Below are positions 1 to 64,000 of a stretch of 64,000 nucleotides of DNA, piece by piece. The position numbers and the translations under genes were made by a program. Below the pieces are notes generated by a model, which saw only the letters and a list, made by a program, of their open reading frames with translations, was not told the origin of the DNA and searched no databases. How positions within the stretch are numbered: position 1 is the stretch's first letter; each line of letters starts with the position of its first letter. This DNA comes from Lepidurus packardi. Its lineage: Eukaryota > Arthropoda > Branchiopoda > Notostraca > Triopsidae. The stretch is from positions 6,696,001 through 6,760,000 of the forward strand of contig JAKZAN010000005.1 of assembly GCA_023053545.1 (NCBI GenBank). Direction: 5' to 3'.

Positions 1-3000
1 TCCCCTTCATCCCACCTGACTGAATGCGAGCAACACGAACTGCAACAGCACGAAAATAACCGTGTCAGCGAAGCAGGGAAAGGCAAAATCAGTTTTGAAT
101 TCAAGGCGAATACGTCAGGTCGCCAACGCCGTCATACCAGCGCCCAATCTTCATTTCGTTCACCTTCCCCTGCCAATGAGTCCAAAACACGGTTAAGCGC
201 AGCCTCTTTACAACTTCACCGACAATTATCCCAACTTGGTAAACCCATTCAGCTTTAAAGCGGTTTTTAACCCAGACTTTCCTAAATAGGATTCTCATTT
301 GTTAACGTACCGGTGGCCCATCGCGTTCGACGAGGCTCAGCATCCTTAACCGTCAGCAGTGAGCTTTGCGAGCAGGTCGAAGGCTTGCCTGGTCTTTTGT
401 CGTTTGCTCGTTTGGTCCTCCAGTCGTACTTGATAACCGCCTCTTCCACACTGTACGACACACATCATCGTTGTCTGCGAATGTTTATTTTGTCCGCGTT
501 CGATTGGGCGAGACAAATGCAAATTACGCCAAGGAGGATTGAATATGCACGCAAAAAGGAAGCCGAGCTCTACTCTACCTTGCTAGGAGTGGCCAGCAAG
601 AAACAGGAAGAAATACGGACCTTAATTGTTGACACGTTGGCCACAATGCAAAACGAGCTCTTGGATAAGGCCGAGCAGTATGTTTTCCAAGGTGAGTTTT
701 TTTGTTGTTGTTTTTTTGTGGTTGACAAGACCCTTTATCTCCAAATCTACTTTTGTTTACTTTTCAGGCGTGGAAGTGGATGATGGAGAGCAGCTTAGCG
801 CCTTGCAGCTTCAACGTTGCACTGATGAAATCCAGGATATGGTCCTGAGCACCTTGAATTCAGCTGTCGCCGAAAAACTTATCGGGTCTGTAGAATATTT
901 GCGGGAGCGTTTTATAGGCACTTTGCAGCGCTGCTTGGAAAGCTTGGAGAGGTCTTGTCGTCAGGCTGGAGAAGAAGTACAAGCTTCAAATGCCTTAAAA
1001 CAGGTAAGTTGTACAAGAGATGCCGCTTATTGTGATCACTGGTTATTAGAGTCAGCCGCTTTATGGAATCAAATGTTAAAGGACCGTTTCAAAATTATAC
1101 AATTTTTAGCCTTTTAATCAGTTATTAGAATCACACTTTCGGATATTATAATCCATTTCAACAGAATCTTCACATGTACAGTAACGAAACTACAGTAGTG
1201 ATTGCTACATGGACTTCTGCATATTGACCCATGACATTGCTTTTACGTCGTTTTGACGAATCCTGTCATTTCCAGTCTAGTACTACGCTTAGGGGAAATC
1301 CCTTCTAAATTCCAGTCTGTTAAACGAGTAGGTTATTCAATTGAATGAACAGTTCCTTTAATTGACTGGGAAAATTAGAAGGGATATGGTGTTGAGAACC
1401 CTACCAAAGCGTAGGAATAGGCTTCAAAGGTGCAGTGTTAGTTGTCTTTTAGACGTGTGGTTATACAAAAATGGCGATGAAAAAAAAAAGAGTTGATTTA
1501 AATGTAAAAGAGGAGTTGCGGCTCATTGATACTTATGACAAGCTAAATTTACAAGATTTGCCACAAAGGGAAGCGTTCGTTAAGTTAGGAATTCCTCAAT
1601 CATCTCTTTCAAAATTGTTGAAAAATCGTTACGAAATAAACAGTAGTGGGTGTAGTGAATCTAGGAATAGGAACGTGTCAGAAAGTAGACGATATTTTGT
1701 TCTTTGGTACATATTTTCGGTTTTCGGTATTATAATTTTCGCTTAGTATAATCGATATTCACTTGACAAACGGGATCACAATAAGCGTCATCTACTGTAT
1801 TAGAATTTACCTTTTTCTTTGGTAAGTTTCACGCTTTTCTATCTAGATTTTAACAGCTGCGTACCAAGTTCAGATTACGGTGCGCACATCCTCATCTTTT
1901 ATTCGTTCATTATGGGAACATTTCCGAAATTTGCTTCGAGCCTTGCCCTGGTCTTGTACACCCCGCTTGGATAAATCTTGGAAACGTAATGTGGCAGAAA
2001 ATATGCTCGAATCTCTGAGTGAAGCAAAAATGGCTAGATTAATTTGCGCCCAAGTAAGTCTTTGTAGTAGAGGTTTCATACAAACATCTTGCATACAAAC
2101 TAAACTCATACTTAAAGAAGGAAGCATAATTTTCTGCGAATTCTCTCTAGTTTCGTGAACGTTTGCGGTCGTCTCATGACGCTTTTCAAGCTGCGTTGCG
2201 TCAAATGGAAACTGCACATAGTGGACGCTTGGAGCGAACTGAAGAGCAGTGTTTGCGTGTCCGGAAGGTTCACGCGCCTCGCGTAGCTCGTCTGGCTTTG
2301 GAAGCTATTTCTTTGCGAGACATGGTCCTTTACGGCATGCCTCAGCTGGGCAGAGAATTGGGGCGTGGCCAATACGGTGTGGTTTACGGGTGTGAAACAT
2401 GGGGCGGTTACTCCCCCTGCGCTGTCAAGTCCGTTGTCCCTCCCGATGACAAGCATTGGAATGACTTGTCCCTCGAGTTTTACTATTCTCGGTATTTAAC
2501 CAAAGTATTTTTAGTGTTTTGTTCCAGTTAGCAATGCGTATGTTTATTATTTATAGAATGGTGCCTGAACATGACCGCATAATCACCATTCGCGGTTCCG
2601 TAATTGACCACTCTTATGGCGTGGGAAGTTCGCCAGCTGTTTTACTGGTCATGGACCGCCTTAGTCGAGATTTATATACGGCCATCAAAGCAGGCTTACC
2701 TTGGCCACTTCGCCTTCAAGTCGCTTTAGACGTGGTGCAAGGCATACGCTTTTTACATTCCCAAGGCCTCGTACATCGCGATATCAAATTAAAAAATGTT
2801 CTGGTTCGTATTACTTTAAAAGCCACGGTTGAGAGAATATTTTCCTACTTTTTTAATAGTTGGATTCTTCGAACCGTGCCAAGATAACTGATTTGGGTTT
2901 CTGCAAACCCGAAGCTATGATGTCCGGGTCCATTGTGGGAACGCCCATTCATATGGCCCCAGAGCTATTCTCGGGTCGTTACGATAATAGTGTGGACGTG

Positions 3001-3401
3001 TACGCATTTGGAATCTTATTCTGGTACTTATGTGCCGGTCATGCTCGTTTGCCGTATGTCTTCGAGCAGTGTCAGAATAAAGACCAGCTATGGCAGTGTG
3101 TCAAAAGAGGAGCCAGACCCGAACGATTGCCGCATTTTGACGACGTTTGTTGGAGACTCATGGAAGAATGCTGGGCAGGAGAACCGGCAGATAGACCGCT
3201 ACTTGGACACGTAGAACCAAGGTTGGAAAACTTGGCGCGCAAGTATAATGAAGCTACGGATACAGGTACGGTTTTGAATCTTGAAAAGACGCAAATTGGG
3301 TTAATATTTTGGATTTAGGGTGTCTGGTGGTGCAAAAAGAGAAGCAAGCGGATAGTTTATCTTCAAGTCCGTATATAGACGTGGATTTGCAGCCTTGTTA
3401 A
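1..3401 (+). CDS. DSTYK: DSTYK, dual serine/threonine and tyrosine protein kinase (5' partial)
   Basis: Cytoplasmic kinase that can phosphorylate Ser/Thr and Tyr; in vertebrates linked to FGF/ERK signalling and cell death. Eight exons with matching phases: 1-238, 290-691, 768-1003, 1847-2053, 2151-2491, 2557-2803, 2860-3265 and 3319-3401, giving 719 codons plus stop; the start lies upstream of the window. The N-terminal half is the helical region typical of DSTYK. The C-terminal kinase domain shows the glycine loop GRGQYG, CAVK with the ATP-binding Lys, [11 protein letters not shown] in place of DFG (normal for this family), MAPE, and the family strings [14 protein letters not shown] and [10 protein letters not shown]-like (here [10 protein letters not shown]). 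Similarity to vertebrate DSTYK is high throughout. The donor of exon 6 (GTTCGT) is weak. The 843 bp third intron carries transposon-like sequence. The gene is convergent with NDUFA12. Confidence 0.95.
1299..1385. repeat. Imperfect inverted repeat (hairpin) in DSTYK intron 3
   Basis: The arm ATCCCTTCTAAATTCCAGTC near 1300 is mirrored by GACTGGGAAAATTAGAAGGG near 1363, with about 45 bp between them. It may be a small MITE or a hairpin and has no coding content. Confidence 0.5.
1471..1746 (+). mobile_element. Pogo/CENP-B-type helix-turn-helix fragment inside a DSTYK intron
   Basis: Open frame of 91 codons starting [22 protein letters not shown], continuing with a [19 protein letters not shown] segment. 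The pattern (basic start, helix, then [14 protein letters not shown] as recognition helix) is that of the psq/CENP-B HTH at the N-terminus of pogo/Tigger transposases, where it binds the terminal repeats. No DDE catalytic domain follows, so it is a truncated remnant or an exonised piece. A CAGT at 1433 and an ACTG at 1794-1797 could be terminal-repeat relics, but no clear TA duplication is visible. Confidence 0.45.
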
Positions 3402-3837
3402 ATGGACTTTCATGAATCGCCTTTTGTAATTGCCTTTTGATCTTCCCATAGAATAGGGAGGAGTTATACGTGTGGATGTTGTGATTGAGCGATCTCTTAG
3501 ACATACTCTGTTTTATTTTTTTCATTCTTCATTCTCAAAAATACCTCTAATATTCCTCCTCAGTATTAAGGTGTTTGTATTCAGTTTGAAGTTTAGGAAG
3601 AGTCTTCAATACTGTGATAGATTTGACTTTCACGTTTCTCTCCTTTTTATGTTGGGTGGATGGCGCTTTCCGTATCGTTTAAGGAATTGTCCATGCTCTT
3701 AATATATCCAAGTCCCGAAGTATCCGTTCCTGAGTTCTCTTTAAAGGAGTCTTACTTATTCTGGTTTTCGACGCGCCTTTTGTATTGTACTATACTAGTA
3801 AATAATGTACAACCAACTACTTCAAACAGTAATCTAC
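3402..3837. other. Intergenic, shared 3' side of DSTYK and NDUFA12
   Basis: The 436 bp between the two convergent stop codons are presumed 3' UTRs. Short open frames here have no recognisable content. I see no repeat or RNA gene. Confidence 0.6.
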
Positions 3838-4407
3838 TTAATTGGATGTGCCACCAAGCTTCTTGTCGGTGGCAGCGTTAGGGGGAACCCAGGCTTGGAT
3901 TTTGGGTTTAGTGGTGCTATACGGCATCCAAGCGCCTGACGCACCAGACGCGTTCTCTGCATGATCTTGCATCCATTCGTATTTAACAGGTGGTCTCTTT
4001 AATATACGCTAGTTATTAAACATAATCTGTTTTCGTCAAGGATTTTTTAAACATTACCACACTGGGAGGAATATCAGTGTTATAGTGAAGCCATCCATGC
4101 CATTCGGCTGGAACTTGGCTACCGTCATAATCAAGGTAAACGTTATCGTTATACTCTACCCAGCGATTACGGGCAAAAAAGTATCGGTTGTTTTCATAGT
4201 ATTTGTTGCCATATTTATCTTCTCCGATCAGTGTCCCACTTTTCACATCGTCCATCCTAGGACAAAATATTATTAGTTCCTTCATTGGTTGCACAGTGTG
4301 TGTTACCTATAGAGTTTATAAACTGAGCCCAACAGTCCATTATTTGCTTTTAGGATTTCTATAGTGTTTTTTAACACTTGAATCGGACCTAGCACAAATC
4401 TGGCCAT
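3838..4407 (-). CDS. NDUFA12: NDUFA12, NADH dehydrogenase 1 alpha subcomplex subunit 12
   Basis: Accessory subunit (B17.2) of mitochondrial respiratory complex I, at the matrix-facing arm. Three exons in transcription order: 4407-4307, 4256-4058 and 4008-3838, phases consistent, 156 aa against about 145 in mammals. The family core is clear: SGTLIGEDKYGNKYYENN, then RNRWVEYND, DYDGSQVPAEWHGWLHYNTD, and near the end MPYSTTKPKIQAWVPP. The ATG opens the predicted N-terminal helix MARFVLGPIQVLKNTIEILK, a normal start for this subunit. The first intron is only 50 bp. Its stop faces that of DSTYK. Confidence 0.95.
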
Positions 4408-5563
4408 TTTCGATATTTCCCAGTCTAATGACCCCCAATAGCCGTCGTTCTAGCCAAGCAACTATTGATGGCGTAAGCCCAGTTGTGTATAAAAGCTATT
4501 GGCCCGGGGAATAAAAGCCAAACATCTCGCTCATTATAGCACGTCAAAGCTACCAAGCACTACGCTACCAAGCACAGTTTTCCACAACAAATGGAAAATA
4601 CTTATAACGATGAATCACGAATGAAAGAGTTGTATTCTGATTAGCCATAAGTATAGAGTTAAGATATATATATAGAGGGAACATCCCTGTGTAGAAGTCT
4701 GTTACCAAGAAATAGAATGAAAAAGAGAGCCAAACGTGGAGCAGATGGATCTGCATCTGCTCCGCTGCTGGTTGGCGGTTAAGACACAGATCAGTATCCC
4801 TTGTCAGACAAGTCGATTATAAGAGTTTACTGGAAATACTAATAGTATAGTACAAAATCAATTCCTAGGGAATTTGCTAAGGAAGCGCTAGGGATTCGAT
4901 ATATTCATATGCTATCGAATTACGTTTGAACCTCATTTTTATATTTCCCGCCATGAGCAAGGCGTTGGTCAAACAGGATCTACAGGGAACTCAGGGAACA
5001 CAGCTGCTTTGCAGGATTTGGCCGAGTTATGGGGTAGGGAACAGTACGAATAGGAATATTATCTGGAGGTCTTTTTGCATACGCTGAATAAGAGAAAGTT
5101 TGTATTAGAGCAACGTGTCTTCGAAATGCGGTTCGTGTGTGAAGTTTTTAAAAAAATAGACGTAATTTTCTTGCAAAAAAGTTTTTATGATTTGATGCTT
5201 GCGCTGCGATATTTTTTTTCTATTCACTACGAGAGCATTACTTGGTTGTCAGTACGACGAAAGTACAAAAAAGGTCGGTGCCTTCAAGGCGGCAAGGCGC
5301 GGCGAGCTAAGATGTTGAATATTTTTGTTTATGGAATCTACTTATAGGAGTTCAACACAGATTCAGTATACGCGTTTGATCAAGCGGGTAAGATGCAAAC
5401 TTGCGGTACAACAGATTCTCGGATCGAAACCAGTTGGGGGTACTTCATTTCGTCTAAAAAGCGAAATTTAAATGGCTACCATTCTCTGTACCTTATGCCT
5501 TTCTGGCAAAGGTTCCTATACTCCTATTCCAAATTGTGATGCTTCCGGATCACGATCTCGTAC

Positions 5564-5710
5564 ATTGGGGATATGAAACAAAAGAATAGAGCTGAGAACA
5601 GGGATACGAGCGAAGCTCTCAATTTTCACGATTTTTTCGAATATCGGGGATAGGAAAGCAGAGTTGGTACAAGGAAAGGGCGAGGCTCTCATTTTTCAAC
5701 GATTTTTTAA
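5564..5710. repeat. Degenerate tandem duplication, two units of ~70-77 bp
   Basis: Units 5564-5640 and 5641-5710 both run from a GGGGATA..GAA.. start through AGCTCTCA/GGCTCTCA, a TTTTC tract and ACGATTTTTT. Differences are scattered, so the duplication is old. No coding potential is evident. Confidence 0.55.
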
Positions 5711-7760
5711 AGATATATTATATAATAATGCAAACCTCTAGAGAATACAAGGTATGACTGCAGGCGACCGTCACATTTTTATAAATTGAACAAAAGGTGG
5801 GTCACTATCTACCTACACTGTACACAAGCTTACTCCATATGCAAAATGTTTGTTAAACAGTTTGTAAAACCAAATTGCTACTTTTAATAAACAATATGCA
5901 TGCTCCTTGCATAATAATTAAGATTTGTTTGCTTTCAGTTTGTTAAAAGTCAGATGGGAGTCGACAAACTTGAAATAAAACTGGAGCAAATTACCTGAGG
6001 TATAGTAGGCTTGGCTTCTGTTCACAAGATGGCGCGCGTGATCTAATTCCGCCGTCTACGCAAAGTAGCGGCAAGCGCCTACAGACGGCTGAATCCGTCC
6101 GCCAAGGAGAACGTCAACGTTAGCAACGAGCAACGTGATTGGGCACAACGTTGGGTAGTTTATTTTCTGTGTTCTCGAATTTTGCGTTTAACAATATTAC
6201 CCAAAAATAAGAAAAATAAATAATGATTTTTGCCAATCAAATAACCAAAAATCACTTACCACAAAAATCACTAATAGGAGCGTCATCCATCACACAACAA
6301 CTTGAAGTCTTGACCAAAACACAATCTCCTTGTGTCAATTCCATGAGCTCTTTTCCTAAGGTTCAAAGTTTCCTAAAGTATAGCACAATTTATTTAGCAA
6401 CTAAATCCATAAAATGTCTGCTTGAAGCTTACCGTGAATCTACAGGACCTGGCAGTATTGACTTGTCTTGCTACTACGGGCGGTTTTAATAATACACCAA
6501 AAAACATGTTTTTAGAAACAAACTGAACCATCCACTTCCGTATTAGAAATTCTTTCAGATTGACCACCAGATTCAGAGCCAGAAGGATCCATTGGTACGT
6601 GAAAGCAGCAAGGTACTTTATTTAGGGCCGTTCAATAGCCTTCTCTCTTTCCGCATACCCAAAGCAGAAAGGTATTGAGAGTCAAACAACACTTAATCTA
6701 AATTAAATCAGGTCTTAAATTTATATAAATACATAGCAGACTATATAATACCAAGAGATCGGTGCAGTTAAGGATTTGGCACAAGTTCTTCCAGCGTTAA
6801 AGCTGCACAACCTCAATAACTATAATCATGATCGTGGTACAAGCTTGTCCGCAAACACAAGGACAATTCGGCAGAAAAATGACATGCATCTAACTCTGTG
6901 AAGAGCCAGTAGCATATCGAGTTGAAGACATCTATGTTCACTAGTTAGCGACATAGATTCCATTTTTTAAGCCGTATAATAATTACGTAATAAGGACGAC
7001 CAACAGCGACGTACAGTGGATCTCCTAACTATCATCCTTTTATTAATACTGATCAATTATATTCTACTAAAGTATTTAATACATTTTAAGCGTCTTTCCA
7101 AAATCCATAACTCTCCCACGTGGTACGCCATGTTTTCATTCAGCTTCATTTGCATAACAGCCAAACACAAGACGAGGCGAGGAATTAAGGATGTATCTCC
7201 AAAGAAAAAAAATCTCGAACTTGAACACACAACTATGAAAAAGATGAACCAGCGGCATCTTGCTTGGTCTTGCCTAGCCTAAATTTACAAAATCGTATGT
7301 TTTAAACGTATAAAATGTCTACACGAATAAACCATAATATATTGAGGTTTACATATACAAAGGCAAACTTACGTACTGCGGCCCAAACGTTTGAAACACC
7401 GTACTCAAACCACAGCCAAACTTCCCAGACGAAGCTAAACAAATGCTTATGGATATATAGGAATTTTTTGATTAACTGCAGAGCAAAATTAACGGAACTG
7501 TCCTGAAAGTTAGTAATGAAAACAGAAGCTTCACATCCAACATGTTAGGCTGTGCGAACGAGACTGAGACAGGCGAAGCTTCAAGCTGGGCGAAGCGCCT
7601 CTTGAGTCTTTCAATCCTCCACAAATAAAATCTCTATTTTGTAAGGTTTACCTTACAGAAACACTCCTATAAAAATTATCCAGCATAATACCGATAAATT
7701 AAAGGTAAAGATTTGAACCTAATTTTTGGGTCTCAATAGGTTCTGTGGGGGTTCGAAGGA

Positions 7761-7790
7761 ACTTAGGAGGGATAGATTCACAGACTTGCC
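7761..7790 (+). repeat. Dispersed ~30 bp repeat, copy 1
   Basis: The segment AGGGATAGATTCACAGACTT recurs nearly unchanged at 10111-10140 (AGGGATGGATTCACAGACTT), 2.3 kb away on the same strand. It is likely the shared end of a dispersed element family. Confidence 0.5.
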
Positions 7791-8003
7791 CACACACCCG
7801 CAAAGTAGGCATGCCTAAATTCAATTAAAATTATATTTTTATTTTAGAGTAAATTCAATTTATTTTCTTTGGAAAGCAAAAAAAGAATTTCAACAAATAA
7901 GAATTTTCAACAAACAAGAATTTGATACTGTATGTTGTGGAACGGTATATGAGTGAAAAAGATTCCTAACATTTGAAAGGGATGCTTGATGTGACCGGCA
8001 TAT

Positions 8004-9083
8004 CTAGCTCCAGTACTGTTCTGATCCAACATCAACGCAATCGCTAAATCTCACAGTATGAGAACTACCATCAGTAAAGGAAAATACAACTTGTTCATTG
8101 GCATCAATAGCTCTACCAACGTCAAAGGCATAATAAGGATTGTCTCCCCTGTGGCCCCCTGCCTGCCCATTCAGAGTAGCTCCAGTAACGATTTTCTCGT
8201 TGGTGTTGAGGAGTCCGATGTTCCTGTAGTAAGCATTGTTTGTCCCAGTTCCGGGTTTGTAGAAACACTGGTAGCTTCCTCCGGACAGAGGGTTCTTGTT
8301 GGTCATTCGGACTTGGCACCAGGCCTGTCCAGGGGGTTGGTAGTTGGTAGCGGTTGGCCTGAAAGGAAGATTTATAATACAAACTTTCATTATACAAAAA
8401 TTGACCAAATTTAGACGTTTTGAAAAGCTACTCTTTAAAGCGTCCATAATTTAAAAGTGCCAACCACGCACGCGATCTATGATCTTCAATAGAAATTACT
8501 TACCAAGTATTCCGGGAATAGAGATCAAGGCCTCCTCCGTAATTTGAGTTAGCGATGATGATGTCAAGTGAACCATGTCCACAATCAATATTTAAGACGT
8601 GGCCACACAGATCAGGCTTAAACTTTAGATGTTCAAGCTCCGCAATGTTACCAAGAGCAAAGGGGTTTGCTATTGCATAGCTGGCGGCCGGCAAAGCACA
8701 GGCGTCCCCACCTCCATTTTCATGCCGGGTGGCCAGGACATTATAAAGAGTAGGTCCAGAACCATCATCAGGATTTGTCGGGTTGTATGGTATTGACATT
8801 ACTCCACAAACCATACTAGAATCGCCTGTATCAAATGCATCGTTTTGTGATGCCCCGGTGTTTTCATCCAACATGTCCCGCCATTGTACGACGTCCAAGA
8901 GAAATGGGTACAACCGGAGGTTCCAGCACAAGTCCCACCACAATCGTATGATGAAACCCTGGCATTTGTGAAGTCACCACCATTGAAGTCACATCCGAGA
9001 GCCCAGTTGTTACCATTCCAGTTTATGTTGTGGACATGAGATACTCCGAAGAAAAGTAGCAAGGTGACGAATTTCAAATCCAT
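8004..9083 (-). CDS. Secreted apple-domain / double-psi-barrel expansin-like protein, with apparent frameshift
   Basis: Two exons, 9083-8504 and 8358-8004, joined TG|G in phase. The chosen ATG opens a signal peptide, MDLKFVTLLLFFGVSHVHN. Next comes a Cys-rich apple/PAN-like module (CGGTCAGTSGCTHFSW, GGTCWMK), then a region reading DLCGHVLNIDCGHGSLDIII followed by NSNYGGGLDL and PPGQAWC, which looks like a double-psi beta-barrel, then an expansin-like C-terminal domain with DNPYYAFDVG and FTDGSSHTVRF. The likely role is secreted carbohydrate or cell-wall binding/loosening; family and substrate are inferred. The frame breaks at the GGGG run (8853-8856): one extra base would restore a continuous 311 aa protein, and total coding length (935) is one short of a multiple of three. 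It is either a sequence error or a young pseudogene. Confidence 0.65.
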
Positions 9084-9127
9084 ATTCTCCTCTTCCAAGT
9101 TACTGCACCTATTAAGAAACTTAAGTC

Positions 9128-9192
9128 TCTTAAGTTTGCATCAAGTCTTAAGTTTACATCAAGTTCCCATCAAACTTAAGTTTACATCAAGC
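9128..9192. repeat. Short direct repeats, CTTAAGTTTACATCAAG units
   Basis: Three near-identical ~18 bp units (CTTAAGTTTGCATCAAGT, CTTAAGTTTACATCAAGT, CTTAAGTTTACATCAAGC) lie just upstream of the expansin-like gene. They could be regulatory or simple replication slippage. Confidence 0.6.
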
Positions 9193-10110
9193 CAAGTGGC
9201 AATTTGACTAATACTTTTATATAATTATTCATTAAATGCACAGGTCTTGAATACTCGTTATATAGTTAGTAATATGTCAGTAATTAGCAACTTCGTGTTT
9301 TCAAATGCTAATAAAAGACATGAAAATAATATTTTCGAGAATATTTTGAGAATATTTATCTGAGCGCTTTTCGTATTCTTGTGTGGGTGTAAGACATTCA
9401 AATTTGGAATGTGCAATATTAAGAAAACAAAACCTGATTAATAGCCAAAATTTAAAAAAGGTTTCTAACTCTTTTACGGACGACTTTATCGGGATACGGG
9501 TATGTAGTTAAGAAAATAACGACTGCTACTTACTGTACGAGGCCGAGAACGAGTGGCCTTTTATATGGCAGCAATCGGGCGATGTGGGGAAAAACCCTAT
9601 GTCGGCCAAGACGGAGCGTAAGTTCGCCTTTCCTTATTTTTTTTCCCAATCCGCTTCTTGGAAAGCCCATTTCCCGTTTCGAAAACCTGATACGTGTGAA
9701 CGTGAAAAAGGAGCGTTAACAGGTAGCAAACTTTGCACGTCAACACATCACAGGTCAACGTTGACCATCCTTATCAGAAAATCACTGATGGTCCCATATA
9801 TTTATATAAAGGAGGTACAGGAGAGGTATAGTAGCTATGCTTTCTACATCTTGCTCTTCCGATCTATTTGCTGATAGTCTTGTCTCAAGCAGCTAGTTTA
9901 CGCTATATCACATTACGTAAAACGAAGTAAATCCGTTAAGTTTGCCAATATATCTTCCCAAAAGGTAAGAAAAGCAGATTTGAAGTCAGTATTATAGGTT
10001 TATACCACAGTAAAGGTTTAAAGAGTGTAGGCTAACAAAGGTATCTTCCAATGTAAGGGTTTTACGACCTGCTTTCTTGGTCACAAGAGGATGTGGCGGT
10101 AATAAGGAAC

Positions 10111-10140
10111 ATTGGAAGGGATGGATTCACAGACTTGTCC
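10111..10140 (+). repeat. Dispersed ~30 bp repeat, copy 2
   Basis: Near-identical to 7761-7790. It lies immediately before the foldback element and may belong to it or to an older insertion. Confidence 0.5.
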
Positions 10141-10166
10141 GGCAACGTGACATACGGAGGACCCTA

Positions 10167-10591
10167 CAATAGGACTACGGTGTACCCGATGAAAGGACTA
10201 TGAGCCCCGACTTAGGACTACAAGCCACGACAAAAGGACTTCGGTTCCATAATCTTTCTAGAGATCAATAGCATTTAGAGTTCAAAAAGTCTCTTCTCAT
10301 TGGTCATATAGGCTACGACTTAGGTTAGGACCAGCTTAGGTTAGTTTAGGACTAGGTTAGGTTAGGACTAGCTTAGGTTAGGTTACGTTAGGACTAGGTT
10401 AGGCTAGCTTAACACTAGGTTAGGGGTATGTAGTCCTTACGTTGGGGTCTTTTAATCTCGTTTGCGCCTAATCAACGAGAAGAGACTTTTTGAACTCGAA
10501 ATGCTATTGGTCCCTTGAAAGATTATAGAACCGAAATCCTTTTCTCGGGGCTCGTAGTCCTTTTGTCGGGTACACCGTAGTCCTATTGTCG
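10167..10591. mobile_element. Foldback (long inverted repeat) element with TTAGG-like loop
   Basis: The left arm 10167-10304 and right arm 10468-10591 are inverted copies at roughly 85-90% by eye. Shared strings include ATAGGACTACGGTGTACCCG and GAGTTCAAAAAGTCTCTTCT. The left arm has one extra ~20 bp internal unit. The ~160 bp centre is a degenerate TTAGGTTAGG-type array. No open reading frame is present, so it is non-autonomous. A related single arm is found at 23880-24085, showing this is a family. Confidence 0.75.
10319..10424 (+). repeat. Degenerate interstitial TTAGG array
   Basis: About fifteen TTAGG or one-off units interspersed with ACTAGG/GCTAG. TTAGG is the canonical arthropod telomere repeat. 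The position as the exact loop of a foldback element argues for origin within a mobile element rather than a telomere fusion. Confidence 0.6.
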
Positions 10592-11352
10592 AACCTTCCT
10601 TGTGTTTACGTGCAACTTGGCCATCGTACCGTCAAGTCGGCATTCCTAATCAACCAGAAAAGGGTTCGCAAAGAGAACAAAACATTCACAAAACAGAGGA
10701 CTTGGCAACCTTTCTCTCGGGTATTCTAGGGAGTTTTGGACTGACGCAAGATCCTCGTTCTAAACCGTTGTTAGCTTTTTCTAACTGTACTGGGAGGGTT
10801 GAGAATGTACCCTTTGATATTCTGATCTCTTACGTGAATCTACTCTTGGGACTGAGAACCATTCCCCTCCCTTGATCCCGGAACGCGTCGTTTTCTAGGA
10901 AAGGGTCTATAGCACCTGATCCTGAAACGCCTGCTATTCCCCTACCTACCTCCTTATTGAGCTCCTTAATAGGTGGCAGCACCGACTGGTTGAAAACGTG
11001 AGAATACCTGATCACTACACGCGTTAATAGTAACGTGTGGTCGGAAGTATCAAATGTTCAAACTTCGGGTTATAAGAAGTTGTTATATTTCCTTGAAAAT
11101 TAAGTTGAGTTTCAACTTTAATTAGAACACTATAATTAGAGAACCCTTATTTTTTAGCCCCTTATTAATGTTTATAAAAATTAAGCAAATATAGAAGTTC
11201 ATGGTTTGCTTTTATGTTCAGGGTTCAGTGCTAGTGGTTCAAAGAAAAGATGTGTGCTAGTTCATAACAAAAACACGTGTAAAACATAAGTGATAGTAAT
11301 TGAAGAATAACTATCAAATATTTGGCAGCTGAACTAGGAGTAAGATTTTGAC

Positions 11353-13257
11353 ATGAAATGTCATTACGAAGTACTAAGCGTTCCCCGCGACGCGTCGGAT
11401 GATGAAATTAAGAAGTCTTACCGGAAACTGGCTTTGAAGTGGCATCCGGACAAAAACCTCGACAACCAAGAGGTCTCCCAAAAAGAGTTTCTGCTGATCC
11501 AAGCTGCCTTTGATGTCCTAAATGACCCTCATGAAAGAGCATGGTACGACAAGCATCGAGAGGCCATACTAAGAGGAGGTAAAAATATAAGGCTTACAAT
11601 GTCAAAAATTATAATTTACGTTTACCTGTTTCAGGAATTGATAAGGATTATTCCGACAATTGTGTCAATGTATACGAGTACTTTACCAGTTCTTGCTATT
11701 CTGGTTATGATGACAGCCATGGGTCATTTTATGCTGTATATAAAGAAGTTTTCAACAAAATTGCTGCTGAAGATATGGAGTTTGCGGAGGAGAAAGAACA
11801 TTTTGATGTCCCAGACTTTGGTCTCCCAAGCAGTCGATATGAAGAAGTATATATATAAAGCTTTTTATTTATGTTTACTCATGTGTTGTATTTTATTATT
11901 TTTTGTCTTAGTGTGTCCGTCCTTTTTATGCGTACTGGCAAAGCTATTGTACAAGAAGGAGCTATGCATGGCTGGATAAGTGGGACATTCGTGAGGCTCC
12001 TAATCGTCGCGTTGTCCGTTTGATGGAAAAAGAAAACAAGAAGTTGCGTGACATTGGTCGTAAGAAGCGTAACGAGGAAGTTCGCGCCTTGGTCAGCTTC
12101 GTTCGGAAGCGAGATAGGCGTGTGCAAGCTTACAAAGTACGATACTTTTTATTTGTCAAACACTTTTAGTGATAAGTGTTCTCTCGTAGAAAGTTTTGGA
12201 AGAAAAAGCAGCTGAGAATGCTCGCAAAACTGCCGAACAACGTGAAAAGCATCTGGAAGATAGACGTAAATTTGTGGAGTCCTCACAAGAAACTTCTTGG
12301 GCTCAAATGGCTGACTTGGAGCGCGAATTAAAAGAACTGGAAGCCACTTATGCCTCCGAATCTGAGGAGAACGAAGAAGAAAGTGAAGATGAGGAAGAAG
12401 CTGACGCTAACGAAACAGTTAATGACGTTAAAATTCAAGGCGACAATGAGGAAGTCGTTGAGGAGGAAGAGGAGGAAATTCCAATAAATGAATTATACTG
12501 CGCAGCCTGCAACAAAGCGTTCAAGACTCCCCAACAGTACGTTACCCTCAATTTATTTTTGGAGCAAATTTAAACTGTTTCTTTAGGCGATTAAACCATG
12601 ATCAGTCCAAGAAACACAAAGAAAAAGTAAAGCAGCTGAGAGAGGAGTTATTGGAAGAAGATGAGCAGTTCAAAAGCGAGAGTGAACCTGAAGAAATTAT
12701 CCCCGTATCCAAGAGCAAGAAGTCAAAGAAAAAAAGACGAAAGAACAAGAGTTTACTTGTTGACCAAGACGAATCTGATGATCCTGACACCGTGGTAGAA
12801 CAACCCAATTCCGCATCCAATATCAATTTAGTTCCCGAAACCACCGAAATCAAGGACGATACAGTCGATTCAGATAACATAGAAGCCACAGCCCAAATTA
12901 GAGTCGAAACAGAAGATGCAGTTCCGGAAAAAACGAAAGGCAAGAAGGCCAAAGAAAATCGAAAAGAAAAATCCACCCAAAACAAGGACCAGTCAGGTGA
13001 AGCGGGAACAGCTCAGGTAAAGAAAAGCATAAAACCTCGTATAGCTACACGATTATGTTACTAATCGATCTTCTTTTTCGATTTAGGATCAGGCCTTGTC
13101 CTGCGCCGTGTGTCGAAATAAATTTTCGACAAAAAATAAACTGTTTAGTCATCTGAAAGACACGGGGCATGCCGTGTATCTGCCTAAACCTAAGAAACAC
13201 GCTAATGCTATGACCGAAGACGAGATTTCGCAAGGCAAACGAAAAGGAAAACGATAG
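11353..13257 (+). CDS. DNAJC21: DNAJC21, J-domain protein with C2H2 zinc fingers
   Basis: Hsp40 co-chaperone of 60S ribosome maturation (yeast Jjj1 counterpart), acting with Hsp70 to recycle export factors. Six exons: 11353-11578, 11635-11846, 11912-12136, 12190-12536, 12587-13016 and 13087-13257; 536 aa, phases consistent. The N-terminal J domain starts [20 protein letters not shown] and has the HPD motif (KWHPDKNLD). Then come the conserved [20 protein letters not shown] region, a basic coiled-coil stretch, an acidic segment, a zinc finger [15 protein letters not shown]...HDQSKKH split by an intron, a long Lys/acidic low-complexity stretch, and a second finger [20 protein letters not shown]. 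This order is diagnostic for DNAJC21. It ends with a basic tail; AATAAA-like sequence follows near 13335. Confidence 0.96.
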
Positions 13258-14194
13258 GATATTGGACATGTAAATTAAATGTATGACTAGGCCTTTTTAC
13301 AATTGAAAAGAAGCCCAAGTTTCGGTGGAGCTAAATAAATTCTTTTGAAGCAGAATAATAGGGTCATGTTGTTTTTAATTCATTATATGAGTCATTGTTT
13401 TTCTGGCCAAATGCCAGGAGGACAGGAGGAAGACCCAAGAATGCAAGGGTACGAGGTCAACAAACTTATCCGTTTAGTGCAGAAATATGCTGCCTCGCAT
13501 CAATGCATTATGCACGTCATGAGAAAGATCCAGAAACCACTACCTACCACATCGCTACAAATTGTCGCATCCTTTTTAATTCTGTTGGTTTGCTTATACG
13601 AATACAATTTTAACCTCGTTTAACATTTCCATGGAAGCTATGTGTGCGTCATCCTGACCACAAATTTTTCAGTTCCAGTTCTCAAAGCCCGCGTGAGTAA
13701 TAAAACCTCCAGCGTGGGGCGGAAATGCCGTAAGGTCGAAATCCGCTGCTTTTTCGCGTACAAATACAAGCGGCGCTTACCATGGAGCTTCAGTCCTATA
13801 CGTCGCTTGTCCCCGTGAGATAGTACCATAACCATCAACTGCTCCAGACACTTCTTGATTCGTTCGTCAGCATACAACATGTAAGTTTCTCCAGTGTCCT
13901 TGTATTGTATCGATTTGTGTGTTCTACCAGTCCTTTACAATGTTTAGCTTTATGTAAATGTTCGATTAGTGATGTTTCCTCGTGTAACAACTGAATCATT
14001 GACCTTGAATCCTCGTATTTTATCCTTTCTGACCCTTTCTCTTTTGTAACGAAAGTGTGTACAGTATGGCATTGCTGTGGTTTGCGGACCGAGAATATTG
14101 CGGATACTGTAGCATCATGCCTAATCCAGTTTGTTTGATGGACAGTACATTCAATAATGAAAATTCTTTGTTTGCCTTTTATCACAGGACACGG
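13258..14194. other. Intergenic between DNAJC21 and the lipocalin gene
   Basis: Contains unrecognised open frames on both strands (13345-13623 +, 13638-13880 -), none with family motifs. A probable splice acceptor (TATCACAG at 14180-14187) just before the lipocalin ATG suggests that a 5' UTR exon lies somewhere here. Confidence 0.45.
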
Positions 14195-15035
14195 ATGTTC
14201 GGGATGTTGATGCTCATGACTTTACTGGCCGTTTCCGGAGTCCAAAGCCATGATTATTATTTGGGGAACTGCCCTCGTGTGTCCCCTATAGCTAGTTTTG
14301 ATATGGACAGAGTGCGTATTGTTTTCACTGTTAAAAAATTTTACAATTTCCAGCAGAGTGTATGTTAACCATTATGATTTTCTTGCGTTTTATTATAGTT
14401 CCTGGGACGTTGGTACGTCATTCAGAAGTTTTCCACCGCAAGTTCCTGCTGGATGTACGACTTCGTAAAAGCGAATGATACCGTGCAGATCGTCCAATCA
14501 CGTGACCACGTGATACTTGATACTTTAGGAATGGATAACACTTACAAGTACACTGGAACTTTGGACCAGCCAGACTTGCAAAATCCTGGTGCTATGCGTG
14601 TTCGTTTCCCGTTGAGTGAGTCCATTAAATAAGAGAATAGAACGTTCGAATTCTAAGTTCTTTGTTTAGGTATCGCCGGAAAGGCTGACTATATTGTTTA
14701 TGACACGGATTATACCAACTACGCTGCCATTTATTCCTGCCAGTCAATCCTTTTTGGTCACCGTCGCTCAGCTTCGATTTTGTCTCGCAAACCAACGCTT
14801 GATGAGAATACAGTTGCCAGCGTAAGTTTAGACTTTTAATGTTTAGCATAAGCTTGATGCTAAATTCGTTCTTTTATTTTTACAGTTGCGAACTAAACTG
14901 GAAAAGAGTGGCGTGGATTCGCATGACTTCAGCATCATTGAACAAAGCAATTGCAAGAACAGGAAGGAGGGTGATGAAACCCACCATAAATTTCGGCGTG
15001 GATCCGGATACGTTCAGCGCCACAAGTATCGGTAA
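14195..15035 (+). CDS. Apolipoprotein D-type lipocalin, secreted
   Basis: Secreted beta-barrel carrier of small hydrophobic ligands. Exons 14195-14311, 14399-14615, 14670-14821 and 14886-15035; 211 aa. The signal peptide is MFGMLMLMTLLAVSGVQS, followed by YYLGNCPRVSPIASFDMDRF and the lipocalin signature LGRWYVIQKF (GxW). Strand motifs follow (TYKYTGTLDQP, ADYIVYDTDYTNYAAIYSC), then a C-terminal ILSRKPTLDE segment and a helix ending FSIIEQSNC. Paired cysteines are as in ApoD/Lazarillo proteins. Oddity: after the last Cys a different frame (to 15207) encodes a long Gly/Ala-rich tail that looks genuine, so the true C-terminus may be frameshifted at about 14960-14990. Confidence 0.85.
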
Positions 15036-18126
<3,091 letters not shown>

Positions 18127-19886
18127 AGAGTAGTCTTCCATTGGCCTCTAGCTAACATATACGAGAGTTTAGACAAGTTGTTTTGGCAAAGGTTTGGGCG
18201 CTGGTGCAATGCCGTCTACGTCCCTATTCAGATGAGGAAAAGTTATTCTTACAAAAAAGTTGTAGTTACATGTGTGAGAGGCCAAGAAGAGTGCACGGAG
18301 AGGTTTTTATCGTTGTCTTACAACTTATAGCGTCCTAGCTAGTCTCCTTTCTTTCAAGGTGTAACCCCTACCCCAAGCCACCCCTTCAGATGTTGACATT
18401 CTAAATTACTCCGCTAAAACTATACCTGGCTTGTAATACATGCCTATAAATTATATTTGGTTCCAGTTTTCGAGGATTTAAAAGGGAACATTTAAGAAAA
18501 GAGAACATTTCAAGTTGTTCGCCTCGAAACGGTGCTTTCTTCTATAACCTTGGAAGTTCGTCACGTGGACGTGGGGCTTTTCAGTTTTTACGGCCAAATA
18601 CGGATGAAAACCGGCTACAAAAGGAGCTCGCAAGCTGCAGCTGTTGGTCTTATGCTAAAATTTGAACAAAAAGCGAAATGTTTTAGACGCGAGAAATGCT
18701 TCATGAGACGGGCGAATTTTATTCCTTGACTTTCGTGTTTTTATAGCCCTGCAGGAGGAAACCAATTTATGCCACGCTTTGTTCTAATGTTTCCCAAGGA
18801 CGAGGTCGCTTTCTGCTGCCAGAACTACATTTCTTAAATGTCAAAACGTTTTGGTCTACACCTTGGAAAACTCGTTCGTGTTTCATCCAGACGGCTTTTG
18901 TCTTGTGAGGGGAAATAAGACATTTTATTTCAAGTTCAATGTCAGACTGTGGTATTCTGTGGTTAGAAAACCTCAAACTGAATGCTTGACGCAGTGCATG
19001 GGCAGCTTACCAGTGAATGCTTTTACTATTTTGAAGATGTTCTCCCCCGTGCAGGGTAGAAACCTGAGTTGACCTTGACAAACCTGCAGGTACTGTTATT
19101 GTACTTCAAGGCGCAGTATAGTGAAGGGCATGAAAATACTGAAAAGTTCACCCCAAAATATTCGCTGGCGGGTTGGAACCAATTTTAAATTTAGACTCCG
19201 AACCTGTTTCTACTACTTACCCGTAAGATCGCAAGAATATCCTGAGGACCTTATAGTTTTCGTGTCCGACAGAAGGGTCGACAACCCCGGCCACATGTAG
19301 TTGTCTATCGTATTTTGGCCTCTTTGAAAAGACGAAAAGAACATACTGTTTTAATTTGAAAAAGAACGGAAGTCATTAGCTGGTTCCTGTGTACGGTTAA
19401 CCGTCGTCGACAAAGTTTGTTTGATCGGATTGGGCAAGTGAACCAGCAGTAGTTTAGAAAGCTCCAAATCCACATTGCTCGTAAGATTTAACCCACCGTA
19501 GTTCCTTAACCTCATTTCGGGTTGCCCAATGTATACAGTCTGTGTTTGGCTTACGAACGGGACTAGTCGACCTGAGGACTAAGATAAAACTCCTTCCAGC
19601 GTTTACAATCTCAAACTGAACTACTCCAGAACACCATTGGACTCTGGGCAGTCGTACAAGGAAGACCGGGTTTTGGGACTTAGCCGTGCTCCCGTGCATA
19701 GTCGTGGTCTTACGGTTAAACATCTTCGCCAGTTTGGGCGCGTTGCTGGTACATTGAGACAAAAGCAGACTGCAATTTACTTACTATCGAGACTTGACCG
19801 ACATCGGACGCCGAGGTGCTTCTACTACATTTTCACGTCTAAATACCTTGTTTGCGCATTACGCCTTTACACAAACGTACGCAATT
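18127..19886. other. Intergenic, no gene recognised
   Basis: 1.76 kb including the AMPK 3' UTR and the 5' flank of the reductase gene. Open frames at 18532-18729, 18767-18976 and 19454-19762 lack motifs and show no coherent splice structure. Confidence 0.5.
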
Positions 19887-22154
19887 ATGACATTTAGCGG
19901 ACTAGAATTATGCGGTCTGTCTGCACTAATGGCCATTTTCCTGCACTGTTTATGGACAACGTTTAGCTTTATTTACACAAGCTATTTGGGCCAGAAACTT
20001 GGACGAACAGTCGACATCAAGAAACTGGGCGAATGGGCAGGTAAGTTCATTCAATTATAAATTGTTCCTTCCGGTTCGTGTTTCTTCTTTGCGGTAATGG
20101 TCATATAACCCGCCACGACCCTTGGCATAGATGCTTCGCAATCTTCGAAGATGGTTGAGATGATTGTGGATTGTGTACGCCTAGGTTAGTGGGTCACCCG
20201 ATTTAGATGTATAGCCTCCAGTCTGCAATGGTTGTCACGTGGCAATAGAAGGAATAGGATGTCAAGATTTTCTGTTTGGGTCTTGCTACCTTTGGCCATG
20301 GTCAGGTCTTTGGCTAATATGCATAGCTCATAGTGCTTGGGGTACGACCTAACGGTACATCGCTCGTTTACCGTTCCTTTTTCATAGGTTTTTTTTAACA
20401 TCGTGTATGGGAAAAGGGAGAACTCGGTGGGATAACTTTTGCTTGACGCTTATGTTAACAGTAAATTGTAATTTGCTAAATGGAAGGTTTTTATTTTTGT
20501 AGTTGTCACCGGAGCAACCGATGGAATCGGGAAAGCCTACGCGGAGGAGGTTTGTGTACTTTGTTTCCTGTCCAGTCGTTAAGTTCTAAAAGTTGTCAAT
20601 CGGGTTTCTAATGAAAGTTAACTTTTGTTCAAATGCAGTTGGCAGGCTCAGGCATGAATGTCGTTCTCATCAGTCGCACAGAGGTCAAATTGCGACGTGT
20701 GGCAACAGATATTGGTGAGTACAGCCGTTTTCACTTGTGTCGTGTCCCCCTTGTCAAGCCACTTTTAGTTTTAACGAGTTTGACTCCGTGAATGTCAACT
20801 TTCACCTTTCCGGTCTATGAATAGCATACAGAGGTCGATCGCTGTATTGGGTACGCGAATTTCAACTTTATGACAAAAGATAACCTTCACACCCGGTTTC
20901 TAGAGGTGTTTGCCTATTCTGGCTTTCTCCTCCGATTGACCCGTACGTTTTGTTTGACGCAGTCCTTTTACCTTTTTGTATCAATTATGCGTGTTTGTCC
21001 TTGATATGAGTATCAAGGACTTCGTAAGTTTATAGTATTTTCTAGGGAAATTTTCTTAGTCTGGAATAGGGAACTCACTTCGAAACCCTAACATAGTGCG
21101 TTAGTTTTCAACAGATAATTAATGTAGTCTCTCTGTTAGTAAGTCAAAGGCGCATTTATATTTCCCTATATGTTAATAAGCCCCACGCAGCTTTGCACTT
21201 CGCTTTTTTCCCTTTTTGGATACGATTTTTAACCAGCTTTAATGTTGTATTTTATGTAGAGGAAAAGTATGGGGTCAAAACTAAAATTTTAGCTGTTGAC
21301 TTCACTCGAGGCATAGAAATCTACGAAAACATTGCAGTGGAGCTGCAGCAATTGGATATTGGTCTTTTGATCAACAACGTGGGAATGTCGTATCCCTATC
21401 CGGAGTTTTTCGCCGAAGTCGCCGTGCAAAAGAACTTTTGCCAAAATTTGCTAAATTGCAATATCCTGTCTGTGGTTATGATGACCACATTAGTGTTGCC
21501 AGGCATGGTTCAGAAAAATAAGGGCCTTATTCTCAATGTGGGGTCTGCCTCTGCATTCCTACCAACGCCTCTTCTGTCACTCTATGCTAGCACAAAGGTG
21601 TGTTCTTCGTTTTTTAAAGTTTTTTCCCCCAGTTATAGGAGGTTTAATCCATTGTTTCGTCTTGTGTGCTCAAGGCTTTCGTGCAGAAGTTTAGCCAAGA
21701 CTTGTCGTTGGAATGTCAAGAGAGCGGGGTAATTATCCAATGTGTTTTGCCGGGCTTTGTGGCAACGAACATGACCAAGATCGCCAAGACGTCTCTAACT
21801 GTACCAAACCCAAAGCAGTTCGTCCAGTCTCACATGAAAACGTTCGGTTTGGAGACGTGCTCTCCGGGTTATTGGGCACACAAGCTTCAGGTATATAGAG
21901 TTACAAATACCATAATCCCCTTTAGCAAATTTTGATGTATATCTTCTGACTAGTTTGGTATCTATGGACTGGCCCTTGTGTTTTTCCGACCAGTAGTAGA
22001 ACGCATATCCTGGTACGGAATGTTGTCTGTGAGGAAACGTGCTTTGCGTCGAATTAAGCCGGAATACACCAATGGAAAGGTTGTGACCAGCAGGGATAGG
22101 TTAGCTGAACAACTTGTGGGCTGTGCCAATTCAGATCCGATTAAATCTGACTAA
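19887..22154 (+). CDS. HSD17B12-type very-long-chain 3-oxoacyl-CoA reductase (short-chain dehydrogenase)
   Basis: ER-membrane short-chain dehydrogenase. The HSD17B12 family reduces 3-ketoacyl-CoA in very-long-chain fatty acid elongation, and some members act on steroids. Six exons: 19887-20040, 20503-20549, 20639-20714, 21260-21597, 21675-21890 and 21954-22154; 343 aa. An N-terminal hydrophobic anchor (GLSALMAIFLHCLWTTFSF) precedes the NADPH-binding TGATDGIGKAYAEELA (TGxxxGIG), then LINNVGMSYPYPEFF (NNVG, family-typical), the catalytic Ser in LNVGSASAFLPTP and the YASTK active site. The C-terminal stretch VQCVLPGFVATNM-like (here IQCVLPGFVATNM) also fits. No KKxx ER-retention signal is seen; it ends DPIKSD. 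HSDL1-like paralogues are an alternative, but the intact YxxxK favours an active reductase. Confidence 0.9.
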
Positions 22155-24670
22155 AGAAATTAGTCATGGTACAAAAACTTGAAGAGGATGAATCAGTAAC
22201 GAAGTAATCGTCTTGCAATTTGCTTCCTATATAGCGGTAAAAAAGAAACAAAACTAAAACAAATAAAGGAAATTATAAAGAATGAAAGATGATATACACG
22301 TCTGTGGGCAATTTCAGTAACGATTTCATCCAGCTAGTTGCAAATTAAAGTCCCCTTTCGTAATTTTAATTCAGGGATGCCATAGATTTTCTAAAAAGCT
22401 TTGTATCGAAACTCATTCCATACTTTGCACACTTTGTTAATTTAAAAATCACAAAATATTGTGCATTATTGCTAACTGAAAGAGCTGCATTTTCACTAAT
22501 TAAAGGACAAATTTTTCATGGTTATGAATTTCTGGCGAACATACTTTTTCTAAAATAAGAGTGATTAGAGAAGTTTTATAATTGGTTTATTATACCCGTT
22601 GCTCCTGTATATAAAGTGTGAAACTGGTTGTAAATCTCTTTTTTTATATAAAGAACAGCACTTCCCTTCTACGATTTGTATGCATTTACGTGATCTTGAT
22701 AATTACAAGCGTATGTTTGAAATTTAATGACTCGAGGTGTTATATTACTTGCACTTTTTACAGAGCTGTAGAGTGAAATACAGGAACGAGCTATACCGGT
22801 CATGACTTCCACTGGCGATACATCGATACTGTTCCAAACATCCGAGTCCCATTCAATGCCAAAAAACTACCATGTGCTCTGAATGGTGGGGCTTTCTCTG
22901 AAAAGCTTAATAATTGATTTGCATGCGTTTTTGAAGGAAAGCTAGTACGCTGGCACATATGCTATATTTTATCGTAAAACGTATTGGATAATAAGTAAAA
23001 CTAAATTGCTTTTAAAAGCACATTCGTTGTTCAACGGAAATTAATCTGATTCCCTGCATTGTGCTGATATATAAACTCTTTATAATGGTATTTTTTTAAT
23101 ATACGTAAGATTGCTATGCAAAATGTCCCATAATGTTCTAAGACTCGCAAATTGAGGAGTTTTGTATTATGGGCGATATTTTTTCTTCAGCCTTTAAGGG
23201 AGATCAATCTTCAAATTCCGTGTTTACAGCAAGTTATTGGTATTCCTATTATTAAATTTTAGTAATTTAACGTCTTCTTTTTGCGTAGAAAAAGTATATA
23301 ATATCAACGTATTACCTGGAAAAGATTATACAAATTCGGAATCACTAAATACTGCGAGGTTGCATAAGGGGTACTGACAGTTGTAATTATATACATTTCG
23401 CACTAAGTACGTTTTTTACCTTAATCTACTTCCGATAATTTCTTTTGTAGCCTTTGATCACCTTTCGAGCTTTGCAAGTGGAAGCGTAATTCAGACCACC
23501 CATATTGACGCAAAGAATCCTATTCGAGACAGCTTTACCGTATTCGTAATTCCTTCTGATTCAATATCCTAATCTTTCAACGAGCGCTCGGAATTGTGTT
23601 GAAAAAGCGAGCCTGTTGACATCAAGGGTTCCTTTCAAAAATAACAAGGGAATGTTGCACAATCTTCATTAAATGAATTACGGCATGAAAAAAAATTAGG
23701 TGCAAACTCTTTAGTTGATTTTGTTGCATTATAGCCGTTTTTCTAGGTATTGCTTTCCTACCGTTTCTTGTTTGTTGGTTCCAATACTTCTAAAATAATT
23801 GTGTCCCAATGGTTTCTATGTTTTTATAATAATATACATAATTTTTATATAATATAAGCCGTGAGTCCAGACTCCCCTAGGTCCTGTCCCTCTGGGCCCT
23901 GATTAAATGCGAACCCTGAATTCATTCGTCCCTTATTGGTCCCTTGGAAGATTAAGGAACCATAGTCCTTGTGTCGGGGTCCTTAATCCTATATAGTCAG
24001 GGTCCGAAGTCTTAGTGAGAGGGTCCGTAGTCCTTTTGTCAGGGACACCTCGTCCTTTCGTCGAGTAGTCCCTGTGTCGCGTTGCCCTCAATTCAATGCC
24101 ACTAGCATAACACCCTGCTTGTATTGGTATTGTCTTTCTTTTTGAATACCAAATGAAATGTTATACCCCAATTTTAACCGGTTTGATATACTTCAAAAAG
24201 ATGGTAAATTCTTCAAAGGCACTTTTGTCTTTCCATGGCACAACGTTTTAAAGTTACTGGCGACAAATAGCGCAAAATTCTTACAAGTCGCGTAACTTAG
24301 GCATTCCTAAAACATCAAAGTCCCCTTTGATTGGGGTAATATACGTGGAGTGCTGCCCAAGTTTGCAAATACACAGTTTTAGGGCAATAGCAAATGTATT
24401 TCAAACAACATCATTCTCGATATGAACATTATCGCTCTGTTGAGAGACGTGGAATAAATAACATGCCTTTCTCATATATAATCTTCAAGCAAGTTCTCTG
24501 TCATAATTAGAAGCCTTCCGAAGCTCTGTCATTGCTGCGAAAGTTCGTTGTGAGACTACCACAATGTTTCAGAGCCAGACCCTGCAACGCTGGATTTTTC
24601 GAAACCCGTACACACAAATACGACGGTATTTGAGCCACTAGCATCCTGCTAGCTTGGCTTAGCGGGTGTT
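22155..24670. other. Intergenic, AT-rich with one repeat-family arm
   Basis: 2.5 kb between the reductase and the GTPase gene, which converge. It has no recognisable coding sequence. A degenerate ~22 bp repeat block related to the foldback arms lies at 23880-24085. Confidence 0.55.
23880..24085 (-). mobile_element. Solo arm related to the foldback element
   Basis: Shares the order and wording of the right arm at 10500-10591: ATTGGTCCCTTG(G/A)AAGATTA, GAACC, then several ~22 bp units of the form GTCCTTxTGTCGGGGTCC. Here the unit is repeated about six times with drift. No inverted partner is seen nearby, so it is a solo or decayed copy. Confidence 0.6.
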
Positions 24671-26354
24671 TTAAGAGATCGTGCATGAATTACGCTTACC
24701 ATGGGGTTTAGCGTTTACTTGCTGCAAATGCTGCAAGTGCTGAAGCTGGACCGCTGCAGGCAGAGATTGACGCCTTCGACGAACTGCAGGGCTCAAAGCC
24801 AGCTGAACTTTCGCTTGAGATAAAAGTTCCTTAAAAACCTATACAAGAAAAGTCACTAGAATTCCCTGACTCTCCCGTAAACCCACGTCTTATATAATTG
24901 AATCAACTCAATTCACCTGGACAACATTCACGTTTTCTTTGGCCGAACTCGCTACGAAGCCGTGATCCCAGTCACACGTGATTAAGGTCTCCAGGGCTTC
25001 CAAAGACAAATCCGCTACTATCTTCCGCGTCGACCAGGTTTTCCTATTCAGGGGCGTCAAATTTACACGACACACATCCGGTGGCTCGGAGCTGGCGTCT
25101 TCTCCGTACACTTTTTGATCCAGGAGATCGATTTTATTGGCGACAATCACGACGGGAGCATTCGAGCCTTTGACTTCCAAAACTTGAGCACGCAAAGCCT
25201 CCAACTCCTATAGAATTAAGTTCAATCATTACGAATCCTTTCCTTCTTTCACGACGGCTATAGGATACCACAAACGACTAAGAGGACAGCCTCTGTAAGC
25301 GTTTTTATTCACTTGCTTTTTTGTGTGCAATGAAATATACACCAAGGAACCCCCAATGGTTGCTAAGATACTTCGGTTATCATACCTGAAATGATGTGTC
25401 GTCCACCACAGAGAATACGAGGATAAACGCATCAGAGCTTGAAATGGAAAGTGCTCGCATGGCAGGAAATGCAAATGCGCCTGACGTATCCAAAATATTG
25501 AAGCTGAGAGGGGTTCCGAAGATATCATACTCCACATGATGCATTTCTTCCACTGTTTTACGATACCGCGGGCTGAAACTGTCGTACAGGAACTGCGATA
25601 TCAAAGATGACTTCCCGACTCTTGCAGCTCCAAGCACGACAACCTAATAACACGCCAAAATAATAGGAAGTTACTACTTTATATACAAACAATCCTTTCT
25701 AGCCAAGCAGACGCTTTTCAGTCGTGCAGCGAATAATCTCTCGGAAACACGAAGTTTGAGTACCTTTCAGCTAATAACGCTTTCCAAACATGTCAAAGCG
25801 ACATTCAGAGATCAAAACGGATTCGATTATCTCGGAAATTCCTTTCCAGTTACAAGCTTGTTAAGTTAAAGTAAAGTCCGTATATCACATCGAAAACGTT
25901 TGACGTCACGTACTCTCAACTCCTCTCGAAACGCGACAAACAGATTATAACTAACGTGCAAATGACACTTGAATAAATATCCCAGTTTGAAAAGAGCATC
26001 TCAACAATGATACGCATAATTATAGATAAGCTTGGAGAGCGAAAAGAGTGTCGCGTGGAGATAGATTTAAAAAAAAAAAACGGTACAAATAGTAACAGAA
26101 GGCATAAAATCCCTTATCAACGCCTATTTCGTCTCTGTGAGTGTGTCTTATATTGCTTTGTTGCATGCACAGCAATTGAGAGAATAGTCCCTTACCTTAT
26201 AATGTGTTTTCGGGATAGGCACACTACTTTCTTCCAATACCAGACTCGGCCTTTCTTCTTTTTCTTCAGTCTTTTTTCCATCCGCGTCGTCCTCTTCATT
26301 GGGAATGACACAAGGTTGAAGACTAAAGCGTCTTCTAGTAGTTCGGCCCTTCAT
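24671..26354 (-). CDS. Ras-family small GTPase, Ras-dva/Dexras-like
   Basis: Prenylated signalling GTPase. Four exons: 26354-26196, 25643-25386, 25207-24917 and 24838-24671; 291 aa. A ~50 residue basic/acidic N-terminal extension precedes the G domain: P-loop GAARVGKSS (residues 58-66), effector Thr in RYRKTVEEMHHVEYD, switch II LDTSGAFAFPAMRALSI (residues 104-120), NKID (163-166) and SSAKEN. Switch II has DTSG-A-F instead of DTAGQ, so the catalytic Gln of Ras is missing; this is shared by the Ras-dva/RASD group and suggests slow intrinsic hydrolysis. An insertion between NKID and SAK (about 172-200) is long. The C-terminus has LSPAVRRRRQSL, a Gln/His-rich stretch and a CAAX box, CTIS. Exact orthology is uncertain. 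Confidence 0.85.
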
Positions 26355-26800
26355 TCTCCGTAAAGATCTATGTCCTCCCGATGTTCTCCAATTCTGCCAC
26401 CGCCGGATTAGGTTTCTGTTCCGATAGTTAGCAGTGCAGAGTTCAAAATCAATTATCCAACTTGGATCCGTTACTAGGTCGCTTCCAATCTTTTTTTTGG
26501 TGGCTTGGATTCCGACCTACTGCTTTTTTCTACCACTAATACCTTGCGAAAGATATTTTGCTCAGGGCCAAATGATCTGCAAATAAAAGAAAGGGATTCG
26601 AATGCTTAAGTTTCGATTTCTGATGCAAGCGAACGTCATCGTTTGAAGACTGAACGTAGGCAGTAGACAGTAAATCATCTTACTTTTGCTGACAGGCAGG
26701 TCCACAGGCTCGCAAGTTTCCAAGCTGCTGGGATATATTTGAGCAGCTTTTTCTTCACAGCGAAAGTTTCCGGCAAAGGCACATATACACTAATGATTGA

Positions 26801-27271
26801 CTAAGGGGGAAGACACTGCAGCAACGTCTGCTGAGTTCGAAACGTGCCTGGGAACTAACCAGCCTCTATGCATGTGCTCGAATCGTATATATCCTGCTGG
26901 TCCAGGGATCCGCTCAGGATGCGAGTGAGCAGAATTCAACGTCAGCCAAGGGAAAAGGCAGTAGTGGCCGTTTCTTGTCCTCTGCTAAGAACTTAGCTCG
27001 TAAATTCCACTTCCTCAACCCCCCGTCACCTCATTATTTGCGACTCCACTCTTATAGTCCTCTTATAGGGGATTCGGTATTGACCTGTGCTGTTCTCCTA
27101 CAATCAATGTGGCGGGCAAAAAGCCTAAGCAACACGACCTGCTTTCAAGTTTGCCAGCTCTTTTTCAAATCTTCAAAAGATGCCGAACTTATTTATACGC
27201 TCTTAGAAGCTTTACTCCGAAATCCCTCATGTTCGAAAACTAGGACAATACAGGTGACAAGCACCTCGTAA
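26801..27271 (+). pseudogene. Unidentified open frame, possible exon or gene relic
   Basis: The frame runs open for 157 codons after a stop at 26798-26800, with no ATG near its start. The translation looks protein-like (KTLQQRLLSSKRAWELTSLY, then ACARIVYILLVQGSAQD, KNLARKFHFLNPPSPHYLRL, AELIYTLLEALLRNPS) and could be an internal exon ending at CAG|GTGACA (27251-27258). A short open stretch in another frame just upstream (26696-26798) may be a shifted continuation. I do not recognise the family and found no complete splice structure; it could be a decayed gene. Confidence 0.25.
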
Positions 27272-28047
27272 ATCATGTCTTAAACTTTTTATTTAGAGTC
27301 TTATAAATTAGTTTGCTTCGTTCATAAAGTAGGTGGTAAGGAGCACTATACACGTGCCGTACACTTTCGTTGTTTGAAATAAAAGATGGGCAAAATGGGT
27401 GAATTGATGAAAGGAAATTTGTCTGGCTGCCAAGTAGAACAGGACACAGTAGAACGACATTTAATACTAGAAATGTGCTGTTTATTTTTCTTACAGGCCT
27501 CGAGCTCAGCATGGGGCAGGGCACTATACTTTGATGTTGATCTGGGATTGTGTACCCAAGTGCGAAATGCAGGGCAGCCGTTTGTTACCTCGTTTTCTTT
27601 TTTTGGTCCATTTATCCTGCTCCATTTGCTGGATTATGAACGGAGTACCAGGAATTCCCTACCTTAGGTACCCGCAGTATTGCATTGAGATTGGGGGGAG
27701 CCGATGGGGGTGCCGGCATGACTCCCTCGCAGTTATGCTAATCTAAGGGGCTGTCAACGTAGGTTCAGTACTCAAGCTCGTGTATGCTAAATTTTGCGTT
27801 AGTAGGAAGAGCGTTATCCACCACATTTGTGGACCTCCCCACAAGCCCAAAAACTATAGCATATGTTGTTGTTATGCAGACTCCTCTTTTGCTCAATCTG
27901 GGAAAATCGAACGTTTTGCGCTATAGCCGAAAGAGTGGATAAAAGTTCCTGCTATGCATGGCGGTGATGTGTGGATTGTTGTCCCAAGAAAAGGGGAAAT
28001 ACTTTTGGCCCAGGAGAAGGAAAGAAGTGGAGGGGAATTTCTGAAAG

Positions 28048-28153
28048 GTCTTCGAACAAAATGTCAGAGAAAGAGGGGTAGAGTCGTTAGGCAAAGTTAC
28101 GTCTTCGAATAAAATGTCAGAGAAAGAGGGGTGAGGTTGTTAGGTAAAGTTAC
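28048..28153. repeat. 53 bp tandem duplication
   Basis: 28048-28100 is followed directly by 28101-28153, about 90% identical; both begin GTCTTCGAA and end AAAGTTAC. A simple recent duplication without coding content. Confidence 0.85.
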
Positions 28154-31100
28154 GGGAGTGTGGGAAGATTTTCCAAATGTTTTCAAGTGTAAGGAAACTA
28201 ATGTTTTGAAAAACGTAACTACAGGGGAGCATCAAGCGAGTTCTTGTTGAGTAAGCGGTATATTTCCCCCAACGTGTTTACAATAGGGTTGGTATAAAAA
28301 ATAAATACAAAAACTCTTGTTGTTCCAGTCACGTGGCTTTTTCTTAGATGTCCTTTGCTCCATACCGTTGATGTGCGAGGAGATCTATAAAAGTCGTGCT
28401 AGGCATGTCACAAAGCATTTCCAACGCTAGGGTCGGGCGCGAACATATACTGCACGTTTTCTCCTTGCCTGCTCAACAACATCTTCTCTGGAAACGACAA
28501 CACTAACACGGAAATTCTTGCTTGAACAGGTAAAGCTAACAAATGAGATGCACCGAGTTTTGTGCACCAGACAACACGGTGGAAACGTAAACAGCTTGGC
28601 ATGGGGCAAGTCTTCGTTTCGCTACCGATGAGGTAAATCAAGTTAATAGGGATGCGTAAAAAAGGGACGAAAAGCTCAAGGAAAAACAAGAGAGACATTG
28701 TGTGGTGTATTACGCTGTACCACGAGGGAATATCTATATAGGAGAAATCATACAATTCCTATATTGGGAGATAAAGACATCATTATATCTGGCCCCTTAC
28801 CGGCTACAATATCGACCATAATTCGTCTTTATAAACGCTACGGTGCTCAATGCTCCTTAATTAGAACAAAGCACTTTGCCCCAAATGTGATATAGCGAAA
28901 AGAAAAAAAAACTAGAGCATATTTAACCTAGATTCTTGTTGTTTCGAACATAGTAGCCTAGATCTGAGCTAACGCAGGAGTAATCCCGAGTCTGAGAATA
29001 CATGCCTCCTTATTATGCACGAAGCTTATATACAGACGTCGTTCTTAATACATAGAATACCTTACCTCCTCTTTTACTTGTTGTTGTTCTGGTTTTAAAT
29101 ATAGACCAATACGAACTTTCAACCAGGAAGGCTTAATAACATGCTCTCCCCAAGGAAAAATATAGTCAATTATGCAACACAGCCGTCTGTCCTTTCTCAC
29201 ATCTTCACATCGTGCTGACAAAACACCGAACTTGGGACTCGGTTTTATTTTCCTATCTCCCACAGGGGAATCTTATGCGTTAGTAAACAACCCAATACTC
29301 AAGACTAAGGAACTTATTCAAAGGAAAAAGCAATAAAAGAAACGATAAGTAATTTGGTTTCAAAAGTTCGAAATACAACCCCACATGAAAATAACCACAC
29401 AATTAACCCGTCGCGTACGTCAAGTCTCAAGTTCCTTGAAATGCGCGAAACATTGAGGGAATGCGCCGTTTGTACGTGGCAGTCATGTCAGTCACTGGAA
29501 TGAAAAGCAATAACTTGAGCAATGGGCTCGGTTTGAGCTGTTTGGAGGTTCACGAGAACCCGTACATTGCTCAAGCAATTGTAGACATCAAAGAATCGAG
29601 AAATAACATCTTTAGATATAGCAAGGCGAGGGGGATGTGGAAATAATAACGTTCAGAATTCCTTTGCCTCTGACATGTGCGATGCAATTCTGGTCTCCGC
29701 GAGCCCCACCAACCACGAATGCTAAAGGAAAAAAAAATACACCCGCCCCCGGAAAGCCAAAACTTTAAATACTTCCTCATACGACCCGATCCCCTTCTAA
29801 AATTCGATTAGACGAACTTAGAAGAGGAAAGCGCAACACTATAGAAGGAACTTAAAATGCTGAACCCATTATAAACCATAAAGCAGCCTCGCCAACGAAA
29901 GTTAATTGCATCGCTTGAGTCCAACGAGTATTAAACAAACTGTGTCTGCCTCCCTGCCTTCTTTACTGCGAAGATCCATACTGAAGTGTAAGTTAATATT
30001 TAAACGTTGAGAAAGCTTAACCCTCTATAGTTACGACACATTATCTATACTCAAGATTAGCATTTTAGGAGAAAATAATGGAACTAAACTTTGGTTAAAA
30101 GATATTTCCCGTCCCCTTCGCTTAGGTTCCTTGCTAAAATCGATTTCGCCAGAGAAACACGTTAACGAAAATCGAAGATTTTAGATAAATTGTCGCCTAG
30201 GAAATAAACAATAAGATCTGGAAACTGAAATGTGGAAAAGCGAAACGTTTCTGTCATTGTGTTAGGTTTAGGCAAGAGAAAAAGAAAACAGCCTTTTTAA
30301 AAATAAGCTCCAAACTCCTTATTTACCTATAGCAACGGGGAAATTAACATAAATATAAAATCAATGGAGCCTGCACGCACAGGATGAAGAGTAAGGAAAG
30401 TAGGAAGCTACTAGTCATAAATATACATGGAATACGTAGTGAAACATGAAAAGTTATTTATACACTATTCGTAGATAGGCCATTCGAATTTTGATCGTCT
30501 ACAGACAAAGTTTTCTCTGTTGACTATGCATGATGGTAAGCGTTGTCATTTTTTTTCAATTTTCCCCAAGTCAAGGACTCTTAGCTTTCCATTCACGTCC
30601 TCAACGAGAAAATTAACCATGCTAATAAAAAGTCAATTTGCTGTTTATCTGTTGTCCTGCAGACAAAGAGGATAAAATACAACTACAAAAGAGCTCGAGT
30701 TTCGTTGTAACTACGGGAATTAAAATAGGCACGGCAAGTACGTAGATATCTGCTAAAACTGTTCAACGTTACAATTCTTAGCATAGCTCAAAGAAGAGAA
30801 AGGGATATTCTATAGCAAGGCTATATATCATTGTCGCTCGTTATTTGGCACCCTTCGACAGAAGGACGACCCTTTTAGGATCCGCATGCCTGCTATGCGT
30901 GCCTTCTTTTTATGTTAGCGGTGCATTTCCATTACTGATTGACTAGTAAAGCCCAATGCTGCTCGCCGGATGTTTTCATTGCAGAGATAAAAATACAAGG
31001 GAAAAGCCGGTTACGAGATGCAGTAGAATCGACTGTGCTTTAACGTGATTCACAGCAGCACAGGATGGGGCTAAAACAAAACGTAAATCAAATCTACGCC

Positions 31101-31931
31101 AAGTAGAGTACCTACCGTGTACCCCCTGACCCGAACCCCGACAATAATTGCGCCACGTATATATTCCGAATTACGCAATTATCATGCATATTTTTTTATT
31201 CTTATGTGTTTCACCCAGAATCCCAGAAGCACCAAGGTACCAAATTCTGTATGGGTTTTATCTCCAAGGAAAACTTACATGCGAGTCTTTAAGAAACATG
31301 GTTGAATCGACAAGGAGATAAATGAAGGGCTTTGTTTTCTTTTGCTAGCTTTATCTCAATATTGAAGATAAAAAAAATTATAAATATAAATAAAGACTTC
31401 AAGCTTTCGTTAATGAAGCTAGACGTACCTGCCAGAAGCAGACTTACATACTGTACAACTCTCTTATCAGCAGAAACGGTTTGCAACAACGATTGCTTTA
31501 AGTGACATACGCTTAACGAGGGGTGTTTGAATATGGAAGCATTAGACGCTATAGGCTTGAACTGACTAACCCCTAAGTAATCCATGAAAGAGATTTTTCT
31601 CCCAGTATAAAACTGACACTACAAATGCGCCAAATTACTTTCTCACGAATGCCATCTATGCAGGTATAATTTGATTATAACACTTGGCACATAGCGAAAT
31701 TATTTCTAGTTAATAAACGCTCCACATTTGAGTTACGTATCTTTCAATGAATGATATAAACTAAGCCTTGAGAGCCCTTATATGTAGTACAATACAGTGT
31801 AATACACGCCATTTTGCTTAAATGAACAAAAGTTTGGGCTATAAATTACATAACGAAAAGGAAAAAAGCGTTATAACTTGCATTGAAAACGAACAAATAT
31901 CTTTGAATTAAGGTAAGAGAGATTGGACACT

Positions 31932-33395
31932 TTATTCCCGCTCATCGGTCAGCTCTAAAAACTGGAAGTATTTATCCCGTACGCACTCTCCTTTGGCCGT
32001 AAATACAAAACGATAGTAGCTTCCATCCGCACAGACCACTTCAAATAGTTGACGGACGTTAGCTCAATTAGATTAAGAAACGGTGCATGACCTTACCAAT
32101 AACCGAATTGGAGTCCGCCCCAAAGGCACAAATACAAGGTGGGCCTCCGGGAACTTGAAAACGTGTGAAACTCCATTTCGAAGCAAAGTACTTGGGTAGA
32201 AAAGAAGCATGGGCCAATCTAAAACAATTCGTTGAAGAATTAGTTGGAAAAAACCACACGAGAGACACTTACGAGGATTGCTTGTTCTTTTTCTGGTCTT
32301 CTACAGCAAAAACATGGATAGTTCCATGGTCTGAGGCTACACAGAGTAAAGTGGCATCCGGGTTAAAGTTCAGGCAGTAAATGTGAGCATTATGGGAACC
32401 CCTTCGCAGCTCGCAAAACAAATCTCCATTAAAGGTATCAAATATGCGGATTAAGGTTCCCTACAAAATTGAAAAAAAACCACCTCATTCTTATTAGCTT
32501 AGAAGGGTATGCTGGAAGTACCTTTTCTGACGCAGTAACCAGTTTGTTTCCTTGTGGACTAAGGGCCAAACACGACAAAGGGGCTTCATGAGCCGAGAAT
32601 TCCAAAGGAGGTCTGTCAGTACGAGCCAGGTCGACAATCTGAACTAATCCAGGCCGCCTTCCAGGGAATGCAAGTATAGATTGACTACTATTTGGACACA
32701 AAACACAAAGCCCTAAAATTCCCAAAGAAACATACATAATTTGCTCAGCTAACGGCTTTTATTCTATTTGCAATAAATGAGATACCTCTTGGATTACTGC
32801 ACGTCTCGAAAACGTGCAATTGCTGTGGTACATGGGTAAACGTGTAGACCTTAATCATGGTATCTAAAACCACAACAATGCGGTCACGTCTAAGCCGGAC
32901 GCCTTTAACGGGTCCAGATAACTCTAACTCTATGACAGCTTTCTTTTTCAAATCATCCCATATAAGAACTGTTCACAACAACATTATCAACTTACGCTTT
33001 TTTTACACAATAGAAAGTACCTTTGTTAGCTGAGTATTTTGGGTACTTCCCACCGCCGACCAATGCCAAATAATTACATCTGAAGAGCATTTCTACGTGA
33101 CCAACCCCACCGTCTGCAAAGGTCTCTCTTTCCTTCTCTCTCAACGGGTCACAATTATAAACCCTGAAGCCATCTTCCATCCCACATGCGAAACAACCTA
33201 AATTGGAAAATAAACAAATATAAAATTTGTAGTTGCGCATAAAAAAGGCACTTTTATGATTTTCATTTTGTCATAAAAAAGGGGAAGAAATGTCTATTAA
33301 AAAGAATAAGAAAACAAACCTTGGTCTTGGTTGAATCCAACATAAACCAAACCATTGCTGTACTGATTCCCAGTTTGAAGGCTCTCCAGATTCAT
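31932..33395 (-). CDS. WDR45B: WDR45B (WIPI3), PROPPIN-type WD-repeat autophagy protein
   Basis: Seven-bladed beta-propeller that binds PI3P on forming autophagosomes. Seven exons: 33395-33320, 33197-33021, 32968-32786, 32712-32522, 32460-32273, 32218-32097 and 32038-31932; 347 aa, phases all consistent. Strong family strings: [84 protein letters not shown], the lipid-binding LRRG motif in [31 protein letters not shown] and the end [14 protein letters not shown]. The SKWSF region and LRRG (rather than FRRG with WIPI1/2 features) place it with WDR45B rather than WIPI1/2. The ATG gives [20 protein letters not shown], matching the family start. Confidence 0.95.
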
Positions 33396-33733
33396 AACTG
33401 AAGTCAAGTCTCGAACGCACTCAATACACTGACTATTTAACCATCGGCAATAAATTTAGTTCCAAAAGGCGGAATCTCCTTCAATCTCACTCCACTCACG
33501 ACTCGCAGCAACACCTTCATAACAAACCGTAGCGCCATCTGCAATAACTGCGCACTTTTCGAATTATATGCTCACTGGAAAGCTATGCTTAGTTAATTTT
33601 TAAAATTATAGGTATTTTAGAAGGAAGACATGAATAAGCTTAAAGTGGTATGTATAAGCAATACATTCACAAGCATAACATAACTTTAAGGAACACCAAT
33701 CAGTGGCAGCTAAATGCTCTTTCGGAGGAATGT
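33396..33733. other. Intergenic between WDR45B and inositol monophosphatase
   Basis: 338 bp holding the WDR45B promoter/5' UTR and the end of the upstream same-strand gene. Nothing else is visible. Confidence 0.5.
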
Positions 33734-34900
33734 TCAGTCTCTTTCAAGCGAAATATGGGTCAAAAGCGGAGTAATTTGGTTGGCTAGAGTACCGGAGGCT
33801 GCACACATCATTCGACGTGAGAGTATATCCAGCGGACCTCCATCCGGATCAGTGCAGACTCCGCCTGCTTCACGTACAATAATGTCGCCAGCTGCCATGT
33901 CCCAGGCATGAACTCCGTATTCAACATACGCGTCGGCTCCCCCAAAGGCTACCATTGCCATATTTAAGGCACACGAACCCAACGCACGTATCCTTTACGG
34001 AAAAAGTAAGTTAGTCTCACAATTTCTTTTGCTAATTATGAAATATTCACCCATGGACACGGGGAAGGATCGACTGAAGATTTTTCATGACATTTTCCAT
34101 TTTCTCGGGATCTCGGCTAGTGCCAACTTCTATCAAAACTAACGATTTTCCCAATTCTAAACTGAAACATCGAAGTAGATTTTTTTATTTGGAACTATAA
34201 TGAAATAGTTGCCTGTTTGACTTGAAACAGAAATTCGCTGGTCGTTTAAAAACGCCCCTTTTCCTTTCCGGGCTGTATAGAGTTGATCCATAATGGGATT
34301 ATACACAATGCCGACGACGGCTTCTTTTTTTATCAAAAGACCGATAGATATGCATACACACGGAAAGCCATGAACGAAATTCATTGTTCCATCTACGGGG
34401 TCAATTATCCAGGTAGGATCGTCCGTTAAAACGCATTTCAAGCCTGGTTCTGCTGCCGCAGTTGTTTCTTCTCCAATAAACCTAACCCAAAAATTTATTA
34501 ATATGCTGTTAGACTATAAAAGTAAATTAAATAGTGTATTAATATATAATTTATAATGATATGAGGAACTTATAGAGAAGTTTACTTATGATCGGGAAAT
34601 TCCTGTTTCAGCTTATCAATAAGAAGCTTTTCAACTTCTTGATCCGTTTTTGTGACTAGATCTATCTCCGAGGATTTCATCACAATGCAATGATCTTTTT
34701 TAAATGCAGCTTTAATTACCTGCACGAAATCCATTAATAATATTCATCAAATAGAAATGAAATGGCTTCATGTACCGGTATACGAATACGGTTACGGTAC
34801 ACAATAGTCAATCTTCTGTACTTACTTCACCGGCTTCTTTGGTAAGAGTTAATACGACATCGTAATACTTGTCTAAACATACAGTGTCGTCAGTCTCCAT
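33734..34900 (-). CDS. Inositol monophosphatase (IMPA1-like)
   Basis: Mg2+-dependent, lithium-sensitive phosphatase that makes free inositol for phosphoinositide signalling. Five exons: 34900-34826, 34719-34586, 34481-34213, 34156-34051 and 33992-33734; 280 aa, the usual length. Metal-site motifs are present: FIGEE (Glu ligand), [17 protein letters not shown] (two Asp ligands; Met replaces the usual Thr after DGT) and [18 protein letters not shown] (third Asp). Also [21 protein letters not shown] and [14 protein letters not shown] are typical. Intron 3 uses a GC-AG pair (donor ACAG|GCAACT); the acceptor TTTAG|AATTGG restores the frame. The protein ends HISLERD, close to the vertebrate end. 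Confidence 0.93.
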
Positions 34901-35433
34901 TATAGTCCAATGTCAGCTATTTCAATAATATCTTTAAATTAAAAACTGCTATAGTTTTCTGGAACTACCAAAATAAACTAACAGGTCTAAAATCAACCAG
35001 TTGAAGACGTTCGCTCGACGAAGCTAGCTAAAATTCCCTAGAGATCGAAAGCGCCGACCGTGTCGCTTCTGAGAACCATAACTGTAGTAAAAAATTCTCC
35101 AAAATTTTGGTTTTTCTGTTTGCTCCATAGTTTTATTGTTAAATATACAGGTCCTCCATTTACCAAAATGGTGCTTTGGTGTATACAGTAAAACAGAAAA
35201 CAAGTTACACTTACATTGGGGCAATACTTGTATACACTGTCATGGGCTTGGTCCTGATTGATTCTCATTTGGTCCTTATCAACGGTCAGATAACCACAAA
35301 AAATAGCAGATCTCACGAAACACAACGAACAAGGACGGAATGTTGCCAAAACATCACAGAATAAATATGTTACATCTTAAGTACTCGATATTGGTTAAGG
35401 CTCATATCAAATGTGAAATCCCGTGCCAGGACT
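34901..35433. other. Intergenic, inositol monophosphatase promoter and PTP 3' side
   Basis: 533 bp. Overlapping open frames on both strands (35024-35364) carry no motif. It serves as 5' flank of the phosphatase gene and 3' UTR of the tyrosine phosphatase. Confidence 0.5.
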
Positions 35434-38400
35434 TTACAATGAATCCAATGCAGCACTGTTCAATCGAGTCGCGTAATAATGAACAACCTATCAAAAATAA
35501 AACAATACAATTATAAATGCCAAGTTAAGGTATTATTGATTAAGATTACCTTGTATATAAAATGATACTGTTCTACAGTTTGAACGCAACCCCCTCTTTC
35601 TTGTCGAATTCTACTAACAATTCTGGGGATGTCCACGCACTTATGCTCGTCTATATGTCGCAATGCGATATCAATAGCAATGAACGTCCCTGTTCTTCCC
35701 GTACCAGGACTAACACAAGATTAGCAATAAAAAATACTATTCACGGTTCATTAAATATTTAAATAGGTTACCTGCAGTGAACGACGGCAGGACCTGGATG
35801 GTTATGCAAAAGCGTTCGAGCTTCTAAAAGAATGTTGACAACGTCACGTGGATCTTGTGGCACGCCTTGGGTGGGCCAGCCACTGTACCAGTAATGCGTG
35901 ACTTCTCTGGCCAAATTTTCCTCCAAATTCTACCATCAAACAGAAACCGTTATAATTCCTCGTCATATAGTCTCACGTTTTTTGTCCCACCTTTAACTGA
36001 AGGAATGAAATAACAAAGTTTTCTTTCAATTCCCTCTTTTTAAGGGTGACTTGAAAATCCCCGAACAACCTATGACAGTCTAGTACTTCCGACGGCGGTA
36101 AATACTCCGCACAGCGAGCCTAATAGAACCCAAATCTTGTTAGCTCAAATATTTCTTGTCTTAAATACATTTACCACTCCATTTTCAAGGAAATCCGTTA
36201 ATTGGAATACCAACTTGGCTCGTGTCTCCCAAGCCATTCGCCAAAAATCCTCTACAGTAGATTCCATAGGACCTTGGGAAGCAATATAAAACTTATCTTC
36301 CTCTTTAGGCCCCTAAAGTGAAAGGAGATCCTCATTAGCATCCCCTAACCTAATTTCATCCCATTTGCCGCACAAACCTTAATATAATTTGCATTTATGT
36401 AATACGATATGGGATCCTCCCCAATTTGGGCCAAAACCACTCGAGTTTCCGGAACGGGAATCACATTAGCATACCGATTCTTTGCTTCCGCTCCTCTTGG
36501 CAGTTCGTCCAACCGAGGACCCGGATTGGGAATGTGCGAAAATTCAGCCTCAATAGAAGGTTCTTTTTCCAAGTACAACGCCAACTGAGCTCCCGTTAAC
36601 GAATTACTGGGACCCGTCTAAAAAGAAACGCAAAATAACTCCTGCCAAAGGATTTAAACGCAAATTTTACATTGTCGTCGAAGGCGAAATTCAAAAAAGA
36701 GCGTTTGGACGCTCTTAGTTTGCTTTTGTTGCCTCTACGGAATGACTGGTTGGGGCTCACGTTGTCCATATTGAAAGCATCCAGTCTGCTTGGATTACAT
36801 CGTCTGGCATACGCTGCGCTACGAACTTGGCGTTTCCGCAAAATAATCTGCAGAATTAATGGATAATAGTAAGCTTGACACTTGGCTACAAGAAGTCGCT
36901 AATTACCATCATGATCGCTAGCAAGATTAAAAGAAGAACGAACGCTGAAACAACAATCGCCGCAATAATCCCAGGCTCTAGTCCGGCAGTATACGCGTCC
37001 GTGGGCGTAGGGCTATAATACTCTGGACTGGGTGTGCTAGATTCTTCATCTTTGGCAATATGAGGCGGAAATCTTGTATTAGCAGATGTACTAATCGCTC
37101 CAGAAGTTGTCGTAAACGGGATGCCAAACGGGGTCGTCAGTGCTCTCCCAGTCGTAGTTTTCTTTTTTGAAATCTGAGTCGTAGTTTGAGGCGTGGTCAG
37201 TTCAGTTTCAACATTAGTTTTTACAGTATTTTCCGTAAATGTATTATTCAAAACGGAATTTAAAGTGGTGGATGTATATAAGTCGATTGGAATGCCTGGA
37301 TCAATCACATTGATTTCCGTATCGATCACAGGCAAAGGTTGATCGATACTCGTGCCTAATTCCGTCCCCAGCTCCGCCTCTTGAATCGTTGCAGGTGTCG
37401 TAGAGCTCCAAACTGGCGTGCGTAACGATACTGGTATTTCCGAACCAAGACTGACATTTTCGTCTTCTTCGATGAAGTTAGGCAACGTAATCGGCAACCA
37501 TGTGGCCCCTGCAGTTTCCCCTGACTCATCCTTTTCTTCTACACTTTCCAAAACGGGAGCTACCGTCACTGAAAACCCCAATTCGTTATCTCCGACTTGG
37601 TTTTCCGGTATTTTGCTCAATTCCGGGTTGAAACTACTCTCTGTGGATGGGGCCATAAAGGTCGTGAATTCGCCCGCATTTTCTTCCGGAAATTCAGTCG
37701 TGATGCTTACTTCTGCTACGGGTTCGGCGGTCGTCGTGGGCCTTGCAAACATCGTAAGCTTTGATGTCGTGGTCCGAACAGGCTCAGACGTGCTATGTGT
37801 GGCATTTCGAACTAAAACGTTATTTGCTGTCGGTTTCGGCCTTAAGCTTTGCAGGGTCGGCCTGACTACGGTAGTAATAAACGCTTCCTGTGGTTCAGGT
37901 GACGGCGTCAAATTTGGAATGGTCAGACTTGGCGTTGTCGTGCGAATACGCTGAGGAACCGGCGAACTAACCGGAATTCTGGTCCTTGAAGGAGTGATCT
38001 GCGGTGGAGCGGTCACTGTCGGAACTGACATAGGTCCTCGCGTAGGATTTGGGCGAATTCTAGAGGACGAAGAAGTCGTAGGAACCCCAATGTTGTTGAC
38101 AAAGCCATTGCCGGGGGCCTGTGTTTGGGTCGGCCTGGAAATCGGGGTCCAGTCGTTGTTAATGCTTTGGATGGATTCTATGATTCCCGGTAAAGTTGTT
38201 AAGGAGGGTTCCAGGGTGGAGAAAGCAACGATATTGTTGGTTTGTAGGTTAAGGCCGAGTGGGAGACCCGCGAAGGGGTCATAGGGGTGAGTCGAGGGTC
38301 CTCTCTCGCTTTCTGGCACAGCATCGGTTTTCCGGAACGGCAACAAAGGCGGGGTGGCTTGGAAGTCATTGACGGTATCAAAGTTAAATATATTATCTGG

Positions 38401-38634
38401 TACATGCGTCAAGATCCTTGCCCGGGTCTCGGTTGAATTGCGCGGCGTGACTGTGGTATCCAGGCTTGTCTCGAGAGTCTCTGTCAAGTTTCCTGCGTCT
38501 CCATGAGTCACTAGGATAGCTGCAAGAAAGGGAAAGTATACTCAATTTGTTTAAGAACTCTAAAAAGTATGAACAATAGATACAATCAGCCGTTAAAAAA
38601 TACCTGCTAGAGTGAAAATGACGGCGAGATTCAT
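35434..38634 (-). CDS. Receptor-type protein tyrosine phosphatase with Ser/Thr/Pro-rich ectodomain
   Basis: Single-pass membrane tyrosine phosphatase. Nine exons: 38634-38604, 38519-36907, 36847-36671, 36617-36378, 36312-36175, 36119-35991, 35929-35772, 35709-35550 and 35487-35434; 899 aa. The signal peptide MNLAVIFTLAAILVTHGDAG is followed by ~500 residues of Ser/Thr/Pro-rich mucin-like sequence without folded modules, encoded almost entirely by one 1.6 kb exon, then a transmembrane helix (PGIIAAIVVSAFVLLLILLA). One PTP domain follows: KNRYANVIPVPETRV, YINANYIKG, KFYIASQGPMESTVEDFWRM, HYWYSGWP with Trp-Pro (WPD-loop Asp replaced: WPTQG), signature VVHCSPGTGRTGTFIAID, QTVEQYHFIYK. The catalytic Cys and Arg are present, but the WPD loop reads WPTQ and the loop SPGTG is atypical, so activity may be altered. 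There is no second PTP domain. Confidence 0.9.
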
Positions 38635-40088
38635 TACTGCTTCACAACGTTAACGTTCCTGGGAAAGGAAAAAGTAGAGGACAACTGTTAATTTTAAATG
38701 AATCGATAACAACCCTTTTCAACCCATTTCCTTGCATGTATATTCCTACAGGGGGCTAGGAACGGGTTAAAAAAAATTTGGAAAATAAAGGACAGGGAAC
38801 TCGTCTGCACACCTTGATGCTTTTCAAGGTAAACCACAAGCTCGCAACGTGTCAGAGAAAGGTTAAAAAATCGTCTTATGTGAATTAACGGTTTCGCTTG
38901 AACGGCACCGGAATGCATACACGACGCAACGCAACTAAAGGGGGGCAAATATACGATCAACTAATGGTATGTTGGTAAACGCGGTTTGTTGGCTTAATAA
39001 CGTGTGAACTCGAACTAGACCACATGTGCAACACAATGGACTAGAAAGGAAAAACTTCCCTGAGAATAGGGAAAGGTGTCGTTTTTCCTCACCTGGCTTT
39101 TCCCAAAGTTTTGAATATGATTAAAAGACTGGCATATTTTCCTTACGCTTCATTAGCTGATTATAGATGAGTTTTTTTGTAGTAAGAATAACACGGAAAT
39201 TTGATAGAGCCGAAACGGAACTTTGCTTTGTGAACGGAATCTTTCATTTCTGCTTTGTCATACACAAAGTATGGCACGCAAAAAAGCCACAAAATGGGAT
39301 TGGGGAAGGTCAACTTCCTCGTAACCTCATTCCAGAGCTTTCATGAGTACAAATGTAATATACTAAAGAATAGCGTGATGGGAGGTGTTGAGCCTCAAAA
39401 ATACTTTTAACTGAAAGAATGGTTTCGTCATAAAATCTCAATGAAAGTAGGTTAACTCATGGTTCCTTTCTTGCTACATGTACAGGACGCATGAATTACT
39501 AGCGTTTATGAACTAGGGATGACGAAGTCTAACGATAGACTTTCTGGACAGATCTCATTCCTAGAAAGCTAATGAGTAAGGAAACATAGCGTATGACTAA
39601 CTAGCCACGGTAATTTCGAAAGAAACGCCCCCATTTAGTTTTTAACCGACAAAAATTCAACCGTAAAACAGCCTTTTAAAAGAAACATGGCTTATTTTTA
39701 GCACTAACAGAACTTACCTATTACAAGTTGCTAGTAATAAGTCCTAGAGACATATTTAATCCAGTTTAGGTAGTTCCCTTGCAAACAGAATAACTTTTTT
39801 TCACAGGGACAGACAAACAAACTACAACCTAGCAAATGTCAAAGTGGACTGAAAGTAAACTAATCGATTGCAAAACATCGCACGAGACTTCGTATCCATA
39901 TCGATACCAGTTGTTGCTAAGCATCGATACAAAAAACGGCGGGTAATGCAAGCGTGTTCCATGTATAAAGTAGCAAAACAAAATTAATTTCTTTTCTAAT
40001 CGATTATGTACACAGTATGGTATCGTAGAATTGTTAAATAAGACACAATATGAAAAAAATTTAGATTTAATTCTAGTGTGGGTCATGT
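38635..40088. other. Intergenic, PTP promoter side
   Basis: 1.45 kb between the PTP start and the SUZ12 stop, both on the minus strand. AT-rich, with no recognised coding sequence or repeat family; open frames at 38694-38960 and 39829-40086 have no motifs. Confidence 0.5.
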
Positions 40089-42637
<2,549 letters not shown>

Positions 42638-43229
42638 ACCGTACTTGGACAGATTTTATTAGCAGTCTGTATTAAGAACTACAGTTTTTGAGCACCCACA
42701 TACTATGTATAACAAACCCGAAACTTCTACTTCACTAGAAAAACTGAAAAAAAAGCAAAGGACAGTTCCCAACCGCCAGAAGCAGAACAACCGAAGAAAA
42801 ACCGCTGTTCGCAGTGGCGGGAGGGCAAATGCAACGACGCCAAAACTTACTGTATAATTTTCTACTCTTTTGAACTTATGATTCGAAATTAGATATGTAA
42901 ACTATTATATATAATACTTAAATAAATATGAAATAAAATATGATTGGCCATAAATCCAAATCAAAGCTAACAAGTCACAACGTTGCCTTCTCTTTCGTGC
43001 AACTTTTGTTGACAAGTAAGCTAAAAACAAATTTTCTTGACTTGTATCTTAGAAAACCTAACTACCTACAAGCCATCCGTGTTTTTAAACGTAGGGAGTC
43101 TCATTAGTACTTTAATAGTTATTCTTTGGCTTAATTCATTTACGTTGATGTGTAATAATTTCCTAAAAAAATCTCCGTGTGAAGCTAGGGAACGCAAGAT
43201 TGATCATTTCCATTCGTTTGTTTTCTAGG
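42638..43229. promoter_or_regulatory. Divergent promoter region of SUZ12 and RPL36
   Basis: About 590 bp between the two start codons. A pyrimidine-rich CCTTCTCTTTCG at 42986-42997 resembles the 5' TOP start of ribosomal protein mRNAs. A donor GACAA|GTAAGC follows at 43011-43020 and an acceptor TTTTCTAG directly precedes the RPL36 ATG, implying a short non-coding first exon (about 42986-43015) and a ~213 bp 5' UTR intron. Confidence 0.6.
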
Positions 43230-43660
43230 ATGGTACGACCGAGGTATGATCTGGCCGTTGGCTTGAACAAGGGACACAAAACCACCAAGAATGTCCAAAA
43301 GCCCCGTCCCTCTCGTAGGAAGGGAGTAAGTTTTCATAAATCTGAAACTCGTGCCCCTAATAACACTTGTCTTTTGTCTTAGCGTTTGACCAAGCACACC
43401 AAATTCATTCGCGATATTGTGAAGGAGGTTTGTGGCCATGCCCCGTACGAGAAGCGCACTATGGAATTGTTGAAAGTGTCAAAGGATAAGCGCGCCCTGA
43501 AATTCTTGAAGAGAAGGGTAAATTTTTAAAAATCAGCCTGTAATAAGCCTTAATATTAATTATTTCTGATTAGTTGGGCACTCACTTGCGTGCCAAGAGG
43601 AAGCGTGAAGAGTTGGGCACAGTTTTGACCCAGATGCGCAAACAGGCTGCACACAAATAA
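43230..43660 (+). CDS. RPL36: Ribosomal protein eL36
   Basis: Large-subunit ribosomal protein. Exons 43230-43325, 43383-43517 and 43574-43660; 105 aa, the standard size. [20 protein letters not shown] is the conserved N-terminus, followed by [60 protein letters not shown] and the end RKQAAHK. Introns are ~56 bp, too small to host typical snoRNAs. Probably TOP-regulated given its upstream pyrimidine tract. Confidence 0.98.
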
Positions 43661-43781
43661 AGTGCTCTGGCCCTTATTTGCAAAATACAGTCTGTTCCAC
43701 ACTTAACAAGTTTTTAAGAAAAATTTTGAGATAGAACACGTATTTATAAAAAAAATCAGTCGAAAAGAGATCCGCACAACA

Positions 43782-45356
43782 TTAAATAACAGACGGGTTG
43801 TGATGGACCATCACACTGGTTAATACTGAGCTAACAACCAAGTCTTGGATGCTCTCTTTTTCCAGAGTCTCATTTGACTCTGTTTCTGCTTTAACAGAGA
43901 GATTATTTACAATGCCATTAGCTACAACTGGACTGGCTTTTCGGTCATTTACCACTTCTTCCAGCCGCTGACGTTTTTTTTTTCCCCCAGACTCTTCTTT
44001 GACTTCCTTCTTCGCTTTGGTCTCTGGGCCGCTTTTCAATAGCCCTTGGCCTTCTAAGCGTTTGCGAGTCATTCCAACACAGCGAGCCATAATAGTCCAT
44101 TCTTTAGGAGTCGCTAATACGATCTTTGTAGGGTCTGCACTGACAGAATATTGAAGAGGAGCCACGCCGAGTTTTTCTAACAACATTTGCAGCACGTCAT
44201 CAACGTAGGTATTGATCGTGAGATCCGCTTTCTTGTCCTTGAAAAAGGAAACAATAAACGCACGGTATAAAACAGACAGGATTTAGTTGGGTGAGGTGGT
44301 TATACTCACATGCTTGGTGGGTTGGAGATTGCAAATTACGAGTTTTCCACCGTTTTTCTTTGACAAAGTGGGAAGATTGCCACTTGGGACGATTTGCAGT
44401 GTCGTTCCCAAGCATAAACTCAAGCTGGATGCACTATAAACAGAAAACAAGTTAAGCTTACCTGAATTAGGCTGGGCAAACGTACTTGGAATGTAGCTCG
44501 GCTAATGAGAGATCCCTGGTAGGAAGCTCGTGCTCCCAATCCAACACTGTGTCGTGCAATTTGCCTCTACACGGTAATCTTAAGGTTCCGTTGCTGCCTT
44601 TCATGGCTGGACACGGTTTATTTAAACAGCGCTGGCCGACGGTGGGAACTGATTGCTGACGCACAAACTGTCTAGAAATGAAAATTTTTTTGGGGGGTGG
44701 GGACGCATAAATCTAGCCCGGATTTGGAAATACCTTGAACACTGACTGCACTGTTCAATGAACATATTTCCGTGTAATTCGGAGAGTTTGGAACGATCTA
44801 AGCCTGATTTGAGATGTAGGCCATCTATATTCTGACTCACGACGTAATGTACAAATCCTGTAAACCAGGGTTAGTAAAAACGTACTGTACTGGATGAAAT
44901 AAAGTTCCTACCTGCTCTAGCTAAAGCTAAGATCGACATATGAGTAAATGTAGGAACCGCGTCATCGAAAGAGACGTTGATGTTGGGTCTTTCGCCTTTC
45001 TTTTCCAGGGTCCAGACTCCTTTAGGACCTCTACAAGACAGAGTAACGTTAACTAGGCGTAGAATTAAGTTGATAAATGAACCTAAAATCTGGTATGCCT
45101 GAGGCTGTGCTGATTCCGGCCCCTGTATGTAAAACAACATGTGACGCTTCCTTAATCCACTGGGCTAACACGGCTGTCTTTTCGGCCACTTTTTCGCTTG
45201 ACTCGAACCGCTATAAACAAGAAAAAGATTATTTGTCACTTCGACAATAACAGTATTAAAATATTTTTAATTTAACAACTTAAGTATTACCTCTGGTATG
45301 CCTAATTTCCCTTTATCTTCATACGGGGACAATCCATCTGCGTAATTGCACGACAT
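43782..45356 (-). CDS. SIRT6: SIRT6, NAD-dependent histone deacylase
   Basis: Nuclear class IV sirtuin acting on H3K9ac/H3K56ac and in DNA repair. Seven exons: 45356-45291, 45210-45083, 45030-44912, 44857-44734, 44671-44486, 44433-44310 and 44237-43782; 400 aa. The start [20 protein letters not shown] equals the SIRT6 N-terminus. NAD-binding [33 protein letters not shown] and catalytic His in ELHGNMF are all present. The zinc pair CSQC is followed by further Cys (GQRC, LPCR). Then come [24 protein letters not shown] and NLQPTKHDKKADL. The C-terminal tail is Lys/Glu-rich and disordered (KKKRQRLEE, probable nuclear localisation). It shares a very short promoter with IFT52. Confidence 0.97.
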
Positions 45357-45431
45357 ATTTCAAAACAAGATTAGTTACGAATGAACTAAAACAACTTTCC
45401 GGCGCAGAAAACCTACGCACTCCGCTTTGTT
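45357..45431. promoter_or_regulatory. 75 bp bidirectional promoter, SIRT6 / IFT52
   Basis: Only 75 bp separate the SIRT6 ATG (minus) and the first in-frame IFT52 ATG (plus). If IFT52 really starts at 45594 the shared region is 237 bp. No TATA box is evident. Confidence 0.6.
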
Positions 45432-47083
45432 ATGACGGCCATTAATGAAAAGGCGGCAGGTGGGCGGGAATTCGTGTACGGGGAGGAGCTTTCGGAATTA
45501 AAAGCATTTCGCATAGCAACGGCCTTGGTTACGAAGTACTACAAAACTGGTCGAAAGAAATTCGCCGTAGGAGTGGAAAAAATTATCGGGAAAATGGTTT
45601 TGATTGAAGAAAAAAATACGATTTTGGTCTGTGAGATTAAGAGTGAACTACTGAAGCCCACGGAGGCATATCGCGACTTGTTTCGACGCTTGAAATCCAC
45701 ATGGAAAGTGAACAGGCAAGAAATGAAAAGGCAACGATTTTTCCGCTGCGTTATCTGAAATACGTTCGGTTTATTACACATTAGTCTGAAAGAAGAACTG
45801 TCTATACGGACCCTGGCAGATGCCCGCCTTTTTGTCATCACAGCCCCACAAGAACGCTTCAGCGAATCGGAATTCGCAGCGTTACGACATTATCTCGATG
45901 CAGGCGGACGAGTTTTGGTTTGCATGGGCGAAGGCGGCGAGCAAAAGTTGGGGTCGAATATCAACTTTCTTTTGGAAGAATATGGCATTTATGTTAACAA
46001 TGGTCCATCCGCTAATTTGATTTAAACATGGTACAGTAAATTTGCAAAGTCTAAATATAGATGCGGTGATCCAAACTTCGTTTCACAAGTACTTCCATCC
46101 AAAAGAAGCATTGGTTCACCAAGGCTTGGTCAATTCCGCTGTGTGCAAAACTGACAAGAAAGATGAGGACCACCAAAATAGGTACCCGAGAACTAAATTG
46201 TGTCTTTTGAGAGAAATTTAACATATTTCCGTATAGGTTGGTTTTCTTGTACCCACTCGGAGCTACGTTAAATGTAGCAAAACCTGCAATAAGTTTGATG
46301 ACCAGCGGAGTCCACAGTTTCCCGATGCAGAGGCCAGTACTGGCAGTTTATCAAAACCCCCGTAATCAGGGCAAACTAGTAGTTTGTGGCTCCTGCCACA
46401 TTTTGTCAGACACTTTCAGCGAGAAGGAAGACAACGCGAAATTACGCGACTGGCTGTTCCAATTTCTCATGGAAGACATGCCCATTAAGGAAGATCGTGG
46501 TGAAGCTGAAGTTGGAGAATACATAACTTGCCCTGATACGGGGACCTTGGCTGCCAAGGTGAAGGTTTGCTTGCAAGAATCCGAAGAGGTTCCGGCGGAT
46601 TTCAGTCGATTGTATCATTCGAACCTATACGGACTTGATACGGGGCTCTTGCCTGTCGTTTTGCAATCTTTCGAACAACTGGGAGTAAAGCATGAACCCC
46701 TCAAATTGATTACGCCTCATTTTGAAACTCCTCTTCCACCTTTAGAGATGGCGGTAATATCGTAAACTTTGAAAAGTAAATAGACTAAAAAAATGTGGGG
46801 GTAGATGTTTCCACCATTTTTTCGAAGCTTACCGCCCCCTGCCTTGGAATTGTACGACTTGGATGAAGCTTTCAGTTCAGATAAAACCCGGTTGGCGCAA
46901 TTAACGAATAAATGCACCGATGCCGATTTAGATTACTACGTAAGGGAAGGAGGAGACATTATTGGATTAATACCTCCTCCACCGTCAGCCAAGCACGTAT
47001 TGTATCAAGTTCTAACAACAATATCTGATTTCAAGAAATCGAACCCGGTAAGCTCGGGTGACTCGAATTTTTCTAGTGATTGA
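45432..47083 (+). CDS. IFT52: IFT52, intraflagellar transport protein 52
   Basis: Core IFT-B subunit for assembly of cilia. Five exons: 45432-45715, 45785-46002, 46061-46181, 46237-46753 and 46805-47083; 472 aa from the first ATG. Hallmarks: LDAGGRVLVCMGEGGEQ, SNINFLLEEYGIYVNN, HKYFHPKEAL, LYPLGATLNVAKPA, CGSCHILSDTFSEKEDN, LQESEEVPADFSRL, GVKHEPLKLITPHFETPLPP, ELYDLDEAFSSDKTRLAQLT. Intron 1 is GC-AG (AACAG|GCAAGA) and intron 2 has the weak donor GTCCAT. The internal Met at 45594 (MVLIEEKNTILV) aligns with the vertebrate start, so the first 54 residues may be 5' leader translated in frame or a real extension. From 45594 the protein is 418 aa, near the human length. Confidence 0.93.
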
Positions 47084-47171
47084 GTGTAAAAACGGAACAA
47101 GTTTGGTTTTAACAATAAACAAGGCACTTTATTAAAGAGAAAGATATATTTTTTTTTAATTTCGAAAAGAC

Positions 47172-48142
47172 TTAGTTTGGCTTGTTATGAGGAATGGATA
47201 ACGTGACGATTATAGCAACGAAAAGCAGGACAATTAGAATCCAATAGCACCACGTACTATCTTTTTTGTCTACTACCGTAATGTGAGTTGTTTGGCGAGC
47301 TATCCGGCTTTGCGTGAGGTCAACATGATCAGCGATATCGTCAATTAACTCTGCAAGATTCAAACGGTATTACTGATCCATTACGAGATTAATGAAGGGT
47401 GTTAATATGAAAATCATACCGTTTTGGATGTCCACTTCGTTTCCAATCGCTCGAGCCATTTCTTTCTGTCGGCTTATCACCTGGGATAGAACTTCTAAAC
47501 CCGCATCTTGCTCTAAATAAACAGGAATGAAGTAATAGCAGGGAGTAATTTTTTTTAAAAACTTACGATCTAAAACTTGGACTTGCTGCTGTTTGAGGTC
47601 ATGGACGCTGACGTGACGAACGTCTTCTTCCCCATCGTCCCAGCCGGATACTCCCAAATTGGCTACGGATGACGAACCACCATATAGTTGTTGTCTGCTA
47701 GTGTTAGGCAGTCCATGATCACCCAGGGTATACTGAACTTGTTTTAATTTGCTGTATAGTCCGTCTACAATATAAGTTCTTCGATCGGACTCATGGACAG
47801 TCCTGAAAACCCAGGAAACCCTTAAACTATTATTGTATAGAAATATTTTTAAACCTACAACTCTCCATTTCGAGTTTGTTGATCCAAAATAATTTTCAGC
47901 TGGTTAATTTCATTAGTAAAATGCCTGACAGCCATCCTTACGTTTGTCGTAAGCTTGGCGTAAATGTTCGACGATCTTGGTTCTTGTTCCCTCAGACTAA
48001 AAGTCTGCATGATCTCCCTATGAATCTTCTCGCATTTCTCCAACTGCCGAGACCTACAAAATACTATTACTACATGATCAAAAACCATTGAAAAAATCAC
48101 AAACCATGCTTGGTTATCTGTCTCGATCTCAGTTAGTGCCAT
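47172..48142 (-). CDS. STX8: Syntaxin-8, Qc-SNARE of late endosomes
   Basis: Tail-anchored SNARE for late-endosome/lysosome fusion. Five exons: 48142-48105, 48053-47862, 47802-47567, 47512-47420 and 47350-47172; 245 aa. An N-terminal helical region precedes the family string HDLKQQQVQVLDQQDAGLEV, the SNARE motif LSQVISRQKEMARAIGNEVD then IQNELIDDIADHVDLTQSRI with the zero-layer Gln, and a C-terminal membrane anchor WCYWILIVLLFVAIIVTLSI with a short lumenal end. The first ATG gives MALTEIETDNQAWSRQLEKC. Its 5' flank is interrupted at about 48250 by the inverted-repeat element described next. Confidence 0.93.
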
Positions 48143-48250
48143 TATTCAACTGAAAATCAAGACTTCCCTTCCACGACATAAAAATATCTCCGATACTTCT
48201 ATTTACGACGTATTTTTGCCTTTTACCTAACAGATGGCGCCGAATCTTAC

Positions 48251-48555
48251 TTTTCAAGATTTCAACACATTATCAGACGGGATCCTGTGCGAAACCACAG
48301 GATCGCCTTGCACTCATCCTGTTCGTACGCACAGGATTATATACCCACAAGTTTCGCTTCAGCGCGGGATCACGTGACTTTGTTCTGTTTACGTTTCACG
48401 TGACTTTGTTTTGTTTACGTACGTAAAATTTTTTGTCATGGGTAAAACAAAGAAAAACGAAGCAGCGGTAACGGCAGTTCTTTTAAGAGCAAAGGAGCGG
48501 CAAGAAGAGTTCGAAAGACAAAAAAAAGAGGCCAGGAGGATTAAAGAACGCGAAC
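48251..48555 (+). repeat. Left inverted-repeat arm (promoter plus exon 1 start)
   Basis: Contains the palindrome GATCCTGTG-CGAAAC-CACAGGATC (48281-48304), a second palindrome ATCCTGT-TCGTACGC-ACAGGAT (48316-48337), two CACGTG boxes (48371-48376, 48397-48402) inside a 26 bp tandem repeat, and the ATG at 48438. It pairs with 57164-57468. Confidence 0.85.
48281..48402 (+). promoter_or_regulatory. Palindrome pair and tandem CACGTG boxes in the gene promoter
   Basis: Two perfect hairpin-forming palindromes followed by two E-box (CACGTG) sites 26 bp apart lie 35-157 bp upstream of the ATG at 48438. All these elements are conserved in the right arm, which has otherwise drifted, implying functional constraint or recent duplication. 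Possible roles are bHLH or transposase binding; this is inference. Confidence 0.5.
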
Positions 48556-50756
48556 GCTATAGAAAAAAGCAAGTGTTTCTTCATGCGTCCCTTACTACCA
48601 CTACGGGAATGTTACATTCTCGCACCAAACCTCGTCAAAAGGTGGGTAATCATTCTCGTGCGAAGCGAACGAATGGCCGTGCTCCGGATGTACAGGAAAC
48701 GCTCATCGATTCTCAAGAAAGTAAGACGTAATTTCAGCTTGGAACTGTGTAACGCAAACTGATCAAAATTATAATTCTTTCTGTAATTTAGACCCGAAGA
48801 ACGATTCCGGAGACAACAGGAGCACAAGGCAAACATTTACTAGCAATGTGAACCGTACGTCAACTCGCCCAGCCGAAAGTTGGCGTGAAAGGCGCGATAG
48901 ACTAGCAGCTGGTTGGGAAACCGTCCGACCCACAATTTTTACCGGCATCATAAAAAAAGAGTCGCCCGCCCTGCGCTCGAAGCAAATTTGCCTCAACTGT
49001 AAAAAGTCTCCAAGTGTCCTCCGGTAAGTAATGTCTTTCTCCCTAAATCACTTAATAAACTCTGACTTTAGATGCAGTGACGGATGCGGCGCTTTATGTA
49101 TCGAATGTGACGCCCTGAAACATACTTTCTTGGCGACACATTTTTTTTTTTCATTGTGTTATGCATTAAAAACGTAACATCTGAATCTTATTAGTTTGTC
49201 AGTCGAGCCTACGGAAGTGTTTGACCTGTTAAGCAGCGAATCGAGGCGCGTTTGTCCTGTCCGGAAATTCCTGCGGTACGTCCATCGATCCATCACGGAT
49301 GGTGTTGCAGCGGCTCGTATCAAGAGTTTAAAAATTGAAGTGTCAGCTGCAGCTGGTAAGTTTTTCATTCGGTTTAATCGGAACATATCTTCCGTCGACT
49401 CATAGAAAAGGTAAGTCATGCTGACCCTGATGTATTTTTTTGCTTTTTTAATGTCTATCTGAATGAATTGATATCTTTATCTGTAATATGTGATTGTCCG
49501 CTTTGCCTAAGGAGAAGCATTTTGTCGTAGCAACGTAGTCAGAGCACGTATGTAGCTTTTCAGGTGTGCATGAGCTTTTAGGAATTAAAAATGCTTCGTT
49601 CATTCGTGTTCCTCGTCTTCTGCTTTATGTAACCGCTTTATGTAAGTGTGCCGTGCTCCAAAGGCGAAACGATTAGAGGATATGTCAACTGTTTCCCGGT
49701 AAAGTTGTCCATTTTTGGCAACAATACAAGTTGTATTTTTATAGTTATACAGAATCTTTCTTATTGCTAAAAGTATTGTGAATTTGTTAATTCACGGCTT
49801 ACTTGGGGTGAAAATAAATTAATTTAAGGATCTCACTTCTTAAATGAAAGTGACAGCTTCTGCGCAATTATCGGTGTTGTATAATAATGTCAATACAAAT
49901 CCTTCTTCGTTAAAAAAAATCGGTAGTATAGTAGTTGAATGCATGGCTTACAAGGGTGGGGTATATTGAGACAGTCACTTGCTGACGCCCGTGAATCGCT
50001 GTAAATAAGTAGCTTCTTGGGATTGAAGTATCCCTTCTGCAAGAGACCGTTATTTTGAAATGAACTACGGGAACCGCAGCTTATAGTCAAGCATCTTTTC
50101 AACTTTTGAAGACACAAGCAAATTGAGGCGACAAAAACGCCTGCAAGCCGCAAGCGAGAAACAAAAATGGATGCAACACGTGGAGTGGTACAATAAACTG
50201 AGGAATTACGTCCCCGACGCTTCGGAATTCCCCAAGTTGGCAGAAACTGACGTGACTGATGTGCACAGTAATACGAATAATTCGATAGCACGTATACATA
50301 TACTGATGTGTGCTGATGTGTCTAGGCGACCGCGACCGACTGACCAAAGCCATCGATCTCTTCACTAAAGTAGAGAGAATCCGGGAAGAGCCGGAAATAC
50401 TTGATAGGGAAATGCACGATTTGAGCCGATACTACGAAGAAAAAGAGAAGGCGCTCGCAAATTTTCATCCTAGCATGCTTTGGCCCGCTTACGGACTTAA
50501 AAAATACTGTTTACCAGAAACCAGTGACGAAGTTGCTCTGGACGGCCTGAAGGCGTTGGTTATTAAGAGACAACGTCATATTTCTTTATTCAGAGAAGAC
50601 GCCATACGGCAATTTCAAGCCGTCAAAGATTGCCCATCTGTTAGTACTGAGACCAACGTACTGGTACGTGAAGAGGACGATGAAGCCGAACCGATAGAGG
50701 ACAGCGATTGGGATGACATGGAAGACTTATTCCTGGAAGAAAGTTTCGTCCTGTAG
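48438..50756 (+). CDS. KDZ-transposase-like protein lacking the catalytic core
   Basis: Six exons with fully consistent phases: 48438-48720, 48792-49023, 49072-49173, 49195-49355, 50112-50267 and 50326-50756; 454 aa. Residues 1-50 are a charged helix (MGKTKKNEAAVTAVLLRAKE). Then comes a WRERRDRLAAGWETVRPTI region and a Cys cluster CLNCKKSP...LRCSDGCGALCIECDALKH, the pattern I associate with the cysteine cluster of Kyakuja-Dileera-Zisupton transposases. The C-terminal half is coiled coil (EILDREMHDLSRYYEEKEKA), with a WPAYGLKKY segment and an acidic end (EDSDWDDMEDLFLEE), also like KDZ C-termini. The several hundred residues of DDE catalytic core expected between are absent; a 756 bp intron (49356-50111) sits where they would be. 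It is either an internally deleted element or a domesticated gene. Assignment to KDZ is from memory. Confidence 0.55.
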
Positions 50757-51376
50757 AATACGAAACTATTTTATTTCAAGCATAACCTGTTAATCAAGAA
50801 ATCAAAGGATTTTCATCTGAATTACAAAATTACGTTCGGTTACTACATAACTCAATGAAGATGGTAACTCAATAATGACAGTAGTTCTGTAACTGAATAA
50901 TTCAAGTTTTTTTCTATGATTTTGATAACGACAAAAAATGCGTGGTTCGTTTCCTATACAACATTTTTCTGAAACAACTAAAGCGAAAATGAATGGGAAA
51001 CAAACATAAATGTGCTCCTGTGTTCCAAATGATGTATGCAAAAATACATACAGTACTGTTCTTTATTTTTACGATATACTCGTCCCTCAAGTGAGTAAAC
51101 ATTGTTTACTCATCATCGTTTTGATCAGCTTGCTCATCATCATAGTTTTCAGCTCGTCATATTCAATTCAATGAAACAATTCGTACAGATGTCACTCAGT
51201 TACCATAGCAACAAGGTATCCGGTTTATACAGACTGACGTATTCAGTGACGTCATAACATCATAGATGTTCACGTGGTGTGCACGTGCTATACACGTGAC
51301 AATCCGGATGCTGCACGCTATAAGCACGTGATGGTTGCATGTTCTTTTGTATGGTAAAAGCAGTCTTATAAGTTGT

Positions 51377-51567
51377 CTAGACGGGACTTTAATTAGGCAT
51401 TAGCTAATGTTAGTCATAGTTAATGAACTTGTAACAACTTCTTCAATTCGGAAACTTCGTTAACAGTTGATTTTCATTAGCGTTAATGTTCTTGTCTCTA
51501 GACGACTCACTTAAACATATTTAACTCAGGTAGTCGGAGTTGATTATCATTAACTTGTCCCGTCTAG
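51377..51567. mobile_element. 191 bp MITE-like element, CTAGACGGGAC terminal repeats
   Basis: Starts CTAGACGGGAC (51377-51387) and ends GTCCCGTCTAG (51557-51567), a perfect 11 bp terminal inverted repeat with further weak inner symmetry (TTAAT/ATTAA). There is no coding capacity. It is nested in the larger segment; no clear target-site duplication is visible. Confidence 0.7.
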
Positions 51568-52516
51568 CCTAGGTATTACGGTTTGCAGCTCCGTACACTG
51601 CTGTCTTTTAGCACATAAAAAGCTTCCAGATGTTTTGGTTTAGTCAGTCTATCGTATTAGTCGATGCCTGAAGATTCGCATTTAGCTAGCGGAACAGCCA
51701 TTAAATCTAAAGAAAGCTGATACGTAATAGATGCCTTCCATCGTGAGGCTATGATGACTTTTCAGAAGGCAAAAAGGCAATGTTCAAATCAGATGACATC
51801 ATAAAGGAGTTATACATTATAATATTAGTGAATTGTCTTCATGAGAACTTCGCGGTATGGGGGTGGGCACAGAAAATACGTGTGAAGCATACACCAAATT
51901 CGCGCTTAAACGTATGGACATCCAAGGGCTGAACGAACGAAAGGATAAAAGGGAAGGAATAGGCTTAGTGTTTCCTGTTTCTGAAATTTTATATCGAACC
52001 TTTTTTCCCGCAAATATATAATTCATATATTGGGACAATCTCTCCAACATAAACCCAGATACCTCAAGACGCACAAGTTTGCAAAAAGACGTACACGCAT
52101 GAGGCATTAAGATAAATTATGTATGACATCTCTCTACTACGCTACCCCTGTTACGCATGCCTTAATAAAATTACATAAAAATTACTTCGATTTTTGAATC
52201 TGCAGATACCAAGACGCGAATCAATAAATTACTGAATTTTACTTTAACAGTTAGAGAAAATTGCACGGAATCACCAGGCTAATCTCTATTTTATTTTTGC
52301 TATTTTTCGCAATCATCGTACAATGTTTGGTGATTATTTCAGATTGTGACGGTGCGTTACATAGATGAGCGAAACCTAACGTTTTTTTATCCTTTTCTGG
52401 TGACGTAGATTACTAGGCGATCAATGCGCTTTTTCTCAGTAGGCCTGTAAGTCAAACCTTCATCATATCATCCATAGCGATTACAGTTGGTTATTGTTGG
52501 TAGGATGCAACATAAA

Positions 52517-52681
52517 CAGTGGCGTATACAGGACTTTGGTTCGTGGGAGGGGGGGATGGTGCCATGTGCAATTTTTGACACTTGGGTTTCCCTTTGTTCA
52601 CCAATATACAAAAATCATTTCAGGGGGTGCATGGGGGTGGGGTGGTTAGGGGATCGCCTAACCTCCGTGGATACTCCCGTG
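52517..52681. mobile_element. ~165 bp MITE-like element, CAGTGGCGTATacAGGA type
   Basis: Begins CAGTGGCGTATACAGGAC and ends TCCGTGGATACTCCCGTG, an imperfect terminal inverted repeat; the interior is G-rich (runs of GGGGG). The CAGTGGCG-ATCCAGG start is common in non-autonomous DNA transposons of many invertebrates. Translation of this repeat gives the familiar but meaningless QWRIQDFGS peptide. Confidence 0.55.
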
Positions 52682-53189
52682 ATTATAAGCGTAATCGTTT
52701 CAATATTATGTTTTCATAAAGTGGCCATTGTGATCCGTGACGCAGCTCTTGCAGGTTCCCATATCAAATTTCATTTCGCCTCTACCCTCACCCCCGGTTT
52801 CACTTTTGGTGACTTCTGGGCTTTTTCAGTTACTCGCATTTTGAATCTGAATTTCCGGAGGGAGCAGTTTGTAGATCTTGAGTGTATTCTACGGCTTCTC
52901 AGTGCTGCAACTCCGACGTCACACTATGTCCGAGTCGGGTATCCAATCTGTATGGCTATGACGTCCCATAGACGTCACGATGTTGCCCCTCGATGCCACT
53001 CATATACGTCACTATATATGCAATGTAGCATGTTGCTATAGTAACGGAGTGACTCTTCATTCCATAAGAAAAACAGTGTCGTTTTGGTTTCTCTTATTAG
53101 CCTACTCCCTACCGTTTGTCTTGTGTGATAAACAAGTATCGAATTCATAAACGATTTATGATTTTACGAGCAATTTCATAGAAACGAAA

Positions 53190-54983
53190 ATGGAGACGAA
53201 GTGGAGGCAGAATCGACGCTGTCCTCATTGCAATGTGGAGCAGAATTACATGCGTAAACAGTGCAGCGCGTGTGGAGAGCAAACACGTTTTAGGGACCAA
53301 ATGGACCAAAAAAGATCCGACAACATGCGACAACATTACCTAAAAGCGAAGTTGCAATCTCAGAAGTGGGACAATGCTTATGCCAAAAAGAAGATAGTTC
53401 AGAGAATGGTAAGCAAAATATAATTAGCACAACAAATTTTAGTTGCTCAACACTTCTGTATATAGTTGGCAGAGTTGGAAGGTTCAGGCAACGCTTGTGT
53501 CCTTCTTGTGATAGGGAAAGAACCAAGCTACCGGTTCACGTACCTCACATGTAATGACATAATGCACAGCTTATTTAAAGAAAAACAAGATTCGGGAAAT
53601 AGTAACTTCGCTGCAGAGATAAGCACAATGTGTAATAACTTGAGGGATGAGTACGTCTCAAGAATAAAGAAGTAATGTTTTTGTCTTAAAATATCGATCT
53701 TCACAATAATAATTCAGCCTGTAATTATAGAGGTGAACTTCCCAATAAATGGGTGGAATGTGAAAATACAATGAATCTGGAAGAGATCGATGGCTTCCAC
53801 AACTCTGTTCCAACAACCCAAGTGAGTCGACCAAAGTTAAGTAATTTTTAGAGCGATTGTTTACAGTTTACCCCAGGAGAGCCTTGTGGAATCGATAAGG
53901 GAACCAGAGGACAAAGAGGCTGCTGCATCTGCTGCTGTTATGATAACTCAAGAAAACCCTGCAGCTGTTATGGTCACACCAAAAAACGCTGCATTAAAGG
54001 ACCCGATTTTACAGAATGTGTGGTGTGCTACTTTGGACCGGGCAATAAGCACACGTTCGGAGCCCACTGAAGTAATTCGAGAAAAGTAAACGTACCGTTA
54101 CATCCAGTCGTGTGATTGTATACTTAGGTAACCTCTGGGCTGTTACAAGCCAATTCATTAGGGAAGAATATTCCTGCTGTCTCTTTTAAACCTAGAAATG
54201 TCGCTGCTCGCGGAGCACCGAAAAGAAGCGGAACAGGTGACTGGGTTCTTATCATATATTGTATTGTTGATTGGTTCTTTTTATAGGAAACCTGAAGAAA
54301 AAATGCGACGATGGCAACAAAAAGGAAAGTGGTTTTATCGCTTTGGACCGTCAAGTATGTAGATACGTTTATTAGGTTTCATATCCTGGGATGATATTTC
54401 GTAGCCCTTACCGTATAAATGTATTGCTTGATTGTAGAAAAAAAAACATGTGGAACTTCCCCGTGGACCCTCAAAGATGGCAGAGAAAAAGCCAGAGGAA
54501 GCTATTGTTGGATATCAGGGAAAACTTACTCCAGTATAACTGCTTTTTGTGTGTATGTGTATTCTGAATTCCTATTTATACACTTTATTACAGGGAAGAG
54601 AACTAAAGTAGATCCACCTCCAGTTTACCAAGAAGGAAACTCAAATGCCACAGTAAGTATATCCAATTACAAACATACAGGTTGCAAGAATACATTTTTT
54701 CTTTAGGTGATTGGTCATTCCACTTTGGCACAGATCACGTTAGAAGACGAGGTACAAGAGTAAACGTTAATTTGCGACTTTTTTCCGATTCACTTAGCGC
54801 TTTATTCATTTCAGGGAACTATTGAACAGGAAGTGGAGCACGTGTTTACTCTACATATGGAAATTCCAGAAGACAACATATTTTGTCCAGAGGTAACGAC
54901 AAAATTATCGTTATGATTTATGTAGCAACGGAACAGATTTTAGCGATTCAGTTGACAGATTTCTTGATTAATAGGTGGTGTAG
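53190..54983 (+). CDS. Unrecognised multi-exon gene with N-terminal CxxC..CxxC motif
   Basis: Exons 53190-53408, 53466-53650, 53731-53821, 53877-54071, 54128-54236, 54287-54354, 54438-54533, 54599-54652, 54707-54751, 54815-54892 and a terminal 54975-54983; about 382 aa, every junction in phase. I do not recognise the protein. Visible: CPHCNVEQNYMRKQCSACGE (two CxxC pairs, a likely zinc ribbon), a basic helix (RQHYLKAKLQSQKWDNAYAK), a hydrophobic stretch ACVLLVIGKEPSYRFTYLTC, then low-complexity Ala/Pro/Lys-rich and acidic segments in many small exons. Exon 4 has two possible acceptors 10 bp apart giving different frames (see findings). The last exon is the least certain: an open tail EVEDDEGEDVHVILEAA ending 55042 is an alternative. 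AATAAA lies at 55149. It sits inside the inverted-repeat segment. Confidence 0.5.
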
Positions 54984-55985
54984 CATTAAGAAGTGGAAGA
55001 CGATGAAGGGGAGGATGTTCACGTAATACTGGAGGCCGCGTGAACACCCAGCCAATCAGTATGCCAAATCAAACAATCTAATCAAGATCTGTGTTTCTGC
55101 CAGTTACCTGATTTCTGTACTGCCATCATAATGTGCAAAACTGCCAAAAATAAAAGAACTTCATTTTCTACACGCTGGGGTTTGCTTCCAGTAAGATTCC
55201 CACATCGTTCCATCCGCTGTCATCTGTAGGTTCGTCGTCTTCGTGCTCTTTCAACGATTGCTGGCTTTTCGCGAATCCTCTCGATTTTTGTAAAGGTCAT
55301 TTCCTTCACAACGTCATATTCCAATTTAGAAAACTCGAAATGATTAAACGCATTGTCTTAAACTTCAGAAAGGTCTTAGGATTGTCATAATTTTAAGTAA
55401 ACACCCCGAAGTGAATTATTTAACTTTTCTACCAAAATTAGTGCGATTTCATAATTACGTCCATAAAGAGAGTTAGGAATGATCTTTAAATATTCTTTAA
55501 GCCATGCACAAAAATAACCACAACATTTTTTAGCGATTGGAACAATGCTGTATATTTACAAAATACAAATTGAATTGCTGCGTAGAAAAGGACATCTTTA
55601 CCGAACAATAATTAAGATACTAATCTGTGACATTTGTGAGAAAAGTTACACCACTATGGAATAAAATAAGCCACAAACTGCTCATTATTACGTTTACTTT
55701 CCCTTAAATTTCCCGCTTTCTGTTCTGACACAGGCAACAGCGGGGCAACTGGCAAAATTAATTCTGACACGTTAATGGGCACCACCTTTATATAGTATCC
55801 CTACCAACCAGAATCTTACAAGTAAACAACCCAAGTCAACAAGTAAGGCGAGTTTAAAAAAAAAAAAAAAAATTGCCCCAACACAGTGTAAAAATTCTTT
55901 CACGTAGTACCATAGAAGGGTTGAAAGTGACCTTTTTGTTTATTTCATTAGCGTTTTTAAATTTAAGGTTCAATAACTTAAAAAA

Positions 55986-56279
55986 ATGCAGCTAAAAAGA
56001 GGTTTAACCTACCCCGTTGTAGTGGCCGATGACCTATACCCTATGCTAGGACACTTCTCACCAGCAGCTTCACGATACATAAAATATAAAATAGAAACTA
56101 TGGAAACGAAAAAAACACAGAGGAAGCAGAGTGACCAGTATAGCATTCTGCCCAAGAAAGAGCTAATTAACCGAATATCTTTAAAATTAAACCTTTCTGA
56201 TCAAAACTCTTTAAAGCCAGAAAAAAGGACGACGAAAAGAAAAATTGAAAAGAAAAATTTATCCTTTAAATATCCTTAG
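55986..56279 (+). CDS. Small basic open reading frame, doubtful gene
   Basis: 97 codons from ATG, MQLKRGLTYPVVVADDLYPM at the start and a Lys/Arg-rich end (KPEKRTTKRKIEKKN) resembling a nuclear localisation signal. No family is recognised and no splice partner identified. It could be a small gene of the segment or chance. Confidence 0.2.
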   Translation: MQLKRGLTYPVVVADDLYPMLGHFSPAASRYIKYKIETMETKKTQRKQSDQYSILPKKELINRISLKLNLSDQNSLKPEKRTTKRKIEKKNLSFKYP

Positions 56280-56533
56280 GTCGTCCCACAGAGATCAGAT
56301 AAGAATATGTTTATTGTAATTAATGAAGGTCATCGGGCTGCTTATTTGTTCTACGGCGTGCGCAGTACGTTTGGTGTTGTACTCCGCCTTCAAGTTTCTT
56401 CTCTCATAATCACTATCAGTTTGAAAAAATCTGCACTAAGCTCATTACAAACATTCATGATTTTAACCTGGTCATAACTTGCCTTTACTTAATAACCTAG
56501 CCTAATCTACGCTAAATCACTAGTCCATTAACT

Positions 56534-56571
56534 TGCCCGTGTGGTTTTAACGCGCCCGTGTGGTTTTAACG
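56534..56571. repeat. Exact 19 bp tandem repeat
   Basis: GCCCGTGTGGTTTTAACGC occurs twice back to back (56534-56552, 56553-56571). Confidence 0.9.
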
Positions 56572-57163
56572 CGCCTGGGTTTAGTGCATTAAAATAGGTT
56601 AAGATTTTTTTTATTAGGTTTGGTTTCTTTAGGTCTAGTTATAATTTATGCTGGAACTAGTTATAAGTTAGTTTTCGTTAGGTTATAATGGGCAAAAGGT
56701 GACCTGACAGGTATATTATCAAAAAGTACCGCGTGGGCTCGTTTAGGTTAGGCCTCTTTCGACTCGTACCAATTTTTTGCAAGCGATTGCCGTTCAGCTC
56801 ATGCCGCTTACCAACGAGACACCTTGCAGCTGCTGGTCAGACAGACCTATTACTAGCAAAGTGAACATTTGTAAGATTTTGATTAAAATACTGAAACAAA
56901 TACTACCTTCGCTACGCGGGTCTGTTCATCTCTCGTACGGATGTGAAAAAAAAATCTGCTACACGATCGCCAAGTGAGAGGGTTAGGTTAGGTTCCTCGG
57001 CTCAGTTTATGATCACTGTCAGGAACGTCTGTTGTTTAACTTAAAAGCAGTTTTCACCCACTGAAAGTGCTTGAGAAACAAGAAACCCATGAGGTATAAC
57101 TGAAAAACAAAAGTACCTAAATATTTCGCTGTCAACCGTCTTATTTAAAAATTATAAAGGAAG

Positions 57164-57468
57164 GTTCGCGTTCTTTAATCCTCCTGGCCTCTTTTTTTCG
57201 TCTTTCGAACTCTTCTTGTCGCTCCTTTGCTTTTAAAAGAACTGCCTTTACCGCTGCTTCGTTTTTCTTTGTTTTACCCATGACAAAAAATTTAACTACT
57301 AAACAAAACAACGTCACGTGAAACGTAAACAAAACAAAGTCACGTGATCCCGCGCTGAAGCGAAAGCCGTGGGCATATAATCCTGTGCGTACGAACAGGA
57401 TGAATGCAAGGCGATCCTGTGGCTTCGCACAGGATTTCTATCTGATAATGTGTTGCAAGATTTTCAAG
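57164..57468 (-). repeat. Right inverted-repeat arm, truncated copy of promoter and exon 1
   Basis: Inverted copy of 48251-48555. On the minus strand it carries the same promoter motifs, with CACGTG at 57315-57320 and 57341-57346, and an ATG (57280-57278) opening MGKTKKNEAAVKAVLLKAKE. The copy ends after the codons for KEARRIKERE, and the frame stops about 8 codons later, so it encodes only ~46 residues. It could still act as a promoter facing inward. Confidence 0.85.
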
Positions 57469-57764
57469 TTCAGTTTAATTCGTTTCGTTCGGGATATGCT
57501 CGTGTGGTCTTTTCCGTCACATTCAAGCGAAACCGCACCTTATTAGAACCCAAATTACAGTAACCATGTAGGAGACCGAGTATTTTTACGTAGAAGTAGA
57601 ATCGTACCTATCTTATCACAGCATACTCGGACGAACTAGGTCCGTATCATAACGGAAATCAGATCATGGGTAAAAGGACTTTCTAACTTTCCTACAGTAG
57701 ACCCATGAACAGTTAACGTTTGAATAAGCTTGCGTTAGTTAAAGTTGAAAAGTTTATTATAAAA

Positions 57765-59315
57765 ATGGGTTTTGAAGAAATAGCAGGAGTTATGGATTCC
57801 CGACACACATCCCTCACCGCGATGAAATTAGATTCGATAGCAACACCTTTACTCCAGTTTTGGACGTTTTGCCTTTACTCCTGTGCGAATTGTTATATGC
57901 AAACTAGTGATGAGTTTCCTAACGTGATCGATCCCTACTTTTACGGACCTTTATGGGGCTTCATCACGCTAGTTTTACTTCCGGTTGGAGTTCTAGGCTA
58001 CTTACTTTGGATCGCAGCCTGTACCTTTTTCCCGCAACGACTTTATAGTACCTTTACAATGAACAACTCGAAATGGCACTCGGCCAAGTCAGTTTCGAAA
58101 GACGAATTCACATTTGTGTCCGGAAACGTCCTTTTGATCGATGAACCTTTCGCGCGATTGAACAACCAAAAAAACGGCTTGTTACGTGCCCAGCGAATGG
58201 CACTTAAAATCTTAGATCAATCGTCAATCTGTTCCAGCTTATCGGACCGTCAAGATATAATAAGAACCAAATTTCCCGACACCGATATCTTATGTTTACA
58301 GGAAGTCTGGCAGCGACCTTACGCTGAAATTCTGGTGAACATCCTGAAAACGAAGTACGATTACTTCCTCTTTGATGTAGGTGAGTCAACATGGTCGGTC
58401 AATTACTGCCTCATGGGAAGCGGTCTCTTTATCGCGTCCAAGTACCCCATTACACATATCAAATTCAGTACATTCCAGCACCGGATTTCGTACGCTACAT
58501 GCTTTTCATATGGCGTCTTATGCTTAAAAGTAAATTGGAAGGAGTTAAACCTCGTAGCTTAAAATGTAGTTATGTAGGTCCAAGTGGGTAAGGATATTGG
58601 GTACGTGACGAATTTTCACGGCCAAGCTTTCCAGGGTAAAGAGCCTATTCTGTACCAACAACTTTCCCAAACACAAGAAGTCTTGAAGCAATTCAAATCC
58701 GATACATATAAAAACCAAGAAGGTATCCTTTTTGACGTAATTGCAGGAGACTTCAACTTCGACAATATGTCACCAGGTAACCATGAAATAATGAATTCGA
58801 CGTGCACAATGTTTATTTGCACTTAAATAGGTGACGCAACTACGCAAAAACATCCTTTATTGATAGAATATGTTGATATTTGCTCCGTAAGACCAGGCAA
58901 AGACCAATATTGGGCTGTAGGTACCGAATTCCGGCAACAGCGCATGAAAGATGACCTGGTAACTGTACCTACCGGGTTGCGAGATGTCCTACTTGACGAC
59001 ATACTTCGGCGACATTTCATAATCGACGCTGATGTCGAAGCAAGTCTTTACGGGCTTATGGAAAAATGGCAAGTTAAATATTTCATATTTTTTTAGGAAC
59101 AAACAATGGATTTGTGTACCTGCCCTCCTAAAGGCGATAAAGTAGGCCGCATATTGGCCGTTCCGTACGGAGGAATGAGGCGAATCGACCGTCTTTTGCT
59201 TCATCGGGATTCCCATGCCGTTTGCAAAGGCTACGCATTCATAACTGCTTTAGCCGGTTTGACAGACCACATTCCCGTAGCATTTACCTTGAAGAAGCCA
59301 CAAATTAGACCCTAA
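57765..59315 (+). CDS. Neutral sphingomyelinase 2-like (SMPD3 family) phosphodiesterase
   Basis: Membrane enzyme that cleaves sphingomyelin to ceramide and phosphocholine. Exons 57765-58529, 58578-58776, 58831-59072 and 59097-59315; 474 aa, shorter than human SMPD3 (655) because the long disordered linker is missing. Two N-terminal hydrophobic segments (PLLQFWTFCLYSCANCYM; FITLVLLPVGVLGYLLWIAA) match the hairpin membrane domain. The endonuclease/exonuclease/phosphatase fold shows TFVSGNVLLIDEPFARLNN, ILCLQEVWQ (metal-binding Glu), DVIAGDFNFDN, YWAVGTEF, GGMRRIDRLL and ALAGLTDHIPVAF with the catalytic Asp-His. MGFEEIAGV was chosen as start; the frame opens 45 bp earlier without an ATG. Confidence 0.92.
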
Positions 59316-59385
59316 AATAAAATAACACTAACTCTTCCAAACAACGAGCTTATATGACCGCAAAACCGTACTCTAAACTGTATAA

Positions 59386-60670
59386 CTAGGCTCCAATACA
59401 TTCTGATATTGCTTTGAGGTAGCTATTTGCTTCCTGGGATGGGTTATGGTGACTTTGTACGTAAGATAATGCCCTTTCAGCAATTCCCCGCCTAAGCGAA
59501 GTTTCGTTCAATAAAGATATGCACTTGATGCAATCCTGGGGTGATTCATAGATAAGTCCTGTCTGCTTGTGTCGAATTAGGGATATATTGCCCTCATTGG
59601 CTCTAGCTACAACCGGAGTTCCTAAAAAAGACAAAAAATAAATAAACATTAGTACAAAATTCAAAAATATAATGAAAATTTACCCAAGGCCATAGCTTCG
59701 AGTATTGCAGCAGACATGCCTTCAGAAATGGAAGAATTGATAAGACAGAAACTTTGCTGGATTGCTGCGTGAGTTTCTTCTAAGGTCAATCCCGCGATGA
59801 ACAAGACTCCACTGGCCCTAAGCAATTAAATTTATTAAACATGAATTTCAGTACTAATAAAGAAATTCTAACGATTTGAGTTGAGACTTGAATTCTTTTC
59901 CATAGTCAGTATCGAGAATTGGTCCGATGATAACTAATACAGGCGAAGGCGTTTGGGTGCTTCGCCACTTCGAAAAGGTTTCCATAATATGCAGTGGATC
60001 CTTGATAGGGCGTATTCCAGACACCATAATACAAACAGTCTCGCTGTCATACCAAGAATGCTCGGTCCGCAGACGTCCTTGTAAGGAGAAACGCGAAAAA
60101 GGCAGTACGGTAATAGCTTGAGGTATATGGCGACAATTTAATTTTTCTCCAAGAAAAGGCTAAACATGTAGAATCATGAGTTCGCCTCAAACGAGGCAAT
60201 TATAAAGCTTTACCCAACGGCTTTTAGCTTTCTCGATCATGGCTGTCGTGAAACCTATGACTAATTTTGCATCTTGTAAGAAAGTCGTCATAATGGCAAA
60301 ATGTTCGGTCTGTTTCCATGCTTCATTAACATCAGTGCCACCCAAAATGACTAAAACGGGAACACGAAACGTGTTCAGCTTGTTTGAAATATATGTGCGC
60401 CCGCAATGGAGAGCGTGTAAAGCAACAATTAACCGGATTTCATGTTCGAGACACCACCGCAGCAAATCCAATTTGTTGTCCTTAATTTCTGAAGGGTTTA
60501 GCATAAAGCACGTGTAAGTTTTATTTTCCAAGTACGTTCTAAAGGGTACAAAATCTCCACAGATTAATTATCACGCCTTGGCGTGCGTAAACACTTTACC
60601 GTATCCGAGTGGCTGTAGTAAAATTCCCTGTTTGGGGTAACAGAGGAGCTAAGATCAGCACGTTCACCAT
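59386..60670 (-). CDS. GLT1D1: GLT1D1, glycosyltransferase 1 domain-containing protein
   Basis: GT4-type (GT-B fold) glycosyltransferase of unknown acceptor. Five exons: 60670-60600, 60538-60214, 60159-59873, 59817-59684 and 59621-59386; 350 aa, as in vertebrates (~346). Key strings: start MVNVLILAPLLPQTGNFTTA, ALHALHCGRTYIS, VPVLVILGGTDVNEAWKQTE, VSGIRPIKDPLHIMETFSKW, VLVIIGPILDTDYGKEFK, and the sugar-nucleotide site SSISEGMSAAILEAMALGTP with the ExxxE pattern, then VVARANEGNISLIRHKQTGL. Convergent with the sphingomyelinase gene, only 70 bp between stops. Confidence 0.94.
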
Positions 60671-60900
60671 GTTGGGATTCTGGTTGCCATGTGAAAAGGA
60701 AAAACCTTGAACACAGGCCAACCGGCCCCCTGCGGAGTAAAAATTGGGGGTTGCTACTATCAAATAGACAAGAGGAAAAGAGATCTACCTGTGGACTTTA
60801 TCTAAGAAAGAAATCTAGCCTATCTTTTAAAAATATAAACAGATTTATTTTCCAGTGCTTATAGAATACATGGCACAGCTGCAAGAATCAAACATAAAAC

Positions 60901-63900
60901 TCAGAACTCATTCCTTGTTCCAACAACATGAAATTCTCCTTGGCACGCTGCTCCGGTTAACATCTGGATTTGAACGCGAATACGTTGCCCAGATAATTTT
61001 CTGACATTGCTAATCAACTTCTGCTGCGAATCTTTCTTGTGCACGAAGGCAATAGCTGGTACTCCTTGAGAAGGTAATCAAACAACCCAAATGAGTAAAA
61101 ACCTACGAAAGGATGAACGTTACCCCAAAAAAAATCCGCAGCATGGCCGGTGAGAAACAATTCTGCAGTCTCTCCTCGCAAGTCTTGCAGCTTGAGCGTA
61201 GTTGTGTATGACAACACAAGATAAGATTCATCAAAATCCACATGGGCTGTAAATATTTTTTTAAATATTAATGTTTACTTATAAGAAAATCACACGCTAA
61301 AATATTCATACTAAGTATGAATCAAACACATCTTACCAAGAGTACAGTTAGGGCAACGATACAACTTGCAACGATATTTACACGAAGTTCTTGCAGCATC
61401 TTCTTCCACATTTACTCGGCCCTCTCGAAAATTGTTCACGGTAATCTCCTTGAGAATGTTCCTATCATATTGTGGGACATAATCGCTTTGCATATAGTCG
61501 GTGAAAGGGAATGTACAAAAATCTGCATACGGATACGCTACCGAACAGCGGACACAAAGACCAAACACCCAGTTCGACAAGACTCCATCTACGTCAACTG
61601 CAATACAAAAATGAACGTTAATTCCCACTAAAATTGGTTTCCAATATAAAAAGATTAATTAGCTACAGAAAGGACAAAATACTAGAGTTACATTTGCAGA
61701 GGTTCTTATCCATGGTTATTTGCAAAATTTTAGCTTTCTTTTGCCCTTGCTTCAACTCCCTTATGGATTCTATGACTTCAAGCTGGGCCTCTGCTACTAA
61801 AGCTTTCAATTCTGCTTTATGAACATCTCCTTCGATTTCTTCGGTCCCATAATATATGTCCCTGACAGCTTCCCTCTTGATGAGCACGCTTTGACTAGCT
61901 TGGCTTCTCCTTTCCACATTTGACACCTGATTTGTCCCAACCGAGGGTCCCACAAGCATTTTCTTCGCACTCTTTTCAAATTCTTGTTCAGAACTTGGTC
62001 TTTTTAAATTCACGGGATTAGCTGACAATAATTGAACCATTCCGAGTCCCTCCTCACGCGTCGTGGAAGGCGTAGCTTGACTTTCAGAATCCAAAGTGAT
62101 GGCATCATGGTTCCTTCCCTCTGTTTCGGCAGAAGAGTTCAAAGTGACTTCATTTTCATTAACCATTTGCGTGTACGCGACGTCCCGTCTTGATGGTACA
62201 TTCCCTTGCTCTTGCCTAACAGCAGGAAGATCTGAACTGTAAACTTCTTGAATTTGCTGCCGCGCTATGGATGGTAGGGAAGAAACTGTTCGAAGGAGTA
62301 CTTCAGAGGGTTGCAAGTAAGGGTTAGCATACGTTGTATTCTCTGAGTCCGTGGTGGGAGAACAAGCCTGAGTTTGAGGCTTCGAGATAATTCCATCTAG
62401 TTGTCGACATGCCTGCGAAGCTGATGTTCGCCTTTCTGAGGACTCAGATTCTGCACTCAGTTCTAATGTAAATTCCATTTCCAGGGTACTACTTAGTATG
62501 TCTTGGGAAGAAGTTACGCTACTGCTTAAGTTTCGGTCAGCGTTTTCCAACAGAGTGCTGGTGACCAAAGTTTCGACATGGGTAATAATAGGTAAACAGT
62601 ATTCAGGTTCCGAATCATTGGAATTCACGTTTTCCTGAGATACTTTTTCAGAACTTGTTCGTTTTAGCATCACGGAATTAGTTGACGGTAAGGAAACCAT
62701 TCCGAGTCCTTCCTCGCGCGTCGTGGAAGGCGTAGCTTGACTTTCAGAATCCAAAATGATCTCATCCCGGTTCCTTCCCTCCGTTTCGGCAGATGAGTTC
62801 ATAATAATTTCATCTGCATTGACCATTTGCGCGTACGCGACCTCCCGTACTGAAGGTACATTCCCCTGCTGTTGTTTAACAGCAGGAATATCTGAACTGC
62901 AAAATTCGTGAATTTGCTGGCGAGTTGGGGATGGTGGGGAAGGAACCGTTCCAAGAAGGCCTTCACAGGATTGCAAGTTGGGAGTAGCATACGGTGCACT
63001 GTCCGAGTCCGTGGTTGAAGAGCAAGCCTGAGTTTTAGAATTCGAGGTAATTCCATTTATCTGTCCACAAGCTTGCGAAACAAACGCACGACCTTGTGGG
63101 GACTCGGGTTTTGCATCCCAATGCAGCGTACTTTCCATTGCTAGGTTACGACTTAGTACGTCGTGGGAAGAAGTTGTGCTTCTTCTTAAATTTTTGTCAG
63201 CGCTTTTCAGCGGAGTGCTGGTGACCAAAGTATCCACATTGGTACTACTTGGCAAACTGCATTCATGTTCTGGATCACCGGAATTCAAAATGGTTGCTGA
63301 ACTGTTTAAAATTCGCATTATTTCGTTCACTTCCATTACTTCGTCAGTCCTTACTGGCTCCTCAGCTGATGGAAAGAGGGGAGAGGATACCTCACTCAAT
63401 GATTTTTGTTCACTTGCTGCTGCAGTATCTAGACGGAAAGGAGACAACTCTGCAAATTCATCAGTAGATGTACACACAGGCTCAGGAGGCGCTTCCGAAA
63501 CTGTTGTCTTCTTCGAATCCAGGATCCTCCTATTAAAAAATGTAGTCAAACCCGAAAAAGACAAAGATTAACGCGGCAACTGAGAAATGGACATAAAGCT
63601 TAAAAGACTCACTGGAATAGTAAACCTTTCAAATTACTCGTGTCCGACATTTTGCACATAATGCCTCGCAGTTCGAAACGAAAATATTCATAGTCTTCTT
63701 TCCTGGTCATTTTCAAATGAACTCCGCGGAATAATAAGTACATCCCAACCTACGATTCAAACCCACCCACAAAAAAAACAACTAATTAACATACATTAGC
63801 TGAGGAAATCAAATGAATCACCTCAATATCGAGGTCTTTTTTGGCGACAGGCACAAAAATTTTGATCACGGGATAATTGGAAGGAGTTTTGCGAACACCA

Positions 63901-64000
63901 TTCAAGTTAGGCGCGTCAGAAATTAATTTTGCGAGGGGTAATGGGCAAATCGTGCCATCCTCGAGGTAAATAGCAAAGAAAAGAGAATTGCCTTCGTACA
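60901..64000 (-). CDS. OB-fold / zinc-ribbon ssDNA-binding-type protein, POT1- or RPA1-like (5' partial)
   Basis: Six exons in the window: 64000-63822, 63749-63613, 63529-61692, 61597-61337, 61246-61124 and 61061-60901, phases consistent; the 5' end lies beyond the window. The first part (LFFAIYLEDGTICPLPLAKL, VIKIFVPVAKK, GMYLLFRGVHLKM, YEYFRFELRGIM) looks like strands of an OB fold. A ~610 residue Ser/Thr/Glu-rich disordered exon follows, containing a 220 aa tandem repeat. The C-terminus has DVDGVLSNWVFGLCVRC, a Cys set CKYRCKLYRCPNC and strands LVLSYTTTLKLQDLRGETAE then RIRVQIQMLTGAACQGEFHV, like the zinc-containing OB fold of RPA1 or the POT1 C-terminus. POT1, a shieldin-type or MEIOB-like protein are all possible; I favour POT1-like weakly. 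Acceptor of the fourth exon could be 30 bp earlier. Confidence 0.55.
61985..63305 (-). repeat. 660 bp tandem duplication inside a coding exon
   Basis: Copies of about 61985-62644 and 62645-63305. For example TCCGAGTCC(C/T)TCCTC occurs at 62041 and 62701 and the phrase GTCGTGGAAGGCGTAGCTTG follows in both. The period is 660 bp (220 codons), and both copies stay open in the same frame, about 75-80% identical by eye. Confidence 0.85.

Follow-up and report, generated by a model that had tools for sequence, protein, structure and literature searches.

Results

A DNA transposon fills the divergent gap between STX8 and SMPD3

In the window, the whole 64,000-bp stretch of Lepidurus packardi DNA that was analysed, the starts of STX8 and SMPD3 flank a 9,193-bp element (48263-57455) that lies in their divergent intergenic gap (Table 1). 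Its two inverted arms, of 293 and 292 bp, share 93.5% identity over 294 alignment columns (E about 2e-121, far above chance), its ends are CA..TG, and a perfect 8-bp target-site duplication (TSD) lies immediately outside the termini; when TSD lengths of 4 to 14 bp were compared, the flanks matched at 8 bp only. Because terminal inverted repeats (TIRs) and a TSD are present, the 9.2-kb element is a DNA-transposon insertion, its 293-bp TIR and 8-bp TSD placing it among the class II (TIR DNA) transposons. A sequence-only reading of the same DNA had already proposed a mobile element here, which the TIRs and TSD support, and had drawn 305-bp arms ending at 48251 and 57468. The arms exist; aligning them, as it advised, moves the true ends about 12 bp inward, the additional 12-13 bp per side being the TSD and a few flanking bases rather than inverted repeat. 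The duplication that it suggested looking for is the perfect direct repeat CAAGATTT, and its estimate of about 410 bp for the head-to-head gap between STX8 and the sphingomyelinase gene agrees well with the 421 bp computed between the ATG codons of STX8 and SMPD3 once the element and one TSD copy are removed. No further copy of the element was found in the remainder of the 64-kb window. GC content exceeds 40% across much of the window, and tRNA and Rfam scans of it returned no matches. A glass-sponge source, considered for the short introns, was not adopted, as one study of glass sponges regarded scaffolds of more than 40% GC as bacterial candidates (PMC10282587).

Table 1. Coordinates of the element, its genes and its inverted blocks in the window
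Feature	Coordinates	Strand	Details
Left TSD copy	48255..48262	.	CAAGATTT, identical to 57456-57463
Left TIR	48263..48555	+	terminus CAACACATTATCAGA, TATATA at 48338, ATG at 48438
Gene 1	48438..50756	+	six exons, 448 aa, read from left arm
Block in the 756-nt intron of gene 1	49681..49801	+	partner 55619-55498, 70.7%, E 1e-13
Block in the last exon of gene 1 (FTKVERIREEPEILD)	50360..50407	+	partner 55295-55248, 72.9%, E 0.001, weakest
Block spanning the C-terminus, stop codon and 3′ end of gene 1	50671..50776	+	partner 55250-55148, 69.8%, E 2e-11
Inner block	50785..51003	+	partner 54976-54779, 63.6%, E 6e-15
Remnant of gene 2 exon 2 (TMFTHLRDEYIVKIKN)	51041..51105	-	partner 53687-53625, 75.4%, E 1e-7
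Orphan copy of gene 2 upstream region, TGACGT motifs	51191..51253	.	partner 53053-52992, 73.4%, E 2e-5
Centre between halves	51254..52991	.	two small, possibly nested repeats (51368-51576; about 52519-52679)
Gene 2	53190..54089	+	four-exon model, 235 aa, score 4.0
Remnant of gene 1 C-terminus, right half	55148..55295	-	two pieces in different reading frames
Right-arm stub frame	57141..57281	-	46 codons: 39 align with gene 1, the next 7 are unrelated to it and precede the stop
Right TIR	57164..57455	-	292 bp, same motifs in arm alignment
Right TSD copy	57456..57463	.	CAAGATTT, identical to 48255-48262

The arms share the start of a coding sequence

Each arm carries two 22-nt near-palindromes (ATCCTGT...CACAGGAT) and two tandem 25-nt repeats (TCACGTGAC...), those of the right arm being seen through the alignment. 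An ATG and 39 codons are also common to both, and in the left arm they form the beginning of gene 1; the inverted arms with the same palindromes, ATG and some 38 codons described by the sequence-only reading are borne out. Over the shared codons the arms differ at four nucleotides, which alter three residues. Both arms may act as inward promoters.

Gene 1 is the well-formed multi-exon gene that had been expected to start in the left arm. With exon ends picked by hand (48438-48720, 48792-49023, 49072-49155, 49195-49355, 50112-50267 and 50326-50756), its frame is open and its introns of 71, 48, 39, 756 and 58 nt are all GT-AG. The codon score is weakly positive in five of the six exons (exon 3 scores −0.3) and strongly negative in the other frames. 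An automatic model of the full gene omits exon 3, and one made on the 5′ half alone gives different ends for exons 2 and 3. The predicted protein has a basic N-terminus and a weak B-box-like cysteine cluster (Pfam zf-B_box, E 0.015-0.03, sub-threshold), and none of its Pfam matches rose above the threshold. The KDZ transposase domain PF18758 was not found in the full-length protein at E values of up to 0.1, nor in the protein searched as two pieces at a maximal E of 10, a setting at which the HMMER filters drop most weak matches.

A second multi-exon gene had also been announced, with a promoter in the right arm. Gene 2 can indeed be read as an open, spliced frame whose introns are GT-AG; its exons are 53190-53408, 53466-53650 (alternatively ending at 53672), 53731-53821 and 53877-54089. 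It starts in the interior of the element and runs towards the right end, and its 3′ end is provisional, more downstream exons being possible. The ATG of the right arm opens only the stub listed in Table 1, antisense to gene 2. With introns limited to 800 nt, a search for a spliced gene from that ATG gave nothing better than the 46-codon stub (score 1.3); introns of up to 1800 nt gave a weak three-exon model (score 3.4) that we do not believe. The N-terminus of the gene 2 product is zinc-ribbon-like (Pfam DZR, E 0.075, below the cut-off). A MULE transposase domain was not found in the product of either gene in Pfam up to E 0.1, and no catalytic transposase domain was found within the element.

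Neither protein had a match in PDB up to E 1. Against viral_contigs, the gene 1 protein (447-aa query) gave four short-pattern stretches and residues 1-142 of the gene 2 product gave six, none of which tblastn confirmed. No match to an exact 22-base pattern from the arm was found in viral_contigs or genome_contigs, a result that says little about an animal element since these collections hold viruses or prokaryotes.

Inverted repetition extends through both halves of the element

Six further inverted blocks of 64-75% identity lie inside the arms and are collinear through both halves, in a strict inverted order (chain score 318 bits). This collinear inverted repetition beyond the arms is the main point absent from the first reading, and it argues that the arms are the best-preserved portion of a two-gene unit duplicated in inverted orientation. 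The blocks span coding and non-coding sequence of both genes: the left half retains gene 1 with a fragment of gene 2, and the right half retains gene 2 with fragments of gene 1. In the right half the C-terminus of gene 1 survives as two pieces, now adjoining because about 260 bp that are present in the left half have been lost between them.

Controls led us to reject chance as the source of these blocks. Among 39 other intervals of the same size, three, which overlap, contained one block and none contained two; among 100 shuffles, two contained one block and none contained two; and neither half matched any of 12 other 4.5-kb segments of the window on either strand at E 0.01, the last of these segments extending 238 bp into the left arm. 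No direct-orientation match between the halves was found at E 0.01. The block at 51191, which reached 35.0 bits under stricter scoring against 34.1 for the best of 200 shuffles, is marginal when taken alone, as is the block at 50360, visible under looser scoring only (E 0.001). Two short inverted matches fall out of collinear order, one of 17 nt (50347-50363/53796-53780, E 0.005-0.006) and one of 25 nt (49597-49621/54766-54742, E 0.05-0.07). From the right arm to the next block (55620-57163), nothing resembling the exons of gene 1 on the left was found, and a search for nested insertions in the right half returned only short imperfect inverted repeats (14-20 nt, 75-88%). Differences in the gene 1 C-terminal block are spread evenly over the codon positions (7/27, 9/28 and 8/28); this spread and the three residue changes in 39 codons are expected if one copy is a relic.

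Discussion

Family membership and related architectures

A cysteine cluster near the N-terminus is a feature of the KDZ family; for gene 1 only the sub-threshold zf-B_box match bears on it. Gene 1 appears to us to resemble animal KDZ proteins in their N- and C-terminal portions. Membership in KDZ/Zisupton is plausible and, since no KDZ domain was found, unproven; the KDZ guess of the sequence-only reading fits the 8-bp TSD and lacks a KDZ match in Pfam. The label draws on TSD length, the CA..TG ends and this apparent resemblance, and the Pfam, PDB and viral-contig searches lent it no support. Zisupton has the same TSD length, 8 bp, which is also usual for hAT and is hence not specific (PMC12730594). 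According to the same source, Kyakuja shares the CA..TG ends and differs in having 7-bp TSDs and no TIRs. The Zisupton elements of Pristionchus, for which no TSD was detected, also have multi-exon transposase genes; their proteins reach 1400 aa with homology in PF18758, whereas gene 1 codes for 448 aa and has no PF18758 match (PMC9297572).

The sequence-only reading knew of no described family with promoter-bearing ends; such a layout has been published for maize MuDR, which has two genes with promoters inside terminal repeats of roughly 215 bp (PMC3440606), the promoters of our element being putative. The genes of MuDR are convergent, one per end, whereas here the right end opens a stub only and gene 2 reads from 53190 on the plus strand towards that end, and neither gene product carries the MULE domain. 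The MuDR derivative Mu killer has both TIRs from the transposase-gene end (PMC3440606) and so resembles our element, in architecture only, in having two ends from the same original end together with inverted gene pieces. It differs in holding partial copies of mudrA alone, whereas the doubled unit here spans two genes, with inner identity of just 64-75% and one open copy per gene. Promoter-bearing terminal repeats and two ends derived from one end are therefore already known, from MuDR and Mu killer, respectively. Composite-like KolobokP elements are likewise eukaryotic DNA transposons of compound architecture, although they end in long direct repeats with short TIRs of their own, whereas the halves of our element are inverted (PMC9587614). 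The foldback-type element Tm1 also has structured TIRs with repeated motifs and differs by its 9-bp TSDs and Mutator-type transposase (PMC3169594). The two-gene palindromic arrangement was not found among the papers listed by searches of a mainly non-subscription literature, searches that were aimed only in small part at inverted duplications or palindromes.

Origin of the inverted halves

The element is a TIR/TSD insertion with a collinear inverted chain, and each gene is present in it once as an open copy and once as a remnant. Assemblies do sometimes contain inverted duplicates, and an artefact or chimera could have created one here; this is exceedingly improbable, given arms that differ by 6.5%, inner blocks that differ by 25-36% and a TSD around the whole. 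The same mirror layout would result if members of one two-gene family had inserted twice, independently, tail to tail and in opposite orientations, had lost their inner ends and now stayed or moved together as a composite. The centre has two possible nested repeats, and no block in it is matched across the axis except for a 20-nt arm pair at its margin. A single TSD surrounds the whole element, however, and no element-like terminus was found in the centre (51254-52991) with up to four substitutions, so that we hold this origin to be unlikely.

Two other alternatives concern what the element does now. It could be a present or past silencer of its own family, acting in the manner of Mu killer through antisense or hairpin RNA: Mu killer combines two mudrA-side ends with inverted partial copies of mudrA (PMC3440606), and in our element the right arm is antisense to gene 2 and pieces of both genes occur in both halves. 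At 64-75% identity, however, the inner blocks are too diverged to form a long perfect duplex with each other, and open reading is kept in both genes, which makes such a role very doubtful. That the element is immobile and that gene 1 and gene 2 are a domesticated pair, host genes under selection, would agree with two open and spliced genes, with the weakly positive codon scores in five of the six gene 1 exons and with the failure to find a transposase catalytic domain. Against this, the two TSD copies have stayed identical, which is compatible with a fairly recent insertion but no proof of one, and domestication has in our judgement a limited likelihood.

We consider it likely that both ends of the transposon derive from one ancestral end, through inverted doubling of a two-gene unit followed by complementary loss. 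The ancestral unit would have had an end with a promoter, gene 1 pointing inward and gene 2 pointing outward towards gene 1. Doubling in inverted orientation, perhaps as a single event, would have given the order gene1> <gene2 | gene2> <gene1, after which the copies would have diverged, gene 1 surviving in the left half and gene 2 in the right half. Similarity over the terminal 293 bp would have been preserved by the need of the transposase to recognise both ends, or by gene conversion, and codons 1-39 of gene 1 would have been carried along within the right end. As no catalytic domain was found in the element, its movement probably depends on a transposase made elsewhere, which may be of the KDZ/Zisupton kind. 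Counting against inverted doubling are its being read from a single copy of the element, the stretch 55620-57163 without gene 1 similarity, the marginal weakest blocks and the two non-collinear matches.

It is quite unlikely, though conceivable, that the element represents a transposon lineage palindromic by descent, with mutually dependent halves; if so, the duplicated end would still express a short N-terminal piece of the gene 1 protein, which might then rival the full-length protein for the ends. Known from a single copy, the element is a modest finding for now. It would nevertheless be a readable record of how inverted doubling and complementary gene loss lead to two alike, gene-bearing ends, and inverted doubling accounts for the presence of a coding-sequence start inside a terminal repeat. 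If relatives show intermediates, the origin of long promoter-bearing terminal repeats would become directly testable.

An insertion between STX8 and SMPD3

Comparison of the interval with itself by BLAST recovered the inverted arms described in the sequence-only reading, pairing 48263-48555 with 57455-57164 at 93.5% identity over 294 columns. The inverted match begins with CAACACATTATCAGA on the left and right alike, and the eight bases just outside it, CAAGATTT, are identical and in direct orientation at both ends. Because the match starts at CAACACATTATCAGA and is directly flanked by CAAGATTT on both sides, these are the true ends of the element, which spans 48263-57455 (9193 bp). The arms of the earlier reading thus stand, but the outer 12-13 bases of its 48251-57468 span are target-site duplication and flank. 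It is nearly certain that the element is a real insertion.

To the left lies a minus-strand gene with its ATG at 48142; its protein, which was spliced by eye, had a solved fragment of syntaxin 8 as best among 24 SNARE-type matches (E 6e-14). Sphingomyelin phosphodiesterase 3 was the sole match of the right neighbour (E 3e-10), whose ATG we place at 57765, further ATG triplets lying upstream. Subtracting the element and one target copy leaves 421 bp from ATG to ATG. The window carries eukaryotic genes whose introns are short, with IFT52 domains further left, and its CpG observed/expected ratio is close to 1. Elsewhere in the window, a small element with inverted repeats at 10206-10570 looks like a MITE (arms 10214-10302 and 10473-10561, 89% alike; outer ends CCCGAC...GTCGGG), and about 649 bp are duplicated in direct tandem at 61980-63287 (80% alike), within a minus-strand open reading frame of 634 codons. 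Two minus-strand open frames at 8004-8973 (148 and 157 codons) had no Pfam match at cut-off.

Terminal arms as putative promoters

Each arm carries two 22-nt near-palindromes, two TCACGTGAC repeats and, some 100 bp ahead of the ATG, a TATA-like hexamer. Aligned with each other, the arms show differences in 18 of 176 columns outside the coding part versus 4 of 118 within the 39 shared codons (Fisher p 0.04), where three residues differ; their similarity ends at 48555. The window contains 22 CACGTG boxes, against about 10 expected from composition for its whole length; of the 22, 10 fall in the element: four in the arms and four within the 60 bp of 51271-51330, adjoining the orphan gene 2 upstream region. 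We infer that the arms are putative promoters, the right one of which would drive a 46-codon stub and then transcripts antisense to gene 2.

Two genes and their inverted remnants

With the arms set aside, the two halves share six inverted matches in identical order throughout, with a chain score of 318 bits.

Inverted matches between the left and right halves of the element
Left half	Right half	Orientation	Identity
49681-49801	55619-55498	inverted	70.7%
50360-50407	55295-55248	inverted	72.9%
50671-50776	55250-55148	inverted	69.8%
50785-51003	54976-54779	inverted	63.6%
51041-51105	53687-53625	inverted	75.4%
51191-51253	53053-52992	inverted	73.4%

The same test on 39 control intervals of 9193 bp gave one block in three (overlapping; 32.6 bits) and two in none, and shuffling gave one block in 2/100 and two in 0/100. 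At E 0.01, the halves showed no match to each other in direct orientation, and neither strand of 12 further 4.5-kb segments of the window matched them. Stricter scoring retained blocks of 54.3, 46.4, 45.5, 43.8 and 35.0 bits, the block at 50360 being absent; the top score among 200 shuffles was 34.1 bits, so the 35.0-bit block is marginal alone. Two short inverted pairs fall outside the common order, one of 17 nt (E 0.005) and one of 25 nt (E 0.05), and we regard them as chance. Possible nested small repeats lie at 51368-51576 in the element centre (20-nt arms, 80% complementary, 169 nt apart) and at about 52519-52679 (G-rich interior, ends loosely inverted by eye).

In our own models, gene 1 begins in the left arm and ends at 50756 (six exons, 448 aa), and gene 2 is a plus-strand gene with its start at 53190 and a provisional end. 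Coding score is weakly positive in five of six gene 1 exons, and the script's own full model leaves out exon 3. Gene 1 is basic at its start and has a weak B-box-like cysteine cluster and, in our judgement, a helical C-terminus; what we take to be a resemblance to a KDZ transposase minus its catalytic core was accompanied by no match of gene 1 to PF18758 (KDZ).

The right half repeats, on its minus strand, part of intron 4 of gene 1 and parts of the last exon together with the stop and 3′ end. The left half repeats the end of gene 2 exon 2 and the region upstream of gene 2, also reading on the minus strand; each half therefore seemingly once held both genes. At right-half positions 55620-57163, nothing matched the gene 1 exons of the left half. 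Differences in the gene 1 C-terminal block are about equal by codon position (7/27, 9/28 and 8/28), and the two right-half gene 1 pieces are fused in different frames; such even differences and a join across frames fit one gene 1 copy being a relic.

Origin and relation to known transposons

That a two-gene unit was duplicated in inverted orientation and then underwent complementary loss is well supported, from the one copy at hand. The ancestral half would have been a convergent pair, gene 1 running inward from the outer end and gene 2 outward from the centre; gene 2 would later have been mostly lost from the left and gene 1 from the right, each being kept once because one copy was enough.

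The sequence-only reading knew of no such arrangement in described families. MuDR has promoters in its terminal repeats, and two convergent genes (PMC3440606). The same paper describes Mu killer, both ends of which come from the same MuDR side, with inverted mudrA pieces. The element is arranged like an old Mu killer built on two genes, although no Mutator domain was found in it. Its 8-bp duplication is as reported for Zisupton, and is also usual for hAT (PMC12730594). With no transposase domain detectable in the element, any movement would use an enzyme made elsewhere. The likeness of its ends may have been kept up by the need for a transposase to bind the two of them, or by gene conversion.
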